A DNA stretch of 64,000 nt from Marinobacter qingdaonensis (GTDB lineage Bacteria; Pseudomonadota; Gammaproteobacteria; Pseudomonadales; Oleiphilaceae). The notes beneath the pieces were generated by a model. It had not been told where the DNA came from and did no database searches. It saw only the letters and a list, made by a program, of their open reading frames with translations. How positions within the stretch are numbered: the first letter of the stretch is position 1; each line of letters opens with the position of its first letter. The DNA lies in assembly GCF_034555935.1 (NCBI RefSeq), contig NZ_JAYDCJ010000001.1, positions 434,001 to 498,000 on the forward strand, given 5' to 3'. A program made the translations under genes and the position numbers. Below are positions 1 to 64,000 of the stretch, in pieces.

Positions 1-879
1 CTGGAGCACGACCGCCCCGCTGCGCCCCGACTGCCAGCCGGCAACGTCCCGAGGGTGCTTGCCGTGGACGACAACGAAGCCAACCTGAAACTGGTGATGA
101 CCCTGCTCAACGACTGCCAGATCGAGGCCGAAGGGGCGGCCAGCGGCTTTGAGGCCCTGAGCAAGGCCCGCCACAAGCCGTTCGACCTGGTATTCATGGA
201 TCTGCAGATGCCGGGCATGGATGGGGTTGAGACCACCACCCGGCTGCGGGACATGGACCCGGCCACCCACCGGACCCCGGTCATCGCCCTGACCGCGCAC
301 GCCCTGGCCGATGAACAGGACCGGCTGATCCAGCAGGGCTTCGACGGCTACATGCCCAAGCCCATCAGCAGCTCGCAGCTGACCGACATCATTCGCGACT
401 ACACCGGTTTCGAGTGCGGCAAGGCCGACCGCCACGATCAGGTGCGGGTACCCGAGATCCGGGACACCCGACGGGCCATGCGCCCCTCGACCCGCAAGAT
501 GCAGCAGGACTGCGTGAGTATTTCAGAGAGCATTCAACTGGCCGCCGGCAAGGCGGACCTGGCGGAGGAACTGTTCAGTATGCTGCTGGAGCAGGTGCAG
601 AGCGACCGGTCACGGATGGAGGAATTCTGGCGCAGTGGCGACCAGGATGGGCTGCTGGAATGCGTGCACAAGCTGCATGGCGCCACCCGCTACTGCGGCG
701 TGCCGGAACTGCGGGCCGCTGCCAACCGGCTGGAGACCGCGCTGAAATGCTCGGCGCCGGATCTGGAGCACCAGAAGGACCAGCTGGTCTCAGCCATCGA
801 GCGGCTGCAGAACTGGAGCGACCAGACCGATTGGCAGCAGCTATTCCGGGAACAGCATCAGCAGGCCGAGACCAGCTGA
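1..879 (+). CDS. barA: Hybrid sensor histidine kinase BarA/GacS, C-terminal part (REC + Hpt), 5'-truncated by the window
   Basis: The frame is open from base 1, so only the last ~292 residues are in the window. A receiver domain starts near base 55 (VLAVDDNEAN) and has the phosphoacceptor Asp in FMDLQMPGMDG (codon 199-201) and the conserved Lys in YMPKPI. A C-terminal Hpt domain follows, with the phosphoacceptor His in VHKLHGA (codon 667-669). REC followed by Hpt at the end of a phosphorelay kinase is typical of BarA/GacS, which phosphorylates the UvrY/GacA regulator and so controls CsrA-sequestering small RNAs. It converges on pdxJ with a 16-bp gap. The kinase core lies upstream of the window, so the exact orthology is inferred. 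Confidence 0.8.
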   Translation: MEHDRPAAPRLPAGNVPRVLAVDDNEANLKLVMTLLNDCQIEAEGAASGFEALSKARHKPFDLVFMDLQMPGMDGVETTTRLRDMDPATHRTPVIALTAHALADEQDRLIQQGFDGYMPKPISSSQLTDIIRDYTGFECGKADRHDQVRVPEIRDTRRAMRPSTRKMQQDCVSISESIQLAAGKADLAEELFSMLLEQVQSDRSRMEEFWRSGDQDGLLECVHKLHGATRYCGVPELRAAANRLETALKCSAPDLEHQKDQLVSAIERLQNWSDQTDWQQLFREQHQQAETS

Positions 880-895
880 GCCGACGGCCAGGCCT

Positions 896-1636
896 TCAGC
901 CCCGCCCGCGGGCCTGATCCAGAATGGCCCGCATGTCGCGCACCGCGTCCTTGAGCCCGGTGAACACCGCCCGGGCAATGATGGCGTGACCGATGTTGAG
1001 TTCGTTGATGCCCGGGATTGCCGCGACTCGCTCGGTGTTGTGGTAGTGCAGGCCGTGGCCGGCGTTGACGATCAGGCCTTTCTTACGGGCGTAGCCGACG
1101 GCCTTGGCGATGGTCTGGAATGCGGCGTCGGCTTCCTCGGCGGTTTTTGCCTCGGCGTATTCCCCGGTGTGCAACTCCACCACCGGCGCGCCACAGCGTA
1201 CCGCCGCATCGATTTGGGTCGGGTCCGGATCGATGAACAGCGACACCTCCGCGCCCAGACGCGCCAGCCGGTCACAGGCCTTGGCGACCCGCGCCTCCTG
1301 GCCGTCCACATCCAGGCCACCCTCGGTGGTCAGCTCCTCGCGCTTTTCCGGCACCAGGCAGACGCACTCGGGCCGAACCTGCTCGGCAAAGGCCAGCATG
1401 GCGTCGGTCACGGCCATTTCCAGGTTCATCTTGGTCTGCAGGGTCTCCCGCAGCAGCAGCACGTCGCGATCCTGAATGTGCCGCCGGTCCTCCCGGGGGT
1501 GGATGGTGATGCCGTCGGCGCCGGCCTCCTCCGCCATCAGGGCGGCCTGCACCGGATCCGGATACCGGGTGCCGCGGGCCTGCCGGAGGGTGGCCACGTG
1601 ATCAATGTTAACGCCGAGTAAAACCCTAGGATTCAT
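896..1636 (-). CDS. pdxJ: Pyridoxine 5'-phosphate synthase PdxJ
   Basis: PdxJ condenses 3-amino-2-oxopropyl phosphate with 1-deoxyxylulose 5-phosphate to give pyridoxine 5'-phosphate, the ring-closing step of vitamin B6 synthesis in the cytosol. The 246-residue product has the usual length and the family signatures: [17 protein letters not shown] at the N-terminus, [12 protein letters not shown] around residue 45 and the late [10 protein letters not shown] motif. The ATG at 1636 lies inside the 3' end of recO (11-bp overlap), so translation is probably coupled. It is the last gene of the lepA-lepB-rnc-era-recO-pdxJ series. Confidence 0.97.
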
Positions 1637-2354
1637 GCCGTTCTCCCCGAAGATGACTGAATAGACTGCGACTGTGCAGGGGCCGGCCCTGCAGAAGAAA
1701 ATCGAAAAGCACCCGCATCACCCGCTTGGCAAGGCGGCGGCCGGACTCCGACGCCAGGTCGCCGTCGGCCAGGGCCAGGAGCACGTCCCCCGGCAGGTGC
1801 TGCAACCGGGTACCGGGCCCCGGAGTGGCGACGATGCCCTGCTCCGGATCATAACAATACTCCTGCCCCGGCTCGACGGAACGCCCGGTATCGGTCGCCA
1901 GGTCCCAGGCAAAATCGACCCCCAGCGCCGCGGCGAAGGCCAGCTCGAACCGCCGAAGCACCGGCTCGATTTCCGTGGTTTCGGACAGCTCGGCGAGGAC
2001 ATCGATGTAGGCGGCAAACAGGGTGGGATGCGGGTCGGCCGCCGGCAAGATCCGCTGCAGCAACTCGTTGAGGTAGAGTCCGCTGTACAGGGAGGCGGTG
2101 CGTTTCAGGGCCGGACCCGGTCGAACGTCGACCTGGGTCAGCGTCTTCAGGTCCCCGCGTCCGGTCCAGTCCAGCATGAGCGGCTGGAAGGGCTGCAACT
2201 GGGCCTTGAGCGGACTCTTGGCGCTGTTGGCGCCACGGGCAATCAGGGTCATGCGGCCGTGATTGAGGGTGAATACGTCCACCATCAGACTGGTTTCCCG
2301 CCAGGCCCGGCGGTGGACAACGTACGCGGGCTCCTGCTGCTCCGCCCCCTTCAT
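1626..2354 (-). CDS. recO: DNA repair protein RecO
   Basis: RecO binds single-stranded DNA and SSB and, with RecR, loads RecA at gaps (RecFOR pathway). The 242-residue product has the typical length. Its N-terminal OB-fold region contains the characteristic [19 protein letters not shown] stretch, and an [11 protein letters not shown] helix follows mid-protein. It starts 7 bp after the end of era and its 3' end overlaps pdxJ. The order era-recO-pdxJ is common in gammaproteobacteria and supports the call. Confidence 0.95.
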
Positions 2355-2361
2355 GCCAGCC

Positions 2362-3279
2362 TCAGAGGTCGTTCATCCCGAGACTTTTCAGCGCCCGGTC
2401 ACTGTCGGCCCAGCCGCGCTTCACCTTGACCCAGAGCCGCAGCATGATCTTGCTGTCGAACAACCGCTCCATGTCGGCCCGGGCTTCCTGACCGATGCGA
2501 CGCAGGCGTTCGCCCTTGTCGCCGATCATGATCTTTTTCTGGCCTTCCCGTTCCACCAGGATCAGCGCCGAGATGTGCAGGGTCTTGCCATCGCGCTTGA
2601 ATTCCTCGATTTCCACGGCCACCGAGTACGGCAGTTCGGCACCCAGCTGGCGGGTGATTTTCTCCCGCACGATCTCCGAGGCCAGGAAGCGCTCGCTCCG
2701 GTCGGTAATCTGGTCGTCCGGGTAGAAGTGGATACTCTCGGGCAGGAAACGGCCGACCGCCTCTTCCAGGGGCGCCAGGTTGTCTTCCTTGAGCGCGGAC
2801 ATGGGAATGATCTCGGCAAACTCGCGCTTGCGGGACAGCATGTCCAGGTGCGGCAACAGCGCCTCGCGCTTTTCGATCCGGTCGACCTTGTTCACCGCCA
2901 GGATCACCGGGCACTTCAGCTTGCTGAGTTTCTCCAGCACCAGTTCGTCGGCGGTGGTCCAGGCCAGCTGGTCGACCACAAACACCACCACATCGACGTC
3001 GATCAGGGCCGAGGTCGCGGCCTTGTTCATGTATCGGTTCAGGGCCCGTGGCTCTTCCTCGTGCATCCCCGGGGTATCGACGTAGATCGCCTGTACCGGG
3101 CCCACGGTCTTGATACCGAGCACCTGATGCCGGGTGGTCTGAGGCTTGCGTGAGGTGATGCTCAGCTTCTGGCCGAGGATGTGGTTCAGCAGCGTGGACT
3201 TGCCGACGTTGGGTCGACCCACGATGGCAACGAAACCACAGCGGCTGTCCGGATCGTCCGGACGGGTAATATCATTCAT
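2362..3279 (-). CDS. era: GTPase Era
   Basis: Era is an essential Ras-like GTPase that binds the 3' end of 16S rRNA during 30S maturation. The 305-residue protein shows G1 (GRPNVGKS), G3 (DTPG) and G4 (NKVD), followed by a C-terminal KH domain ([19 protein letters not shown]). The start ATG shares one base with the stop codon of rnc (TAATG), implying translational coupling between the rRNA-processing nuclease and the ribosome-assembly GTPase. Confidence 0.98.
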
Positions 3280-3968
3280 TATGGACTCTCTACCCCCAGT
3301 TCTTTCAGGGCATTTCGGGCGGCCTGCTGTTCCGCCACCCGCCGGCTGCTGCCGGTCCCGGTGGTCTTCCGGTCCAGCGACGGCAGCGCGCAGGAAACAT
3401 GGAAGGTCTGGTTATGGGCCTCGCCATCGACGGAAATCACGTCGTACCGGGGCAAGGGGAATTGCCGGGACTGCAGGTACTCCTGCAACCGGGTCTTGGG
3501 ATCTTTCTGGGTGTCCTGCAGATCGAGGTTTTTCAGCCGCAGCTCAAACCACTGCAGCACCTTCTCCCGACAGGTGTGGAAGTCGCTGTCCAGGTAGATG
3601 GCGCCGATGATCGATTCGACCGCGTCGGCCAGGATCGACTCGCGCCGGAACCCGCCGCTCTTGAGCTCACCGGAGCCCAGTCTCAGGTAGCTGCCCAGGT
3701 CGAACTCACGGCCGATCTCGGCCAGGGTCACGCCCTTGACCATGCGGGCGCGCAGCCGGCTCAACTGGCCCTCCCGGGCCTTCTCGAAATGCAGAAACAG
3801 ATACTCGGCGATCACCATGTTGACGATGGAGTCCCCGAGGAACTCCAGGCGTTCGTTGTTCTGGTTGCCAAAACTGCGGTGGGTGAGCGCCAGCAACAGC
3901 CGTTCAGGTGTTTTGAACTGGTATCCGATGCGGCGCTGTAATTGATCCAGGTCCGGTTGCGAACTCAC
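3279..3968 (-). CDS. rnc: Ribonuclease III
   Basis: RNase III cleaves double-stranded RNA, including the precursor of 16S and 23S rRNA. The 229-residue protein has the nuclease signature [12 protein letters not shown] near residues 40-51 and a C-terminal double-stranded RNA-binding domain starting at [11 protein letters not shown] and ending in [16 protein letters not shown]. Its ATG overlaps the stop of the upstream DUF4845 gene (ATGA) and its stop overlaps the era start, so three consecutive genes are coupled. Confidence 0.98.
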
Positions 3969-4354
3969 TTGCCCTTCATCTCGTATTCGTGCTTGAAGTG
4001 AACGACGGTATCGACGTTACTGAAAAGATTGTTGCGTACCTCGTAGTCGACGTTGATCAGGACCAGGTCACCGTCCTTGTCGACTGAGATGTTCTTGGCG
4101 TCAAACCCGCGCACGTTATTGACGCTCAGACGCTTGTTGATCAGGGTCCGGATCTGCGCCGGGCCCATGGTGGACAGGCCGTCGGTGCCATCGAGACTCT
4201 CCAGGGCCTCCTGGATGGTGATGTCATCCAGATAGACCGGGCCGAGTTTGATGGCCAGGGTCAGCAGGCTGCCGAAGAACAACACCATGACCAGCATGGT
4301 CAACGCCGACGCACCGCCCTGACGGCGCATCACGGAGAGACTGTTTTTCTTCAT
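3965..4354 (-). CDS. DUF4845 family small membrane protein
   Basis: This 129-residue protein has a charged N-terminus followed by one hydrophobic segment (about residues 17-36, [20 protein letters not shown]) that looks like a type IV pilin-type or signal-anchor helix, then a soluble domain. Proteins of this family usually sit between lepB and rnc in gammaproteobacteria, as here. The function is not known. It is predicted to be anchored in the inner membrane facing the periplasm. It overlaps rnc by 4 bp. Confidence 0.8.
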
Positions 4355-4381
4355 TGTTACTGCACTCCAGAATAGTCGGGA

Positions 4382-5194
4382 TTACTCAATGCCGCCGACA
4401 CGATCAAAGGACGGCAGGCTGGTCAGTGACTTCCAGTGCATCCAGATCGCGAAGGCCTTGCCTACTACGAGCTCGTCCGGGACCATGCCCCAGTAACGGC
4501 TGTCATTGCTGTTGTCACGGTTGTCGCCCATGACGAAGTAGTGTCCCTCGGGCACTACCCACTCGCCTTCACCCCCGGCACCGGGCCGCCCCATGGTCAG
4601 GAAGACGTCGTGCTCGACATCGCCCAGGGTCTCCCGACGCAGCTCCACCGGCGGCAGGCGGGCAATAAACCGACTCTCAACCTGCTCGCCGTTGATGAAC
4701 AGCTGCTTGTTGCGGTACCGGATCCGGTCGCCGGGCATACCCACCACCCGCTTGATGTAATTGGTCTCGCCGTCTTTAGGATAGCGAAACACCATGACAT
4801 CGCCCCGCTCCGGGTCGCCGATGTCGACCACCTTGGTGCCCGCCACTGGCAGGCGCAGGCCATAGGCGTACTTGTTGACCAGGATGAAATCGCCCACTTC
4901 CAGGGTCGGCAGCATGGAGCCGGACGGTATCTGGAACGGCTCCACCAGGAACGAGCGCAGCACCAGCACAATCGCCAGCACCGGAAAGAACGACCGGCTG
5001 AGATCGACCAGGTAGGGTTCCCGGGGAACCTCGGTCCCGTCCACCGCCGCCCCGGCGTCATCCGGGGATTGTGGCTGGCCGCTGGCGCGGGCCGCCGCCA
5101 GCCGGCGCTCCCGCAGGAACAGCTTGTCCGCCAGCCAGATCAGACCTGTGGCAAAGGTCAGTACTACCAGTACCAGGGGAAAATCGATATCCAT
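4382..5194 (-). CDS. lepB: Signal peptidase I
   Basis: Signal peptidase I removes signal peptides from exported preproteins on the periplasmic side of the inner membrane. The 270-residue product has two N-terminal membrane segments (about residues 5-24 and 68-84), the catalytic serine in PSGSMLPTLEVGDF, the catalytic lysine in NYIKRVVGMPGDRI and the C-terminal GDNRDNSNDSRYWG box. It lies between lepA and the DUF4845 gene, the usual context. Confidence 0.97.
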   Translation of the reverse strand: MDIDFPLVLVVLTFATGLIWLADKLFLRERRLAAARASGQPQSPDDAGAAVDGTEVPREPYLVDLSRSFFPVLAIVLVLRSFLVEPFQIPSGSMLPTLEVGDFILVNKYAYGLRLPVAGTKVVDIGDPERGDVMVFRYPKDGETNYIKRVVGMPGDRIRYRNKQLFINGEQVESRFIARLPPVELRRETLGDVEHDVFLTMGRPGAGGEGEWVVPEGHYFVMGDNRDNSNDSRYWGMVPDELVVGKAFAIWMHWKSLTSLPSFDRVGGIE

Positions 5195-5205
5195 CCAGGT
5201 GCCTT

Positions 5206-7014
5206 TTATTTATCCACTTGCAATACAGCCAGAAACGCTTCCTGAGGCACCTCAACATTACCCAGCTGCTTCATGCGTTTCTTACCCTCTTTCTGCTTCT
5301 GAAGCAGCTTCTTCTTCCGGCTTACGTCGCCACCGTAGCACTTGGCGGTCACGTTCTTGCGCAGCGCCTTGACGGTCACCCGGGAAACCACGTGGGTGCC
5401 GATCGCCGCCTGAATGGCGATATCGAACATCTGCCGTGGGATCAGTTCCTTCATTTTCTCGATCAATTGCCGGCCCTTGTAGTGGGCCTGATCCTTATGC
5501 ACGATCAGCGCCAGGGCATCGACCCGGTCGCCGTTGATCAACACGTCCAGGCGCACCAGATTGGCGGTCTGGAAGCGGGCAAAATGGTAGTCCAGCGAGG
5601 CGAACCCGCGACTGGCGGACTTGATGCGGTCGAAGAAATCCATGACCACTTCCGCCATCGGCAGTTCGTAGGTGACCTGGACCTGAGTGGACATGAAGTG
5701 CATGTTTTTCTGCACCCCGCGTTTCTCTTCACACAAGGTGATGACATTGCCCAGGTGTTCCTGCGGCACCAGAATACTGGCCTCGACGATGGGCTCGCGC
5801 ATCTCCTCGATGGAGCCAATATCCGGCAGCCGTGACGGGTTGTCCACCGACAGGGTCTCACCCTGCTTGGTGACCACCTCATAGATAACCGTCGGCGCCG
5901 TGGTTATCAGGTCGATGTCGTACTCGCGCTCGAGCCGCTCCTGGATGATTTCCATGTGCAGCATGCCCAGGAAGCCGCAGCGGAAACCGAAGCCCAGGGC
6001 ATCGGAGTTCTCCGGCTCGAAGAACAGCGAGGCGTCGTTCAGGGTCAGCTTTTCCAGGGCATCCCGGAAATCGTCGTAGTCGTCCGCGCTGACCGGGAAC
6101 AGGCCCGCGTAAACCTGGGGCTTGACCTTCTTGAACCCCGGCAGCATCGGGGTTTCCTCGGCGAACTTCTGGTGCACGATGGTGTCACCCACCGGGGCGC
6201 CGTGGATGTCCTTGATTCCGGCCACCACGAAACCAACGTCGCCGGCCTCGAGAATGTCGGTGTCCTTGGGCTTGGGATTGAAGATGCCCACCTTGTCGGC
6301 GCTCCAGGACTTGCCGGTGGACTTGATGACGATCTTGTCGCCCTTCTTCATCACGCCCTCGGTGACCCGCACCAGGGACACCACGCCCAGGTAGTTATCG
6401 AACCAGGAATCGATGATCAGCGCTTGCAGTGGCGCCTCCCGGTTGCCCTTGGGTGGCGGGATGCGCTTGATCAGATCCTCCAGCACGTCCTCGACGCCCA
6501 GACCGCTCTTGGCACTGCAGCGCACGGCGTCGGACGCCTCAATGCCGATGATGTCCTCGATTTCCGCCGCCACCCGCTCGGGCTCGGCCTGGGGCAGGTC
6601 CATCTTGTTCAGGACTGGCACCACTTCCAGGCCCTGTTCAATGGCGGTGTAGCAGTTGGCCACCGACTGGGCCTCGACGCCCTGGCCGGCATCCACCACC
6701 AGAAGTGCGCCTTCGCAGGCGTACAGGGAGCGGGATACCTCGTAGGAAAAGTCCACGTGGCCGGGGGTATCGATGAAATTCAGCTTGTATTCGTTGCCAT
6801 CCTTCGCGGTGTAGTTGAGGGTGACACTCTGAGCCTTGATGGTGATCCCGCGCTCCCGCTCCAGATCCATGGAATCCAGGACCTGCTCGGCCATTTCACG
6901 ATCGGTCAGGCCACCGCAGATCTGTATGAAGCGGTCGGCTAGGGTCGATTTACCATGGTCGATGTGGGCGATGATGGAGAAGTTACGGATTCGGCTCAGT
7001 TCAGTCACAGACAA
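5206..7014 (-). CDS. lepA: Elongation factor 4 (LepA)
   Basis: LepA is a translational GTPase related to EF-G that acts on stalled ribosomes and in 30S assembly. The 602-residue protein has the usual length, the G1 motif [10 protein letters not shown]3 DTPGHVDF and G4 NKMD, and the LepA-specific C-terminal domain ([33 protein letters not shown]). It is the first gene of the series ending with pdxJ, and lepB starts 11 bp downstream. Confidence 0.99.
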
Positions 7015-7113
7015 TGAATACTCATAAATAGACGAAGGATTGAGCCCGGAAGGGCCGGTACCGGGATCCGGGGACGCCGTGATTTTACCGGTTACCGGCT
7101 GTTATTGCCATGA

Positions 7114-9843
7114 TCAGGAAATCAGCGGTTTCTCATATTGCCGGATCAGGAAGCCAATCAGGGCATCTTCATCGAGCGGATAGCTGAACAGGTTGCCCTG
7201 GCACTGGGCGCACCCGGAGGACTTCAGGAAACTCAGCTGCTGCGGGGTCTCCACGCCCTCCGCCACCACCGTCAGGTGCAGCTTGCGCGCCAGGGCAATA
7301 ACCGCAGAGGCGACGTCGGTGGCGCTCACGTTGTAGGGAATGTCGCGGATGAACCGGTGGTCGATCTTGATCACATCCAACGGCAACTGCTGCAGGGCCA
7401 CCAGCGAACAGGAGCCGGTACCGAAGTCGTCCAGGATCAGGCAGACCCCCAGATCGTGCAGCGCCACCAGCAGTTCCCGCAGTGCCCGGGGGTCCTCGTT
7501 CAGCAGTTCCGCCGGCATTTCCAGCTCCAGCCGCTCCGGCGACACCCCGGTCTCGGTGATCACCTGCCGGATCATGTCCAGGAAACCGGGGTCGGTGAGC
7601 TGCCGGACCGACAGGTTGACCGCCATCTTCAGGGCCTCGAACCCGGCGCGCTCCAGCGCCTGGACCTGGATGCAGGCCTGCCGCAGCGCCATCTCGCCGA
7701 GCCGCAGGATCAGGCCGGTTTCCTCCGCCAGCCCGATGAACTGCTGGGCCGACACCAGGCCTTTTTCCGGGTGGTGCCAGCGCAGGAAGGCTTCGACGCC
7801 AATGACCCGCTCGGTCACCAGGTCCACCTTGGGCTGGTAATGCAGCACGAAGCGGTCGCCCTCCAGGGCCGTAGCCAACTCCTCCTGCTGCAGCAGGCGA
7901 CGGGCGGCCTTGATGTTCATGGCCGGGGTGAAGAACTGGTAGGTGTTGCGGCCCAGCTCCTTGGCCTGGTACATGGCCAGGTCCGCGTACTTCATCAGCG
8001 TGCCCGAGTCTTCGCTGTCGTGGGGCATCATGGTGATGCCGATGCTGACGGTGATGCCAACCTCGTGATCGTTCAGGCGCACCCGCTGGCACAGCCGGTG
8101 CAGGATGGTCTCGGCGACCTTGCCGGCGGCCTCCGGGCCGCTGATCCGGGACAGCAGCACGACGAACTCGTCGCCACCCAGGCGGGCCACGGAGTCCTCC
8201 TCCCGCACACAGCCTTCCAGCCACTCCGCCACCTTGCACAGCAACTCGTCACCGGCATCGTGCCCGAGGGTGTCGTTGATGCGTTTGAAACCGTCCAGGT
8301 CCAGGAACATGAGCGCGGCCGGCTCGCCGCTGCGCCGACTGCGGCGGACCACATGATTGAGCCGATCCCGGAACAGCTGGCGATTGGCCAGGCCGGTCAG
8401 CGGGTCGTAGAAGGCCAGCCGATGCAGTTCCGACTGGGCTGCCTTCAACTGGGTCAGATCGCGCAGGCTCAGGACCACGCCATTGACCCCGGGTACGTTC
8501 AGCATGGCGGTGAAAGTGCCTTCCATATCCCGCCACTGGCCGTTGGCGTCCCGGATCCGGGCACGAATCACCGGTACCTGGGCGCCCGGCGCCGCCACCG
8601 CGTCCTCGAAGCCCTGCTGCAACTTGGGCCAGTCCTCGCCATGAACCAGGGCGTCGAGCGCCTGCGCCTGCAGTCGGGCCGGTTCGTAGCCCAGGATGTC
8701 GAGGCTGGACGGACTGGCGTACAGGGCCTGGCCGGCCCGGTCCATGACCAGGGTCACGTTGGCCGCGCCTTCGGTGATGGCCCGATAGCGGCCGGCACCG
8801 ATCTGGGCCATCAATCTGGAGCGGATCAGCATGAGCACGAACAGGAACATCAGGACACTGATGAACAGGCCACTGCCGAGCACGATGGGCGGGCGGGGAT
8901 CCGAGGCCAGAAAATCGAACGCCGGCGTCGAGCGGGTCTGCAGCAGCCATTCGCGCCCCCCGGCGTTCAGGGTCTGGCTCATCTGGAAGCTGAAGTCGTT
9001 GTCCAGAGACCCCAGGTTGGAGCCGTACATCAGGGTGTCCCGCTCGATCACGCCGTTGTCGTAGATGCGGACATCCAGGAAGGGCGAGATCAGCCCGACG
9101 ATGCCATCGATCAGATTGTTCATCCGGAAGGCACTGAACACGTAACCGGCCAGCATCATCCGGCGTTCGGCCCGGATTTCCGGCACCTTTCCGCCCTGAT
9201 ACACCGGGTAGTACATCAGGAAGCTGGCCTGGTCTTCCGCCAGCTCTTCCTGCACCAGCACCACCTTGCCGGTCACCGTCGGCACGGCATCGTCCCGGGC
9301 CACTTCCATGGCCCGGCGATGGATCGGATCGCTGAAGGCGTCGTAACCGAGGGCCCGGCGGTTACGCTCGGTCCCGGGCTCCAGATACACCATCGGGTAG
9401 TAGTAGGGCCCGGTGCCCAGGGGGCTGACCAGGTAATTGTGGACCCCGCCGGCCCGCACCGAGGCAATGTGATCGGCCATCTGACGCACGCCGATCCGGC
9501 GCACAAAGCCAATGCCCTGGATGCCGGGGTAATAGCGATCAATGTCCACCCGTTCGACGTACTCACGCCACTCCTCACGGGACACCTCTCCGGCCACGGC
9601 AAACAACCCGGCGCTGCCGGCCAGGACTTGCTCGTAGTTCAACAGGCGTTCTTCGATGGCGGTCTTGAGCTGGAGGGACTGGCTGCGAAAGCGCGCCTGG
9701 GTGCGGTCTTCCACCAAGTGAATGGAAACCTGCCAGAGCAGCAGGGTGACTGAAATAACTACCGCAAAGATGAGCCACGCGATCCACGCGTTGCGAAATT
9801 CCAGCAACCGCCGGAGAGGGAGTTCCTTACTGTTCATCATCAA
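7114..9843 (-). CDS. Membrane CHASE-PAS-GGDEF-EAL cyclic-di-GMP signalling protein
   Basis: This 909-residue protein has a transmembrane helix at about residues 18-42, a periplasmic CHASE-type sensor domain (about 80-290), a second helix (about 320-345), a PAS domain (about 350-470), a GGDEF domain and an EAL domain. The diguanylate cyclase motif RLGGDEF (about residue 555) is intact and is preceded by an RxxD inhibitory site (REED). The phosphodiesterase signature reads EAF instead of EAL (about residue 683). The other catalytic elements (NLS, LELE, DDFGTG, KID, AEGVET, QG) are present, so the EAL domain may still be active. It probably converts a periplasmic signal into a change in c-di-GMP. 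The gene is monocistronic between lepA and mucD. Confidence 0.93.
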   Translation of the reverse strand: MMMNSKELPLRRLLEFRNAWIAWLIFAVVISVTLLLWQVSIHLVEDRTQARFRSQSLQLKTAIEERLLNYEQVLAGSAGLFAVAGEVSREEWREYVERVDIDRYYPGIQGIGFVRRIGVRQMADHIASVRAGGVHNYLVSPLGTGPYYYPMVYLEPGTERNRRALGYDAFSDPIHRRAMEVARDDAVPTVTGKVVLVQEELAEDQASFLMYYPVYQGGKVPEIRAERRMMLAGYVFSAFRMNNLIDGIVGLISPFLDVRIYDNGVIERDTLMYGSNLGSLDNDFSFQMSQTLNAGGREWLLQTRSTPAFDFLASDPRPPIVLGSGLFISVLMFLFVLMLIRSRLMAQIGAGRYRAITEGAANVTLVMDRAGQALYASPSSLDILGYEPARLQAQALDALVHGEDWPKLQQGFEDAVAAPGAQVPVIRARIRDANGQWRDMEGTFTAMLNVPGVNGVVLSLRDLTQLKAAQSELHRLAFYDPLTGLANRQLFRDRLNHVVRRSRRSGEPAALMFLDLDGFKRINDTLGHDAGDELLCKVAEWLEGCVREEDSVARLGGDEFVVLLSRISGPEAAGKVAETILHRLCQRVRLNDHEVGITVSIGITMMPHDSEDSGTLMKYADLAMYQAKELGRNTYQFFTPAMNIKAARRLLQQEELATALEGDRFVLHYQPKVDLVTERVIGVEAFLRWHHPEKGLVSAQQFIGLAEETGLILRLGEMALRQACIQVQALERAGFEALKMAVNLSVRQLTDPGFLDMIRQVITETGVSPERLELEMPAELLNEDPRALRELLVALHDLGVCLILDDFGTGSCSLVALQQLPLDVIKIDHRFIRDIPYNVSATDVASAVIALARKLHLTVVAEGVETPQQLSFLKSSGCAQCQGNLFSYPLDEDALIGFLIRQYEKPLIS

Positions 9844-9894
9844 ATCGGGTCCGTTCCATGGCCTTACTTCTTTTTATCGTGCGGCCAGTATAAC

Positions 9895-9935
9895 AAAAGC
9901 CCCCGTCACTGTCGTTTCTGACAGCGGCCGGGGGC
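9895..9935 (-). terminator. Rho-independent terminator after mucD
   Basis: A GC-rich inverted repeat (arms 9899-9913 and 9920-9935, loop around GTTTCT) starts 34 bp after the mucD stop in the minus direction. On the minus strand it is followed by TTTTGTT. It marks the end of the algU-mucABC-mucD operon and separates it from the downstream c-di-GMP gene. Confidence 0.75.
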
Positions 9936-9968
9936 ATTCGTTACCCGAAAGACTGGAACGGAATTAAA

Positions 9969-11453
9969 TCAGGGTTTCATCACCAGGTAGATCGCCCTGC
10001 CCTGGCGGATCACCCGCACCGACACGGCCCGATCCTCGGGCAGAGACCGGACCACGGTGCGGAAGTCCTCCACCGAGCCGACCTTTTCCCGATTGATCTC
10101 GGTGATCACGTCCCGGGGCCGGATACCCGCCTCGAACGCCGGCCCCCGGGTCACGTTGGTAACCACCACGCCGTCCTCGCCGTCCAGAGATTTGGCCAGC
10201 TCGGCGGGGATAGGCTCGACGGTCAGACCCAGCGGCGCCGACGACGACCCGCTATCGCCACCCTCGGGCGCGGACTGCTGGGCGCCGTTCTGCTCAGGCA
10301 GCTTGCCGATCTCGACGGTCATGGTCATTTCCTCGCCACCCCGCAGGATGGTGAGACTGGCGCTTTCCCCGATCGGCGTGCGCCCCACCATCGGCGGCAG
10401 ATCCGACGACAGCTGAATGTCCTCGCCGTCGTAGGCGAGTACGATATCGCCGGACTGCAACCCGGCCGCCTGGGCCGGCGAGCCATCCAGCACTTCAGCC
10501 ACCAGCGCGCCCCGGGGCCGTTTGAGACCGAACGACTCGGCCAGGTCGCGATTGACCTCCTGAATCAGGACACCCAGCCAGCCCCGAGCCACCATGCCCT
10601 TGTCGCGAATCTGCCGGAACACGTTCATGGCGTCGTCGATGGGAATGGCGAACGATACCCCCATGAAGCCACCGGACCGGGTGTAGATCTGGGAATTGAT
10701 GCCAATGACCTCGCCGTCCAGGTTGAACAGCGGACCACCGGAGTTGCCGGGGTTGATGGCCACGTCGGTCTGAATGAAGGGCACGTAGTTCTCGGTCGGC
10801 AGGGACCGGCCGAGGGCGCTGACGATACCGGCGGTCACGGTGTAGTCGAAACCGAAGGGAGAGCCGATGGCAAACACCCACTCACCCACTTCCAGATCAC
10901 GGGAGCGGCCGACCTTGACCACCGGCAGGTCGTCGCCGTTTTCCAGCTTCAGCACCGCCATGTCCGAGCGCGGGTCGGTGCCCACCAGCGTGGCCGGCAG
11001 TTCGCGCCGGTCGTTCAGACGCACGATGATCTCGTCGGCGCCTTCAACCACGTGGTTGTTGGTAAGCACGTAACCGTCGCTGGACACGATAAAGCCCGAG
11101 CCCATGGAGGTGCGCGGCTGGGGCTTACCCGGCGCGCCACCGAAGGGCGAATTCGGGCCGCGGAAAAAATCCTGGAAGAATTCCGGCAGCTGCTCGAACT
11201 GGCGCTGATCGAACGGGGTGCCGTCAAAATTCCGGAACCCGCCACTCTTCTTGGGGGTGCTGGTGGTGCTGATGTTGACCACCGCGGCGGAATTCTCCTC
11301 CACCAGCTCGGTGAAATCGGGCAGGCCTCGGGCGGCAACCGCCTGGCTCCAGAACAGCGCAACCATGACGGACAGCGTTAGCAGGACCTCCAGCGACCGC
11401 TGCCAGGGGGCAGCAGGCGATGGCTGAACGGCCCGGGTCAGAGTTCTCGGCAT
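9969..11453 (-). CDS. mucD: Periplasmic serine protease/chaperone MucD (DegP/HtrA family)
   Basis: MucD degrades or refolds damaged periplasmic proteins and dampens AlgU signalling. I take the ATG at 11453 (MPRTLTRAV, 494 residues) because AAGGGAG sits six bases upstream; an in-frame ATG at 11474 lacks such a site. An N-terminal signal peptide ending near AVAARG is followed by a trypsin-like domain with His in NNHVVEGADE, Asp in RSDMAVLKLE and Ser in NPGNSGGPLFN, then two PDZ domains. It is the last gene of the algU operon, 99 bp after rseC. Confidence 0.96.
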   Translation of the reverse strand: MPRTLTRAVQPSPAAPWQRSLEVLLTLSVMVALFWSQAVAARGLPDFTELVEENSAAVVNISTTSTPKKSGGFRNFDGTPFDQRQFEQLPEFFQDFFRGPNSPFGGAPGKPQPRTSMGSGFIVSSDGYVLTNNHVVEGADEIIVRLNDRRELPATLVGTDPRSDMAVLKLENGDDLPVVKVGRSRDLEVGEWVFAIGSPFGFDYTVTAGIVSALGRSLPTENYVPFIQTDVAINPGNSGGPLFNLDGEVIGINSQIYTRSGGFMGVSFAIPIDDAMNVFRQIRDKGMVARGWLGVLIQEVNRDLAESFGLKRPRGALVAEVLDGSPAQAAGLQSGDIVLAYDGEDIQLSSDLPPMVGRTPIGESASLTILRGGEEMTMTVEIGKLPEQNGAQQSAPEGGDSGSSSAPLGLTVEPIPAELAKSLDGEDGVVVTNVTRGPAFEAGIRPRDVITEINREKVGSVEDFRTVVRSLPEDRAVSVRVIRQGRAIYLVMKP

Positions 11454-11552
11454 GTGGTTCTCCCTTACGTTCATGTCATTAGCTGTAATTTTTGGATCGA
11501 CGTGACGTTTTTCAACTTAAAAAACCGTAGGATTTGCAGACAGTTTTCGAAC

Positions 11553-11996
11553 TTACGCGCCGGAGGCGATGCGGTTCACCCGCAGCAATCGGGGTTCGTA
11601 CCGGTGACCGCGGCCGGTCTGGCGCCAGCGCCCCAGGACAAACCCCAGGGTCAGACCTCCGACAGCACCGGCAATGGCGCCCAGGTCGGCGCCACCGGAC
11701 AGCTGGTGGCCGGCGACACTGGCGAGCACCATCAACAGCAGCGGCAGCGCGTACACCAACAGTGACGCCCCGAGCAGGGCCTGTTCATCGATGCCAAGGG
11801 TCACCTCATCGCCGACCCGGGCGTCCACGGTGTTGCGCACCAGGACCTGGTTGGCGCGCCCGGACGTGGCCGAGGCGAGGACCCGTTGGCCGCAGCCACT
11901 GCGGGCGGAACAGCTTTCACAGGCGCTCTGGCGAATGGTCTGCACCCACGCCTGATCCTCCTTCAACGCAATCACCTTGCCGGTTTCAGTAATCAT
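11553..11996 (-). CDS. rseC: RseC/MucC, envelope stress and SoxR-reducing system protein
   Basis: This 147-residue inner-membrane protein has an N-terminal cytosolic part with a cysteine cluster (SACESCSARSGCG, about residues 24-36) and two hydrophobic helices (about 76-97 and 103-122). RseC/MucC proteins modulate sigma-E activity and take part in SoxR reduction. The cysteines suggest an iron-sulfur or redox site. It lies 8 bp after mucB, which supports the assignment. Confidence 0.9.
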   Translation of the reverse strand: MITETGKVIALKEDQAWVQTIRQSACESCSARSGCGQRVLASATSGRANQVLVRNTVDARVGDEVTLGIDEQALLGASLLVYALPLLLMVLASVAGHQLSGGADLGAIAGAVGGLTLGFVLGRWRQTGRGHRYEPRLLRVNRIASGA

Positions 11997-12004
11997 CTGG
12001 GGTC

Positions 12005-13033
12005 CTAGTGCAGCGCCAGGGCATCATCGATGCGCACCGAATCGGCCACCTGACGGGCGGTCCTGGGCGGAATCTCGCCCACCACGGTAATCAGGAACTG
12101 GCCGCCGCCGGCATCCAGCTCCCGCATGTAAACGGTAGTGGCACCAATCCGGGAGGCACCCAGGGGCATGCTTACCTGGCCCTTGGGTTCGACGAAGACC
12201 GAGAACGCAGCCACGCCGTCGGAGAAGGCCACTGCCCGGCCCTGGCTGGTGCGCGGCGCGGCCGCCGGAACAAAACCATCGGGCTGCCAACTCAGGTCCC
12301 AGCCCTCCATGAAGGGCGTTTCGAGGGTCCGGGCGGTGACCGGCTCATCGAGGCTGTGAGTAACTTCGCGCCCCTCGGTCTGGATTTCGAATTCCCGATC
12401 CGGAATCTCATCGGTAATGTCGAGACTGGTGAACTGGAAGTGTTCCAGGACCTTGCCGTCGGGATCACCAACGTGACTCTTGACCAGCAGCCCGGTGGAC
12501 TTTTCCAGCCATAGCCGGTGGTTGTAGCGGTGGGCGTCATTGGCGGTTAGCCCGATGATGACCGCGTCGTAGCCGGCAACCCGGTCCTCGCCCAGCAGTT
12601 TCGCGGTGTACCACCGGCTGACCGGGACCTGCTCGTTGGTGTAGGCCTCGGCGAACGGGCCGGACGGAATCACCTGGTCAAGCCGGATGCGGCCGTGGTG
12701 AGGCAGGACACAGATCACGTTCATGCCCTTGCGGACAATCTCGCCACTGCCGCCATCCTGCAGGACCAGCCGCTCCTGCACCATGCCATCTACGAAGCGG
12801 TGGGCGATGCGCATGGAATGCACCCGATCGCCCCGGGCGTAGACAAACACCCCGCGGTAGGACGTCATGTTGAGCGCCGGTGCCAGTTGCTCCAGCCAGC
12901 GCACCGCAACCTCGTCATCGGCCTGGGCCGCCGGCACCAGCAACACGGACAGGCCCAGCAGCACCAGCGCCCGGAGGCTGCGACGCAGCCGGCCGCTCGG
13001 GCCGGGCCTTGTTAGTCGGCTTGGCTCTGCCAT
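12005..13033 (-). CDS. mucB: Sigma-E regulatory protein MucB (RseB)
   Basis: MucB/RseB is a periplasmic protein that binds the anti-sigma factor MucA, protects it from proteolysis and senses lipids or lipoprotein signals. The start is taken as the ATG at 13033, 2 bp after the mucA stop; this gives 342 residues with a proper signal peptide (RALVLLGLSVLLVPAAQA). The open frame continues about 94 codons further upstream inside mucA, but that extension reads as low-complexity Arg/Gly. The MucB N-terminal domain (YRGVFVYARGDRVHSMRIAHR) and the C-terminal domain are both recognisable. Confidence 0.95.
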   Translation of the reverse strand: MAEPSRLTRPGPSGRLRRSLRALVLLGLSVLLVPAAQADDEVAVRWLEQLAPALNMTSYRGVFVYARGDRVHSMRIAHRFVDGMVQERLVLQDGGSGEIVRKGMNVICVLPHHGRIRLDQVIPSGPFAEAYTNEQVPVSRWYTAKLLGEDRVAGYDAVIIGLTANDAHRYNHRLWLEKSTGLLVKSHVGDPDGKVLEHFQFTSLDITDEIPDREFEIQTEGREVTHSLDEPVTARTLETPFMEGWDLSWQPDGFVPAAAPRTSQGRAVAFSDGVAAFSVFVEPKGQVSMPLGASRIGATTVYMRELDAGGGQFLITVVGEIPPRTARQVADSVRIDDALALH

Positions 13034-13035
13034 GG

Positions 13036-13584
13036 TCAGTACCCGCTGTCGGTAGCGCTGACCAGGCGCGCGTAACCCACCGAGCCTCGCCCGGCGCCTA
13101 CGCTGTTGTGCTGGGCGTGTTCGAGCAGGTAGCGACTCATGTGCTCCCACTGCTCCTGATCCAGGCCCCGAAGTGCAATCTCGTCCACCGGCGCCGCCGG
13201 CGCGGATTCGGTGGCGGCAACGGAGGCCGCGCTCGGCCCATCGACCGAGTCCCAGCCGGCGCCGGCGCCAAAGCCGATCAACAGCGCCAGGGCCACCATG
13301 GCCACCGCCGGCCACTGCCAGCGCGCCACCGGTTTGAGGTCGCCCAGCTCTGCCGACAGCGGGCGTGTCGGACGACCGTCCAGCACTTCCCGCACCGCGC
13401 CGCTGACGTCAACGCCATCGGCCGGGGAGTGATTGCTGTGCATCAGCCCCCGAACCTGCTGCCACCGCTGCCACTGGTCCCGAACCTGATCCTGGTGATC
13501 GTGGGACAGCAGCCGCCGGACCGAGAGCTCGTCGGCCTCGTCGTCCATCATGGCTGATAGCGTTTCTCTGAGACGATCATCCAT
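13036..13584 (-). CDS. mucA: Anti-sigma-E factor MucA (RseA)
   Basis: MucA spans the inner membrane, holds AlgU inactive with its N-terminal cytosolic domain and binds MucB with its periplasmic domain. The ATG at 13584 (MDDRLRETLSAMMDDEADE, 182 residues) has AGAGGG eight bases upstream; a GTG three codons earlier abuts that site and is less likely. One membrane helix (WPAVAMVALALLIGFGAGAGW) is flanked by the N-terminal sigma-binding region and an Ala-rich periplasmic part. It starts 15 bp after algU and ends 2 bp before mucB. Confidence 0.94.
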   Translation of the reverse strand: MDDRLRETLSAMMDDEADELSVRRLLSHDHQDQVRDQWQRWQQVRGLMHSNHSPADGVDVSGAVREVLDGRPTRPLSAELGDLKPVARWQWPAVAMVALALLIGFGAGAGWDSVDGPSAASVAATESAPAAPVDEIALRGLDQEQWEHMSRYLLEHAQHNSVGAGRGSVGYARLVSATDSGY

Positions 13585-13599
13585 AGGATGCACCCTCTA

Positions 13600-14217
13600 C
13601 TACGTCACTGTTTGGTTAAGCAAAGGCCCGAGGTGGCGGTCAACGGAATCGCGGGCTCGAAAGATCCGCGACCGCACCGTACCAATCGGACACTCAAGAA
13701 TTCGGGCAATGTCCTCATAACTGAGGCCATCGTATTCGCGCAGCAGGAAGGCCGAGCGCAGTTCTTCGGGCAACTGGGCGATGGCTTCCGATAGCGCTTT
13801 CTGCAATTCCTCGCGCTGCAACAGGCGCTCCGGTGACGCCACGTCCCGGAGCCGGCTGCCATCGTCGAAGTTTTCCGCCTCGGTCACGTCGGCGCTGCCC
13901 TGGGGCCGTCGGCCGCGGGATTCCAGGAAGTTTTTGGCGGTGTTGACCGCAATCCGGTACAGCCAGGTGTAGAACGCGCTGTCCCCGCGGAACCGGTCCA
14001 GGGCCCGGAAGGCCTTGACGAAGGCTTCCTGGGTCAGGTCCATGACTTCCTGGCTGTCGTACACATAGCGGCTGATGATCGAGGCCACGCGCGACTGGTA
14101 CTTCACCACTAGCAGGTCGAACGCCGACCGGTCGCCATTCCGCACCTTGCGCACGAGCTGCAGGTCGGTCTGGCTGTCGGGGGTTTCACCCTGTCGCTGG
14201 TCTTGATCAGGAGTCAT
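13600..14217 (-). CDS. algU: RNA polymerase sigma-E factor AlgU (RpoE)
   Basis: AlgU is the ECF sigma factor for envelope stress (alginate and osmotic-stress genes in Pseudomonas). Region 2 (SAFDLLVVKYQSRVASIISRY, then QEAFVKAFRALDRFRGDSAFYTWLYRIAVNTAKN) and region 4 (LSYEDIARILECPIGTVRSRIFRAR) match the family closely. The open frame extends upstream to 14373, but that lies inside the proposed sigma-E promoter, so a start there is not possible from that promoter. The ATG at 14217 gives 205 residues, close to the family length. In-frame ATGs at 14268 and 14286 remain possible because none has a strong ribosome binding site. Confidence 0.96.
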   Translation of the reverse strand: MTPDQDQRQGETPDSQTDLQLVRKVRNGDRSAFDLLVVKYQSRVASIISRYVYDSQEVMDLTQEAFVKAFRALDRFRGDSAFYTWLYRIAVNTAKNFLESRGRRPQGSADVTEAENFDDGSRLRDVASPERLLQREELQKALSEAIAQLPEELRSAFLLREYDGLSYEDIARILECPIGTVRSRIFRARDSVDRHLGPLLNQTVT

Positions 14218-14356
14218 GGACGGTGCGCCGCGCTTCCCTGTGGTTTCGGCCAGTTGTTCGGCCTTCATGAGGTTTCTTTGCGTCATCAGTGCTGTCCGGC
14301 GTCCATGGATTGCTCGGGTAAGGCCAACCGGCGGGCGGTCCCCCCTGTCAGGCCAA

Positions 14357-14383
14357 ATAGACAGCACGGGCAAAGTTTAGTTC
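14357..14383 (-). promoter_or_regulatory. Candidate sigma-E (AlgU) autoregulatory promoter of the algU operon
   Basis: On the minus strand GAACTA (14383-14378) is followed after 16 bp by TCTAT (14361-14357). This resembles the sigma-E/AlgU consensus GAACTT, 16-17 bp, TCTGA/TCTAA. It lies about 140 bp upstream of the chosen algU start. Autoregulation of algU-type operons through such a promoter is well known. The transcription start would be near 14350. Confidence 0.6.
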
Positions 14384-14420
14384 AATAGACGTCCACATTA
14401 TGGCCCGCGATCACGACCCA

Positions 14421-16025
14421 ATGCCACAGTCCTACGAATACGATGTCCTGATTATCGGCAGTGGTGCTGCCGGCCTCACCGTCGCCCTGAATCTCCCCGA
14501 ACATTTGCGGGTCTGCGTCCTGAGCAAGGCGGAGATCTCCAGTGGTGCCACGCTCTGGGCCCAGGGCGGCATTGCCGCGGTTCTGGATGACGACGACACC
14601 ATCGAGGACCACATCCAGGACACCCTGGCCGCCGGTGCCGGCCTGTGCCACGAGGACGCGGTCCGGTTTACCGTCGAGCACGGCCGGGAAAGCATCGACT
14701 GGCTGATCAATTCCGGCGTCGACTTCACCAAGGACGACAACGCCCATTACCACCTGACCCGGGAGGGTGGCCACAGTCACCGGCGCATCATCCACGCCGC
14801 CGACGCCACCGGGCACGCGGTTTCCACCACCCTGACCGAACAGGCCAGGGCCCGGACCAACATCGAACTGATGTCGAGCCGGGTGGCCATCGACCTGATC
14901 ACCCACCGCAAGCTATCGCTGCCGGGCAACCGCTGCGTCGGGGCCTATGTCCTGAATCTGGAAGACAATCACGTCGAGCTCTTCCGTGCCCGCTTCACGG
15001 TGATCGCCACCGGTGGCGCTTCCAAGGCCTACCGCTACACCACCAATCCGGACGGTGCCTCGGGCGATGGCATTGCCATGGCCTGGCGCGCCGGCTGCCG
15101 GGTCGCCAACATGGAATTCAACCAGTTCCACCCGACCTGCCTGTATCACCCGCACGCCAAGTCGTTCCTGATCACCGAGGCGGTCCGGGGCGAAGGCGGC
15201 CTGCTGAAGTTGCCCGACGGCAGCCGGTTCATGGATCGCTTTGACGAGCGCGCCGAGCTGGCACCCCGGGACATCGTCGCCCGCGCCATCGACCATGAAA
15301 TGAAGCGCCTGGGCGCGGACTACCTGTACCTGGACATCAGTCACAAGCCCGCCGAGTTCATCAAGCATCACTTCCCGACCATCTACGAGAAGTGCCTGGG
15401 CTTCGGCATCGACGTGACCAAAGAACCGATCCCGGTGGTGCCGGCCGCGCACTACACCTGCGGTGGCATCATCACCGACGAACGCGCCCGGACCGACGTT
15501 AACGGCCTGTACGTGGTCGGCGAAGCCGGCTTCACCGGCCTGCACGGTGCCAACCGCATGGCCAGCAACTCGCTGCTGGAATGCCTGGTGTACGGCCGCT
15601 CGGCGGCCCAGGACATCACCCGCCGGGAAGCGGATATTCCGGCGCCGCCGGAGGCACCGGACTGGGACGAAAGCCAGGTCCGGGATTCGGACGAGGACGT
15701 CGTTATTTCCCACAACTGGGACGAACTGCGCCACTTCATGTGGGACTACGTAGGTATCGTAAGGACCACCAAGCGGCTGCAACGGGCCAAGCACCGGGTT
15801 GATCTGCTGTCCCGGGAAATCGGCGAGTTCTACAGCAACTACCGGGTGTCCAACGACCTGCTGGAACTGCGGAACCTGGTGACGGTGTCCGACCTGATTA
15901 TCTGCTCGGCGCTGCAGCGCCGGGAGAGCCGGGGACTCCACTACACCCTGGACTACCCTGGATTGAACAATGAAGCCACCGACACCATCCTGGTGCCCAC
16001 GACCTACCGGACGCTGGCGCCCTGA
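14421..16025 (+). CDS. nadB: L-aspartate oxidase
   Basis: NadB oxidises L-aspartate to iminoaspartate with FAD, the first step of de novo NAD synthesis; NadA and NadC are not in the window. The 534-residue protein has the Rossmann FAD motif ([15 protein letters not shown]), the [12 protein letters not shown] region, the [19 protein letters not shown] segment and the C-terminal helical domain. I chose the ATG at 14421 (MPQSYEYDV) because it aligns with family N-termini; an in-frame ATG at 14400 would add seven residues. It is divergent from algU, the neighbour it also has in Pseudomonas. Confidence 0.97.
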
Positions 16026-16072
16026 CCCGGCCCGGTAGCGCTTACCCAGTCAACTTACTTATGGAATCTGCC

Positions 16073-16345
16073 ATGTCTGACAACGCAGCCTCAACCGACA
16101 ATACCGAGTTCAATCGACTGTGGTGGCACAGCCGTCGCGGCATGCTTGAACTGGACAACCTGCTCATTCCATTCATCGAAGAGGTGTACCGGACGCTGCC
16201 GGCGGAGGACAAGCTGCGCTACCAGAAGCTGCTGACCTGCGAAGACACCGACATGTTCGAATGGTTCATGCAGCGCAGCCGGCCCCAGGATCCGGACCTG
16301 CAACGGATCGTCGACATGATCGTCAACCGTGTCCAGCCGAATTGA
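16073..16345 (+). CDS. sdhE: FAD assembly factor SdhE (CptB/YgfY family)
   Basis: SdhE helps insert covalent FAD into succinate dehydrogenase and fumarate reductase flavoproteins. The 90-residue product contains the diagnostic RGxxELD motif ([11 protein letters not shown]) and the [14 protein letters not shown] region. The start at 16073 has a GGA seven bases upstream; an ATG four codons earlier lacks one. The gene overlaps the following ygfX-like gene by 17 bp. The older name CptB reflects a proposed toxin-antitoxin pairing with YgfX that is now disputed. Confidence 0.93.
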
Positions 16346-16811
16346 GGTCGCCCTCACCCCCTCAATACCCGCCGGCCTGATCGCCGCCCTGCCCTGGTTG
16401 GCGCTGACCGCCTTCCTGCTCGTGGCGGCGGGTTCGGCCCAGCCCTGGCTGCTGGCCGGCGTGCCGGTCTCCCTGCTCGGCGCGGCCTGGCAGTTCCGGC
16501 GCACCGGACTGCTTCGAGGCCACCGGGCGGTCGCGGGCCTGACGGTTACCGACGGCCAACTCCTGGCCCGACTGGCCGACCAAACCGCCGTGGCCGTGGA
16601 CGCCGCCGGCGCCAGCCGCCTGGGCCCGCGCCTGACCCTCTTGAAACTGCGCCCGGTCGGCACCACCTCTGGTTCATATTTCACCGTCCTGCTGGCCCCG
16701 ATCGCCGGCCTTGCCGGCAACGCGTCGGCGGACGATTTTCGTCGCCTGAGGGTATGGCTCCGACTGGGCCGGCCCCGAAAGGAACAGGCGCGACATCCCG
16801 ATCTGGAGTAA
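16329..16811 (+). CDS. YgfX (CptA)-like membrane protein
   Basis: This 160-residue protein has two N-terminal hydrophobic helices (about residues 16-35 and 39-52), then a small soluble domain. That is the layout of YgfX/CptA, whose gene is normally coupled to sdhE, and here the two overlap by 17 bp. Sequence identity to well-known YgfX proteins is not obvious by eye, so the call rests on topology and context. In E. coli YgfX was proposed to affect MreB and FtsZ polymerisation; whether that applies here is unknown. Confidence 0.6.
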
Positions 16812-16814
16812 TTC

Positions 16815-17822
16815 ATGAGCGATGCCGAACAACCCGAGCCCGGTCTGCCAGCGCAAGCCCTCGCCAGCCTCCCACGCCCGGACAGCGGCTGGTCGCCGGT
16901 GAGCAACCGTATCCTGGTGCGCATCAGCGGCCCGGGCACCGACAAGTTTTTGCAGGGTCAGTTCAGCCAGCACCTGGACGAGGTCGTGCCCGGCTTCTCG
17001 CCCCGGGCCGCGGCCGCCACCCCGAAGGGCCGGGCCTACTGCCTGACCCGGATGGTCCGGGCCGGCGACGACGTGCTCATCGACCTGGAAGCCGACCTGG
17101 CCGAGGCCATCCTGGGCCAGCTGCGTAAATACCTGATGCTGTTTCGGGGCACCTCGGCCCAGGTGCTGGAAGACGGCGCCGTGATCGGCCTGTACGGCAG
17201 CCCGGGCGCGGAGCAGTTGGCTGGTGCGGCGCTGGCCGACCTCAAGGCCCCGGGCGATACTCTCGAATTGCCCGCCGGGTTCCTGATCCGGGTGGAGCCC
17301 ACCGCTGACGGCGTGCCCCGGTTTGAGCTCTGGCAGCCCGAGGCCGCTGCCACCGGTCTGACCGAGGCCGATGAGCACACGCCGGCCGACTGGCAGGCGA
17401 GCGACATGGCCGCCGGCATTGCCCGCCTGACCACCGAGACCACCGAGGCGTTCGTGCCCCAGATGCTGAACTGGCAGCACCTGGGCGGCGTGCACTTCAA
17501 GAAGGGCTGCTACACTGGCCAGGAAGTCATTGCCCGGATGCACTTCCTCGGCCAACTGAAAAAGAGCCTGTTCCGCTTCCGGCTGGCCCAGGCCCCGGCG
17601 CCGAGCCCGGGCGTCCAGGTCGTGGCCGGCGACAAGAGCGTCGGCACGGTGGTGGATGCCGTTGGCTTCACCGATGGCAGTGCCGAGGTGCTGGCAGTGG
17701 TTCGGCACGATGCCGCCGACGGCCCCCTGGCTATCGACGGCGGGCCGGACCAGGTCCTGGAACCCTTGCCCCTGCCCTACCCGGTGCCGGAGCGGGGCGA
17801 AGGCGCCACACCGGATACATAA
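16815..17822 (+). CDS. ygfZ: tRNA-modifying/folate-binding protein YgfZ
   Basis: YgfZ is a folate-dependent protein that supports assembly or repair of certain [4Fe-4S] enzymes such as MiaB. The 335-residue product resembles the glycine-cleavage T-protein fold and contains the invariant YgfZ signature KGCYTGQE, with its reactive cysteine, at about residues 233-240. It starts 3 bp after the ygfX-like gene and is preceded by GGAGT. Its position next to sdhE fits a cofactor-maturation cluster, as sdhE and ygfZ are neighbours in many gammaproteobacteria. Confidence 0.92.
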   Translation: MSDAEQPEPGLPAQALASLPRPDSGWSPVSNRILVRISGPGTDKFLQGQFSQHLDEVVPGFSPRAAAATPKGRAYCLTRMVRAGDDVLIDLEADLAEAILGQLRKYLMLFRGTSAQVLEDGAVIGLYGSPGAEQLAGAALADLKAPGDTLELPAGFLIRVEPTADGVPRFELWQPEAAATGLTEADEHTPADWQASDMAAGIARLTTETTEAFVPQMLNWQHLGGVHFKKGCYTGQEVIARMHFLGQLKKSLFRFRLAQAPAPSPGVQVVAGDKSVGTVVDAVGFTDGSAEVLAVVRHDAADGPLAIDGGPDQVLEPLPLPYPVPERGEGATPDT

Positions 17823-17823
17823 G

Positions 17824-17856
17824 TTGACAGGAAAACCCGCGTCAATTTGCTATAAC
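17824..17856 (+). promoter_or_regulatory. Candidate extended -10 promoter for the HDOD gene
   Basis: TGCTATAAC (17848-17856) matches an extended -10 element (TGnTATAAT). A perfect TTGACA lies at 17824-17829, but the spacer is 21 bp, too long for a standard sigma-70 pair, so the extended -10 is the main evidence. The site lies 83 bp upstream of the chosen start of the HDOD gene. Confidence 0.45.
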
Positions 17857-17938
17857 GTAGCTCACTCTTTTGATTTTATTGGACGCCGGCCCCGGTCATC
17901 CGCCGGCATCGCTTCTGACAACCGGACTGTTACTGACC

Positions 17939-18772
17939 ATGTCGAATATCGTCGAAACCATCAAAACCGATCTGATCAGCGCCATCGAAAACGACAAACT
18001 GGTGCTGCCGACCCTGCCCGAGGTGGCCTTGCAGGTACGCGAGATTGCCGAGTCCGAGGATTCGGCGATCAACGACCTGGTCAAAGTCATCAGCAACGAT
18101 ACGGCACTGTCCGCACGCATCATCCGGGTCTGCAACAGCCCGCTGTTCCGGGGCAGCCGCGCCATCGAGAACCTGAACATGGCGGTCAGCCGCCTGGGCA
18201 TGGCCTACACCAGTAACCTGGCCATGGGCCTGGCCATGGAGCAGATGTTCCAGGCCACCTCGGACATGATCGACAAGCGCCTGCGCGCGACCTGGCAGAC
18301 CAGCACCGAAGTCGCCGGCATCTGCCACGTCCTGGCCCAGCACTACACCAAACTGAAAGCCGACCAGGCGACACTGGCCGGACTGGTGCACCTGATCGGG
18401 GTGCTGCCGATCCTGCGCTATGTGGAAGACCAGGACATCCAGATCAGCAGCATCATGCTCGACAATGTGATCGACGAGCTGCATCCCCGGGTCGGGGCGA
18501 CGATCCTGGAGAAGTGGGATTTCCCGAAGGAACTGCAGAACGTGCCCCTGGAGTTTGCCAACTTCCAGCGCCAGGTGGCGCAGACCGATTACGCGGACCT
18601 GGTCATGGTGGCGAACCTGCAACTGGTGGCCGGTTCTGACCACCCCTGGACCGAAATGGACTGGAATGGCATCAGCGCGTTCGACCGTCTGGGCCTGGAT
18701 CCCAACATCGACATGAGCGAGGAAGAAGACCTGAACGCGCAGATGGAAGCCGCGATGGCGCTTCTGCAGTAA
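17939..18772 (+). CDS. HDOD domain protein
   Basis: The 277-residue protein is mostly an HDOD domain (LPTLPEVALQVREIAESEDSAINDLVKVISNDTALSARIIRVCNSPLF, about residues 24-71). HDOD proteins are catalytically degenerate relatives of HD phosphohydrolases and usually act as signalling partners in motility, c-di-GMP or cell-cycle control. No output domain is fused. The start at 17939 (MSNIVETIKTD) is preferred over an ATG 23 codons upstream whose leader reads as non-family sequence. It converges on ung with a 10-bp gap. The specific role is unknown. Confidence 0.88.
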   Translation: MSNIVETIKTDLISAIENDKLVLPTLPEVALQVREIAESEDSAINDLVKVISNDTALSARIIRVCNSPLFRGSRAIENLNMAVSRLGMAYTSNLAMGLAMEQMFQATSDMIDKRLRATWQTSTEVAGICHVLAQHYTKLKADQATLAGLVHLIGVLPILRYVEDQDIQISSIMLDNVIDELHPRVGATILEKWDFPKELQNVPLEFANFQRQVAQTDYADLVMVANLQLVAGSDHPWTEMDWNGISAFDRLGLDPNIDMSEEEDLNAQMEAAMALLQ

Positions 18773-18782
18773 TACCGGTCAA

Positions 18783-19514
18783 TCAGTTGCGGTAACGGGC
18801 GATCAGCTCGGCCTTGGAGGGCAGCGTCCAGTCGATGGATGGCTGCCCTTTTTGTTGCAGCCAGTCGTTGGTCTGGGAGAAGTGGCGGCAGCCGAAGAAA
18901 CCCCGGTAGGCGCTCAGGGGGGACGGGTGCGGCCCCTCCAGCACCAGGTGCCGCTGCCGGTCAATGTGCCGGCCCTTTTTGCGGGCGTAGCTGCCCCAGA
19001 GCAGGAACACCACGCCTTCGCGCTCCCGGTTGACGGTCTCGATCACCCGGTCGGTAAAGGTTTCCCAACCCTGGCCCTGGTGGGCCCCGGCCTCGCCCTG
19101 CACCACCGTCAGGACACTGTTGAGCAGCAGCACTCCCTGGTCGGCCCAGGGCTGCAGGCAGCCGTGATCCGGCGCGGGAATCCCCAGATCGCTGTCGATT
19201 TCCTTGAAAATGTTGACCAGGGAGGGCGGCGGCGGCACGTCCGGCCGCACCGAGAAACACAGACCGTGGGCCTGGCCCGGCCCGTGGTAGGGATCTTGGC
19301 CCAGGATCACCACCGAGACCTTGTCCAGAGGCGTGCTGTTGAGGGCGTTGAAACAGTGTTTGCTGGCCGGGAACAGGACCTTGCCGGCCTGCTCCTCGGC
19401 CGCCAGGAATTCCGCCAGCGCGTGCATGTACGGCTCGCGGAACTCAGTGGCCAAGTGATCGGTCCAGCCCCGGTCGGATTTGAGCTGGCTGGCCAGAACC
19501 TCAACCGGGCTCAC
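18783..19514 (-). CDS. ung: Uracil-DNA glycosylase
   Basis: Ung removes uracil from DNA to start base-excision repair. The 243-residue product has the catalytic [18 protein letters not shown] motif with the water-activating Asp, the uracil-binding NSVLTV region and the DNA-intercalating [14 protein letters not shown] loop. It starts with GTG at 19514, three bases after the lysS stop, with GAGGAG six bases upstream lying inside the 3' end of lysS, so it is probably co-transcribed with prfB-lysS. Confidence 0.98.
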
Positions 19515-19517
19515 CGA

Positions 19518-21050
19518 TCACTCCTCGTCCTGACGCTGGTCCGGCTTGTGCTCCGGACGCATGGCCGGGAACAGGATGACGTCGCGGATGGACGGGCTGT
19601 CGGTCAGCAGCATGGCCAGGCGGTCGATGCCGATGCCTTCGCCCGCGGTCGGCGGCAGCCCGTACTCCAGCGCCATCACGTAGTCCTCGTCGTAGAACAT
19701 GGCCTCGTCGTCGCCGGCGTCCTTCTCGGCCACCTGCTCCTGGAAACGCTCGGCCTGGTCCTCGGCGTCGTTCAGCTCGGAGAAGCCGTTGGCGATTTCC
19801 CGACCGCCGACGAAGAACTCAAAGCGCTCGGTCACGAACGGGTTACTGTCCTTGCAGCGGGCCAGCGGCGACACCTCCTTCGGGTACTCGGTGATGAACG
19901 TCGGCTGCATCAGGCGGTGCTCGGCGGTGGCCTCGAAAATCTCGATCTGCACCTTGCCCAGGCCCCAGCCGTCTTTCAGATGGATACCCAGATCCTTCGC
20001 GACCTGACGGGCCGAGGTTTCGTCCGCCAGCTGCTCGGCGGTCACATCCGGGTTGTGGCGCTGGATCGCCTCGACCACGGTCAGGCGCTCGAACGGCTTG
20101 CCAAAATCGTACTCGATGGTTTCCTCGCTGCCATCGGCCAGGGTACGGCTGTTCACCACGGTGGTGGTACCCAGCACCTTGTCGGCGATGGTGCGCAGCA
20201 TGTCCTCGGTCAGATCCATCAGGTCGTTGTAGTCGGCGTAGGCCTGGTAAAACTCGACCATGGTGAATTCCGGGTTATGACGGGTCGACAGGCCCTCGTT
20301 CCGGAAGTTGCGGTTGATCTCGAACACCCGCTCGAAACCACCCACCACCAGGCGCTTGAGGAACAGCTCCGGGGCGATACGCAGGTACATGTCGATGCCC
20401 AGGGCGTTATGGTGGGTCACGAACGGCCGCGCGGTGGCACCACCGGGGATCACCTGCAGCATCGGGGTTTCCACTTCCATGAAGTCCCGGTCGGTGAAGT
20501 ACTGGCGCATGGCGCTGATGATCTTGGAACGGGCGTGGAACACCCGACGGCTGTCCTCGTTCACCATCAGATCCACATACCGGTGCCGGTAGCGGGCCTC
20601 GGTGTCGGTCAGGCCCTTGTGCTTCTCCGGCAACGGCCGCAGCGACTTGGTCAGCAGCACGTACTCGTCCATGGTCACGTACAGGTCGCCCTTGCCCGAC
20701 TTTGACAAGGTGCCCTTAACACCCACGATGTCGCCCAGATCCCAGTGCTTGGTGTCCTTCTGGACATCCTTGGAGGCGTAGATCTGAATGCGGCCGGAGG
20801 CATCCTGAACCACCTTGAACGCCTTCCGGTCCAGCATCATCCGGCCGGCAATGGCGACCTTGATGCCCAGGGACTCCAGCTCTTCCTTGCTCCTGTCGCC
20901 GTATTTGGCCTGCAGCTCAGCGGCCGTGGCGTCCCGGCGAAAATCGTTGGGGAAGGCATTGCCCTGCTCGCGCAGCTCCGACAATTTGGCGCGACGCTCG
21001 GCAATCAGCTTGTTGTCCTCTGGCTGGGCATTCTGAGTGTGTTCAGTCAT
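19518..21050 (-). CDS. lysS: Lysyl-tRNA synthetase, class II
   Basis: LysS charges tRNA-Lys. The 510-residue protein has an N-terminal anticodon-binding OB domain (about residues 60-170) and a class II catalytic core with motif 2 ([20 protein letters not shown]) and motif 3 ([13 protein letters not shown]). It lies 49 bp downstream of prfB, the same prfB-lysS pairing seen in E. coli and Pseudomonas. Confidence 0.99.
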
Positions 21051-21099
21051 GTTGGCTCACTAAAATCGGGAATGTCGGTTGGGCTTGGCGCGGTAGAAC

Positions 21100-22195
21100 C
21101 TACAGCGCCATTTTCAGACTGGCTTCGATGAACTTGTCGATATCACCATCGAGCACTGACTGGGTGTTGCTGGTTTCGACCTTGGTGCGCAGGTCCTTGA
21201 TCCGGCTGTCGTCGAGCACATAGGAACGGATCTGGCTGCCCCAGCCGATGTCGGCCTTGGCGTCCTCGGCCTTCTGCTTCTCGGCGTTACGCTCCTGCAT
21301 CTCGCGCTCGAACAGCTTGGCCTTCAACTGCTTCATGGCCTGGTCTTTGTTCTGGTGCTGGCTTCGGCCAGCCTGACAGGCCACCACAATACCGGTCGGG
21401 TTGTGAGTCAGACGCACCGCGGACTCGGTCCGGTTAACGTGCTGACCACCGGCACCGGAGGCGCGGTAGACGTCGACGCGCAGGTCGGCCGGGTTGATCT
21501 CGACCTCGAAGCTGTCGTCCACTTCCGGCGACACGAACACCGACGAGAACGAGGTGTGACGGCGGTTGCCGGAGTCGAACGGCGATTTCCGCACCAGGCG
21601 ATGCACCCCGGTCTCGGTGCGCAGCCAGCCGTAGGCGTAATCGCCCTGGATGTGAATGGTGGCACTCTTGATGCCCGCCACTTCACCTTCCTGCAACTCG
21701 ACGATCTCCGCCTTGAAGCCCCGACGCTCCGCCCAGCGCAGGTACATGCGCAGCAGCATGTTGCCCCAGTCCTGGGCCTCGGTACCGCCGGAACCGGCCT
21801 GGATGTCCAGGTAGGCGTTGTTGGCGTCCATTTCGCCGGAGAACATCCGGCGAAACTCCAGCTTCTCGAGTTCCTTGTCGAGCCCTTCCAGATCGGCTTC
21901 GATCTCGGCGACGGTGGCTTCGTCTTCTTCCTCGGCCGCCAGCTCCAACAGACTTTCGGCGTCGCCTAGCCCGCTGGTGAGGTTGTCGATGGTTTTCACG
22001 ATCAACTCAAGATCGGAACGTTCCTTACCCAGCGCCTGGGCCCGTTCGGGATCGTCCCAAACCGTCGGCAACTCCAGTTCACGCTCTACTTCGACCAGTC
22101 GTTCACTCCGCTGATCGTAGTCAAAGATACCCCCTGAGCGCTTCAGTGCGCTCACGAAGCTCTTTAATCTTCGTCACAATGGGATTAATTTCCAT
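21100..22195 (-). CDS. prfB: Peptide chain release factor 2, with programmed +1 frameshift
   Basis: RF2 terminates translation at UGA and UAA. The gene starts at ATG 22195 ([20 protein letters not shown]), runs 24 codons and meets an in-frame TGA at 22123-22121. The context is the classical RF2 shift site: an AGGGGG Shine-Dalgarno-like element (22135-22130), TAT, then CTT TGA C. After a +1 shift the frame continues as [13 protein letters not shown] to give about 364 residues. The GGQ peptidyl-hydrolysis motif ([17 protein letters not shown]) is present. Frameshifting lets RF2 regulate its own synthesis. A start inside the second frame (22155) should not be used. Confidence 0.98.
22121..22135 (-). 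promoter_or_regulatory. RF2 programmed frameshift site
   Basis: On the minus strand AGGGGG (22135-22130) is followed by TAT and the slippery CTT-TGA-C. The spacing between the Shine-Dalgarno-like element and CTT is the 3 nt found in E. coli prfB. The sequence is directly readable and the mechanism is established knowledge. Confidence 0.97.
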
Positions 22196-22329
22196 GAAAC
22201 CCTTACTCGCTCTTGAAAATGATGAGTAAAAACAGAGGCGGGATTCTACCGGAAATCGGTTTGTAAATCAGCCTGCGGGTTTCCGCACAGGGAAGTTGAC
22301 TTGACTGGCCCTGGGGGGCTGGCCGCCGC

Positions 22330-22403
22330 CCGGGGTGTCTTTTCTTCTGGGAAAAGAACTCGCTACGCTCGGACACCTTTTCCCGGCAGAAAAGACACCC
22401 CGG
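22330..22403. repeat. Palindromic element copy 1: 27-nt arms, 20-nt conserved loop
   Basis: Arms 22330-22356 and 22377-22403 are inverted repeats (25 of 27 positions pair; the two mismatches are near the middle). They flank a 20-nt loop (22357-22376) beginning AACTCGCTACGC. The loop is nearly identical, in reverse complement, to the loop of copy 2 about 180 bp away, while the arms are much less alike. No T-run follows on either strand, so it is not a normal terminator. Confidence 0.85.
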
Positions 22404-22508
22404 ACCCCGTCCGATTCTCACGACGGCAAATAACAACCGCGATTGGCGAGTCTCGACTTTTGGGGGTACTGACAGGCGGTCAGCACTGTTGTCTGCCGGC
22501 TACGGTGT

Positions 22509-22580
22509 GGGGGGAGGTTTTCTGCAGCAAAAAGCTGTCCGAGCGCAGCGAGTTCTTTTTGCGAAAGAAAAGCTTCCCCC
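22509..22580. repeat. Palindromic element copy 2: 26-nt arms, same 20-nt loop in opposite orientation
   Basis: Arms 22509-22534 and 22555-22580 pair at 21 of 26 positions. The loop 22535-22554 read on the minus strand begins AACTCGCTGCGC and matches copy 1 at 18 of 20 positions. In both copies the arm next to the loop has the form AAAAG...CTTTT. The rest of the arm differs between copies yet stays self-complementary. Confidence 0.85.
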
Positions 22581-22629
22581 GCGCCGGAGCCAGCCCCCAA
22601 GCCAACAGTTCACCCAGAAACCAAAAGAG

Positions 22630-24363
22630 TCAGCCCAACGGCTCCAGATAATCCACCAAAAGCTGCAAATTGGTCCGTCCCCGGAAGGTATTGGCATCCG
22701 GTTTGTAGACCACCCGAGCCCCGGTGCGGGTGTAGTCAGGCACTTCGGGCCCGGTGTTGAAGGCAATGCCGTCGACGATGCCGCCGCCGTCCACCGGCTG
22801 CAACACCAGCTTCAGGTGATTTTCGCCTACGATGCGCTGACTGACCACGCGGAACTCGCCGTCGAACACCGGCTCGGGGAAATGCTGGCCCCAGGGACCG
22901 GCCCGCTTCAGCAGCGCGGCGGTATCCAGGGTGAGTTCGTCCGGCGTCAGCGGGCCGTCGGTGGTGATGGCGGCCTCCAGGTCCTCCGCGCTCAGGGTGT
23001 CCCGCACGGCGCGGTCGAAGGCGTCGGAGAAGGCATCCAGATCGTCCTTTGCCAGGGTCATGCCGGCGGCCATGGCGTGACCGCCGAATTTCTTCAGCAT
23101 GCCCGGGTGGCGGGCATCCACCGCGGCCAGCACGTCGCGGATGTGCAGGCCGGGAATCGACCGGGCCGAACCTTTGATGTCCTCGCCGTTGTCGTCCCGG
23201 GCGAAGGCAATGGTCGGACGGTGGGTCTGCTCGCGGATGCGCGCCGCCAGGATGCCGATGACCCCCTGATGCCAGTCCGGATCGAACAGCGCCAGACCCC
23301 AGGGCAGACCCTCGATGTCCAGGGACATCGACGCCAGCAGGTCCTGAGCCTGGGATTTCATGTCTTTTTCGATGGTCCGCCGTTCCCGGTTGAAGGTATC
23401 CAGCTCCCGGGCCAGCCGACGGGCCTCGTCCGGGCTGTCGGCGAGCAGGCAGGCGATGCCGATGCTCATGTCGTCCAGGCGCCCGGCGGCGTTCAGGCGC
23501 GGGCCCACGACGAAGCCCAGGTCGGTGGAACTGATGGCGCTGTGGTCACGGCCGGCCACTTCCAGCAGCGCCAGGATGCCGGGCCGGGCTTCGCCCCGGC
23601 GGATCCGGCGCAGGCCCTGTTCGACAAGAATCCGGTTGTTGTGGTCCAGCGGCACCACGTCGGCCACGGTACCCAGGGCCACCAGGTCCAGCAGGGTCCC
23701 GAGGTTCGGTTCCGGCTCGGGCAGGCGCCCCACTTCCCGCAGGTGCTTGCGCAGCGCGGTGAGCACGTAGAACATCACCCCGACACCGGCGGCGTTCTTG
23801 CTCAGGAAGGGACAGCCCGGCTGATTCGGGTTCACGATGGCGTCGGCGTTCGGCAGGGACTCGCCGGCCAGGTGGTGGTCGGTGATCACCACCCGGATCC
23901 CCAGATCCCGGGCCGCCTGCACGCCCTCCATGGCGGAGATGCCGTTGTCGACGGTCACCAGCAGATCTGGCAAATCCCCTTCGTCCCGCAGCCGCTCGAT
24001 GATGCCCGGGGTCAGGCCGTAGCCGTCGGAAAAGCGGCTGGGTACCCGGAAATCCAGGCTCTGCAGCCCGAGCATGGACAAGCCGAGCATGGCGACCGCG
24101 GTGCTGGTGGCGCCATCGGCGTCAAAATCCCCCAGGATCAGCACCCGTTGTTGCTGCTCGATGGCCTCGGCCAGCAACTCGACGGCACGGTCGATGCCCT
24201 GCAACGCCATGGGCGACGCCAGGGATTTCAGGGTGTAGCTCAGCTGGTCATCGGACTGGACACCCCGGGCCGCGTACAGGCGCCGGAGCAAGGGAGGCAG
24301 GTTTTGCCCCCAGGCCGGCACGCTGGCCGGCTGGGGGCGACGCAGGATCTTTTTCGGTGTCAT
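22630..24363 (-). CDS. recJ: Single-stranded-DNA-specific exonuclease RecJ
   Basis: RecJ is a 5'-3' single-strand exonuclease of recombination and mismatch repair. The 577-residue product has DHH-family metal motifs: LGDFDADGATSTAVAM (about residues 77-92), VTVDNGISA and VVITDHHLAGE, followed by the DHHA1 domain (LRRIRRG region and GGHAMAAGMTL). It lies 6 bp after thrC in the xerD-dsbC-hom-thrC-recJ run known from Pseudomonas. Confidence 0.97.
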   Translation of the reverse strand: MTPKKILRRPQPASVPAWGQNLPPLLRRLYAARGVQSDDQLSYTLKSLASPMALQGIDRAVELLAEAIEQQQRVLILGDFDADGATSTAVAMLGLSMLGLQSLDFRVPSRFSDGYGLTPGIIERLRDEGDLPDLLVTVDNGISAMEGVQAARDLGIRVVITDHHLAGESLPNADAIVNPNQPGCPFLSKNAAGVGVMFYVLTALRKHLREVGRLPEPEPNLGTLLDLVALGTVADVVPLDHNNRILVEQGLRRIRRGEARPGILALLEVAGRDHSAISSTDLGFVVGPRLNAAGRLDDMSIGIACLLADSPDEARRLARELDTFNRERRTIEKDMKSQAQDLLASMSLDIEGLPWGLALFDPDWHQGVIGILAARIREQTHRPTIAFARDDNGEDIKGSARSIPGLHIRDVLAAVDARHPGMLKKFGGHAMAAGMTLAKDDLDAFSDAFDRAVRDTLSAEDLEAAITTDGPLTPDELTLDTAALLKRAGPWGQHFPEPVFDGEFRVVSQRIVGENHLKLVLQPVDGGGIVDGIAFNTGPEVPDYTRTGARVVYKPDANTFRGRTNLQLLVDYLEPLG

Positions 24364-24369
24364 TCCGGA

Positions 24370-25770
24370 TCAGGCGTTTTTCCAGTGTTTGGCGATAAAT
24401 TCCTGGACCCCGGCAATGTTGTTGTCCAGCACGGTGTAGTTTTCGTCGCGCTCGAACAGATCCGCCATATGGGCCGGAAGCTGGGGCTTCACAGTCAAAC
24501 CGGACTCGGCAATGGCGTCCGGGAATTTGGCCGGATGGGCCGTGCCCAGGGTGATCATGGGCACCGAGCTGTCGCGCCGGCAGTTGCGGGCCGCCCGTAC
24601 GCCGATGGCGGTGTGCGGATCCAGCAGGTATTCGTTCTGCTCGTAGATTTCGCGAATGGTCTCGCAAGTGCCCTTGTCATCGACCGCATCGCTGTCGAAC
24701 AGCTTGCGCGCGTGCTTCCAGCGGTAGTCCTCGATGCTGACCGGGCCCTTGCTGGCGTTTTCCAGCAGGGTCTTGACCGCCTGTCCGTCTCGGCCGTGCA
24801 GATCGAACAGCAGGCGCTCGAAGTTGCTGGACACCATGATGTCCATGCTCGGCGACAGGGTATGCTCGAGCTGGTGCTGCTCGTACTTATTGCCGCTCAT
24901 GAACCGGTGCAGGATGTCGTTGCGGTTGGTGGCGATGACCAGCTGGGAAATGGGCAGGCCCATTTTCTTGGCCAGGTAGCCGGCGAAGATGTCGCCGAAG
25001 TTACCGGTCGGAACCGAGAACGCCATGCTCCGGTCCGGGCCACCCAGGGCCAGGGACGCCTGGAAGTAGTACACGATCTGAGCCATGATCCGGGCCCAGT
25101 TGATCGAGTTGACCGCCGCCAGTTGGGTCTTGCCAGCCAGGAAGCCCTGATTGCCAAAGCTTTCCTTCACCATGCGCTGGCAGTCGTCGAAATTGCCACG
25201 CACCGCGATGTTGTGGATGTTGTCGCCTTTGACCGTGGTCATCTGACGGCGCTGCACCTCCGACACCCGCTCGTGGGGGTGCAGGATGAAGATGTCCACG
25301 TGCTCGCAGCGGCGGCAGCCTTCGATGGCCGCCGAGCCGGTGTCACCCGAGGTGGCCCCCATGATCACCACGTGCTGCTTGCGCTTTTCCAGCACGTAAT
25401 CCAGCAGCCGTCCCAGCAGTTGCAGGGCAAAGTCCTTGAACGCCAGGGTGGGTCCGCGGAACAGCTCCATGACCCACTCATTGGCATCCAGCTGCACCAG
25501 CGGCGCAACGGACTGGTGACTGAACACCGAGTAGGTGTCATCCAGCATCTTGCGGAAATCGTCGGCCGGAATGGCGTCATCCACGAACGGGTGCATGACG
25601 TTGAAGGCCAGTTCGCTGTAGGACAGACCGCGCCAGCTGCGGATCTCCTCCAGGCTGAAATGGGGCAGCGATTCCGGCACGTACAGACCGCCATCGCTGG
25701 CCAGGCCAGTGAGCAGAACGTCTTCAAAGCCCAGTGCGGGGGCTTCGCCCCGCGTACTGATATATCTCAC
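24370..25770 (-). CDS. thrC: Threonine synthase
   Basis: ThrC converts O-phosphohomoserine to threonine with PLP. I chose the GTG at 25770 (MRYISTRGEAPALGFEDV, 466 residues) because AAGG lies seven bases upstream and the N-terminus then matches the family; an ATG 14 codons upstream sits inside hom. The PLP lysine is in LAFKDFALQLLG, and the phosphate/PLP-binding GATSGDTGSAAIEG motif follows. It starts 10 bp after hom, its pathway partner. Confidence 0.97.
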   Translation of the reverse strand: MRYISTRGEAPALGFEDVLLTGLASDGGLYVPESLPHFSLEEIRSWRGLSYSELAFNVMHPFVDDAIPADDFRKMLDDTYSVFSHQSVAPLVQLDANEWVMELFRGPTLAFKDFALQLLGRLLDYVLEKRKQHVVIMGATSGDTGSAAIEGCRRCEHVDIFILHPHERVSEVQRRQMTTVKGDNIHNIAVRGNFDDCQRMVKESFGNQGFLAGKTQLAAVNSINWARIMAQIVYYFQASLALGGPDRSMAFSVPTGNFGDIFAGYLAKKMGLPISQLVIATNRNDILHRFMSGNKYEQHQLEHTLSPSMDIMVSSNFERLLFDLHGRDGQAVKTLLENASKGPVSIEDYRWKHARKLFDSDAVDDKGTCETIREIYEQNEYLLDPHTAIGVRAARNCRRDSSVPMITLGTAHPAKFPDAIAESGLTVKPQLPAHMADLFERDENYTVLDNNIAGVQEFIAKHWKNA

Positions 25771-25780
25771 GAGGGTACCT

Positions 25781-27082
25781 TCAGTTAAAGTTTTCAGCGC
25801 GGATGCGGACAACCTGACCGTCGATGTCGGTCAGGGCTTCCAGCTCCTCGATGGCGCGGTTCATCTGCCGCTCCTGGACCGTGTGGGTCAGGATAATCAC
25901 GGGGATGCGACCGTCCTTCAACTCCGACTCCTTCTGCATGATGGACTCGATGTTGATGCCATGCTCGCTGAGGACCGAGGCGATCTTGGCCAGCACGCCC
26001 GGGTGGTCCAGGGCGGTGATGCGCAGGTAGTAGGCGGACTGAATGTCCTCCATCGGCAGCACATCCAGCTGCTCCAGCGCGGCCGGCTCGAAGCCCAGGT
26101 AGGGCACGCGCTGGGCGCTGCCACTGGCAACGGCACGGGCCACGTCCACGATGTCGGCAATGACCGCCGAGGCGGTGGCCTCGTCACCGGCGCCGGGGCC
26201 GTAGTACATGGTCTGGCCAACGGCGTCGCCGTCCACCAGCACCGCGTTCAGCACCCCGTCGACCTGGGCAATCAGGTGGCTCTGGGGCACCAGGGTCGGA
26301 TGAACCCGCAGCTCGATGCCGTCGTCGCGACGACGGGCAATACCCAGGTGCTTGATCCGGTAACCCAGCAGCTCGGCGTGGGAAATGTCGTACGGGGTGA
26401 TCTTGGAAATGCCTTCGGTGAAGCCTTTCTCGAACTGCAGCGGAACCCCGAAGCCGGCGGAGGCCAGGATGGTCAGCTTGTGCGCGGCATCGATGCCTTC
26501 CACGTCAAAGGTCGGGTCGGCCTCGGCGTACCCCAGGTCCTGGGCTTCCTTCAGCACTTCGGAGAATTCGCGGCCGGCGCGCATTTCGGTAAGGATGTAG
26601 TTGCCGGTGCCGTTGATGATCCCGGCAATCCAGTCGATGCGGTTGGCAGCCATGCCCTCGCGGATCGACTTCATGACCGGGATGCCACCGGCCACACCGG
26701 CCTCGTAGGCAACCACGACGCCCGCCTTCTCGGCCGCCTCGAAGATTTCGTTGCCGTGCACCGCGATCAGCGCCTTGTTGGCGGTCACCACGTGCTTGCC
26801 ATTGCGGATCGCAGCCAGCACCAGCTCTTTCGCGGTTTCATAGCCACCAATCAGTTCCACCACAATGTCCACGGCTGGATCGTTCACCACGTCAAAAATG
26901 TCGGTGGTAAACGGCACCTCTCCGAGATCCATGTCGGTCCGGGGACGGCGACTGGCAATCCGGGTAATTCGGATGTTGCAGCCAGCCCGGCCGGCAATGA
27001 GCCTGGCATTGCGGGCCAAAACATTGAAGGTACCGCCGCCAACGGTTCCCAGTCCGCAGATTCCGACACTGACGTCTTTCAA
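25781..27082 (-). CDS. hom: Homoserine dehydrogenase
   Basis: Hom reduces aspartate semialdehyde to homoserine, the branch point to threonine and methionine. The start is taken as TTG at 27082 (LKDVSVGICGLGTVGGG, 433 residues) because GAGGTGAGA lies just upstream and the N-terminus aligns with the NAD-binding fold; an ATG 21 codons upstream gives an unlike-family leader. The catalytic region (AGIINGTGNYILTEM) and a C-terminal ACT domain (YYLRITALDHPGVLAKIASVLSEHGINIES) are present, suggesting feedback inhibition by threonine. thrC follows directly. Confidence 0.97.
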   Translation of the reverse strand: MKDVSVGICGLGTVGGGTFNVLARNARLIAGRAGCNIRITRIASRRPRTDMDLGEVPFTTDIFDVVNDPAVDIVVELIGGYETAKELVLAAIRNGKHVVTANKALIAVHGNEIFEAAEKAGVVVAYEAGVAGGIPVMKSIREGMAANRIDWIAGIINGTGNYILTEMRAGREFSEVLKEAQDLGYAEADPTFDVEGIDAAHKLTILASAGFGVPLQFEKGFTEGISKITPYDISHAELLGYRIKHLGIARRRDDGIELRVHPTLVPQSHLIAQVDGVLNAVLVDGDAVGQTMYYGPGAGDEATASAVIADIVDVARAVASGSAQRVPYLGFEPAALEQLDVLPMEDIQSAYYLRITALDHPGVLAKIASVLSEHGINIESIMQKESELKDGRIPVIILTHTVQERQMNRAIEELEALTDIDGQVVRIRAENFN

Positions 27083-27241
27083 ACTCTCACCTCTGATCCC
27101 GAAGGGTACTGATGAATTGCATTTAGGGACGCATAGTATACCCATTCAGGTGGCCTTGAATAAGCCCTGAACAGTCAGTGATTAAAATCCGTGAAAGACC
27201 CCGCACCGGGGCGGGGTCGAGAGGGACGAGCGCAGGCGGGA

Positions 27242-27985
27242 TCAGAGCAGGCCGAGACCCTGGGCAAGGTTGTTGGCGGGCACATAGCCGCGCACCATGT
27301 TGCCGTCTTCCAGCACGATGGCCGGGGTGCCGGTAACACCAACCTGGCCGCCGAGCTGATACTGCTCCAGTACCGGGTTGTCGCAACTGGCCTGGGCAAC
27401 GGAGCGACCTGCCTTGGCGTCGTCCATGGCGGCTTGCGGGTCTTCGGAGCACCATACCGACACGTACTTCTGGAACGACGGCGTACCCGGGCCGGAGCGC
27501 GGGAAGGCGTAGTAGTTCACCGTGATGCCGTAGGCGTTAAGCTGGGGCACCTCGTCATGGAGTTTCCGGCAGTAGGGGCAGTCGATGTCGGTGAACACGC
27601 TGATCACCGCTTTCTCGTTTTCGGCCGGAAAGCGGATCACGCCCTCGTCACCGAACGCCGCCATCGTCTGTTCCCGCTGGCTGGCTCGAGCCTCCTCGGT
27701 GACGTTGGCAATGCCGTTTTCGGTGATCTTGAGCAGATCGCCGGTCAGCAGATACTGGCCGTCCGCGGTGGTGTAGATGGTGTCACCGTTGTTGCTCTGG
27801 ACCTCGTACAGGCCCTCGGCTTCGGATTCACGCACCGACTGGACCTTCAGGCCCGGGACGGCGCTGGTCAGGCGCTCGGCGATTGCGTCTTCAACCTCAC
27901 CGGCCAGCACCGGCACCGCTGTCAGGCCGCTGACCAACAGGCCGGCCACAAGGACCACTCGCTTCAACTTCATTCTGGCAGACAT
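27242..27985 (-). CDS. dsbC: Periplasmic disulfide isomerase DsbC
   Basis: DsbC reshuffles wrong disulfides in exported proteins and is kept reduced by DsbD. The 247-residue product has a signal peptide (KRVVLVAGLLVSGLTAVPVLA), an N-terminal dimerisation domain (about residues 30-90) and a thioredoxin domain with the CPYC active site in FTDIDCPYCRKLHDEV. A cis-proline region (GTPAIVLEDG) is near the C-terminus. Its place between xerD and hom is the same as in Pseudomonas. Confidence 0.95.
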   Translation of the reverse strand: MSARMKLKRVVLVAGLLVSGLTAVPVLAGEVEDAIAERLTSAVPGLKVQSVRESEAEGLYEVQSNNGDTIYTTADGQYLLTGDLLKITENGIANVTEEARASQREQTMAAFGDEGVIRFPAENEKAVISVFTDIDCPYCRKLHDEVPQLNAYGITVNYYAFPRSGPGTPSFQKYVSVWCSEDPQAAMDDAKAGRSVAQASCDNPVLEQYQLGGQVGVTGTPAIVLEDGNMVRGYVPANNLAQGLGLL

Positions 27986-28104
27986 ACTTTAATCCAGTCA
28001 GATGACATGGGACCCGGCCGCACAGGGTCGAGCCATGGATACGCTACTGCGACACAGGCCGGCCGCAAAAGTTCAACGGGCTACCTTAACCAAAATCCGG
28101 CAAC

Positions 28105-29007
28105 TCAGCCACGGGGATGATGGGCCTGATGAAGACTCTGTAACCGCTGGCGTGCGACGTGGGTGTAGATCTGGGTGGTGGACAGGTCGGAGTGACCAAG
28201 CAGCATCTGCACCACTCGCAAGTCCGCACCGTGGTTGAGCAGATGGGTGGCAAAGGCATGCCGGAGGGTGTGGGGCGACAGATGCTTGCGAATGCCAACC
28301 CGGGCGGCGTAGTGCTTGATGCGGTACCAGAAGGTCTGGCGGGTCATGGCGGCCGGCCGGTTGCCGGGAAACAGGGCGTCGCAGGAACGCCCCTTGAGCA
28401 ACTCGGCCCGGGCCTCTTTCATATACCGCAGCAGCCAGTCCACCGCCTCCTCGCCCAGCGGCACCAGGCGCTCTTTGTCGCCCTTGCCGGAAATGCGTAC
28501 CACGCCCTGACGCAGGTTGACCTGATCGACCCGAAGCCCGGTCAGCTCCGAGACCCGAAGTCCGCAGCCGTAGAGAATTTCCATCATCGCCTTGTCCCGG
28601 AGCTCGATGGGCAGCTCCGGGTCCGGCTCGGCCAACAGAGCCTCGACGTCAGCCTCGGTCAACGAGTCGGGCAGGCGCCGCGGCAGGCGCGGGCTGTCGA
28701 TCCGCAAGGTCGGGTCTTCGGCGATCAGGCCCTCGCGCAACAGATACCGGTAGAACCGGCGCATGCCGGACAGGCGGCGGGCGGCGGTGGACGTCTTGAC
28801 CCCCTGCGCCAGGCCGCTGGACATCCAGGCCAGCAGATGGGTCCGGTTCGCCGCCATCAGCAAGGGCCGTCCGGGCTGGCCTTCCAGCCAGGCCGCCAGT
28901 CGGGCAAGGTCACTGCGGTAGGCCTGCCGGGTCTTCTCACCCAGACCATCCTCAAGCCAGATGGCATCGGCAAAACGGGTGATGATCGCCTCATCTTCCG
29001 GTCTCAC
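28105..29007 (-). CDS. xerD: Site-specific tyrosine recombinase XerD
   Basis: XerD acts with XerC at dif to resolve chromosome dimers at the septum, activated by FtsK. The 300-residue protein has an N-terminal SAM-like core-binding domain and a catalytic domain with Arg in YGCGLRVSELTGL, His-x-x-Arg in SPHTLRHAFATHLL, the LLGHSDLSTTQIYTHV motif with its nucleophilic Tyr, and a following RQRLQSLHQAHHPRG tail. The tail and the dsbC neighbour favour XerD over XerC. Confidence 0.95.
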   Translation of the reverse strand: MRPEDEAIITRFADAIWLEDGLGEKTRQAYRSDLARLAAWLEGQPGRPLLMAANRTHLLAWMSSGLAQGVKTSTAARRLSGMRRFYRYLLREGLIAEDPTLRIDSPRLPRRLPDSLTEADVEALLAEPDPELPIELRDKAMMEILYGCGLRVSELTGLRVDQVNLRQGVVRISGKGDKERLVPLGEEAVDWLLRYMKEARAELLKGRSCDALFPGNRPAAMTRQTFWYRIKHYAARVGIRKHLSPHTLRHAFATHLLNHGADLRVVQMLLGHSDLSTTQIYTHVARQRLQSLHQAHHPRG

Positions 29008-29061
29008 GACTCCTCCTACGGGCTATCCGGCCTGAGCACGTCCGACCCATGGGCCAGACAC

Positions 29062-29089
29062 AAAAAAAGCAGCCAGAGGCTGCCTTTTT
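29062..29089 (-). terminator. Rho-independent terminator of the rpsP-rimM-trmD-rplS operon
   Basis: On the minus strand GCAGCC-TCT-GGCTGC is flanked by A and T runs and ends in TTTTTTT (29068-29062), 28 bp after the rplS stop. The T run on the plus side could also let it work in the other direction, but no plus gene needs it. Confidence 0.9.
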
Positions 29090-29117
29090 GACTGCGTACT
29101 GTTCAGCGTGCCGCTGA

Positions 29118-29474
29118 TCAGCCCAGCTTTTCCTTGATGCGAGCTGCCTTACCAGACAGGTCACGCAGGTAGTACAGCTTGGCCTGACGCACGTCACCCC
29201 GACGCTTCACGCTGATGCCGTCGATCAGCTTGGAGAAGGTCTGGAAGGTACGCTCTACGCCCACACCGTAAGAAATCTTACGAACGGTGAAGGAGGAGTT
29301 CATGCCACGGTTACGCTTGCCGATGACAACACCCTCGAACGCCTGCAGACGCTCACGGTTACCCTCGGTGACGCGAACCTGTACGACCACGGTGTCACCC
29401 GGCGCAAAGGCAGGGATTTCCTTGGTCATCTGTTCTGCTTCAAGTTGACTGATGATGTTGTTCTTGCCGCTCAT
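29118..29474 (-). CDS. rplS: 50S ribosomal protein L19
   Basis: L19 sits at the 30S-50S interface. The 118-residue product has the family core ([27 protein letters not shown] and [16 protein letters not shown]). The start is the ATG at 29474 ([16 protein letters not shown]), with AGGAGC six bases upstream; an upstream in-frame ATG lies inside trmD. It is the last gene of the rpsP-rimM-trmD-rplS operon. Confidence 0.98.
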
Positions 29475-29499
29475 CGTAATGCTCCTGATACCCAATCTT

Positions 29500-30258
29500 T
29501 TAATGCCCTGATGATTCAGAGGCACCCGGTTCGTTCAAAATCTCGTCCAGCAACTGACGCTCTTCCTCCGTAAGCACCCGCTGTTCCAGCAGGTCGGGGC
29601 GCCGTTCCTGGGTTCGCCTCAGCGACTGTTTCAGCCGCCAACGCCGGATCTGATCATGGTGACCGCCCAATAAAACATCCGGCACCGCCTGACCTTCGTA
29701 AACCTCGGGCCGGGTGTAGTGCGGACAATCCAGCAAACCGTCGGCGAACGAATCCTGTTCGGCCGACTGCGCATGACCCAGCGCTCCGGGGATGAGGCGC
29801 GTAACCGCATCAATGACAGCCATGGCCGCCAATTCGCCACCAGACAGCACAAAATCGCCCAGTGACACTTCCCGATCGACTTCCGCCGTAATCAGGCGCT
29901 CGTCCACGCCCTCGTAACGCCCCGCCACCAGGATCAACCGCTCTTCCGCCGCCAACGACTCGACCACGGACTGATTCAGCGTTTCTCCCTGGGGTGACAG
30001 ATACACCACGCAGGCCTTACCGGGTGCCGACGCTCTGGCCGCATGGATGGCATCCCTAAGAGGCTGGATTTTCATCAGCATCCCGGGCCCGCCACCGTAG
30101 GGCCGGTCGTCGACCGTGCGGTGCCGATCGTGGGTGAAATCACGGGGATTCCAGCTCTGGAAAGTCAACAGACCGTCCCGAACCGCCCTACTTGTGATCC
30201 CGTAGTCCGTTACCGCACTGAACATCTCCGGGAACAGACTGACTGCGCCAATCCACAC
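29500..30258 (-). CDS. trmD: tRNA (guanine-N1)-methyltransferase
   Basis: TrmD methylates G37 of tRNAs next to the anticodon and prevents frameshifting. The 252-residue SPOUT enzyme has the knotted SAM-binding region ([14 protein letters not shown] and [21 protein letters not shown]). Translation starts at GTG 30258 ([13 protein letters not shown]), 3 bp after the rimM stop, without a strong ribosome binding site, which suggests coupling to rimM. Confidence 0.98.
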
Positions 30259-30261
30259 CCG

Positions 30262-30789
30262 TCAGAACTCCGGATCCCAGTCGACCACCATGCGCGACTC
30301 GGCCAACGCCACTTCCCGGACCACTTGATCCGGCAGGTAGGGAATCAGCCGTTCGCGCTGATCGATGGATTCAGGCGTTGCCTGCACCACCAGCACGTCG
30401 TTGGAACCCGTTTCTATCAGGTGATGCACCTTACCCAGGCACTCACCCTCGACCGTAAAGACATCCAGGCCTTCGAGCTGAAACCAGTAAAACTCCCCGT
30501 CGGGGAGTTCCGGCAACGCATCGGTATCGACTCTGACCTCAGCACCGCAGTACGTGAGGGCGACATCTCGGTCATCAACACCTTTAAGCCTGACGACGAT
30601 CCCCTGCCCTTGGCGGCGACCCTCTTCAAGCCTGGCGGGAATACGTCGACCGTCCAGATCCAGCGTCCAGTTCCGGTAACTCAGTATTCCTTCCTTGGGG
30701 TCGGTGTAGGAATAAACCTTTAACCACCCTTTGACCCCAAACACCGAGGTAATCCGGCCGATCACAGTTTCCTGCGAAGTCTGTGTCAT
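30262..30789 (-). CDS. rimM: Ribosome maturation factor RimM
   Basis: RimM assists maturation of the 30S head domain through S19. The 175-residue product has an N-terminal domain starting IGRITSVFGVKGWLKVYSYTDPKEGI and a C-terminal PRC-barrel with DGEFYWFQLEGLDVFT and the RLIPYLPDQVVREV end. It sits between rpsP and trmD, the classic order. Confidence 0.97.
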   Translation of the reverse strand: MTQTSQETVIGRITSVFGVKGWLKVYSYTDPKEGILSYRNWTLDLDGRRIPARLEEGRRQGQGIVVRLKGVDDRDVALTYCGAEVRVDTDALPELPDGEFYWFQLEGLDVFTVEGECLGKVHHLIETGSNDVLVVQATPESIDQRERLIPYLPDQVVREVALAESRMVVDWDPEF

Positions 30790-30813
30790 GCCACGAACCC
30801 CGGTCGAACGCTA

Positions 30814-31053
30814 TTAGCCAGCGGCTTTCAGCAGCTGTGCAACGCGCTCGCTGGTCTGTGCACCCTGGCCCAGCCAGAATTCAACACGCTCACGATCCAC
30901 ACGCAGACGCTCTTCCTGGCCGCGGGCGATCGGGTTGAAGAAACCAACGCGCTCAATGAACCGACCGTCGCGAGATTTGCGGCTGTCGGTGACTGTCAGA
31001 TGGTAGAACGGGCGCTTCTTGGAGCCGCCACGAGCCAAACGGATTGTTACCAT
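30814..31053 (-). CDS. rpsP: 30S ribosomal protein S16
   Basis: S16 is a small 30S assembly protein. The 79-residue sequence ([19 protein letters not shown], then [13 protein letters not shown]) is diagnostic. It is the first gene of the rpsP-rimM-trmD-rplS operon, preceded by a good promoter in the gap after ffh. Confidence 0.99.
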
Positions 31054-31146
31054 TTAACCAATATCCTGTTCTGTTGTACGAAACTTGTACGATTCACGCC
31101 AACTGTTCGGCAGCTGACGAGAAGACCCATACTCGAAAGGGGCGCT

Positions 31147-31175
31147 ATTCTATGCTAAAAAAGCGCCGATGAAAA
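31147..31175 (-). promoter_or_regulatory. Candidate sigma-70 promoter of rpsP operon
   Basis: On the minus strand TTTTCA (31175-31170) and TAGAAT (31152-31147) are separated by exactly 17 bp, matching 4 of 6 and 5 of 6 consensus positions. The transcription start would be near 31140, giving a leader of about 87 nt before rpsP. Confidence 0.6.
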
Positions 31176-31203
31176 CAGGGAAACTCGTTGATTCCCCGTT
31201 TTC
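31171..31203 (-). terminator. Hairpin after ffh, possible weak terminator
   Basis: Arms 31171-31182 and 31192-31203 form a 12-bp stem just after the ffh stop; the single imperfect pair is a G-U wobble only in the minus-strand transcript, which favours action on ffh mRNA. A T run follows about 8 nt later (31161-31156 region), so termination may be inefficient. The hairpin overlaps the -35 of the rpsP promoter. Confidence 0.45.
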
Positions 31204-31216
31204 GGTGTAAGGCTTT

Positions 31217-32605
31217 TTACATACGGCCAAACGGGGGCACACCACCCCCACCGCCGCCCGGCGGCATCATGCCACCCAGGCCACGCATCATGTTGGCCAT
31301 ACCGCCTTTTTTGCCAAACTTCTTCATCATTTTCTGCATCTGCTTGTGCTGCTTGAGCAGACGGTTCACGTCCTGAATCTGGGTACCGGAACCGGAGGCG
31401 ATGCGGCGCTTGCGGGAATTGTTGATCACGTCAGGGTAACGACGCTCTTTCGGGGTCATGGAGCAGATGATGGCCTCCATTTGCCCCATGGACTTGTCGT
31501 TCACCTGCTGCTGGGCCATCTGGGCCATCTGCCCCATACCCGGCAGCTTGTCCATCAGGCCACCGATGCCGCCCATGTTTTTCATCTGCTGGAGCTGATC
31601 CCGGAAATCCTCCAGGTCGAAGCTCTTGCCCTTCTTGATCTTCTTGGTCAGCTTCTGGGCTTTCTTCTGGTCAAGCTTGCGCTCCGCTTCCTCGATCAGC
31701 GACAGCACATCGCCCATGCCAAGGATGCGGGATGCAACACGATCGGGGTGGAAGGGCTCCAGGGCGTCGGACTTCTCACCCACACCCAGGAACTTGATCG
31801 GCTTGCCGGTAATGTGGCGAACCGACAGGGCGGCACCGCCGCGGGCGTCACCGTCGGTCTTGGTCAGCACCACACCGGTCAGCGGCAGGGCATCGTTGAA
31901 GGCCTTGGCGGTGTTGGCGGCATCCTGACCGGTCATGGCATCGACCACGAACAGGGTCTCAACCGGATTGACCGCTTTGTGCAGACGGCCGATCTCGCCC
32001 ATCATCTGCTCATCGATGTGCAGGCGACCGGCGGTATCGAGGATGACCACGTCGACGTGTTTCTTGCGGGCGGCGGAGATCGCACCCTCGGCGATATCGA
32101 CCGGATCCTGTTCGGTGGTGCTGGGGAAGAACTCCACCCCCACCTCACCGGCCAGGGTCTCCAGCTGCCGGATGGCCGCCGGGCGATAGACGTCGGCACT
32201 GACCACCATCACCGATTTTTTCTGACGCTCTTTCAGGAAGCGGGACAGCTTGGCCACGGTGGTGGTCTTACCGGCGCCCTGCAAACCGGCCATCATGATC
32301 ACGGCCGGCGGCTGGACCGCCAGATTGAGCGACTCGTTGCCCTCGCCCATGACCCGTTCCAGCTCTTGCTGGACGACTTTCACGAACACCTGGCCCGGGG
32401 TCAGGCTGCGCTGCACTTCCTGGCCGATGGCACGCTTGCGAACCCCTTCTACAAACCCTTTCACCACCGGCAGGGCGACGTCTGCCTCAAGCAGCGCCTT
32501 GCGGACTTCTCGCAGCGTATCCTTGATGTTGTCGTCGGTTAGCCGCGCCTGACCGGAAATCTTGCGCAGGCTACCGGAAAGTCGGTCTTGGAGGTTCTCA
32601 AACAT
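31217..32605 (-). CDS. ffh: Signal recognition particle protein Ffh
   Basis: Ffh binds signal peptides of nascent membrane proteins together with 4.5S RNA and delivers them to FtsY. The 462-residue protein starts at 32605 (MFENLQDRLSGSLRKISG) with GGAAGAG upstream; an ATG 29 codons earlier is not supported. It has the N domain, the G domain (GLQGAGKTTTVAKL, DTAGRLHID, TKTDGDARGGAALS) and the Met-rich M domain. The C-terminus ends in a run of glycines (PPGGGGGGVPPFGRM). rpsP follows downstream. Confidence 0.99.
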   Translation of the reverse strand: MFENLQDRLSGSLRKISGQARLTDDNIKDTLREVRKALLEADVALPVVKGFVEGVRKRAIGQEVQRSLTPGQVFVKVVQQELERVMGEGNESLNLAVQPPAVIMMAGLQGAGKTTTVAKLSRFLKERQKKSVMVVSADVYRPAAIRQLETLAGEVGVEFFPSTTEQDPVDIAEGAISAARKKHVDVVILDTAGRLHIDEQMMGEIGRLHKAVNPVETLFVVDAMTGQDAANTAKAFNDALPLTGVVLTKTDGDARGGAALSVRHITGKPIKFLGVGEKSDALEPFHPDRVASRILGMGDVLSLIEEAERKLDQKKAQKLTKKIKKGKSFDLEDFRDQLQQMKNMGGIGGLMDKLPGMGQMAQMAQQQVNDKSMGQMEAIICSMTPKERRYPDVINNSRKRRIASGSGTQIQDVNRLLKQHKQMQKMMKKFGKKGGMANMMRGLGGMMPPGGGGGGVPPFGRM

Positions 32606-32690
32606 GTTGCTCTTCCGTACCCCGGATAAATTGAGTGCATGGCCCTCAGAGCCGGGCTCGGCTCCTTGATTCCAGTTGCATAATCGCGAC

Positions 32691-32719
32691 ATTATAACCA
32701 GACTATCGCCCTGAAACGA
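32691..32719 (-). promoter_or_regulatory. Candidate -10 element for ffh
   Basis: A perfect TATAAT on the minus strand (32696-32691) lies 86 bp upstream of the ffh start. No good -35 is seen at 16-18 bp (best is TCGTTT), so the promoter is only partly supported. Confidence 0.4.
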
Positions 32720-32786
32720 CCAGCCCGGTCAAATCGGTGCACATCGCCACCGATTCGCAATAAAAACAGTGCTATATAAGGATGTC

Positions 32787-33593
32787 ATGGGAACGCTGAT
32801 TCTCGCGGTCACCTCTCTTTTTCTCTACAGTGTCGGCACCGCGCTGCAAGCGCTCCACGTCAGAGGTCGCGTCACCAGCAACCTCGCGATCACCAACCTG
32901 ATTGGCGTCCTGGCACTCACCAGCCATGGTTTGCTTATCGCCCAGAATGTCCATCACGACGGCGGCTTCGACTTCGGCTTCTTCAAAAGCTCTATGCTGA
33001 TTTCCTGGCTCATCGTGTTCCTGCTGCTGGGCCTGAATCTGCGCAAACCGGTCCAGAACCTGCTGCTCGGGGTCTACCCGCTGGCCACCCTGACCATCAT
33101 CCTGGCCCTGGTGACCCACACCCCGTCACGCCTGGTGCCCGACGACAGCTACGGCATGCTGTCCCACATTGCCCTGTCGGTGACCGCCTACAGCTTGTTC
33201 ACGCTCGCGGCCATCCAGGCAATGCTGCTGTACGGCCAGAACCGGCAACTGAAACACAACTACAACAGCCTGCTGGTTCGCAGCCTGCCACCGCTGCAAA
33301 CCATGGAGTCGCTGCTGTTCGAAATGGTCTGGGCTGGCGTGGTCATGCTGGTGCTGGCAATTGTCACCGGCGCCCTGTTCGTGGAAGACCTGTTTGCCCA
33401 GGATCTGGCGCACAAGACCGTGTTCTCCCTGCTGTCCCTGCTGGTGTTCGTGGCCCTGTTGATCGGCCGCTACACCAAAGGCTGGCGCGGCATGACCGCC
33501 AGTCGCTGGACCCTGGCCGGCTGCGCCCTGCTGATGCTGGCGTTCTATGGCAGCAAATTCGTGCTGGAGCTGGTGTTCCAGAAAGGCGCCTGA
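32787..33593 (+). CDS. CcsA/YpjD-like cytochrome c assembly family membrane protein
   Basis: The 268-residue protein is almost entirely membrane helices (about eight segments) and belongs to the cytochrome c assembly (CcmC/CcsA) superfamily, in the YpjD branch that lies next to ffh. The start at 32787 (MGTLILAVTSLFLY) has AAGGA five bases upstream; an ATG 18 bp earlier does not. A conserved His lies in YGMLSHIALSVTAYSLF. YpjD proteins are poorly characterised; a heme-handling role is inferred from the fold. It is divergent from ffh, and a CorC-like gene follows, as in Pseudomonas. Confidence 0.85.
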   Translation: MGTLILAVTSLFLYSVGTALQALHVRGRVTSNLAITNLIGVLALTSHGLLIAQNVHHDGGFDFGFFKSSMLISWLIVFLLLGLNLRKPVQNLLLGVYPLATLTIILALVTHTPSRLVPDDSYGMLSHIALSVTAYSLFTLAAIQAMLLYGQNRQLKHNYNSLLVRSLPPLQTMESLLFEMVWAGVVMLVLAIVTGALFVEDLFAQDLAHKTVFSLLSLLVFVALLIGRYTKGWRGMTASRWTLAGCALLMLAFYGSKFVLELVFQKGA

Positions 33594-33671
33594 CGGCCAT
33601 CGCCCTAACTTGACACCGGGCTCGGCGAACCCCTATTTTCCCCACTTGGCGGTAATATAAGGATCCCTCTC

Positions 33672-34952
33672 TTGAACGAAACATCGCTCACCGCGCTGTT
33701 TGTCCTCCTCATCGGCCTCATCTGTCTGTCCGGTTTCTTCTCCAGCTCCGAGACCGGCATGATGTCCCTGAACCGGTACCGACTCAAACACCTGGCCAAA
33801 ACCGGTCACCGGGGCGCCAAACGGGCCCAGAACCTGTTGCAGAGAACGGATCAGCTGATTGGCGTCATCCTGATCGGCAACAACTTCGTCAACATCTTCG
33901 CCTCGTCCATCGCCACCGTCATCGCCATCGAAATCTGGGGCGACGCCGGCATTGCCATCGCCACCATCCTGCTGACGGTGGTCATCCTGATTTTCGCCGA
34001 GGTGACCCCGAAAACCCTGGCCGCACTGTTCCCGGAAAAAATTGCCTTCCCCGCCAGCTACGTGCTCGGGCCGCTGCTGAAACTGCTCTACCCGATCGTC
34101 TGGGCGGTCAACCTGCTCACCGGCGCCATCCTCAAGCTGCTGCGGGTCTCTCCCGACGAGGCCGCCAGCGACCACTTGAGCCGCGAGGAACTGCGCACCC
34201 TGGTAAACGAAGCCGGCGCGCTGATTCCGGCCAAGCACAAGGACATGCTGGTCAGCATCCTCGACCTGGAGAAGGTCACGGTCAACGACATCATGGTGCC
34301 GCGCAACGAGGTGGTGGGCATCGACCTGGACGACGACACCGACACCATCCTGCGCCAGCTGCGCAGCAGCCAGCATACCCGGTTACCGGTGTTCAAGGGC
34401 GACATCAACAACATCCAGGGCATTCTGCACCTGCGCAGCGCCTCCAAGCTGCTGCAGCAGGAAGAGATCAACAAGGCCATGATCATGCAGCTGTGCCAGG
34501 AGCCCTACTTCATTCCCGAGAGCACCCCCCTGAACACCCAGCTGATCAACTTCCAGAAAGGCAAACGCCGGTTTGGCGTGGTGGTGGACGAGTATGGCGA
34601 TGTCCTGGGCTTGGCCACGCTCGAAGACATCCTGGAGGAGATCGTGGGGGATTTCACCACTGATTACGCCGCCACCAGCCCGGACATCATTCCCCAGGAC
34701 GATGGCACCTTCATCATCGACGGCACGGCGCCGGTGCGCACCATCAACAAGACCCTGGGCTGGAAACTGCCGACGGACGGGCCCAAGACCCTGAACGGGC
34801 TGATCACCGAAACCCTGGAAAACATTCCCGACTCCAACGTCTGCCTCAAGGTGGCCGATCATCGGGTCGAGGTACTGCAGATCAAGGACAACGTGGTGAA
34901 GGCCGCCATCGTGCACCCGCGCAAACGGCGCAAGCGCTCGCTCATGAACTGA
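33672..34952 (+). CDS. CNNM/CorC-HlyC family membrane protein (YfjD-like)
   Basis: The 426-residue product has an N-terminal CNNM/DUF21 membrane domain (four hydrophobic helices within residues 1-150), a pair of CBS domains (about 210-330: VNDIMVPRNEVVGIDLDDD and FGVVVDEYGDVLGLATLEDILEEIVGDF) and a C-terminal CorC_HlyC domain. Members are linked to magnesium or cobalt efflux and ion homeostasis. Translation starts at TTG 33672 with AAGGA nine bases upstream. The YpjD-like gene precedes it. Confidence 0.92.
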   Translation: MNETSLTALFVLLIGLICLSGFFSSSETGMMSLNRYRLKHLAKTGHRGAKRAQNLLQRTDQLIGVILIGNNFVNIFASSIATVIAIEIWGDAGIAIATILLTVVILIFAEVTPKTLAALFPEKIAFPASYVLGPLLKLLYPIVWAVNLLTGAILKLLRVSPDEAASDHLSREELRTLVNEAGALIPAKHKDMLVSILDLEKVTVNDIMVPRNEVVGIDLDDDTDTILRQLRSSQHTRLPVFKGDINNIQGILHLRSASKLLQQEEINKAMIMQLCQEPYFIPESTPLNTQLINFQKGKRRFGVVVDEYGDVLGLATLEDILEEIVGDFTTDYAATSPDIIPQDDGTFIIDGTAPVRTINKTLGWKLPTDGPKTLNGLITETLENIPDSNVCLKVADHRVEVLQIKDNVVKAAIVHPRKRRKRSLMN

Positions 34953-35290
34953 TCGGACACCCCGGGCGCAGTCCGGCGGGTTTAAATAGACTTGCCGGTT
35001 ATGATGGCGCCGGTTTTAGAAAGATCAAATATTAAGCACTTTCTTGACCGCCATCGGTTCGCCACCAAAACTAACCAATGTGACAACAAGAACAACGATG
35101 AGGCATTCGTCGGCACGCACAGTGCGCGGTGTTGGGCCAGTCCCCCACTCCCGATTCTTTGATGGCGGTCTCAGGTTTGCTTTTAGTCATGTATCGTTTG
35201 CCGAAAATGCGGTAAATTTGACCAATAACTAAAACAGAGAAGGATCTTTGCTCGGTCATGTATCCGGTTGAGGCGTAAAAGGAGTCTGCC
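34953..35290. other. Intergenic region before DUF1631 gene
   Basis: This 338-bp stretch is more AT-rich than its surroundings and contains no credible gene. A 10-bp direct repeat GTCATGTATC occurs at 35186-35195 and 35255-35264. A -10-like TATGAT lies at 35000-35005 without a matching -35. The end (AAAAGGAG, about 35277-35284) is the ribosome binding site of the next gene. A long leader or activator-dependent promoter is possible but not shown. Confidence 0.5.
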
Positions 35291-37501
35291 ATGAACAAGC
35301 AGTCCGGCATACATTACCTCCGGGAGCACAGGGAAGCGGCGAACGGCAAACCGGTCCCTGCGGAGGTTACCCGCATCCGTGACACCGTTGTCGCCGGACT
35401 GGGTGATTTACTGCAAGGCGCGTTCGACGCGGTGGACGATTCGCTGTTCGAACTGGCCAACAACGCCCGCAGCAACAATGAGCAGAACCGCTACTTCGAG
35501 GCCATGCGCGAGATCCGCATCAAGCGCAAGGGTGTCGAGCGGCATTTCCAAAAGGCGGTCACCGATTTCTTTTCCGACCCGCCCCATACTGGTCACAATC
35601 AGGAGGAAATGCTGAGCAAGCAGGCCAGCGCCGACGGACTGTCCCTGGTGGGCGATGAAGACCTGGAAGAACAGGTTGCCCTCAACGCCATGATCACCAA
35701 GGCCAAGGCCCATTTCCAGGGCCCATTGCTTCAGCTGCAGACCCGCTTCAGCCAGGTCTACCCCCAGGCCACCGAGGAGTCGCCGGTTAATCCGATGGCG
35801 CCCGAACACCTGTGCCACGCCTTTACCGACGCCATCGGAGCCCTGGAAATCCAGATCCGCGAGCGTCTGATCCTGCTCAAACAGTTTGATCGCTACGTGG
35901 TGTCCAACCTGGGCATGCTGCTGGACGAAGCCAACCGGATTCTGATTCAGGCCGGTGTGATTCCCAATTTCCGCTACCACGGCAAGGCCGGCAAACAGCA
36001 CAAGACCGGGCCGGACCAGGCCTCGGACACAGCCGCCACCGACTCCCAACAACCACCGAGTGAAGACGTCAGCAACAGCGTGGTGTTCGGACAGATCCGG
36101 CAGATGCTGGCCCTGCAGCGGGCCAACGCCGGCATCCCGCCCCGCGCCTCGGACCCCACCATCCGGGTGGTCGGCGACTCGGAGCTGGCCGACCTGCTCA
36201 ACGCCATGCCGCTGCCGGATACCCGGCCAATCAGCGGCAACCTCAGCGACGGCGAGCCAATCACCATCGACCTCAGGTACGTGGTCCAGCAGTTGCTGGC
36301 CAAGGCGGACTCCGGCGATGGCCGCAAGCCCGCGCTGAACGAAATGGACGAAGACCTGATCAACCTGGTGTCCATGCTGTTCGAGTTCATCCTCGACGAC
36401 TACAACCTGTCGGCGCCGGTCCAGGTGCTGATCAGCCGCCTCCAGATCCCGATCCTGAAGGTGGTGATCCGGGACAAGAGCTTCTTCAGCCAGGCCACCC
36501 ACCCGGCCCGCCGCCTGCTCAACGCCATGGCCCGGGCCGGCATTGGCTGGAGCACCAGCGACGAAAAGGCCAAGGACAAGCTGTACGGCCAGATCCACAA
36601 CATCGTGCAACGAATCCTCAACGAATTTGACGGCGACATCGCCCTGTTCGAAACCCTGAACCGGGAGTTCGAGCAATTCCTGGAGAAGGAAAACCGGAAG
36701 GCGTCACTGGTCGAGCAGCGGACCCGGGAATCGGAGCGGGGCCGGATCAAATCCCAGAAGGCCCAGGAAACGGTCGACAACCTGCTGAAGCAGAAAGTGT
36801 CGCGCTACCGGCTGCCCGACACCATTCACGACATCCTGATGAACGGCTGGAGCCGGGTCATGTTCCTGGCCTACCTGCGCGACGACCTCGAGCATCGCTG
36901 GCAGGAAACCGTGCGCGTCGTCGATGACCTGGTCTGGTGCCTGCACCCCCATCACGAGGACGAGGAGCGTGACCAGTGGGTCCGGGTGGTGCCGCCCCTG
37001 CTGAAATCCCTGCGCGCCGGCCTCGAAGAGGTGTCCTACAATTCGTCCCGACTGGACGAGATGATGGGCCACCTGAAGCACGAACTGGCCGAAGCGTTCC
37101 GCACCAACGCCGCCATCGAGGCGCGCCAGGACTCTCCGGCCGAGCCGGAGGAAGAGGAGCCCCTGGCGACCCTGCACCAGACCGCGGTGGAGCGTCAGCA
37201 GGAACTGGAAGACGCGGCCATCTCCGAGTACGTGGCACAAATCGATGGCATCGAGATCGGCAACTGGGTGGAATTCCGCCTGGTCAATGGCGCCAATTTC
37301 CGGTGCAAGCTGTCGGCCATCATCGAGGAGGCGGACTGCTTTGTGTTCGTCAACCGCATGGGCCTGAAGGTGATCGAGAAGACCCGGGTCGAACTGGCGC
37401 ACGAAATGCGGCGCGGACGGCTGACGCTGCTGGAACAGGGTGCGCTGATTGACCGGGCCCTGGATGCAGTGGTGGGCAGTCTGCGCAGCAAGACCGCCTG
37501 A
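35291..37501 (+). CDS. DUF1631 family protein
   Basis: The 736-residue protein is largely alpha-helical with no signal peptide or membrane segments. It matches the DUF1631 family by its N-terminal region (RDTVVAGLGDLLQGAFDAVDDSLFELANNARSNNEQNRYFEAMREIR) and the C-terminal region with QIDGIEIGNWVEFRLVNG, where a small beta domain resembling PilZ-type folds follows (GANFRCKLSAIIEEADCFVFVNRMG). The function is unknown; the C-terminal fold hints at c-di-GMP sensing, which is inference only. A strong AAAAGGAG precedes the ATG. A TonB-like gene follows within 6 bp. Confidence 0.88.
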   Translation: MNKQSGIHYLREHREAANGKPVPAEVTRIRDTVVAGLGDLLQGAFDAVDDSLFELANNARSNNEQNRYFEAMREIRIKRKGVERHFQKAVTDFFSDPPHTGHNQEEMLSKQASADGLSLVGDEDLEEQVALNAMITKAKAHFQGPLLQLQTRFSQVYPQATEESPVNPMAPEHLCHAFTDAIGALEIQIRERLILLKQFDRYVVSNLGMLLDEANRILIQAGVIPNFRYHGKAGKQHKTGPDQASDTAATDSQQPPSEDVSNSVVFGQIRQMLALQRANAGIPPRASDPTIRVVGDSELADLLNAMPLPDTRPISGNLSDGEPITIDLRYVVQQLLAKADSGDGRKPALNEMDEDLINLVSMLFEFILDDYNLSAPVQVLISRLQIPILKVVIRDKSFFSQATHPARRLLNAMARAGIGWSTSDEKAKDKLYGQIHNIVQRILNEFDGDIALFETLNREFEQFLEKENRKASLVEQRTRESERGRIKSQKAQETVDNLLKQKVSRYRLPDTIHDILMNGWSRVMFLAYLRDDLEHRWQETVRVVDDLVWCLHPHHEDEERDQWVRVVPPLLKSLRAGLEEVSYNSSRLDEMMGHLKHELAEAFRTNAAIEARQDSPAEPEEEEPLATLHQTAVERQQELEDAAISEYVAQIDGIEIGNWVEFRLVNGANFRCKLSAIIEEADCFVFVNRMGLKVIEKTRVELAHEMRRGRLTLLEQGALIDRALDAVVGSLRSKTA

Positions 37502-37506
37502 GCTTG

Positions 37507-38280
37507 ATGCAGGAATCCCCGGGCCGCCTGACCCAACTGCCGGCGAGTTACCGGATCGCCCTGGCGCTGTCCACCGCCGTGCTCGCGCACACCCTGCTGC
37601 TTGCCGGCTTGCCGGCACTGCCGGAGCAACCCGACCCCGCCCACCGGGTTCGGGTTGAACTGGTCTCGCCCGGAACGGCGGCAAGCCGCCCGGCCACTAG
37701 CCCAGCCGTGTCACCCCCGGCCGACAGCCGCAATCCCCGGTTCGAGATTCCCCCGGCCACGCCCGGTTCACGACCACAACGCCCATCTGCTGAAGCATCG
37801 CCCACACGCACTCACGGCAGGAGTGCAGAGACCGAAACGACGGTGGCCGAACGGACAACGCCCGCCGCCCCGCCCACGGCCAGCGCCCCGGCATCGACCG
37901 ACTCTGCCGCCAGCAGAGGCGGCGCGCCGGCCCAGGTGGCCGAACGACCGGCACCAACCACGCAGATCACCGAAACCCCGGACGAGCAGGATCCCTACCT
38001 GATCAGACTGGCACTGCATCTGAGTGAGGAACTGGAACGATTGAGAGTGCCGGCGATACGCCAGCTGACGGACAAGGTCGCGATGGAGATTGAACTGCAA
38101 TTGCTGGGTAATGGCGCCCTGACCCGGGCACGGGTACTGAAGTCGACGGGCATCGAACGGATTGATGATGCGGCCTACCGGGCCTCACTGGCGGCGAGCC
38201 CCTATCCGGAGCCGCCGGCAGACCGCCAGGACCAGAACCGGTTCGAGGTGGAACTGATCTTCACCCCGAGCCGACTCTGA
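37507..38280 (+). CDS. Energy transducer TonB-like protein
   Basis: The 257-residue protein has an N-terminal membrane anchor (YRIALALSTAVLAHTLLLAGLPALP), a long Pro/Ala/Ser/Thr-rich periplasmic linker (about residues 45-155) and a C-terminal TonB domain (VAMEIELQLLGNGALTRARVLKSTGIERIDDAAYRASLAASPYPEPP). TonB proteins transmit proton-motive force to outer-membrane receptors. No exbB, exbD or receptor gene is nearby. The ATG at 37507 is preferred to the TTG one codon earlier. It follows the DUF1631 gene by 5 bp, so the two are probably co-transcribed. Confidence 0.82.
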   Translation: MQESPGRLTQLPASYRIALALSTAVLAHTLLLAGLPALPEQPDPAHRVRVELVSPGTAASRPATSPAVSPPADSRNPRFEIPPATPGSRPQRPSAEASPTRTHGRSAETETTVAERTTPAAPPTASAPASTDSAASRGGAPAQVAERPAPTTQITETPDEQDPYLIRLALHLSEELERLRVPAIRQLTDKVAMEIELQLLGNGALTRARVLKSTGIERIDDAAYRASLAASPYPEPPADRQDQNRFEVELIFTPSRL

Positions 38281-38290
38281 GCAAGCAGGA

Positions 38291-38617
38291 TCAGGCCTCG
38301 GCTTGCTTCGCGGCGTCCTTGACCAGCTTGGCCAGCTCACCGCTCTCGGACATCTCCAGTACGATGTCACAACCGCCCACCAGCTCGCCGTTGATGTACA
38401 GCTGCGGGTAGGTCGGCCAGCTGGAGTAGACCTTCAGCGCCTCACGCAGTTCCTGGTTGTCCAGGATGTTGACGAAGGCAAAGCGCTCACCGCAGGCCAT
38501 CAGGGCCTGGACGGTCTTGGCGGAAAATCCGCACTGGGGTGCCTGGGGGCTGCCCTTCATGTACAGGATGATCGGGTTTTCTTCGAGCTGGCTTTTGATC
38601 GTTTCGTTGATGTCCAT
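38291..38617 (-). CDS. grxD: Monothiol glutaredoxin Grx4
   Basis: GrxD carries or transfers [2Fe-2S] clusters using a CGFS active site. The 108-residue product has PQCGFSAKTVQAL (about residues 27-39), the cis-Pro region SSWPTYPQLYINGELVGGCDI and the expected length. I chose the ATG at 38617 (MDINETIKS) because GAGG is nine bases upstream; the ATG two codons earlier is too close to it. It is divergent from argF and converges on the TonB-like gene. Confidence 0.96.
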   Translation of the reverse strand: MDINETIKSQLEENPIILYMKGSPQAPQCGFSAKTVQALMACGERFAFVNILDNQELREALKVYSSWPTYPQLYINGELVGGCDIVLEMSESGELAKLVKDAAKQAEA

Positions 38618-38833
38618 GAACATTCACCTCTGATGGAAAACGGAATTGCCAGTGGGCAATGCACTTGCCGCTATTGTACACGCCCCGCCGAGACCGCACC
38701 AAACCCCGCGCGGCTCGCGCCTTGGCAGCGTTGTCATCCCTGCTACGAAGGGCTAGACTTGATGGCCCATTTTTTCCGGCAGTTTCTAGCCAACCCGATT
38801 TTCCCCGGGCTTTGTTGATATAAGGGCCATTGC

Positions 38834-39748
38834 ATGGCGGCACGACACTTTCTAACGCTGAACGACCTGACCACCACCGAGCTCGAGAGCCTGGTAGACC
38901 ACGCCAGCAAACTGCGCAGCGACTGGCGCCAAGGCAAGGTCAGGGATTCCCTGAAAAACCGTGTGCTGGCGATGATCTTTGAGAAGTCCTCGACCCGGAC
39001 CCGGGTGTCGTTCGAAGCCGGCATGACCCAGCTGGGCGGCTCCGCTCTCTTCCTCTCGCCCCGCGACACCCAGCTTGGCCGGGGCGAACCCATTGAAGAC
39101 TCGGCCGTGGTCATTTCCAGCATGGTCGACGCGGTGATGATCCGGACCTTTGCCCACGACACCGTCGAACGCTTTGCGGCCGCCTCCCGGGTACCGGTGA
39201 TCAACGCCCTGACCGACGATTTCCATCCGTGCCAGTTGCTCGCGGACATGCAGACCTACCGGGAACATCGGGGCAGCATTCGCGGTGCCACCGTGGCCTG
39301 GATTGGCGATGGCAACAACATGTGCCACTCCTACATCAACGCCGCCGCGCAGTTCGACTTCCACCTGAACGTCGCCTGCCCGGCCGGTTACGAGCCGGCC
39401 GAGCATCTACTCGAGGCCCACGGCGATCGGGTCACCGTGTTCCGCGACCCGGCCGAGGCCGCTCGCAACGCGCACCTGCTGGTGACCGACGTCTGGGCTT
39501 CCATGGGTCAGGAAGAAGAGCAAAAAATCCGCGAGCAGGCCTTCCGCGATTACCAGATCAACCCGGCGCTGATGCAGGTGGCCGACAAGGACGCCCTGTT
39601 CATGCACTGCCTGCCCGCACACCGGGGCGAGGAAATCTCGGTCGACATGATGGAACACCCGGGCTCCGTGGTCTGGGACGAGGCCGAAAACCGGCTGCAC
39701 GCCCAGAAGGCCCTGCTGGAATTCCTCATCCTGAACCGCCTGGACTGA
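38834..39748 (+). CDS. argF: Ornithine carbamoyltransferase
   Basis: ArgF makes citrulline from ornithine and carbamoyl phosphate in arginine synthesis. The 304-residue protein has the carbamoyl-phosphate motif [29 protein letters not shown] and the ornithine-binding [10 protein letters not shown] loop. It is followed after 4 bp by an ABC ATPase gene. The grxD-argF divergent pair is conserved in Pseudomonas. Confidence 0.98.
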
Positions 39749-39752
39749 GCCG

Positions 39753-40826
39753 ATGACTGAGAACACCCAGGCCCAGGGCGAGTGGCTGCTGGAGGTCAAC
39801 AACCTGTCGTGTGGCTATGGTGGTGACTCGGTAATCCGGGACGTCAGCTTCGCCCTCAGCCACGGCGACATCGGCTGCCTGCTCGGTCCGAGTGGCTGTG
39901 GCAAGAGCACCATCCTCCGCGCCCTGGCCGGCTTCCTGCCGCTCAACAGCGGCGAAGTCCGCCTGCAGTCCCAGGCCATCAGCCTACCGGGCCGGACCCT
40001 GGCGCCGGAGAAACGCCGGATCGGCATGGTGTTCCAGGACTACGCCCTGTTTCCGCACCTGACCATCGCCGACAACGTCGGCTTTGGCCTGCACAACATG
40101 GCCCGGGCCGAGAAACGCCAGAAGGTCATGGAACTGCTCAATGTGGTACACCTGCAGGACCTGGCCGACAACTACCCCCATGAGCTGTCCGGTGGCCAGC
40201 AGCAGCGGGTAGCGCTGGCACGGGCCCTGGCCCCGGAGCCGACCCTGATCCTGCTCGACGAGCCGTTCTCCAATCTGGACGCGGACCTGCGCCGTCGCCT
40301 CAGCCTGGATGTCCGGGAGATCCTCAAGACCCTGGGCATCAGCGCCATCCTGGTGACTCACGACCAGCAGGAAGCCTTCGCCATGTGCGATCAGGTGGCG
40401 GTGTTGCGGGATGGTCACATCCAGCAGTGGGATGTGCCCTACAACCTCTACCACGAGCCGTCGAACCGGTTCGTTGCTGGCTTCGTCGGCCAGGGCGGGT
40501 TTGTGCCGGGCAAGACCTTGGGCCCGGACACCATCGAATCGGAACTGGGAGTCATCCACGGTAACCGGGCCTACAACTGGAGCCCGGGCACCCTGGTCGA
40601 TGTCCTGATCCGTCCAGACGACATCGTCTACGACCCCGACTCCGAACTGCGGCCCAAGGTGGTGGAAAAAACCTTTGCCGGCACCTCGACCCTGTACCGC
40701 TTCCGCTGCTCGGAAGACACCGAGTTCGAGGCGCTGTTCCGCAGCCACCTCGACTTCCATCTGGGGGAAACCGTGCCGGTACGGGTCGAAGCCGACCATC
40801 TGATCGCCTTCGAACGCACCGTCTGA
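39753..40826 (+). CDS. ABC transporter ATP-binding protein, FbpC/PotA-like
   Basis: The 357-residue ATPase has Walker A (GPSGCGKST), signature ([15 protein letters not shown]), Walker B ([12 protein letters not shown]), the switch His in VTHDQQEA and a C-terminal TOBE-type domain from about residue 245. This layout is typical of ferric-iron or polyamine importer ATPases (FbpC/PotA). No permease or binding protein is encoded nearby, so it is an orphan and the substrate is unknown. It starts 4 bp after argF and converges on glpK with a 7-bp gap. Confidence 0.9.
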
Positions 40827-40833
40827 CCGGCAC

Positions 40834-42315
40834 TCAGTCGTTGCGCACGCGCTCGACCGCGTCCAGCCAGCCGGCGTACAGCGACGCCCGCAGCGCCGGC
40901 TTCATGGTCGGGTGAAACTGGTGCTCGCATTCCCAGAGCCGGCCAATCTGCTCGAGACTCTCGTACACCCCGGTCTGCAGTCCGGCCAGGTAGGCCGCAC
41001 CGAGCGCCGTGGTTTCGGTCACCCTGGGCCGGTCCACGGTCACATTCAGGATATCGGCCAGGAATTGCATCACCCAGCCATTGACCACCATGCCGCCGTC
41101 CACCCGCAGTGACTCCAGGCGAGCACCGTCGTTCTGGATCGCGCGCACCAGATCCTTGGTCTGATAACAGACCGACTGCAGCCCCGCGGTCACGATTTCC
41201 GCGATGCCGGTGTCCCGGGTCAGCCCCATGATGGCGCCCCGGGCGTGTGGGTCCCAATGGGGCGCCCCCAACCCGGTAAACGCCGGTACCAGATACACCG
41301 GATTTTCCACCCCGACCGTTTCAGCGTGGGCGGTGGACTCGCTCGCGTGGCGGATCAGCTTGAGTCCGTCCCGCAACCACTGCATGGCGGCGCCGGCCAC
41401 GAAAATGCTGCCCTCCACGGCGTAACAGGGCTTGCCATTCAAACGGTAGGCCATGGTGGTCAGCAACCGGTTTTCCGAGCGCAGGGCGCGGTCGCCGGTG
41501 TTCAACATAAGAAAGCAGCCGGTGCCGTAGGTGCTTTTGGCCATGCCCGGTTCAAAACAGGCCTGACCGATCAGGGCGGCGTGCTGGTCGCCAGCAACCC
41601 CGGCGATGACCACCGGCGCACCCAGCCACTCGGCCTCGGTGGTGCCATAGTCGTCGGCGCTGTCCAGCACCTCCGGCAGCAGCTGCCGGGGCACCCGAAA
41701 CAGCTGCAGCAGCTCGTCGTCCCACTCCTGGGTGTGAATGTTGAACAGTGCCGTGCGCGAGGCGTTGGTGGCGTCGGTGTAATGGGACTGGCCGCCGGTC
41801 AGGTTCCACAGCAACCAGCTGTCGACCGTGCCGAACGCCAGCTCGCCCGCCTCGGCCCGAGTCCGGGCGCCGTCGACGCTGTCCAGGATCCAGGCAATCT
41901 TGGTGGCGGAGAAATAGGGGTCGATGAGCAGCCCGGTCCGGTCCACCACCGTGTCCTCGTGGCCGTCGGTCTTGAGCTTGGTGCACCAGGAGGCGGTGCG
42001 CCGATCCTGCCAGACAATGGCGTGATAAATAGGTTGACCGGTTGCCCGGTCCCAGATCACGGTGGTCTCCCGCTGATTGGTGATGCCGATCCCGGACAGC
42101 TCGGAGGCCTCGATCCCGGCCTTGGTCAGGGCGCCCCGGCACACTGCCAGGGTGCTGTCCCAGATCTCCTGCGCGTCGTGCTCCACCCAGCCGTCCTTCG
42201 GAAAATACTGGTGAAACTCCTGCTGATCGGTCGCAACGCTGGAGCCAGTCTGGTCGAACACGATGGCCCGGGAACTGGTGGTGCCCTGATCGATGGCAAG
42301 CAAATAGCGGGTCAT
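40834..42315 (-). CDS. glpK: Glycerol kinase
   Basis: GlpK phosphorylates glycerol to glycerol 3-phosphate. The 493-residue product has the FGGY-family phosphate loop ([15 protein letters not shown]), the [13 protein letters not shown] region, and the C-terminal FGGY signature region ([25 protein letters not shown]). No glpF, glpD or glpR gene is in the window. It may be monocistronic, as a terminator precedes it on the same strand. Confidence 0.98.
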
Positions 42316-42437
42316 GAAGATCTCCGGTTGTTTTTCTACCGGATTCTAGCAGCCGGCGCCGGCCCATGACGGTAAACAGTACAAAAAACAGCGAGAAAGG
42401 TACGCAATCGGGGTGGCGGCGGTGTTGAGCTGGGGGC

Positions 42438-42463
42438 AAAAAAAAGGGCCGGAAACCCGGCCC
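42438..42463 (-). terminator. Rho-independent terminator of the two-component operon
   Basis: On the minus strand a 7-bp stem GGGCCGG/CCGGCCC (42463-42446) with loop GTTT is followed by eight T (42445-42438). It lies about 150 nt after the histidine kinase stop and 123 bp upstream of glpK. Confidence 0.92.
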
Positions 42464-42612
42464 TCAAATGACGAATGAAACAAGGAAAGTTCGTAAGAAC
42501 TACAACCTCAAAAGTCATCCCTTACGGCTGTTAGTATCGATCACAGGCCGCCCGGCTTCCGTAGCGGTTGTGTAGCAGGTTTGTTACATCTGGTGAGAGG
42601 CTGAGGCAAGGT
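42464..42612 (-). other. 3' region between the kinase stop and its terminator
   Basis: A 149-nt non-coding stretch separates the kinase stop from a strong terminator. It contains no credible gene. It is long enough to be a 3' untranslated region that could yield a small RNA, but I found no convincing internal promoter; TAACAG-type -10 candidates lack a -35. Confidence 0.35.
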
Positions 42613-44187
42613 TCACACTATGGCGTCAACGGGCTTCTTCCGGGGCCAGACCAGACTGAAGCGGGCGCCACCGAGCGCCTCGCTGCGGCCGACAAAGGCC
42701 TGACCGCCATGCCAGTACAGGATGCGTCGAACAATGGACAGGCCCAGGCCATAGCCACCGGAGGTTCGGGTCCGGCTGTCGTCGAGCCGGGCAAAGGCGG
42801 TGAACACCTTCTCCCAGTCCTCTTCCGGCACCCCGGGGCCATCATCTTCGACGTCGATCCGGCAGTTGTCCTCATCGATCTGGCAGTGCACCACCACCCG
42901 GCCGGCGGCGTAGCGGCCGGCATTGCCGACCAGGTTCTGGATCGCCCGGTGGATGTACCGGGGCTCGACGTCCGCCATGGCCCAGCGCTCGGCGCTCGAC
43001 TCGATGTCGGCGGTAATTTCCAGGTGCGGCCGGATCAGCTGCTGCTCTTCCACCACCTGCCGGACCAGACCGGTTACCGAGGCCTCCTGCAGGGAGAACA
43101 CCGGGCCGCCCTGCTCCAGGCGGGCGTAAGTCAGGATCTCGTCGATCAGCTCGTCCAGTTCCTGGATGTCGCCATCAATGCCCTCGAGCTGTTTGCGCAA
43201 GCGTTCCTGATCGTCGCAATCTTCAAGCATCTGGACGCCAAAGCGGATCCGCGCGACCGGGGTTCGCAGCTCATGGGACACCGCGTGGATCATCTCCCGC
43301 TGCACCTGCACCAGGCGCTGGATGTGCTCGGCCATGCCATTAAAAGAGGCGGCCAGGCGCGAGACCAGGGTGCCGGTGCCGGTTTCGACCCGGGCGCCCA
43401 TCTCGCCCCGGGCGATGCGGATCGCCACGGACTCGACCTTGCGCAGGTTGCTGTCCACCTCGCGCAGCCCCAGGAACAGGGCCACCGCCAGCACCCCACC
43501 GATGACCACCACCAGCAGCAGTACCACAGGCCAGGCCCAAGGATTGAGCGGTGGGGCGAAATCGACCCGGAACAGCTCGCCATCGTTGAGCTGCATCAGG
43601 ATGTGACCGGCCTCATCCCGGCCATTGCGGAAGAACACCAGCCCCGATTGGACCACCCGGTCGAGCACGTCCACCGAGGGCAACAGGCCGGCGTCATCCA
43701 CTGGCCGGATCCGCACGTCCAGCGCCTTCGTCATCTGGCCAATCAGGTCCGGCCGCTCCTCGGCGCTGACCGCAGCCAGATGCCAGCGCACGATCAGCGC
43801 CACGGCCTCGGCCACATCGCGGTAGGGCTCATCAAATCGAAGCTGCAGCACCCGGCCATCTGCAGCGGCCACCAGCACCCGGTGCCCCAGGGTACTTTTC
43901 TCCGCCACCACCTGATCGTAGCCCAGGCGCTCACGGGTGACCGGCGACAGGCCCAGCTGCTCCGGCCCCGACACCCGGAAGTCGTACAGCGTGGTCAGCC
44001 AGTGGTAACGCTGGGCGGGGGCCGGATCGGACTGCAACCATCGCATCAACGGTTCGGGAAAGCGCTCTTGCCAAAACTGGGCACGGACGGCGTTGACCCC
44101 GACGAACAGCGCGACACAGAGAATCACCACCAGGGCGGTCAGGCCGGCAAAGCGGGCATAAAGCTTGAGGAAGAACATCAAGGGCAT
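42613..44187 (-). CDS. RstB-like sensor histidine kinase
   Basis: The 524-residue kinase has two membrane helices (about residues 11-33 and 192-213), a periplasmic sensor of about 155 residues, a HAMP domain (about 215-270), a DHp domain with the phosphoacceptor His in HAVSHELRTPVARIRFG, and an ATPase domain with N (IQNLVGNAGRY), G1 (VEDDGPGVPEEDWEKVF) and G2 (SGGYGLGLSIV) boxes. The start has AGGG nine bases upstream. It follows its response regulator by 68 bp. Overall similarity is to RstB; the signal is unknown. Confidence 0.93.
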   Translation of the reverse strand: MPLMFFLKLYARFAGLTALVVILCVALFVGVNAVRAQFWQERFPEPLMRWLQSDPAPAQRYHWLTTLYDFRVSGPEQLGLSPVTRERLGYDQVVAEKSTLGHRVLVAAADGRVLQLRFDEPYRDVAEAVALIVRWHLAAVSAEERPDLIGQMTKALDVRIRPVDDAGLLPSVDVLDRVVQSGLVFFRNGRDEAGHILMQLNDGELFRVDFAPPLNPWAWPVVLLLVVVIGGVLAVALFLGLREVDSNLRKVESVAIRIARGEMGARVETGTGTLVSRLAASFNGMAEHIQRLVQVQREMIHAVSHELRTPVARIRFGVQMLEDCDDQERLRKQLEGIDGDIQELDELIDEILTYARLEQGGPVFSLQEASVTGLVRQVVEEQQLIRPHLEITADIESSAERWAMADVEPRYIHRAIQNLVGNAGRYAAGRVVVHCQIDEDNCRIDVEDDGPGVPEEDWEKVFTAFARLDDSRTRTSGGYGLGLSIVRRILYWHGGQAFVGRSEALGGARFSLVWPRKKPVDAIV

Positions 44188-44255
44188 GTCAGCAACCCTG
44201 GCACGGAGTGCCGGTGCGGTCGCGGGGGCTCACACCGGCTCCGGAGACTGAAACC

Positions 44256-44993
44256 TCAGGCTTCCTTGACGAACAGGTAGCCTTTACTGCGAACGGTCTT
44301 GATCCGGCGGGGATGGATGGGGTCGTCGCCGATCTTCGGCCGGATCCGGGACACACGGACATCGATGGACCGATCCTGGCCGTCGTATTCGATGCCGCGC
44401 AGCGCGGTGAAGATTTCTTCCCGACTCAGCACCCGGCCGGCGTTGCTGGCCAACAGCCAGAGCAGGTCGAATTCGGCGCTGGTCAGGTCAATGCTTTCGT
44501 CGCTCAACCAGGCTTCCCGCATGGAGCGGTCCACCACCAGATCGTTGAACTGCAGACGCACCGGCTCTTCGCCACTGGCTTCGTCGCCCGCCGCCTGGCC
44601 GGTTTCGGTCACCCGGCGCAGCATGGCCCGAATGCGGGCAAGCAGCACCCGGGGTTTGACCGGCTTGCCAATGTAGTCGTCCGCGCCCATTTCCAGGCCC
44701 AGCACCTGATCGAGGTCGTCGGTGCGGGCGGTGAGCATGATGATGGGGCCGGTGTAGAAAGGGCGTACCCGGCGACAGATCGACAAACCGTCTTCGCCCG
44801 GCAGCATGAGGTCAAGTACCACCAGGTCCGGCTGCTCGTTGCGGATGCGCTCGACCGCGGGTCCGCCGTGGGTTTCGAGGGAGACGTTCAGGCCATTACT
44901 CTCCAGGTACTCTCGGGTCAGCTCGGCCAGCCGTTCGTCATCCTCAACGATGAGAATTCGCCAACTTTCGTTTGTCTGTTCCACGCCATCCAT
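44256..44993 (-). CDS. OmpR-family response regulator, RstA-like
   Basis: The 245-residue regulator has a receiver domain with acidic pocket (IVEDDERLAEL), phosphoacceptor Asp in LVVLDLMLPGEDG and Lys in GADDYIGKPVKPRVLLARI, followed by a winged-helix DNA-binding domain (VDRSMREAWLSDESIDLTSAEFDLLWLL to DVRVSRIRPKI). I took the ATG at 44993 (MDGVEQTNESWRILIVEDD); the frame runs to 45065, but that ATG lies in the proposed -10. An in-frame ATG at 45041 is also possible. It is divergent from olsB and upstream of its kinase. Confidence 0.93.
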   Translation of the reverse strand: MDGVEQTNESWRILIVEDDERLAELTREYLESNGLNVSLETHGGPAVERIRNEQPDLVVLDLMLPGEDGLSICRRVRPFYTGPIIMLTARTDDLDQVLGLEMGADDYIGKPVKPRVLLARIRAMLRRVTETGQAAGDEASGEEPVRLQFNDLVVDRSMREAWLSDESIDLTSAEFDLLWLLASNAGRVLSREEIFTALRGIEYDGQDRSIDVRVSRIRPKIGDDPIHPRRIKTVRSKGYLFVKEA

Positions 44994-45064
44994 CTCTGGT
45001 TTTGTTATTCCAATGGTAAGTACCACACCCTGCCCGACCATACAGGCAACCTGATGTAACAGCA

Positions 45065-45093
45065 ATTATACATGCTATTCAGAAATATACATG
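45065..45093 (-). promoter_or_regulatory. Candidate promoter of the two-component operon with direct repeats
   Basis: On the minus strand a perfect TATAAT (45070-45065) lacks a good -35 (CATGTA at 17 bp). Instead an 8-bp sequence, TATACATG on the plus strand, is directly repeated at 45067-45074 and 45086-45093 (19 bp apart). A weak -35 plus direct repeats is what an activated, possibly autoregulated, promoter would look like. Confidence 0.45.
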
Positions 45094-45155
45094 GAACGGG
45101 GGCACGGTTACAGCCGGTGACAGGACACCGTGGGCTGGCCCAATCGGCCAGGTTT

Positions 45156-45215
45156 TGTCATCGACACGTCACCCGCCGGTCACGGACGTGTCACACCGGC
45201 TTCATAGGCTTGTCG
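45156..45215 (+). promoter_or_regulatory. Tandem PhoB-type box array upstream of olsB
   Basis: Half-sites occur every 11 bp: TGTCA (45156), CGTCA (45167), GGTCA (45178), TGTCA (45189), then weaker CTTCA (45200) and TGTCG (45211). PhoB boxes consist of TGTCA-like repeats with 11-bp period. The array ends 27 bp before the olsB start. A -10-like CATAGG at 45203-45208 would fit the four strong sites as the -35 substitute. The periodic pattern is seen directly; binding by PhoB is inferred. Confidence 0.8.
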
Positions 45216-45242
45216 GGAAATGGAAACATAAGAGATCACGCC

Positions 45243-46004
45243 ATGACCGCACAAACCGCGAAACCGCGTCGCAGCGCCCGCCGTCTCAAGACCGCCATCA
45301 CCCGCCGCCCGGAACTTATCGAAGCGGCGCAGCGTTTGCGCTACCGGGTGTTTTCCGAGGAGTACGGCAGCAACCTGGGTGCCAAGGTACCGGGCCTGGA
45401 TGCCGACGACTTCGACACCGTGTGTGATCATCTGATTGTCACCGATGGCGACAGCGGCGAACTGGTCGCCACCACCCGCATCCTGCACCAGGCGGATATC
45501 GCCGCCGTGGGTGGCTTTTACTCCGCCGGCGAGTTCGACCTGGCGGCGCTGACCCAACTGCCGGGCGCTGTGGCCGAATTGGGCCGGACCTGCGTGCATC
45601 CGGATTACCGCAATGGTGCCACCATCAGCCTGCTCTGGTCCGCGGTGGCCGAGTATTTGGTCGCCCACAACGTGGATTACCTGATCGGCTGCGCCAGCAT
45701 CAGCATGGCCGATGGCGGCCTCAAGGCCTGGCGCATTGCCCGCCACCTGCAGCGGGAATACCTGGCCGACGACGGTATCCGGGTGACCCCGCGGCGGGAA
45801 CTGCCACACCTGACCCACACGGTGGACGACGACCGCCCGGTCGACGTGCCCCCGCTGCTAAAAGCGTACATGCGCCTGGGCGCGCGGGTTTGCGGCGAGC
45901 CGTGCTGGGATCCGGAATTCCGGTGTGCCGACCTGCTGGTTCTGCTGGAGGTCAACAACCTGGCCGCCCGCTACAGCCGCCATTTCCTGGGCAAAGCCTC
46001 CTGA
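45243..46004 (+). CDS. olsB: Ornithine N-acyltransferase OlsB (lyso-ornithine lipid synthesis)
   Basis: OlsB attaches a 3-hydroxyacyl chain from acyl-ACP to the alpha-amino group of ornithine, giving lyso-ornithine lipid. The 253-residue GNAT-fold protein carries recognisable family blocks: LRYRVFSEEYGSNL, VAELGRTCVHPDYRNGATISLLWSA, LIGCASISMADGG and LLKAYMRLGARVCGEPCWDPEF. I chose the ATG at 45243; upstream codons from 45072 run through the Pho-type box and are not coding. olsA follows after 21 bp. The promoter suggests induction by phosphate limitation. Confidence 0.88.
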   Translation: MTAQTAKPRRSARRLKTAITRRPELIEAAQRLRYRVFSEEYGSNLGAKVPGLDADDFDTVCDHLIVTDGDSGELVATTRILHQADIAAVGGFYSAGEFDLAALTQLPGAVAELGRTCVHPDYRNGATISLLWSAVAEYLVAHNVDYLIGCASISMADGGLKAWRIARHLQREYLADDGIRVTPRRELPHLTHTVDDDRPVDVPPLLKAYMRLGARVCGEPCWDPEFRCADLLVLLEVNNLAARYSRHFLGKAS

Positions 46005-46025
46005 CAACCGGATGGAGGGGCCCGC

Positions 46026-46844
46026 ATGGCACCGCTGCGACTGTCACTTCGGCTGACCGCTTTTACCCTGTTCCTGGGCGCCACCGCCGTGCTGGCGGCA
46101 ACGCTGCTGGCCACCGACACCCTGACCCGGCGCAGCATTGATCGCACCCCCTGGGCCCGACGCTGCTTTCGCTGGGCCTGCCGGTGCCTGGGTCTGCACA
46201 TCCAGGTCCACGGAACGCCCTCCCCGGACCCGGTCCTGTTCGTGAGCAACCACATCAGCTGGACCGACATCCCGGTGCTTGGCAGCCAGGCACCGATGCT
46301 GTTCCTGTCCAAGGCGGAGGTCGGCGACTGGCCGCTGATTGGCTGGCTGGCGCAGCAGGCGGGCACGCTGTTCATCAAGCGAGGCGGGGGCCGGGCCCGA
46401 CGGGTCCGGCAAACCATTGCCGAGCGACTGGCCGACGACGAGTCGGTACTGGTGTTTCCGGAGGGAACGACGAGCCAGGGTCTGCAGGTGCTGCCCTTTC
46501 ACGGGCTGTTGCTGGCGGCGGCGGAGCAGTCCGGTCGACCGGTTCAGGCCATCACCATCAGCTACCGGCGCGACGGACGCCCCGATCCCATCGCCCCCTT
46601 TGTGGGCGACGACGCCTTCCACCGGCATCTGTTCACCCTGCTGCGTCAGCCCAGGGCCCGGATTGATGTGCTGTTCCACCCGCCTGAACCGGGGGACCCT
46701 GCGCTGGGCACCGGTGAACTGGCGGCCCGGCTGCAGGCACGCGTGCAGGCGGGGCTGACGCGGATTCAGGCGGGGGAGCTGGACGCCCCGCCCGCGGAGA
46801 CGATCAGAACAGTGGCCGGCCCTGGGCTATCTCGTCCTCGGTAG
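46026..46844 (+). CDS. olsA: Lyso-ornithine lipid O-acyltransferase OlsA (PlsC family)
   Basis: The 272-residue protein is a 1-acyl-glycerol-3-phosphate acyltransferase family member with an N-terminal hydrophobic helix (LTAFTLFLGATAVLAATLLA), the catalytic HX4D motif (SNHISWTDIPVLG) and the substrate motif FPEGTTSQG. Next to olsB it most likely adds the second acyl chain to lyso-ornithine lipid, though PlsC activity on lysophosphatidate is an alternative. It starts after GGAGGGG, and its last 41 bp overlap the convergent FKBP gene. Confidence 0.85.
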   Translation: MAPLRLSLRLTAFTLFLGATAVLAATLLATDTLTRRSIDRTPWARRCFRWACRCLGLHIQVHGTPSPDPVLFVSNHISWTDIPVLGSQAPMLFLSKAEVGDWPLIGWLAQQAGTLFIKRGGGRARRVRQTIAERLADDESVLVFPEGTTSQGLQVLPFHGLLLAAAEQSGRPVQAITISYRRDGRPDPIAPFVGDDAFHRHLFTLLRQPRARIDVLFHPPEPGDPALGTGELAARLQARVQAGLTRIQAGELDAPPAETIRTVAGPGLSRPR

Positions 46845-47274
46845 CTTCCCGACGACCCACGATCTCCAGGTCAAAATACAGGGTGAAGCCGGCCAGGGGG
46901 TGGTTGGCGTCCACCTTCACCAGGTTGCCATCGATACCCACCACCTGGACGATCTGGGCCTCGTCGCCGGTATTGGTCTGGAACTTCATCCCGATCTGCA
47001 GGTTTTCCACCCCTTCGAACAGGGTGCGGGGCACCTTGCGCACCAATTCCGGGTTGTGCTCGCCGTAGGCCATGGCCGGCGGCACCGTGACTTCCAGGCA
47101 GTCACCCACGTTGCGATCCTTCACCGCTTTCTGGATGCCCTCGATGATGTCGGGGCTGCCATAGATAAAGTGCAGGGGCTCACTGCCCTCTGAGGTGTCT
47201 ACGAGCTCGCCGATCTTGTTCTTGAGCACGTAGTGAACGGTGAAAACGTCGGGTCTGGCTTGTGAAACTTCCAT
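46804..47274 (-). CDS. FKBP-type peptidyl-prolyl isomerase, SlyD-like without metal-binding tail
   Basis: The 156-residue protein resembles SlyD: an N-terminal half FKBP domain (FTVHYVLKNKIGELVDTSEG), an insert-in-flap domain (AYGEHNPELVRKVPRTLFEGVENLQIGM) and a closing strand region (VKVDANHPLAGFTLYFDLEIVGRREATEDEIAQG). It stops where SlyD normally carries its His/Cys-rich nickel-binding tail, so a folding-helper role without metal delivery is likely. Its ATG shares one base with the stop of the CoA hydrolase gene (TGATG). It overlaps olsA head-on at the 3' ends by 41 bp. Confidence 0.9.
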   Translation of the reverse strand: MEVSQARPDVFTVHYVLKNKIGELVDTSEGSEPLHFIYGSPDIIEGIQKAVKDRNVGDCLEVTVPPAMAYGEHNPELVRKVPRTLFEGVENLQIGMKFQTNTGDEAQIVQVVGIDGNLVKVDANHPLAGFTLYFDLEIVGRREATEDEIAQGRPLF

Positions 47275-49484
47275 CAGGCGTTCGAGTTTCCTGTATCGGT
47301 TGGCGAATCAATCTGTTGCAGGCCGTGGATCAGCAGCCGCTGGTCCAGCTTCTCCCGCAGCCCGGTGGGGCGCTCAAGCCCCATTCGGGCCAGCAACGTC
47401 CCATAGCGGTCGTGCTCGTCCCGGGCCCGGACGGCGTGCCACAGGGTCGTCAGTTTACCACGACGGGTCGCCGTTGCGGCCTTCAGGGTTTTAAGGGCTT
47501 TCCCTAACGTCAGTTCCTCATCGGTGAAATCCCGACCGAAGGGAAACGCCGGGAACAGCTGCTCTTCCCCGCTGCCGGCGACCACCGAGCGCACCGCCTC
47601 GGGCGTGTTGCCGCACCAATCCTCGGGCAGGCGGAATCCCGGATCGACCTTGCCGGCCTTCTGCGCCTGCTTCAGCAGGCCCGGCTGGAACCGGGAGTCG
47701 GCGATCCGGATCAGCTGCAGGTAGACCTGTTCGTCCGATTGGCCGCGCAGGTCGGCGATGCCGTATTCGGTAATGACGATATCCCGCAGGTGGCGGGGAA
47801 TGGTGCAGTGAGCGTAGTTGAAAACGATGTTGGACAGGGTTTGCCCGCCGCTGTGGCGGGTGGCCCGCAGACAGAGAATGGAACGGGCCCCGGGCAGTTC
47901 GTGGGCCATGGCGACAAAGTTGTACTGCCCGCCGACTCCACTGACCACGCGGCCGTCTTCCAGGCCATCGGACACCGCCGCGCCACCCAGGGTGTACATC
48001 ATCGCGGAATTGATGAACCGGCTGTGCACCCGCTGCGCCGCTTTCAGACGCTGGTTGCCGTAGCGATGGTCGTACAGGTGGTTGATGAAGTTCACGCTGG
48101 TCATGCAGATGCGCTGGCGCTGCTCGGCGTCCAGTTCCCTGAGCGCCTGGTAGAAGCGCTCCGGCCCGACGTAGAAGCCACCGTGCATGGCCACACCACC
48201 CTTGAGCCGCCGCCCCAGGGCCAGCACTTCGATGGCCTGGCGGGCCTCGGGATCGTCCAGATCCCCCTCCACCGACTGGCCATTGACCAGAAGCCGGCCG
48301 CCCTTGAACTGGACCGCCTCCTTGAACACACCGACGCTGACCAGCCAGCTGACATCCCGGGCCCGGAGCGGGGAATCGATCAGGCGGGCGCGCCGCAGCA
48401 CGTCCAGCGACCCCATGGACACCTGCTCATCCAGCTCACCGGCGTTGATCAGTACCTGCAGGTCGGCGTGGTCGAACACCTCGCGCCGGAGGATGCCCGC
48501 CTGCATCAGATGCAGGAAGCCGTCCACCATCATCTCGCTGCACCCGTACAGGCCCCGCTCGAATGGCCCCGTGCCACCCTCCTCGCGCACCACCGGAAAC
48601 CGCTCGCCCACGCGGAGCTGATCATAAACCGCACGCCAGTCGCCGTTGCGCTGGTGCCGGAGGATGGTGCTGTGCACCAGCGCCGCGCCCAGCGAGCCGA
48701 TCCCCACCTGCAGGGTGCCGCCATCGCGCAGCAAGGCGCTGGCGTAGAACCCTATCAGATGGTCCTCGGGGCTGATCGCCATTTCCGGCGCCGAAAACAG
48801 CGGATAGTCGGTCGCGGGCTGCTCGAACACCAGATCAAAGTCCGACGCATGAACGGCCGCGTGCCGGTCCAGCCAGGGCAAATTGCGATTCAGCTCCGCC
48901 ACCAGCGCGACCGGCGTACCCTGGGCCTGCCGCTCGCGCAGCAGCGGCATCAGGTCCAGGGTCAGATCGGGATTGCAGCTCAGGCTGACCATACCGGGTT
49001 TGCCAACGGCGTCCCCGGGCGCCACCATCTGGGCCACCACATTCACCCCCTGGGCCATCAGGTCTCGCACCGCGTGGGTGTAATTGCTGCAGACGTAGTG
49101 CCGCTGCTGGGAGGTGTTGTTCAGATAGTTGCCGGCTTTGAAGAAGAACTCGGAGACCCGGACGTTGTCCGGCAGCCGATTGCCGACCACATCCCGGGCG
49201 TAAGCCAGCTCCGGGATGGCACCATAGAGGCGTTCGGCAAAGGGCTCCAGGAATCGGCGCTCGAGGGAGGAGGAGCCTTTGGGCGCCAGCAGCGACAACG
49301 CGGTGACGATGTGCAACTGCAGCTCCGGGTCGTCCTTGGCGCGCTGATACAGGGCATTGACGAACCGGATGGGCTTACCCAGGCCCAGGGGCAGGCCCAG
49401 GGTAATGGTCTTGCCAACCCGGGCGATCAGCTCATCCACACAGGCGTTCACATCGTTCGAACGACGACCGGTCTCCTCCGCCAT
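47274..49484 (-). CDS. Acetyl-CoA hydrolase/transferase family protein
   Basis: The 736-residue product belongs to the acetyl-CoA hydrolase/CoA-transferase family, shown by the C-terminal block GVGGQYNFVAMAHELPGARS, RHSGGQTLSNIVFNYAHCTIPRHLRDIVITEYGIADLRGQSDEQ. It is much longer than ordinary family members of about 500 residues, with extra sequence within and at the C-terminus (about 100 residues after the DLRGQSDEQ block). The start is ATG 49484 with AAGGAG seven bases upstream. Substrate (acetate, succinate or another acid) is not predictable. The FKBP gene is translationally coupled behind it. Confidence 0.88.
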   Translation of the reverse strand: MAEETGRRSNDVNACVDELIARVGKTITLGLPLGLGKPIRFVNALYQRAKDDPELQLHIVTALSLLAPKGSSSLERRFLEPFAERLYGAIPELAYARDVVGNRLPDNVRVSEFFFKAGNYLNNTSQQRHYVCSNYTHAVRDLMAQGVNVVAQMVAPGDAVGKPGMVSLSCNPDLTLDLMPLLRERQAQGTPVALVAELNRNLPWLDRHAAVHASDFDLVFEQPATDYPLFSAPEMAISPEDHLIGFYASALLRDGGTLQVGIGSLGAALVHSTILRHQRNGDWRAVYDQLRVGERFPVVREEGGTGPFERGLYGCSEMMVDGFLHLMQAGILRREVFDHADLQVLINAGELDEQVSMGSLDVLRRARLIDSPLRARDVSWLVSVGVFKEAVQFKGGRLLVNGQSVEGDLDDPEARQAIEVLALGRRLKGGVAMHGGFYVGPERFYQALRELDAEQRQRICMTSVNFINHLYDHRYGNQRLKAAQRVHSRFINSAMMYTLGGAAVSDGLEDGRVVSGVGGQYNFVAMAHELPGARSILCLRATRHSGGQTLSNIVFNYAHCTIPRHLRDIVITEYGIADLRGQSDEQVYLQLIRIADSRFQPGLLKQAQKAGKVDPGFRLPEDWCGNTPEAVRSVVAGSGEEQLFPAFPFGRDFTDEELTLGKALKTLKAATATRRGKLTTLWHAVRARDEHDRYGTLLARMGLERPTGLREKLDQRLLIHGLQQIDSPTDTGNSNA

Positions 49485-49613
49485 CACCAAGCTCCTTATG
49501 GGTCTATCAGACTGCTAATAACGAGCGATGATCACACGACAAAAAGACCCTGGCAATGCGCCAGATCATGATTTTTCGGGGATTTTCGGCGGGAAGGAAG
49601 CGCTGGATCGGCT

Positions 49614-49937
49614 TCAGAAGTTCCACTTGAGGTTCAGGCAGGCACCTTCGTTAAGCAGGGCGATGCCGTGGTCCGGTTGCGCCGGCTCGGAGGCGTAGCG
49701 CTTGCCCTCGCCAGCGGGCCTGCTCAGGGTGAGGGTCAGCAGGCGCGAGCCCAGTTCGCTGAACGCCTCCGTGGGATCGTTGTCGAAGTCCCCGGACATG
49801 CGCTCCTGCAGCTCGTAGATGTCCTCGGTGGTGACGACCTCGCCAATATCGTCAAATACGCGCTCAGCGGCTTCGGCGCGGACAACAAAAGCGACCAGAT
49901 TGAGTGCGAGCAGGGCGACAAAGAGGCGAATAATCAT
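49614..49937 (-). CDS. Small secreted hypothetical protein
   Basis: The 107-residue product has an N-terminal signal peptide (IRLFVALLALNLVAFVVRAEA) with cleavage likely near AEA-AER. The mature part is acidic in its first half (FDDIGEVVTTEDIYELQERMSGDFDNDPTEAF) and has a single cysteine near the C-terminus. I do not recognise a family. It is monocistronic; the gap after it on the minus strand (49501-49613) contains nothing I can support. Confidence 0.6.
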   Translation of the reverse strand: MIIRLFVALLALNLVAFVVRAEAAERVFDDIGEVVTTEDIYELQERMSGDFDNDPTEAFSELGSRLLTLTLSRPAGEGKRYASEPAQPDHGIALLNEGACLNLKWNF

Positions 49938-50111
49938 GATACTTCTACAACCTTTAATGAGCTGGCAATCTTAGAGATTCATTAGGCTAAAGTCTAATCA
50001 TTAAAGGCCAGAAAGATGTGAAACTGCACACATTTACGCCAGTATTTTGTCAGCGAATACCTGCTTTTTTGTCAATAAATAATCCTGAATATTACAGCGT
50101 GTAACACCGAG

Positions 50112-50138
50112 CCGGACCTCGCCGGCGGCGAGGCCCGG
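50112..50138. other. Hairpin after tas-like gene
   Basis: A 12-bp inverted repeat with one mismatch (50112-50123 and 50127-50138, loop GGC) lies just beyond the stop of the aldo/keto reductase gene. No T run follows, so intrinsic termination is uncertain. The rest of the 211-bp gap up to the small secreted gene is AT-rich and shows nothing further that I can name. Confidence 0.45.
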
Positions 50139-50148
50139 AATCAGGGAG

Positions 50149-51186
50149 TTACGGGCAGGGGAAGGTGTGTTCCCCGTGCAGCGCCTCGATCGCATCGAGC
50201 ACCTCGTCACTCAGGACCACCTCGGCCGAACCGACGTTTTCCTTGAGCTGCGTCATGGTGGTGGCACCGATGATGTTACTGGTGACGAAACTCCGGCTGT
50301 TCACGTACGCCAGGGCCAGCTGGGTTGGCGTCAGCCCGTGCGCATGGGCCAGTTCCACATAGGCCCGGGTCGCCGCCATGCCGCGATCACTGGTGTAGCG
50401 GCTAAAGCGTTCGAACAGGGTGAGCCGCCCCTCCGCCGGCCAAGTGTCGGCCAGGTACTTGCCCGTCAGCATGCCAAACGCCAGCGGCGAATAGGCCAGC
50501 AGCCCCACCTGCTCCCGATGGGCAACTTCCGCCATGCCGACCTCGAACGAGCGGTTGAGCAGGTTGTAGGGGTTCTGGATGCTGACCGGCCGCGGCCAGT
50601 CGCGTTCGCGGGCCAGCCGGAGGTACTCCATGGTGCCCCAGGGCGTTTCGTTGGACAGGCCAACGTGGCGGATCTTGCCTTCCTCGACCAGCTCGGCCAG
50701 CGCCCCCAGGGTCTCCTCGATGGGCGTGAACTGCTCGTCCGGCTTGTGCTGATACCCCAGCTTGCCGAAGAAGTTGGCGTTCCGGTCGGGCCAGTGCACC
50801 TGGTAGAGATCAATGTAGTCGGTCTGCAGCCGTGTCAGGCTGGCCTCGCACGCCTCGCGGATGTGGGCCCGGGTCAGGCGCGGGCCGTTGCGCAGGTAAC
50901 TGAGGCCATTTCCCGGGCCGGCGACCTTGGAGGCAATCACCAGGTCGTCCCGGCGCCCCCGGCGGGCCAGCCAGTTGCCCAGGTAGCTTTCCGTCAGTCC
51001 CTGGGTTTCCGCCCGTGGCGGCACCGGGTACATCTCGGCCGCGTCAATGAAGTTCACCCCGGCCGAGGTGGCGTAATCCAGCTGCTCGAACGCCTCCGGC
51101 TCGGAGTTCTGCTGGCCCCAGGTCATGGTGCCCAGGCAAATCAGGCTGACATCCAGGTCGGTCTGTCCAAGTTTTCGGGTTTCCAT
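50149..51186 (-). CDS. tas: Tas-like NADP-dependent aldo/keto reductase
   Basis: The 345-residue TIM-barrel protein closely resembles E. coli Tas: METRKLGQTDLDVSLICLGTMTWGQQN, the catalytic Asp/Tyr region (NFIDAAEMYPVPPRAET), the Lys in VIASKVAGPG and His in LYQVHWPDRNANFFG. Tas was found by its effect on tyrosine auxotrophy in starved E. coli; the physiological substrate is unknown. It is divergent from the glycosyltransferase operon, so the Pho-type box between them could in principle affect it too. Confidence 0.92.
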   Translation of the reverse strand: METRKLGQTDLDVSLICLGTMTWGQQNSEPEAFEQLDYATSAGVNFIDAAEMYPVPPRAETQGLTESYLGNWLARRGRRDDLVIASKVAGPGNGLSYLRNGPRLTRAHIREACEASLTRLQTDYIDLYQVHWPDRNANFFGKLGYQHKPDEQFTPIEETLGALAELVEEGKIRHVGLSNETPWGTMEYLRLARERDWPRPVSIQNPYNLLNRSFEVGMAEVAHREQVGLLAYSPLAFGMLTGKYLADTWPAEGRLTLFERFSRYTSDRGMAATRAYVELAHAHGLTPTQLALAYVNSRSFVTSNIIGATTMTQLKENVGSAEVVLSDEVLDAIEALHGEHTFPCP

Positions 51187-51226
51187 AGTCTCTCCGCTGT
51201 CGGGTTTCGGGAACGGGTAAAGGGAA

Positions 51227-51253
51227 TGTCATGGGAATGTCGCAGAACTGTCA
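51227..51253 (+). promoter_or_regulatory. Tandem PhoB-type box upstream of the glycosyltransferase
   Basis: Three strong half-sites lie exactly 11 bp apart: TGTCA (51227), TGTCG (51238) and TGTCA (51249). Weaker matches GGTAA (51216) and TTTCG (51205) continue the 11-bp period upstream. The array ends 49 bp before the GTG start at 51303. A weak -10-like CACACT lies at 51265-51270. This is the same architecture as in front of olsB. Confidence 0.72.
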
Positions 51254-51302
51254 CGCCCCCTTTCCACACTGGGTACATGTCAGGGGAAGCACAGGAACCA
51301 TC

Positions 51303-52523
51303 GTGACCGATACCAGTCTGGCCACACGGCGCCAACAGCACATTACCATTGTATCTGAGACCTTTCCGCCGGAAATCAATGGCGTGGCGAATACACTCAG
51401 ACACCTTTGCCAGGGGCTGATGCAGCGTGGCCACCGGGTCTCGGTGATTCGTCCGCGCCAGCGCCACGAGCGCAAGGGCATGGTCGAAAGCGCCGGCCGG
51501 GCCCTGTTCAGCCACGAACACGTGGTCACCGGTCTGCCCCTGCCCGGCTACGCCGACCTGCGTTTCGGTCTCGCCCGCAGCGGCCAACTGCGCAAACTCT
51601 GGAAGCAGGACCGGCCCGACGCGGTCTACGTCGCCACCCAGGGGCCACTGGGGGTGGCCGCGGTCGGTGCCGCTCGGGCACTGGCCCTGCCGGTCAGCTC
51701 CGGTTTCCACACCAACTTCCACAGTTACAGCCGGTATTACGGCGTGGGCATTCTGGAACGGCTGCTGTGCGCCTATGGCCGCTGGTTCCACAACCGCACC
51801 GCAATCACCCTGGTGCCGACCCGCAAGATGGCACAAACCACCGCCGCCATGGGCATCAGGCCCACCGGACTCTGGAGCCGGGGCGTGGACTGCGGCCGGT
51901 TCGCACCGCACAAGCGCGACCAGGCGTTGCGGGCCCGCTGGGGTCTGGCCGCCAACGACCGCGCCGTGCTCTACGTCGGCCGGCTGGCGCCGGAGAAAAA
52001 CCTGCGTATGGCCGTGGCCTGTTACGAACGCATTCGCGCCCTGCACCCTCAGGCCAAATTCATTCTGGTGGGCGATGGCCCGCTGCGCCGGCAACTGGCG
52101 GACAAGCACCCGGACTACATCTTCTGTGGCACCCAGCGGGGCGAGGATCTGGCCCGCCACTACGCCTCCGGCGACCTGTTCCTGTTCCCCAGCAAGACCG
52201 ACACCTTTGGCAACGTGGTCCTGGAGGCCATGGCCAGCGGTCTGGCGGTGGTGGCGTTTGACGACGGCGCCGCCAGCGAGCACCTGCGCCATGAGGAAAA
52301 CGGCATGAAGGCGCCACTGAGCACGGACGAGGGGTTTGTCGACGGCGCGCTGCGCCTGGCCGACCAGCCCACCTTGCTGAATCGCCTTCGGGCCCAGGCC
52401 CGCCTGGACGCCCTTGAGCTGGACTGGAACTCGCAAATCGAGCAGTTCGAGCAACTGGTTTTCAATCAATCTGCCAGGACGGAATACCATGCCATCAACA
52501 AGCAGAGCATCTCGCTTCTTTGA
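51303..52523 (+). CDS. GT4-family glycosyltransferase (MgtA/SqdX-like)
   Basis: The 406-residue GT-B glycosyltransferase has the N-terminal acceptor domain (ITIVSETFPPEINGVANTLRHL) and a C-terminal nucleotide-sugar domain (LYVGRLAPEKNL, FLFPSKTDTFGNVVLEAMASG with the EX7E-type motif in its DX7E form). It resembles enzymes that glycosylate diacylglycerol or other lipids in glycolipid synthesis. Start GTG 51303 has AGGA six bases upstream. Its 3' end overlaps the PAP2 gene by 35 bp. The substrate is inferred, not shown; the Pho-type box suggests phosphate-starvation induction. Confidence 0.85.
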   Translation: MTDTSLATRRQQHITIVSETFPPEINGVANTLRHLCQGLMQRGHRVSVIRPRQRHERKGMVESAGRALFSHEHVVTGLPLPGYADLRFGLARSGQLRKLWKQDRPDAVYVATQGPLGVAAVGAARALALPVSSGFHTNFHSYSRYYGVGILERLLCAYGRWFHNRTAITLVPTRKMAQTTAAMGIRPTGLWSRGVDCGRFAPHKRDQALRARWGLAANDRAVLYVGRLAPEKNLRMAVACYERIRALHPQAKFILVGDGPLRRQLADKHPDYIFCGTQRGEDLARHYASGDLFLFPSKTDTFGNVVLEAMASGLAVVAFDDGAASEHLRHEENGMKAPLSTDEGFVDGALRLADQPTLLNRLRAQARLDALELDWNSQIEQFEQLVFNQSARTEYHAINKQSISLL

Positions 52524-53061
52524 ACAGGCAGACCAGCGTGAATACGCCTTCTGCCAGGCCATCAACCGCGTCGCCGGGGTACCCTCGGTACTGGGTTACT
52601 TTCGGCTGGTGAGTCGGCTCGGGGATGGCTGGTTCTGGTACGCCCTGATCCTGGCCTTGCCGTTCCTGGCGCCTCCACCGGGGCCGGCGCTGGCATTGCT
52701 GATGGCCCTGACCGGGCTGAGCTGCACCCTCACCTACAAGCTGCTGAAACGGTGGCTGATCCGTGAGCGACCGTTCATTTCCTTTCCGACCATCAACTGC
52801 GGCACACCGCCCCTGGACCGCTACAGCTTCCCGTCCGGCCACACCTTGCACGCGGTCTGCTTCCAGACCATGCTGTTTGTCGCGGTGCCGGCGTTGGCGC
52901 TGGCCATCCTGCCGTTCACGCTGAGCGTGGCGGCTTCGCGGGTGGTGCTGGGTCTGCACTACCCCACCGACGTGGCGGCGGGTGCGTTGATCGGCGGTCT
53001 GATGGGCTTTGCCGCCAGCCACTACCTGCTGGCGGACATGCAGCGACTGATGGCGGGGTAG
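52489..53061 (+). CDS. PAP2-family membrane phosphatase
   Basis: The 190-residue membrane protein has all three PAP2 phosphatase motifs: KRWLIRERP, YSFPSGHTLH and ASRVVLGLHYPTD. PAP2 enzymes dephosphorylate phosphatidate, undecaprenyl pyrophosphate or related lipid phosphates. Four to five membrane helices are evident. The ATG at 52489 lies inside the end of the glycosyltransferase gene, so the two are co-translated. Together they could turn phosphatidate into diacylglycerol and glycosylate it, which is inference. It converges on dinB with a 2-bp gap. Confidence 0.88.
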   Translation: MPSTSRASRFFEQADQREYAFCQAINRVAGVPSVLGYFRLVSRLGDGWFWYALILALPFLAPPPGPALALLMALTGLSCTLTYKLLKRWLIRERPFISFPTINCGTPPLDRYSFPSGHTLHAVCFQTMLFVAVPALALAILPFTLSVAASRVVLGLHYPTDVAAGALIGGLMGFAASHYLLADMQRLMAG

Positions 53062-53063
53062 TT

Positions 53064-54128
53064 TCAGTCGAACAGTCGCAACTGGGTCACCGGCGCCTCG
53101 TCGTTGCGGAACCGTACCCCCAACCCCAGTAGCCGCACCGGCCGGTCCTTGTCGCCCACCAGCTCCTGGAACAGCGGCAGGTAATCGGTCTCGGCCGGCT
53201 CACTCACCTGCTCCCGCACCCGCTCCAGGGTGTGGGTGGAAAAATCGCTGTAGCGAACCTTCACAAACAGTTTGTGGATCGGTTTCTGCCGGGCCTTACG
53301 GGCCAGGCGCCGGTTCAGGTCCGCCACCAGCGCGGCCAGCACCGACTCGCAGGCGGCCCGATCCGGCAGGTCCTGGGAAAAGGTGCGCTCCACGCTCACC
53401 GACTTGGCGATCCGGGACACCACCACCGGTCGCTCGTCCCGGCCGTAGGCCATTTCATGCAGGCGATAGCCCTGCTTGCCGAAGCGATCGACCAGGACCT
53501 GCGGCCCCACCGCCTGGATGTCGCCGCAGGTCTCGACCCCGAGCGCATGCAGTTTCGCCGCCGTCACCTGGCCCACGCCGAACAGCTTTTCCACCGGCAG
53601 GGCCCGGACAAAGCGGTCGACATCCTCCGGCCGGATGACGAACAGGCCGTCGGGTTTTTGCCAGTCACTGGCAATCTTGGCCAGGAACTTGTTCGGGGCC
53701 ACGCCGGCGGACACGGTGATCCCCACCTCCTTGCGGATGCGCTCCCGCAGGTAGCGCGCCATCAGGGTGGCACTGCCCTTGTGGTCGGTGATTTCAGACA
53801 CGTCCAGGAAGGCTTCGTCCAGGGACAGGGGTTCGACCAGATCGGTCAGTTCCCGCAAGATCGCCATCACCTGCTTGGAGGCGGCCTGGTAGCGCGCCAT
53901 GTCCGTGGGCACGGTCACCAGCCCCGGGCAGAGCCGCCGCGCCTCGCTGCCGGGCATGGCCGAGCGCACCCCAAACGCCCGCGCCTTGTAATTGCAGGTG
54001 GTCACCACCCCGCGCCCGCCGGCGCCCCCGACCGCCAGCGGTACCTCGCGCAGGCTGGGATCGTCCCGCATTTCCACCGCGGCGTAAAAGCAGTCGCAGT
54101 CCACGTGGATGATCTTGCGCTGAGGCAT
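53064..54128 (-). CDS. dinB: DNA polymerase IV
   Basis: DinB is a Y-family translesion polymerase. The 354-residue protein has the catalytic [18 protein letters not shown] block, the [11 protein letters not shown] motif, the [17 protein letters not shown] helix-hairpin region and the C-terminal little-finger domain. The ATG at 54128 is preferred; a TTG two codons upstream is also in frame. A LexA box lies 24 bp upstream, so it is SOS-induced. Confidence 0.97.
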
Positions 54129-54152
54129 GGGCAAAGGGCTCGCGTCAACATT

Positions 54153-54168
54153 CTGTACATTTATACAG
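54153..54168 (-). promoter_or_regulatory. LexA (SOS) box upstream of dinB
   Basis: The 16-bp palindrome reads CTGT, eight AT-rich bases, ACAG, an exact match to the gammaproteobacterial LexA core CTGT-N8-ACAG. It lies 24 bp from the dinB ATG. Confidence 0.88.
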
Positions 54169-54242
54169 CCTTGTATCTTAAGCTATCATGCTGAGAATGT
54201 CAGGAACCCTACCGTTCACCCGTTGACGCATTGTGAGGCGCC

Positions 54243-54521
54243 ATGACCAACCCCATTCCCAAAAACCAGCAAACCGAAATCGAAGCCGCCGCCTTCCGGC
54301 GCCTTGTGCAGCACCTGCGTGATCACACCGAGGTGCAGAACATCGACCTGATGAACCTGGCCGGCTTCTGCCGCAACTGCCTGTCGAAGTGGTACCGGGC
54401 CGAAGCCGACGCCCGCGGCATCGAACTGTCCGATCCGGATGCCCGCGAGATCATCTACGGCATGCCCTACGAGGAATGGAAGAGCCTCTATCAGACCGGC
54501 CCCAAGCAGGAACACAAGTGA
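54243..54521 (+). CDS. DUF1244 family protein
   Basis: The 92-residue protein matches the DUF1244 family by the block NIDLMNLAGFCRNCLSKWYRAEADARGI, which contains a CxxC pair, and YGMPYEEWKSLYQ. The family is small, cytosolic and of unknown function. Its stop codon TGA overlaps the start of the HopJ-family gene (TGATG). It is divergent from dinB. Confidence 0.92.
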   Translation: MTNPIPKNQQTEIEAAAFRRLVQHLRDHTEVQNIDLMNLAGFCRNCLSKWYRAEADARGIELSDPDAREIIYGMPYEEWKSLYQTGPKQEHK

Positions 54522-54901
54522 TGCATGTGAAGGAAGCGGTTCGGATTCACCTGGCCTCGGTTACCGCCGGCCATGCCCGCTTTGACGACACCCTGGCGCT
54601 GATTGCCGAGCATTTCGAATACCAGCCGGCCGGTTTCCACAACGGCGGTCTGTACAACGGCCCCGGCGAGAATGCCGGCTCCTGCCGGGTGTTCGCACTG
54701 GGCCAGCACTGCAACCTGTCGGAAACAGAGACCCTGAACCTGTTCGCCGAGCATTACCGTCAGGTCCAGGACGAGCCGGCCGGCGACAGCCACGGCAACA
54801 TCCGTCAGTTCATGGCCACCGGCTGGTCCGGCATCCGCTTCGACAGCGCCCCACTGCGCCCTCGGCCCGCGGCCAACACCAAGGAAGAGACCCATTCATG
54901 A
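54521..54901 (+). CDS. HopJ-type III effector family protein
   Basis: The 126-residue protein belongs to the HopJ family (PAGFHNGGLYNGPGENAGSCRVFALGQHCNLSETETLNLFAEHYRQV). Despite the name, chromosomal HopJ-family proteins occur in many free-living gammaproteobacteria without a type III system, and their role is unknown. The ATG at 54521 overlaps the DUF1244 stop, and its own stop overlaps the minC start (ATGA), so all three genes are translationally coupled. Confidence 0.88.
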   Translation: MHVKEAVRIHLASVTAGHARFDDTLALIAEHFEYQPAGFHNGGLYNGPGENAGSCRVFALGQHCNLSETETLNLFAEHYRQVQDEPAGDSHGNIRQFMATGWSGIRFDSAPLRPRPAANTKEETHS

Positions 54902-55668
54902 CCGACTCCACCACCTCCGGGGTGCAACAGGTTTTCCAGCTGAAAAGTGCCAGCGTGTCCATGACCGCCCTGGAACTGCATCACTTCGACCCGGACGATT
55001 TTGAGGCCACGCTCCGGGACAAGATCAGCCAGGCCCCGGGCTTCTTCAAGGACATCCCGATCATCATCAGCCTGGAGAAATACGAGGGCCTGGACAGCGA
55101 GCTGGATTTCTTCAAGATCATCGGCACCTGCCGACGGCACCAGATCCATGTGGTGGGTGTGCGCGGCGGCAACGACGACCAGCGCCGACTGGCCCGGGGC
55201 GCGGCCCTGGCGCTGCTGCCCGGTAACAGCCAGCGCGACCGCGCCCACGCGCCGGAATCGGAACCGGCCGACACGGCCAGCGCGGACGCCGCCGGCACAC
55301 CGGACGCCAAAGCCGCCGGTGCCGGCGAACCGGTTCCGGCCCGGGTGGTCAACCAGCCGGTGCGTTCCGGCCAGCAGATCTATGCCCCCGAGGGCGACCT
55401 GATCATCCTCGCCCCGGTGCAGGCGGGCGCCGAAGTGCTCGCCGCCGGCAATATCCACGTCTACGGCCCCCTGCGCGGGCGCGCCCTGGCGGGCATCCAC
55501 GGCGCCGAGTCGGCCCGGGTTTTCTGCCAATCCCTGGAGGCGGAGCTTGTGTCCATCGCCGGACACTATAAAATCTCCGAAGATCTTCAGGACAACGGCT
55601 GGAAGACGGCAGTACAGATCCAGCTCAGGGACGACCTGCTGGTGGTGACGCCACTGGACAAGGCCTGA
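54898..55668 (+). CDS. minC: Septum site-determining protein MinC
   Basis: MinC inhibits FtsZ polymerisation away from midcell and is carried by MinD. The 256-residue protein has the N-terminal FtsZ-inhibiting domain (about residues 1-115), an Ala/Pro-rich linker and a C-terminal beta-helix domain (GQQIYAPEGDLIILAPVQAGAEVLAAGNIHVYGPLRGRALAG). It overlaps the HopJ gene by 4 bp and precedes minD by 77 bp; a perfect 14-bp palindrome lies in that gap (55695-55708). Confidence 0.97.
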   Translation: MTDSTTSGVQQVFQLKSASVSMTALELHHFDPDDFEATLRDKISQAPGFFKDIPIIISLEKYEGLDSELDFFKIIGTCRRHQIHVVGVRGGNDDQRRLARGAALALLPGNSQRDRAHAPESEPADTASADAAGTPDAKAAGAGEPVPARVVNQPVRSGQQIYAPEGDLIILAPVQAGAEVLAAGNIHVYGPLRGRALAGIHGAESARVFCQSLEAELVSIAGHYKISEDLQDNGWKTAVQIQLRDDLLVVTPLDKA

Positions 55669-55694
55669 TATCAACACGGACTTCAACAACGTGA

Positions 55695-55708
55695 GCCGAC
55701 GCGTCGGC
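55695..55708. other. 14-bp perfect palindrome between minC and minD
   Basis: GCCGACGCGTCGGC is a perfect palindrome 26 bp after the minC stop and 37 bp before the minD start. It could be a protein-binding site or a small mRNA hairpin; no T run follows. Confidence 0.5.
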
Positions 55709-55745
55709 AGACACCACGAATCCACCGCGAAACAGGAATCTAACC

Positions 55746-56558
55746 TTGGCTAGAATCATTGTCGTTACTTCAGGAAAGGGCGGCGTTGGCAAGACCACGA
55801 CCAGCGCCTCGATCAGCACCGGCCTGGCCAAACGCGGCCACAAGACCGTCGTGATCGACTTCGATGTTGGTCTGCGCAACCTCGATCTGATCATGAACTG
55901 CGAGCGACGGGTCGTGTACGACTTCGTCAACGTCATCCAGGGCGAAGCGACCCTGAACCAGGCCCTGATCCGGGACAAGCGGGTCGACACCCTGTACATC
56001 CTGCCCGCGTCCCAGACCCGCGAGAAAGAAGCACTGACCAAGGACGGCGTCGAGAAGGTCATCAACGAGCTGTCGGAAACCTTCGACTACATCGTCTGCG
56101 ATTCCCCGGCCGGCATCGAGCACGGCGCCCTGATGGCACTCTACTACGCCGACGAGGCCGTGGTGGTGACCAATCCGGAAGTCTCCTCCGTGCGCGACTC
56201 GGATCGCATCCTCGGCATCCTGCAGAGCAAGTCCCGGCGCGCCGAGATGGGCCAGGACCCGGTCAAGGAGCACCTGCTGCTGACCCGCTACAACCCGGGC
56301 CGGGTGGAGCGAGGCGAAATGCTGTCGGTGGGGGACGTCGAGGAGATTCTGGCCATCCCGCTGCTGGGAGTGATTCCGGAAAGCCAGGTGGTGCTGAACG
56401 CCTCCAACCAGGGCCTGCCGGTGATCCTGGAACAGGACAGCGATGCTGGCCAGGCTTACGACGACGCCGTGGCACGACTGCTGGGTGAGGACCGGGAACA
56501 CCGGTTCATGACCGCCCAGAAGAAAGGTTTCTTCTCACGGATGTTCAAGGGAGGCTAA
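55746..56558 (+). CDS. minD: Septum site-determining ATPase MinD
   Basis: MinD is a membrane-bound ParA-type ATPase that oscillates with MinE. The 270-residue product has the deviant Walker A SGKGGVGKTT, switch region DSPAGIEHGA and a C-terminal amphipathic membrane-targeting helix (KKGFFSRMFKGG). Translation begins at TTG 55746, with AGGAAT about eight bases upstream. Confidence 0.98.
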   Translation: MARIIVVTSGKGGVGKTTTSASISTGLAKRGHKTVVIDFDVGLRNLDLIMNCERRVVYDFVNVIQGEATLNQALIRDKRVDTLYILPASQTREKEALTKDGVEKVINELSETFDYIVCDSPAGIEHGALMALYYADEAVVVTNPEVSSVRDSDRILGILQSKSRRAEMGQDPVKEHLLLTRYNPGRVERGEMLSVGDVEEILAIPLLGVIPESQVVLNASNQGLPVILEQDSDAGQAYDDAVARLLGEDREHRFMTAQKKGFFSRMFKGG

Positions 56559-56561
56559 GGG

Positions 56562-56813
56562 ATGAGTTTCCTGGATTATTTCAAAGGCAAGAAGAACAAC
56601 AGCGCGAACGTCGCCAAGGAGCGACTGCAGATCATTGTGGCCCACGAACGCGGCCAGCGGGATCAGCCGGACTACCTGCCCAAGTTGCAGCAGGAATTGC
56701 TGGAGGTCATTCGCAAGTACGTCCAGATCAGCGACGACATGGTGCAGGTGGAAGTGGACCGCAACGACAGCTGCTCGGTGCTGGAACTGAACGTCACCCT
56801 GCCCGAGCGATAA
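56562..56813 (+). CDS. minE: Cell division topological specificity factor MinE
   Basis: MinE stimulates MinD ATPase and confines MinC to the poles. The 83-residue protein has the N-terminal membrane/MinD-binding region ([31 protein letters not shown]) and the C-terminal dimer domain ([19 protein letters not shown]). It starts 3 bp after minD. Confidence 0.98.
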
Positions 56814-56821
56814 CCGGGTGC

Positions 56822-56852
56822 CGCTGGTAGGCCCGTGCCGGGCCTACCAGCG
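56822..56852. other. Perfect 14-bp hairpin at the minE/DUF2804 convergent junction
   Basis: Arms 56822-56835 and 56839-56852 are perfect inverted repeats around a TGC loop. The 3' arm overlaps the last codons and stop (56844-56846) of the convergent DUF2804 gene. There is no T run on either side, so it may act as an mRNA 3'-end stabiliser rather than a classical terminator. Confidence 0.6.
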
Positions 56853-57851
56853 CGCGAAATGGTCTTCCATCAATCCGCGCAGACCCTGAACCGGAATCTC
56901 CCGCCCCTCATCGTCAATGACGCGCCCGTAGAAGGTGCCAATGAACTGGCGGAAATTGGACGCCAGCACCCAGGCATTCAGCTTCTCCCGCCGCACTCCG
57001 GCCGGCTCGAACCGGAGCTCGACCCGACCGTCGTCGGTGCGCACCTGCCAGTCTCCACCGGGCCGAAAGCGATCGAAACGAAACTGCGCCGGCCCCAGGG
57101 GCAAGCAACGGCCATCGAGCCAGAGGGCGTTTTCGGTCATGCCGGTTTCGTTGACGCCGGCGGCCAGGTTCAGCCCCAGGGACCGGCCATCGCCCAGGGT
57201 GCCGGCCATGCAGGCCCAATTCCAGGCTGTTTCCCGGCGCATGAAACCGCAACTCCAGTCGATCGAGGCGCGGGTGCTGGCGTCGCAGCGCCAGATCCGG
57301 TGATCCCAGCGGATCTCGCCTTCCACCGGCAGGCCCGCCGATTTCCGGGTAAAGACCCAGCCGTTGTAACCGGCCGGACAGACCAGGCGCAGCGGGTCCT
57401 CGTCCTCTTTCAGCTCCAGATCCACCCGGATGCCGCCCGGCGCGGTCACCGCCACATTGCGACCGCCGGCCCCGGCCACGATCCTCAGTGCCACCTCGCC
57501 TTTCACGAAGGTGGCCATGCCGTGCTCCGGCAGGGGCTCGATCTGGCTGCCCCGGGCCAGTGGCTGCAGAAACGACTGCTCGTACAGGCGCCCGGTCTCG
57601 AAATCGAACAGGTAAAAGAAGCCATTGGCCACCAGCTTGAGGTCCACCAGGGCCATGCCGAAGACCCAGCCGGGCGCCATGGCACTGACAAACTGGAACT
57701 GGTTGAAGCGCCAGCGCCGGGCCAGACGGGACCGGGACCGATCCATGACCGAACGCAGGTCATAATCCAGATAGTTGATTTCATCCACCGGTCCGTCCAG
57801 CCGTCCCGGGGTGATCCGGCCTTGGTCATCAATGAGCTTGCGCATGGTCAT
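56844..57851 (-). CDS. DUF2804 family protein
   Basis: The 335-residue protein belongs to the DUF2804 family, shown by FNQFQFVSAMAPGWVFGMALVDLKLVANGFFYLFD near the start and RRETAWNWACMAGTLGDGRSLGLNLAAGVNETGMTENALWLDG later. It has no signal peptide or membrane helix and is rich in beta-strand-like sequence; some relatives are predicted lipid- or polysaccharide-related proteins, but the function is unknown. The start is either 57851 or two codons downstream. It is divergent from the START gene. Confidence 0.85.
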   Translation of the reverse strand: MTMRKLIDDQGRITPGRLDGPVDEINYLDYDLRSVMDRSRSRLARRWRFNQFQFVSAMAPGWVFGMALVDLKLVANGFFYLFDFETGRLYEQSFLQPLARGSQIEPLPEHGMATFVKGEVALRIVAGAGGRNVAVTAPGGIRVDLELKEDEDPLRLVCPAGYNGWVFTRKSAGLPVEGEIRWDHRIWRCDASTRASIDWSCGFMRRETAWNWACMAGTLGDGRSLGLNLAAGVNETGMTENALWLDGRCLPLGPAQFRFDRFRPGGDWQVRTDDGRVELRFEPAGVRREKLNAWVLASNFRQFIGTFYGRVIDDEGREIPVQGLRGLMEDHFARW

Positions 57852-57944
57852 CAGTTACCTGGTTCACAATCCATTGTTTCCGTGGCCGTCTCCCACATCA
57901 CCGCATGCTAGACTCCGGCCACCGTCGTCAAGGAAGTGTACCCC

Positions 57945-58682
57945 ATGAGAAAGACCGGAGCCCACCGTTTCACGGGCTGGGCCTCAGCCGTTTGCCTCGG
58001 CCTGTGCGCCCTGTTGCTGACCGGCCCGAGCGCGGCCGGCACCGGCGCCGATCTGCCGGCGGAGAACGCCGAGGGCTGGCGTCTGCGCAAGGAAGCCGAC
58101 AACATCCGCGTGTTCACCATCGACCAGGACCAATCCAGCTTCAAGGCCTTCAAGGCCGAGGCCCTGCTCGACGCGCCCATCGAGAACCTGATGGCGGTGA
58201 TGATCAACCCGCAGTCCTGCGTCGAGTGGGTGCACAACTGCACCGAATCCTACGCCTTTGGCACCGGCGACTTTCACGACCGCTACGCCTACTCGGTAAA
58301 CGACATGCCCTGGCCGGTGACCGACCGCGACTACGTACTGCGCATCCAGACCCGGGGCAACCGCAGCACTGGCGAGGTGATCATGGATCTGAACGCCACC
58401 CCGAACCAACGCGCCGAGTTCGACACCCGGGTCCGGGTCGACCATTCCGACACCCTTTACCGGTTCATTCCCGAGGGCAGCAGAACCCGAATGATCTGGC
58501 TCCAGCACACCGACCCCAACGGCGCCCTGCCCGGCTGGCTGGTCAACAGCCTGCTGGTGGACATCCCCATCCGTTCACTGCAGGCGCTGGAGCAGGTGGC
58601 GGCCAAGCCCCGGTACCAGGATTTCGAGCTGGTGTACGACCCCGAGGGCCGGTTGATGGATGTGCGCCAATCTGGCCACTGA
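57945..58682 (+). CDS. Secreted START domain protein
   Basis: The 245-residue product has a signal peptide (SAVCLGLCALLLTGPSAA) and a START/lipid-binding fold (VFTIDQDQSSFKAFKAEALLDAPIENLMAVMINPQSCVEWVHNC, then VNDMPWPVTDRDYVLR and NGALPGWLVNSLLVDIPIRSLQAL). Such periplasmic START proteins bind hydrophobic ligands; the ligand here is not known. I use the ATG at 57945, with AAGGA ten bases upstream, rather than a GTG three codons earlier. Confidence 0.88.
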   Translation: MRKTGAHRFTGWASAVCLGLCALLLTGPSAAGTGADLPAENAEGWRLRKEADNIRVFTIDQDQSSFKAFKAEALLDAPIENLMAVMINPQSCVEWVHNCTESYAFGTGDFHDRYAYSVNDMPWPVTDRDYVLRIQTRGNRSTGEVIMDLNATPNQRAEFDTRVRVDHSDTLYRFIPEGSRTRMIWLQHTDPNGALPGWLVNSLLVDIPIRSLQALEQVAAKPRYQDFELVYDPEGRLMDVRQSGH

Positions 58683-58752
58683 GGGGATGACGCGCCTGCG
58701 CTGACAGGCTAAGCTTGGGCAAACGGACTTTATGGCAGGCAGACCACGCGCA

Positions 58753-59244
58753 ATGACGGTTCTCGCGTTCGAGATCATGACCCCCAGCATCAAGGCAGTC
58801 CCCCAGTCCTGGACCATGGAACGGCTGGCTCGCTTCCTCACCGACAACGAGATCACCGGCAGCCCGGTCACCGATGAAACCGGCGAAATCGTCGGCATTG
58901 CCACGCTCAAGGACATCACCGAGTTTCGCTGGAACGCCAGCCACTCCAACGCCGATGCCCGGCTCACCCAAGAGGAACAGCAGGAGGCCCGCCGCCTGCG
59001 CATGGCGATTTTCGAGGAAATGGGCAAGGTGCCGGTGGAGGTGCGGGATATAATGACCCCGAGTGTTTTATCAGTTGACGAGCAGACGCCCGTGCGCGAC
59101 ATTGCGGATATCATGATGCGCGAGCACCTGCACCGGATCTTCGTCACCAGGGATTCAAAAATTACCGGCATCATAACCACTTACGATATGCTGAAGTTGA
59201 TTTCAGACAGGGAACTTACGCAGCGCTGCAGCCGTAACGACTGA
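58753..59244 (+). CDS. Tandem CBS domain protein
   Basis: The 163-residue protein has two CBS domains (FEIMTPSIKAVPQSWTMERLARFLTDNEITGSPVTDETGEIVGIATLKDI and VRDIMTPSVLSVDEQTPVRDIADIMMREHLHRIFVTRDSKITGIITTYDML). Stand-alone CBS pairs usually bind adenine nucleotides and regulate partner proteins. The ATG at 58753 places the first CBS domain normally; an ATG seven codons earlier is equally in frame and neither has a good ribosome binding site. phoH follows 24 bp later. Confidence 0.85.
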   Translation: MTVLAFEIMTPSIKAVPQSWTMERLARFLTDNEITGSPVTDETGEIVGIATLKDITEFRWNASHSNADARLTQEEQQEARRLRMAIFEEMGKVPVEVRDIMTPSVLSVDEQTPVRDIADIMMREHLHRIFVTRDSKITGIITTYDMLKLISDRELTQRCSRND

Positions 59245-59268
59245 GCCATCAGAGAGGTAACGCCACCT

Positions 59269-60654
59269 ATGCCCAGAGCACCGCAAGCTCGCAAAAAGAT
59301 GTACGTCCTCGATACCAACGTCCTGATCCACGATCCCAACGCCCTCCTCAACTTTGAAGAACACGATGTCATCATCCCGATGACGGTCCTTGAAGAGCTC
59401 GATAGCCTCAAATCCGGCAAGCAGGCGGTGGCTGCCGACTGCCGTCAGGCCATCCGCAACATCGACAAGCTGCTGGGCGACGCCAGCCCCAAGGAGATTG
59501 AGAAAGGCGTGCCGATCGTGCGGGCCAAGAAAGCCGAGCCGCTGGGCAAACTGCTGATCCTGATGAGCACCGACCACGTCGATTCCCATTCGCTGCCCGA
59601 ACACCTGAACGACAACAAGATCATCAACACCCTGGCAGCGCTGCAGAACCGGCATAAGAGCCGCGACATCATCCTGGTGAGCAAGGACATCAACATGCGC
59701 CTGAAGGCGCGCGGCTTTGGCGTCGAGGCCCAGGACTATCACAACGACCAGCTGCTGGACGACATCGACCTGCTGCCCAAGGGCTACAAGGAATTCCCCA
59801 ATTCGTTCTGGGACACCATCGAAAAGGTGGAGACCGTGCAGCGGGAGGGCATCACCGAGCACATCCTCAGGCGCGAGGGCGAGCTGGCCAGGCTCAACAT
59901 CAATGAGTTCGTCATCGACCAGCAGGGCTTTGTTGGCAAGGTCTCGGACCTGTCCGAGGATCAGTTGGTGATCCGCGACCTGCACCAGCACGACCTGATG
60001 AACGAGGAGGTCTGGGGCCTGGTTCCGCGCGACGTATACCAGGCGCTGGCGCTGAACCTGCTGCTCGACCCGGACGTGCACCTGGTCAACCTGACCGGCT
60101 CGGCCGGCTCCGGCAAGACCATCCTGGCCCTGGCCGCCTGCATCGAGATGACCGTGGCCAGCAAGCTGTACAAGCGCATCATCGCCACCCGCTCGACCCA
60201 GGGCCTGGACGAGGACATCGGCTTCCTGCCCGGCACCGAGGCCGAGAAGATGGAACCCTGGCTGGGCGCCATCGTCGACAACCTCGAAGCCCTGCACGAG
60301 GACGATGAAAACATGACCGCCAGCGTCGACTACATCCTCAGCAAGGTGCCCCTGCACTTCAAGTCGATGAACTACATCCGCGGCCGCAGCTTCCAGCACA
60401 GCCTGATCATCATCGACGAGTCCCAGAACCTGACCCCGCACCAGATCAAGACCATCATTACCCGGGCCGGCAACGGCTCCAAGGTGATCTGCCTGGGCAA
60501 CCTGGCGCAGATCGACACCCCCTACCTGAGCGCGCTCAGCTCCGGTCTGACCTACATGACCGAGCGCTTCAAGAGCTTCCGCCACGGCGCCCACATCCAC
60601 CTCCAGGGTGTGCCACGCTCGGTGCTGGCCGAGTTCGCCGAGGCCAACCTCTAA
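59269..60654 (+). CDS. PIN-PhoH family ATPase/RNase (PhoH2-like)
   Basis: The 461-residue protein fuses an N-terminal PIN nuclease domain (YVLDTNVLIHDPNALLNFEEHDVIIPMTVLEELDSLKSG) to a C-terminal PhoH ATPase with Walker A (GSAGSGKTILALAA) and Walker B (LIIIDESQNLTPHQIKT). PhoH2-type proteins act as sequence-specific RNA helicase-RNases in other bacteria. Despite the name, no Pho-type box precedes it here. A GAGGT ribosome binding site lies about 12 bases upstream. A bidirectional terminator follows. Confidence 0.95.
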   Translation: MPRAPQARKKMYVLDTNVLIHDPNALLNFEEHDVIIPMTVLEELDSLKSGKQAVAADCRQAIRNIDKLLGDASPKEIEKGVPIVRAKKAEPLGKLLILMSTDHVDSHSLPEHLNDNKIINTLAALQNRHKSRDIILVSKDINMRLKARGFGVEAQDYHNDQLLDDIDLLPKGYKEFPNSFWDTIEKVETVQREGITEHILRREGELARLNINEFVIDQQGFVGKVSDLSEDQLVIRDLHQHDLMNEEVWGLVPRDVYQALALNLLLDPDVHLVNLTGSAGSGKTILALAACIEMTVASKLYKRIIATRSTQGLDEDIGFLPGTEAEKMEPWLGAIVDNLEALHEDDENMTASVDYILSKVPLHFKSMNYIRGRSFQHSLIIIDESQNLTPHQIKTIITRAGNGSKVICLGNLAQIDTPYLSALSSGLTYMTERFKSFRHGAHIHLQGVPRSVLAEFAEANL

Positions 60655-60676
60655 ACCGCCGGCGTTCGGCAGGCAC

Positions 60677-60706
60677 AAAAAAACCGGGGCCGGGCCCCGG
60701 TTTTTT
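60677..60706. terminator. Bidirectional terminator shared by phoH and the chemoreceptor gene
   Basis: A strong GC stem (CCGGGGC-CGG-GCCCCGG, 60684-60700) is flanked by six A on the left and six T on the right, so it can terminate on both strands. It sits between the convergent phoH and chemoreceptor genes. Confidence 0.95.
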
Positions 60707-60717
60707 ATCGCTTCAAC

Positions 60718-62412
60718 TCAGACCCGATAACGACTGACCTGCTCGGCCATATCCCCGGCCAGGGCCGTGAGCCGCTGGGTCGCGGTGCCCGCCCGGCGCG
60801 TGCCCTGGGCGGTCTGCTCGGTGATGGCAACGATCTCGTGCACGTTCTGGTTGATGGTCTCCGACACGCTGGTCTGCTCTTCGGCAGCGCTGGCGATTTG
60901 GGTGTTCATCTCGTTGATGGTGGCCACCGCCTCGCTGATGCGCTGCAGGGCGTCGTTGACCTGGCGGGTCTCCACCACCGTCGCTTCGCTGCGCTCGCTG
61001 ATGGCACCGATCAGGGTCACCGCGTTGCCGGCACCGGTCTGCAGACGCTCGATGGTGGCCTGGATCTCTTGGGTGCTCTGCTGGGTCCGGCTGGCCAGGG
61101 TGCGCACCTCGTCGGCGACCACGGCAAAACCACGCCCGGCTTCCCCGGCCCGGGCCGCCTCGATGGCGGCGTTCAGGGCCAGCAGGTTGGTCTGGTCGGC
61201 AATCTCCCGGATCACCTCGAGCACGTTGTCGATCTTGCGGGAGTCGGCGCCCAGCTTCTCGATGACCTTGACGCCCTCACCCACCTGCTCGGACAGACCG
61301 CCAATCACCTCGATGGTCTGGTGCACCAGACCCTGGGCATCGCAGACCTGGCCGTTGGCCCGGTCCGCCGCATCCGAGGCCTCGCTGGCGTTGTTGGCCA
61401 CTTCCTGGGCGGCCGCGGTCATTTCGTTCATGGCGGTCGCCACCTGGTCGCTCTCGGACTTCTGGCGCTCAACGCCCTCCTCGGCTTCGCCCATGACCTG
61501 ATTCAGTTCGGCGGAGGCCTCGTTCAGGGTCCGGGTCGAAGCCAGCACCCGCTCCACCAGCCCGTGCACCTGATCGGCGAAGCTGTTGAACGCGGTGGCC
61601 AGCTGGCTCAATTCGTCCTTGCCGTCGACATCGAGCCGGCGCGTCAGGTCGCCGTCGCCGCTGGCGATGCTGTTCATGGCCGAGACCGCGGATTTCAGCG
61701 GGCGAATGATGCTGCGCACCACCACCAGGGCCAGCCCGACGATGATGGCCAAGGCGATCAGGGAGGTGGTGATGGAGCCGATCACCGCATCGTTCAGGGA
61801 TTCACCGACCTTGGTGTCCATAGCGGCGACCTGGGCCTCCAGGCCGTCGACCCAGAACCCGGTTCCGATCATGATGCCCCACTTCGGCAGCATCTCGGCG
61901 TAACCCAGCTTCGGGGCAACCTCGCCGGTGTCGCTGTTCTGCCAGCCGTAGGGCACGTACCCACCGCCGCCGCGGGCGACCTTCACCAGCTCGCGGATCA
62001 GGTAGGTGCCGTTCGGGTCCTGGAAATCCCACAGGTTCTTGCCTTCCAGGGCCGGCTTGACGCCGTGCATGACGTTCACGCCGCTGGTGTCGTAAGCAAA
62101 GATGTAGCCGGCGCTGCCGGAATCGTTGAACCGGAGCTGGCGCAGGATCTGGTAGGCCTGCTCCCGCACCTCGGGATCGTCGGCCGAGCCCGGCTGGTTA
62201 TACAGGTGGGCGATGGAACTGCGGGCCAGGTCGAGGTAGTTCTTCAGTTCCTGGCGCTTGCTGGCTTCCATGTCGGCGGAGAAGCCGGCCACCGCCCCAT
62301 CGCCGATCTCGCGGGCCTGGTTCAGGTTGTAGGTGGTCAGAAAAGCGGTCAGCACAATCACCGGCACCAGCGCCAGCAGCAACACTCGGGTCTGTATGGT
62401 CAGATTTTTCAT
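60718..62412 (-). CDS. Methyl-accepting chemotaxis protein with Cache sensor
   Basis: The 564-residue receptor has a first membrane helix ([21 protein letters not shown]), a periplasmic sCache-type sensor (about residues 45-195: [38 protein letters not shown]), a second helix ([19 protein letters not shown]), a HAMP domain and a cytoplasmic signalling domain with the CheA/CheW hairpin tip ([41 protein letters not shown]). The Cache pattern is common for small organic acids. The neighbouring dctB/dctD-like genes make a dicarboxylate role plausible but unproven. Confidence 0.95.
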
Positions 62413-62567
62413 AGCAAAAACTTTTGGTTTTTTTGGGGTGCGGGAACTGCCCCGGGATCACCGGGACAGGCAGATGGGCGCTATGTTACCGAACCATTAC
62501 CGGAAAGATAATTGGACATCCTGGGGAGTTTGGAAACAGTCCGTAACCAAAAGCCCCCGCACCCGGC

Positions 62568-63920
62568 TCAGTCCTTGAACTGAGCCTTGTCCAGACCGTG
62601 CTTTTTCATCTTGTCGTAGAGGGTCTTGCGGGCAATGCCCAGCTGCACCATGGTGTCCTTGATGCTGCCGTGGCAGGCGTTCAGAGCACTGACGATGGCC
62701 GAGCGTTCGAAGCCGTCCATCATCTCGGTCAGGGTCTGGCGACCGGCGACGTTGGCGTCGCCCTCGGGGGCATTGCCATCGAGGGCCGCCGGACCGAGCA
62801 GCACGTAGCGTTCGGCCAGGTTGCGCAATTCCCGGACGTTGCCCGGCCAGGAGTGCTGCATCAGCCGGGCCGCCTGACTGGCGTCCAGGGGCACGCTCTC
62901 GCGATCGTAGCGGGCGGCGGCGATCAGCACGAAGTGGTGGAACAGCAGCGGAATGTCCTCCTTGCGCTCGCGCAGGGGAGGGATATCAACATTGACCACA
63001 TTCAGCCGGTAATACAGGTCCGAACGGAACTCGCCGGCATCGCTCAGGGCCTTCAGGTCCGCCTTGGTGGCGGCAATGATGCGCACGTCCACGTCCTGCA
63101 CCTGATTGCTGCCGAGCCGTTCGACCTTCTGTTCCTCCAGCACCCGCAGCAGCTTCACCTGCAATGGCATCGGCATGCTCTCCAACTCATCCAGAAACAG
63201 GGTGCCCTGGTGGGCGTGCTCGATCTTGCCGATGCGCCGTTTTTCCGCGCCGGTGAAAGCCCCAGCCTCGTGCCCGAACAGCTCGCTTTCGATCAGGTTT
63301 TCCGGCACCGCACCGCAGTTGATGGCGACAAAATTGTGGGCGCTGCGGCGGCTGTTCTCGTGGATGTAGCGCGCCAGCGCATCCTTGCCCGAGCCGGTCT
63401 CGCCGTGCAGCAGGATGTTGGCGGAGATGTCCAGCACCGGGTCAATGGTGGCCATCACCTTCTGCATGCCCGCCGAATCCCCGAGAATGCGGGGCCCCGG
63501 CCGGGCCAGGTGGCGCAGCTGGGCCTTCAGACGCCGGTTTTCCAGGGCCAGGTGGCGCTTTTCCAGGGCGTGGCGCAGCAGCTCGATCAGCTCCTCGTGA
63601 TCGAACGGTTTCTCGATGAAATCGTAGGCGCCCTGCTGCATGGCAGACACCGCGGTGCTGATGTCGCCCTGACCGGTGAGGATCACCACCGGGATGGCAT
63701 CGTCCAGGTTGCGGATCCGGTCCAGCAACTCCAGGCCATCCATGCCCGGCATGTTGTAGTCGCACAGTACGACACCGGCAAACTCCGCCGACACCTGCGC
63801 GAGCGCCGACGGTGCGTCCTCGAAGCAGGCCACCGGCAGATCCTCGAGGGCAAAGGTCTGGCTGATGGCCTGACGGATGTGCGGGTCGTCATCGACAAAG
63901 ATAACCGAAGGTTCTGTCAT
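62568..63920 (-). CDS. dctD: Sigma-54-dependent response regulator DctD-like
   Basis: The 450-residue regulator has a receiver (phosphoacceptor Asp in VLCDYNMPGMDG at residue 54), an AAA+ domain with Walker A GETGSGKDALARYIHE and the sigma-54-contacting AGAFTGAE loop, and a C-terminal Fis-type HTH (HGSIKDTMVQLGIARKTLYDKMKK). DctD activates C4-dicarboxylate uptake genes together with DctB. It overlaps the kinase stop (ATGA). The symbol rests on family resemblance and the adjacent kinase; the transporter is outside the window. Confidence 0.85.
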   Translation of the reverse strand: MTEPSVIFVDDDPHIRQAISQTFALEDLPVACFEDAPSALAQVSAEFAGVVLCDYNMPGMDGLELLDRIRNLDDAIPVVILTGQGDISTAVSAMQQGAYDFIEKPFDHEELIELLRHALEKRHLALENRRLKAQLRHLARPGPRILGDSAGMQKVMATIDPVLDISANILLHGETGSGKDALARYIHENSRRSAHNFVAINCGAVPENLIESELFGHEAGAFTGAEKRRIGKIEHAHQGTLFLDELESMPMPLQVKLLRVLEEQKVERLGSNQVQDVDVRIIAATKADLKALSDAGEFRSDLYYRLNVVNVDIPPLRERKEDIPLLFHHFVLIAAARYDRESVPLDASQAARLMQHSWPGNVRELRNLAERYVLLGPAALDGNAPEGDANVAGRQTLTEMMDGFERSAIVSALNACHGSIKDTMVQLGIARKTLYDKMKKHGLDKAQFKD

Positions 63921-64000
63921 TCCATGGACTCCCGTTTCTTCAGGGTTAACACAAACTCGGCACCCGGGCCGTCGGTGCGGTTGTGGCCGGTCAGCCGTCC
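63917..64000 (-). CDS. Sensor kinase (DctB-like), C-terminal fragment
   Basis: The last 84 bases encode the C-terminal 27 residues of a kinase on the minus strand (GRLTGHNRTDGPGAEFVLTL and KKRESME then stop). The gene continues beyond the window. The GAEFVLTL ending is typical of histidine kinase ATPase domains, and its stop overlaps the start of the dctD-like gene. DctB identity is inferred from that pairing. Confidence 0.7.
   Translation of the reverse strand, partial: GRLTGHNRTDGPGAEFVLTLKKRESME

Follow-up and report, generated by a model that had tools for sequence, protein, structure and literature searches.

PhoB control of ornithine-lipid genes has already been published or predicted in other genera, namely Acinetobacter, Vibrio cholerae and Burkholderia. 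In Acinetobacter a PhoB-type box stands before olsB and PhoR-dependent aminolipids are made at low phosphate; the accessible part of that report describes one box, matched to the E. coli consensus, and an olsA gene that lacks a box and is unresponsive (PMC11828411). In Burkholderia sensu lato a Pho box has been predicted genus-wide before olsB, with 18-bp single-box matrices in the portion of the study available to us (PMC7814305). Vibrio cholerae also makes a PhoB-dependent, phosphate-regulated ornithine lipid, but according to the available excerpt it does so with the enzyme OlsF, not OlsBA (PMC12186959). In the PlcP-Agt systems of Pseudomonas aeruginosa and marine bacteria, as far as the accessible texts go, Pho boxes precede the phospholipase and glycosyltransferase genes and glycolipids are formed at low phosphate (PMC8528852, PMC4796936).

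The Marinobacter qingdaonensis locus described here, part of a 64,000-nucleotide stretch of DNA that was analysed as a whole (the window), resembles the Acinetobacter and Burkholderia loci in having a PhoB-type site before olsB. It differs from Acinetobacter in that four half-sites are present and olsA follows closely behind olsB, and from the single-box matrices of Burkholderia in its tandem array and probable -10 layout; whereas PlcP-Agt systems pair the glycosyltransferase with plcP, the putative Agt-like glycosyltransferase of Marinobacter is paired with a PAP2 gene near olsBA. In the E. coli Pho regulon, promoters with several boxes, pstS for example, carry tandem 11-bp half-sites before the -10 element, and we liken the olsB array to these. 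A literature search combining Marinobacter, ornithine lipid and phosphate returned nothing on the subject by title or abstract, which is weak evidence of absence, subscription journals being mostly outside its scope. What we add is the Marinobacter olsB array, a correction of its size to four sites, and a plausible surrounding regulon. Judged from sequence, the olsBA control region is very probably a PhoB-activated sigma-70 promoter (Table 1).

Table 1. Features of the olsBA locus and of the second array in the window (coordinates are window positions)
Feature	Coordinates	Strand	Basis or remark
RstB-like histidine kinase gene	42613..44187	-	best NCBIfam RstB, below cut-off
Divergent RstA/BfmR-like response regulator gene	44256..44993	-	best NCBIfam RstA, 264 of 330 bits needed
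Nearly invariant second block of the shared intergenic region, towards rstA	45057..45100	.	35-sequence alignment
RstA-box-like TACA-N6-GACA	45109..45122	+	outside the array
PhoB-type half-site 1, TGTCA	45156..45160	+	
PhoB-type half-site 2, CGTCA	45167..45171	+	
PhoB-type half-site 3, GGTCA	45178..45182	+	
PhoB-type half-site 4, TGTCA, adjoining the -10	45189..45193	+	
Probable -10 hexamer, TAGGCT	45205..45210	+	10 nt downstream of TGTCAC; takes in the end of step 5 of the first-pass annotation
Step 6 of the first-pass annotation, TGTCG	45211..45215	+	score -0.3; unconserved; probably around the transcription start
olsB-like ornithine N-acyltransferase gene	45243..46004	+	Pfam Acetyltransf_5 over cut-off; best NCBIfam models OlsB
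olsA-like lyso-ornithine-lipid acyltransferase gene	46026..46844	+	Pfam Acyltransferase over cut-off; best NCBIfam models OlsA
Second array: weak GGTAA 51216, then TGTCA 51227, TGTCG 51238, TGTCA 51249	51216..51253	+	
Probable -10 of the second array's promoter, CACACT	51265..51270	+	CATAGT in 27/29 (self counted)
Family-4 glycosyltransferase gene, probably of a lipid	51303..52523	+	Pfam Glyco_transf_4, Glyco_trans_1_4
PAP2-family phosphatase gene, tentative start	52486..53061	+	Pfam PAP2

The names OlsB and OlsA are supported by the best NCBIfam models, by Pfam and by the olsB-olsA pairing. The NCBIfam equivalog models, which are named for Brucella and Rhodobacter, scored below their cut-offs, at 159 and 152 bits for OlsB (cut-offs 320 and 350) and 138 and 135 bits for OlsA (cut-off 300). 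The amino acid of the lipid need not be ornithine and could be another; lysine lipids have been reported with olsBA in Acinetobacter, in the part of the source at hand (PMC11828411). A roughly 250-bp intergenic region separates olsB from the divergent regulator gene, for whose product the best models are RstA and OmpR and the nearest solved structures RstA and BfmR.

The first-pass annotation had described six PhoB-type steps in front of this gene pair. All six pentamers are present where it had placed them (TGTCA 45156, CGTCA 45167, GGTCA 45178, TGTCA 45189, CTTCA 45200 and TGTCG 45211), and the gap of 27 bp that it gave is indeed the distance between 45215 and the olsB ATG at 45243. Its broader description, a PhoB-type array adjoining olsB-olsA, also holds, in that the 11-bp pitch is exact and is kept in relatives, and the phoB gene of the genome carries a similar box. 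When the region was scored with a half-site matrix, a check proposed along with the original claim, the four-site score was 32.1 at 45156, which ranks first in the window over both strands, the maximum in 30 first-order Markov windows being 14.5. The matrix was derived from 122 distinct half-sites upstream of glycosyltransferase and plcP-like genes in other Marinobacter genomes, selected for TGTCA matches spaced 11 bp apart; olsB sites were left out. When three sites are scored with the same matrix the olsB array comes second, and with two sites it comes fourth, because the 51227 array ahead of it matches the genes behind the matrix; a minus-strand place at 49293 also outscores it in the two-site ranking.

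Taken singly, the six steps score 10.2, 6.1, 7.5, 8.3, 1.5 and -0.3, and the array of PhoB-type sites therefore has four steps, not six: steps 1 to 4 of the claim stand, while steps 5 and 6 do not, the latter also varying among relatives. Half-sites 2 and 3 are non-consensus. The pattern KGTCA-N6-BGTCA-N6-BGTCA has a single exact match in the 3.99 Mb genome, the olsB array itself, and allowing one mismatch raises this to 11 rows at 8 distinct genome places, against 3 rows for a reversed control pattern.

Conservation upstream of olsB orthologues, chosen beforehand as the test that might refute the claim, was examined and left it standing. Upstream of olsB, 40 of the 42 named Marinobacter loci (L048-L089) have four TCA cores at 11-bp pitch, and 40/42 likewise have at least three of four GTCA; L080 and L082 lack both the fourth core and the three GTCA. 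In a 35-sequence alignment (the window and 34 loci) the mean majority identity is 0.99 in the GTCA columns and 0.65 in the spacers, the seven long intergenic regions (L058, L074, L080, L082, L086, L087 and L088) and L067 having been left out, so that the contrast is drawn without L080 and L082, the two loci that lack the fourth core. The olsB upstream region exceeds all 200 of its own Markov shuffles in 40/41 Marinobacter loci (the remaining one being L082), 29/38 other gammaproteobacterial loci and 17/20 family loci, the shuffles not being beaten in 9 and 3 loci of the last two sets. It also outscores every other four-site piece of the locus in 39/41 Marinobacter, 37/38 other and 15/20 family loci, although the control pieces are mostly coding and the self-shuffle test is the fairer comparison; L067, with too little upstream sequence, was left out of both counts. 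In the Marinobacter exceptions (L084 and L085) the better piece is the glycosyltransferase array, there 3.3 kb away, and a better piece elsewhere was also found in one other locus (L124) and five family loci (L216, L217, L222, L225 and L227). Separately, another array-like stretch was seen in the divergent olsB clade of Marinobacter (396 in L225; ~2.1 kb before olsB in L222 and L227), preceding a two-gene unit upstream of olsB that consists of a peptidase-like and a hydrolase-like ORF.

The genome encodes one PhoB over the TIGR02154 cut-off (357 bits). Its recognition helix RTVDVHIRRLRKAL and wing TVRGTGYRFST match residue for residue those in the 1gxp complex of E. coli PhoB with DNA, and in the E. 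coli protein residues T194, V197, R201 and R219 contact bases, according to the accessible portion of the source (PMC3264566). The published Pho half-site is TGTCA with 6-bp spacing, again from a partially available text (PMC6194859). The box of phoB itself, CTGTCATATACTTGTCAT, lies 55 bp before the ATG and is the best match to the E. coli consensus in the genome, no other coming within one mismatch of it; with up to two mismatches the consensus returned 23 rows genome-wide, against 4 for the control. On reading by eye, two of the three PstS-family genes have a box, CTGTAACAAAGTTGTCAC for the best and CTGTCACATTTCTGTCGC for another, and none was seen for the third (L154).

A different protein could in principle occupy the array, since the divergent RstA/BfmR-like regulator might bind it, autoregulate and drive olsBA on an envelope signal. 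RstA belongs to the PhoB family and its recognition helix (RSIDVRVSRIR) is similar, and the residues with which PhoB and RstA contact DNA differ too little for protein sequence alone to decide between them; moreover, rstA lies beside olsB in 41/42 Marinobacter loci (the L067 stretch is too short) and in family loci L232-L235. However, the published motifs differ from the array, being TACATNTNGTTACA for E. coli RstA, in the part of the paper available (PMC4117788), and CGTAC-N0,5-CGTAC for P. aeruginosa BfmR. The available stretches of all 38 non-Marinobacter loci, of which 29 still beat their shuffles, and of L216-L231 yielded no rstA homologue near olsB, and the array motif also precedes phoB, pstS, the glycosyltransferase gene and the plcP-like gene. 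Within the array there is no TACA-N6-[TG]ACA, the sole match between 44991 and 45243 being the box at 45109, which makes some RstA input possible. The same motif is found upstream of olsB in 33/41 Marinobacter loci, and this box and the nearly invariant block next to rstA may be RstA's own sites, with RstA adding input. We disfavour the regulator as the less likely binder of the array itself, and its control of olsBA through the array appears improbable.

With PhoB as the preferred binder of the four half-sites, the sequence behind them has a promoter-like layout. A hexamer lies 10 nt behind the last TGTCAY in 42/42 Marinobacter olsB loci (TAGCCT 25, TAGGCT 15, TAACCT 2), and at the same distance there is CATAGT (27) or CACACT (2) in 29/29 glycosyltransferase promoters with a three-site array and an nAnnnT hexamer in 26/26 plcP-like promoters with an array (30 examined in either set), although the loci are kin to one another and the counts thus not independent. 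The hexamers of the studied genome (TAGGCT, CACACT and GAGCAT) are weak, each agreeing with TATAAT at three of six positions. Step 5, at 45200, is probably better read as the -10 region of the promoter, mainly because the nAnnnT hexamer keeps one register in three unrelated promoters. The pattern GTCAY-N6-GTCAY-N9-11-TANNNT occurs at two places in the genome and nowhere in the control. The second place (L129; G000:C3:963754-963786, minus strand) reads GTCAC-N6-GTCAT-N11-TATAGT and has no obvious Pho gene behind it.

This layout also bears on the proposal of the first-pass annotation that all six steps are PhoB half-sites forming three full boxes, which we hold to be very unlikely. Step 5 is in register and kept in Marinobacter, and step 6 matches at four of five bases in the studied genome, but both score poorly, step 5 coincides with an nAnnnT hexamer that two further promoters carry at this position, the step 6 position reads GTCCATG, CGGAGAC and similar in relatives, and PhoB at steps 5/6 would cover the start site. 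The six-site reading was rejected on the low scores of steps 5 and 6 together with the variation among relatives. It is possible that PhoB at these steps would be repressive at high PhoB~P; the accessible text of PMC6194859 describes repression by a weak PhoB site that lies close to the -10 of E. coli phoB. Chance or a coding by-product with no regulatory role, for which the shortness of TGTCA-like pentamers and an in-frame ORF extending from 45072 through the region might speak, is an extremely remote explanation of the spaced repeats, as simulated windows reached at most 14.5 against 32.1, conservation follows the 11-bp phase and not codons, with a strong core-to-spacer rate contrast, and relatives share the distance to the ATG (47-50 bp).

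Beyond olsBA, three of the eight near places of the three-site pattern precede probable lipid genes, namely olsB, the glycosyltransferase-PAP2 pair ~6 kb from olsBA, and a PlcP-like gene; reading of the ORFs at the other five (L008, L009, L015, L016 and L017) gave no clear Pho gene. The NCBIfam models nearest to the glycosyltransferase are lipid glycosyltransferases, all below cut-off. The PlcP-like gene encodes a calcineurin-like phosphoesterase with a Metallophos domain and sub-cut-off LpxH matches, which we take to be PlcP by its resemblance, and its site (L135) is also among the matches to the E. coli Pho box consensus with up to two mismatches. Three or more xGTCx spaced 11 bp apart are present in the glycosyltransferase promoter of 29/30 loci and the plcP-like promoter of 26/30. 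A strong glycosyltransferase match was obtained in 50 of 61 Marinobacter genomes, weaker and fragmentary ones being left out, and 45 of these 50 also have olsB; the glycosyltransferase gene lies 3.3-6.2 kb downstream of olsB on the same strand in 39/45, and the six others have a more divergent olsB. Outside the genus, homologues of both the glycosyltransferase (45%) and the PAP2 protein (51%) come directly after olsA in a Chromatiales MAG (L090), as does a glycosyltransferase homologue (48%) in Thiohalocapsa (L121); neither of these loci has an olsB array that beats its own shuffles.

What we observed at olsBA is a set of conserved sites and a promoter layout shared with other units, in a genome whose PhoB has the contact segments of the E. 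coli protein. From them we infer PhoB binding and activation, a -10 role for the hexamer, a response to phosphate and the nature of the products, as follows. When phosphate is scarce, PhoR would phosphorylate PhoB, and PhoB~P would occupy the four half-sites head to tail, probably as two dimers. The last half-site would replace the -35 element, 10 nt before TAGGCT, and RNA polymerase would be recruited. OlsB and OlsA would then make ornithine (or other amino-acid) lipid, which would replace phospholipid. The same promoter design before three units suggests joint switching, and olsBA, the glycosyltransferase-PAP2 pair and the PlcP-like gene, which would be switched on together, are suggestive of one lipid-substitution regulon.

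We put forward only tentatively, and with more doubt than belief, a dedicated Marinobacter Pho lipid-substitution module of olsBA, the syntenic glycosyltransferase-PAP2 pair and plcP, in which about four imperfect half-sites at each promoter, versus one pair at phoB and pstS, would impose a higher, cooperative PhoB~P threshold and the glycosyltransferase-PAP2 pair would constitute an unrecognised route to a phosphorus-free glycolipid. If the threshold reading is true, phosphate capture would begin ahead of membrane replacement, which would wait until starvation is deep; if the module reading is true, a phosphorus-free glycolipid from glycosyltransferase-PAP2 would be made alongside ornithine lipid.

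Across much of the ocean phosphorus is growth-limiting, and the exchange of phospholipid for phosphorus-free lipid is a main saving. If PhoB control of olsBA is true, Marinobacter would have a genus-wide switch for this lipid swap that can be read from sequence, the linked glycosyltransferase-PAP2 pair would be a candidate partner pathway, and the genus would offer a clean way to test if additional PhoB half-sites order the onset of starvation genes.
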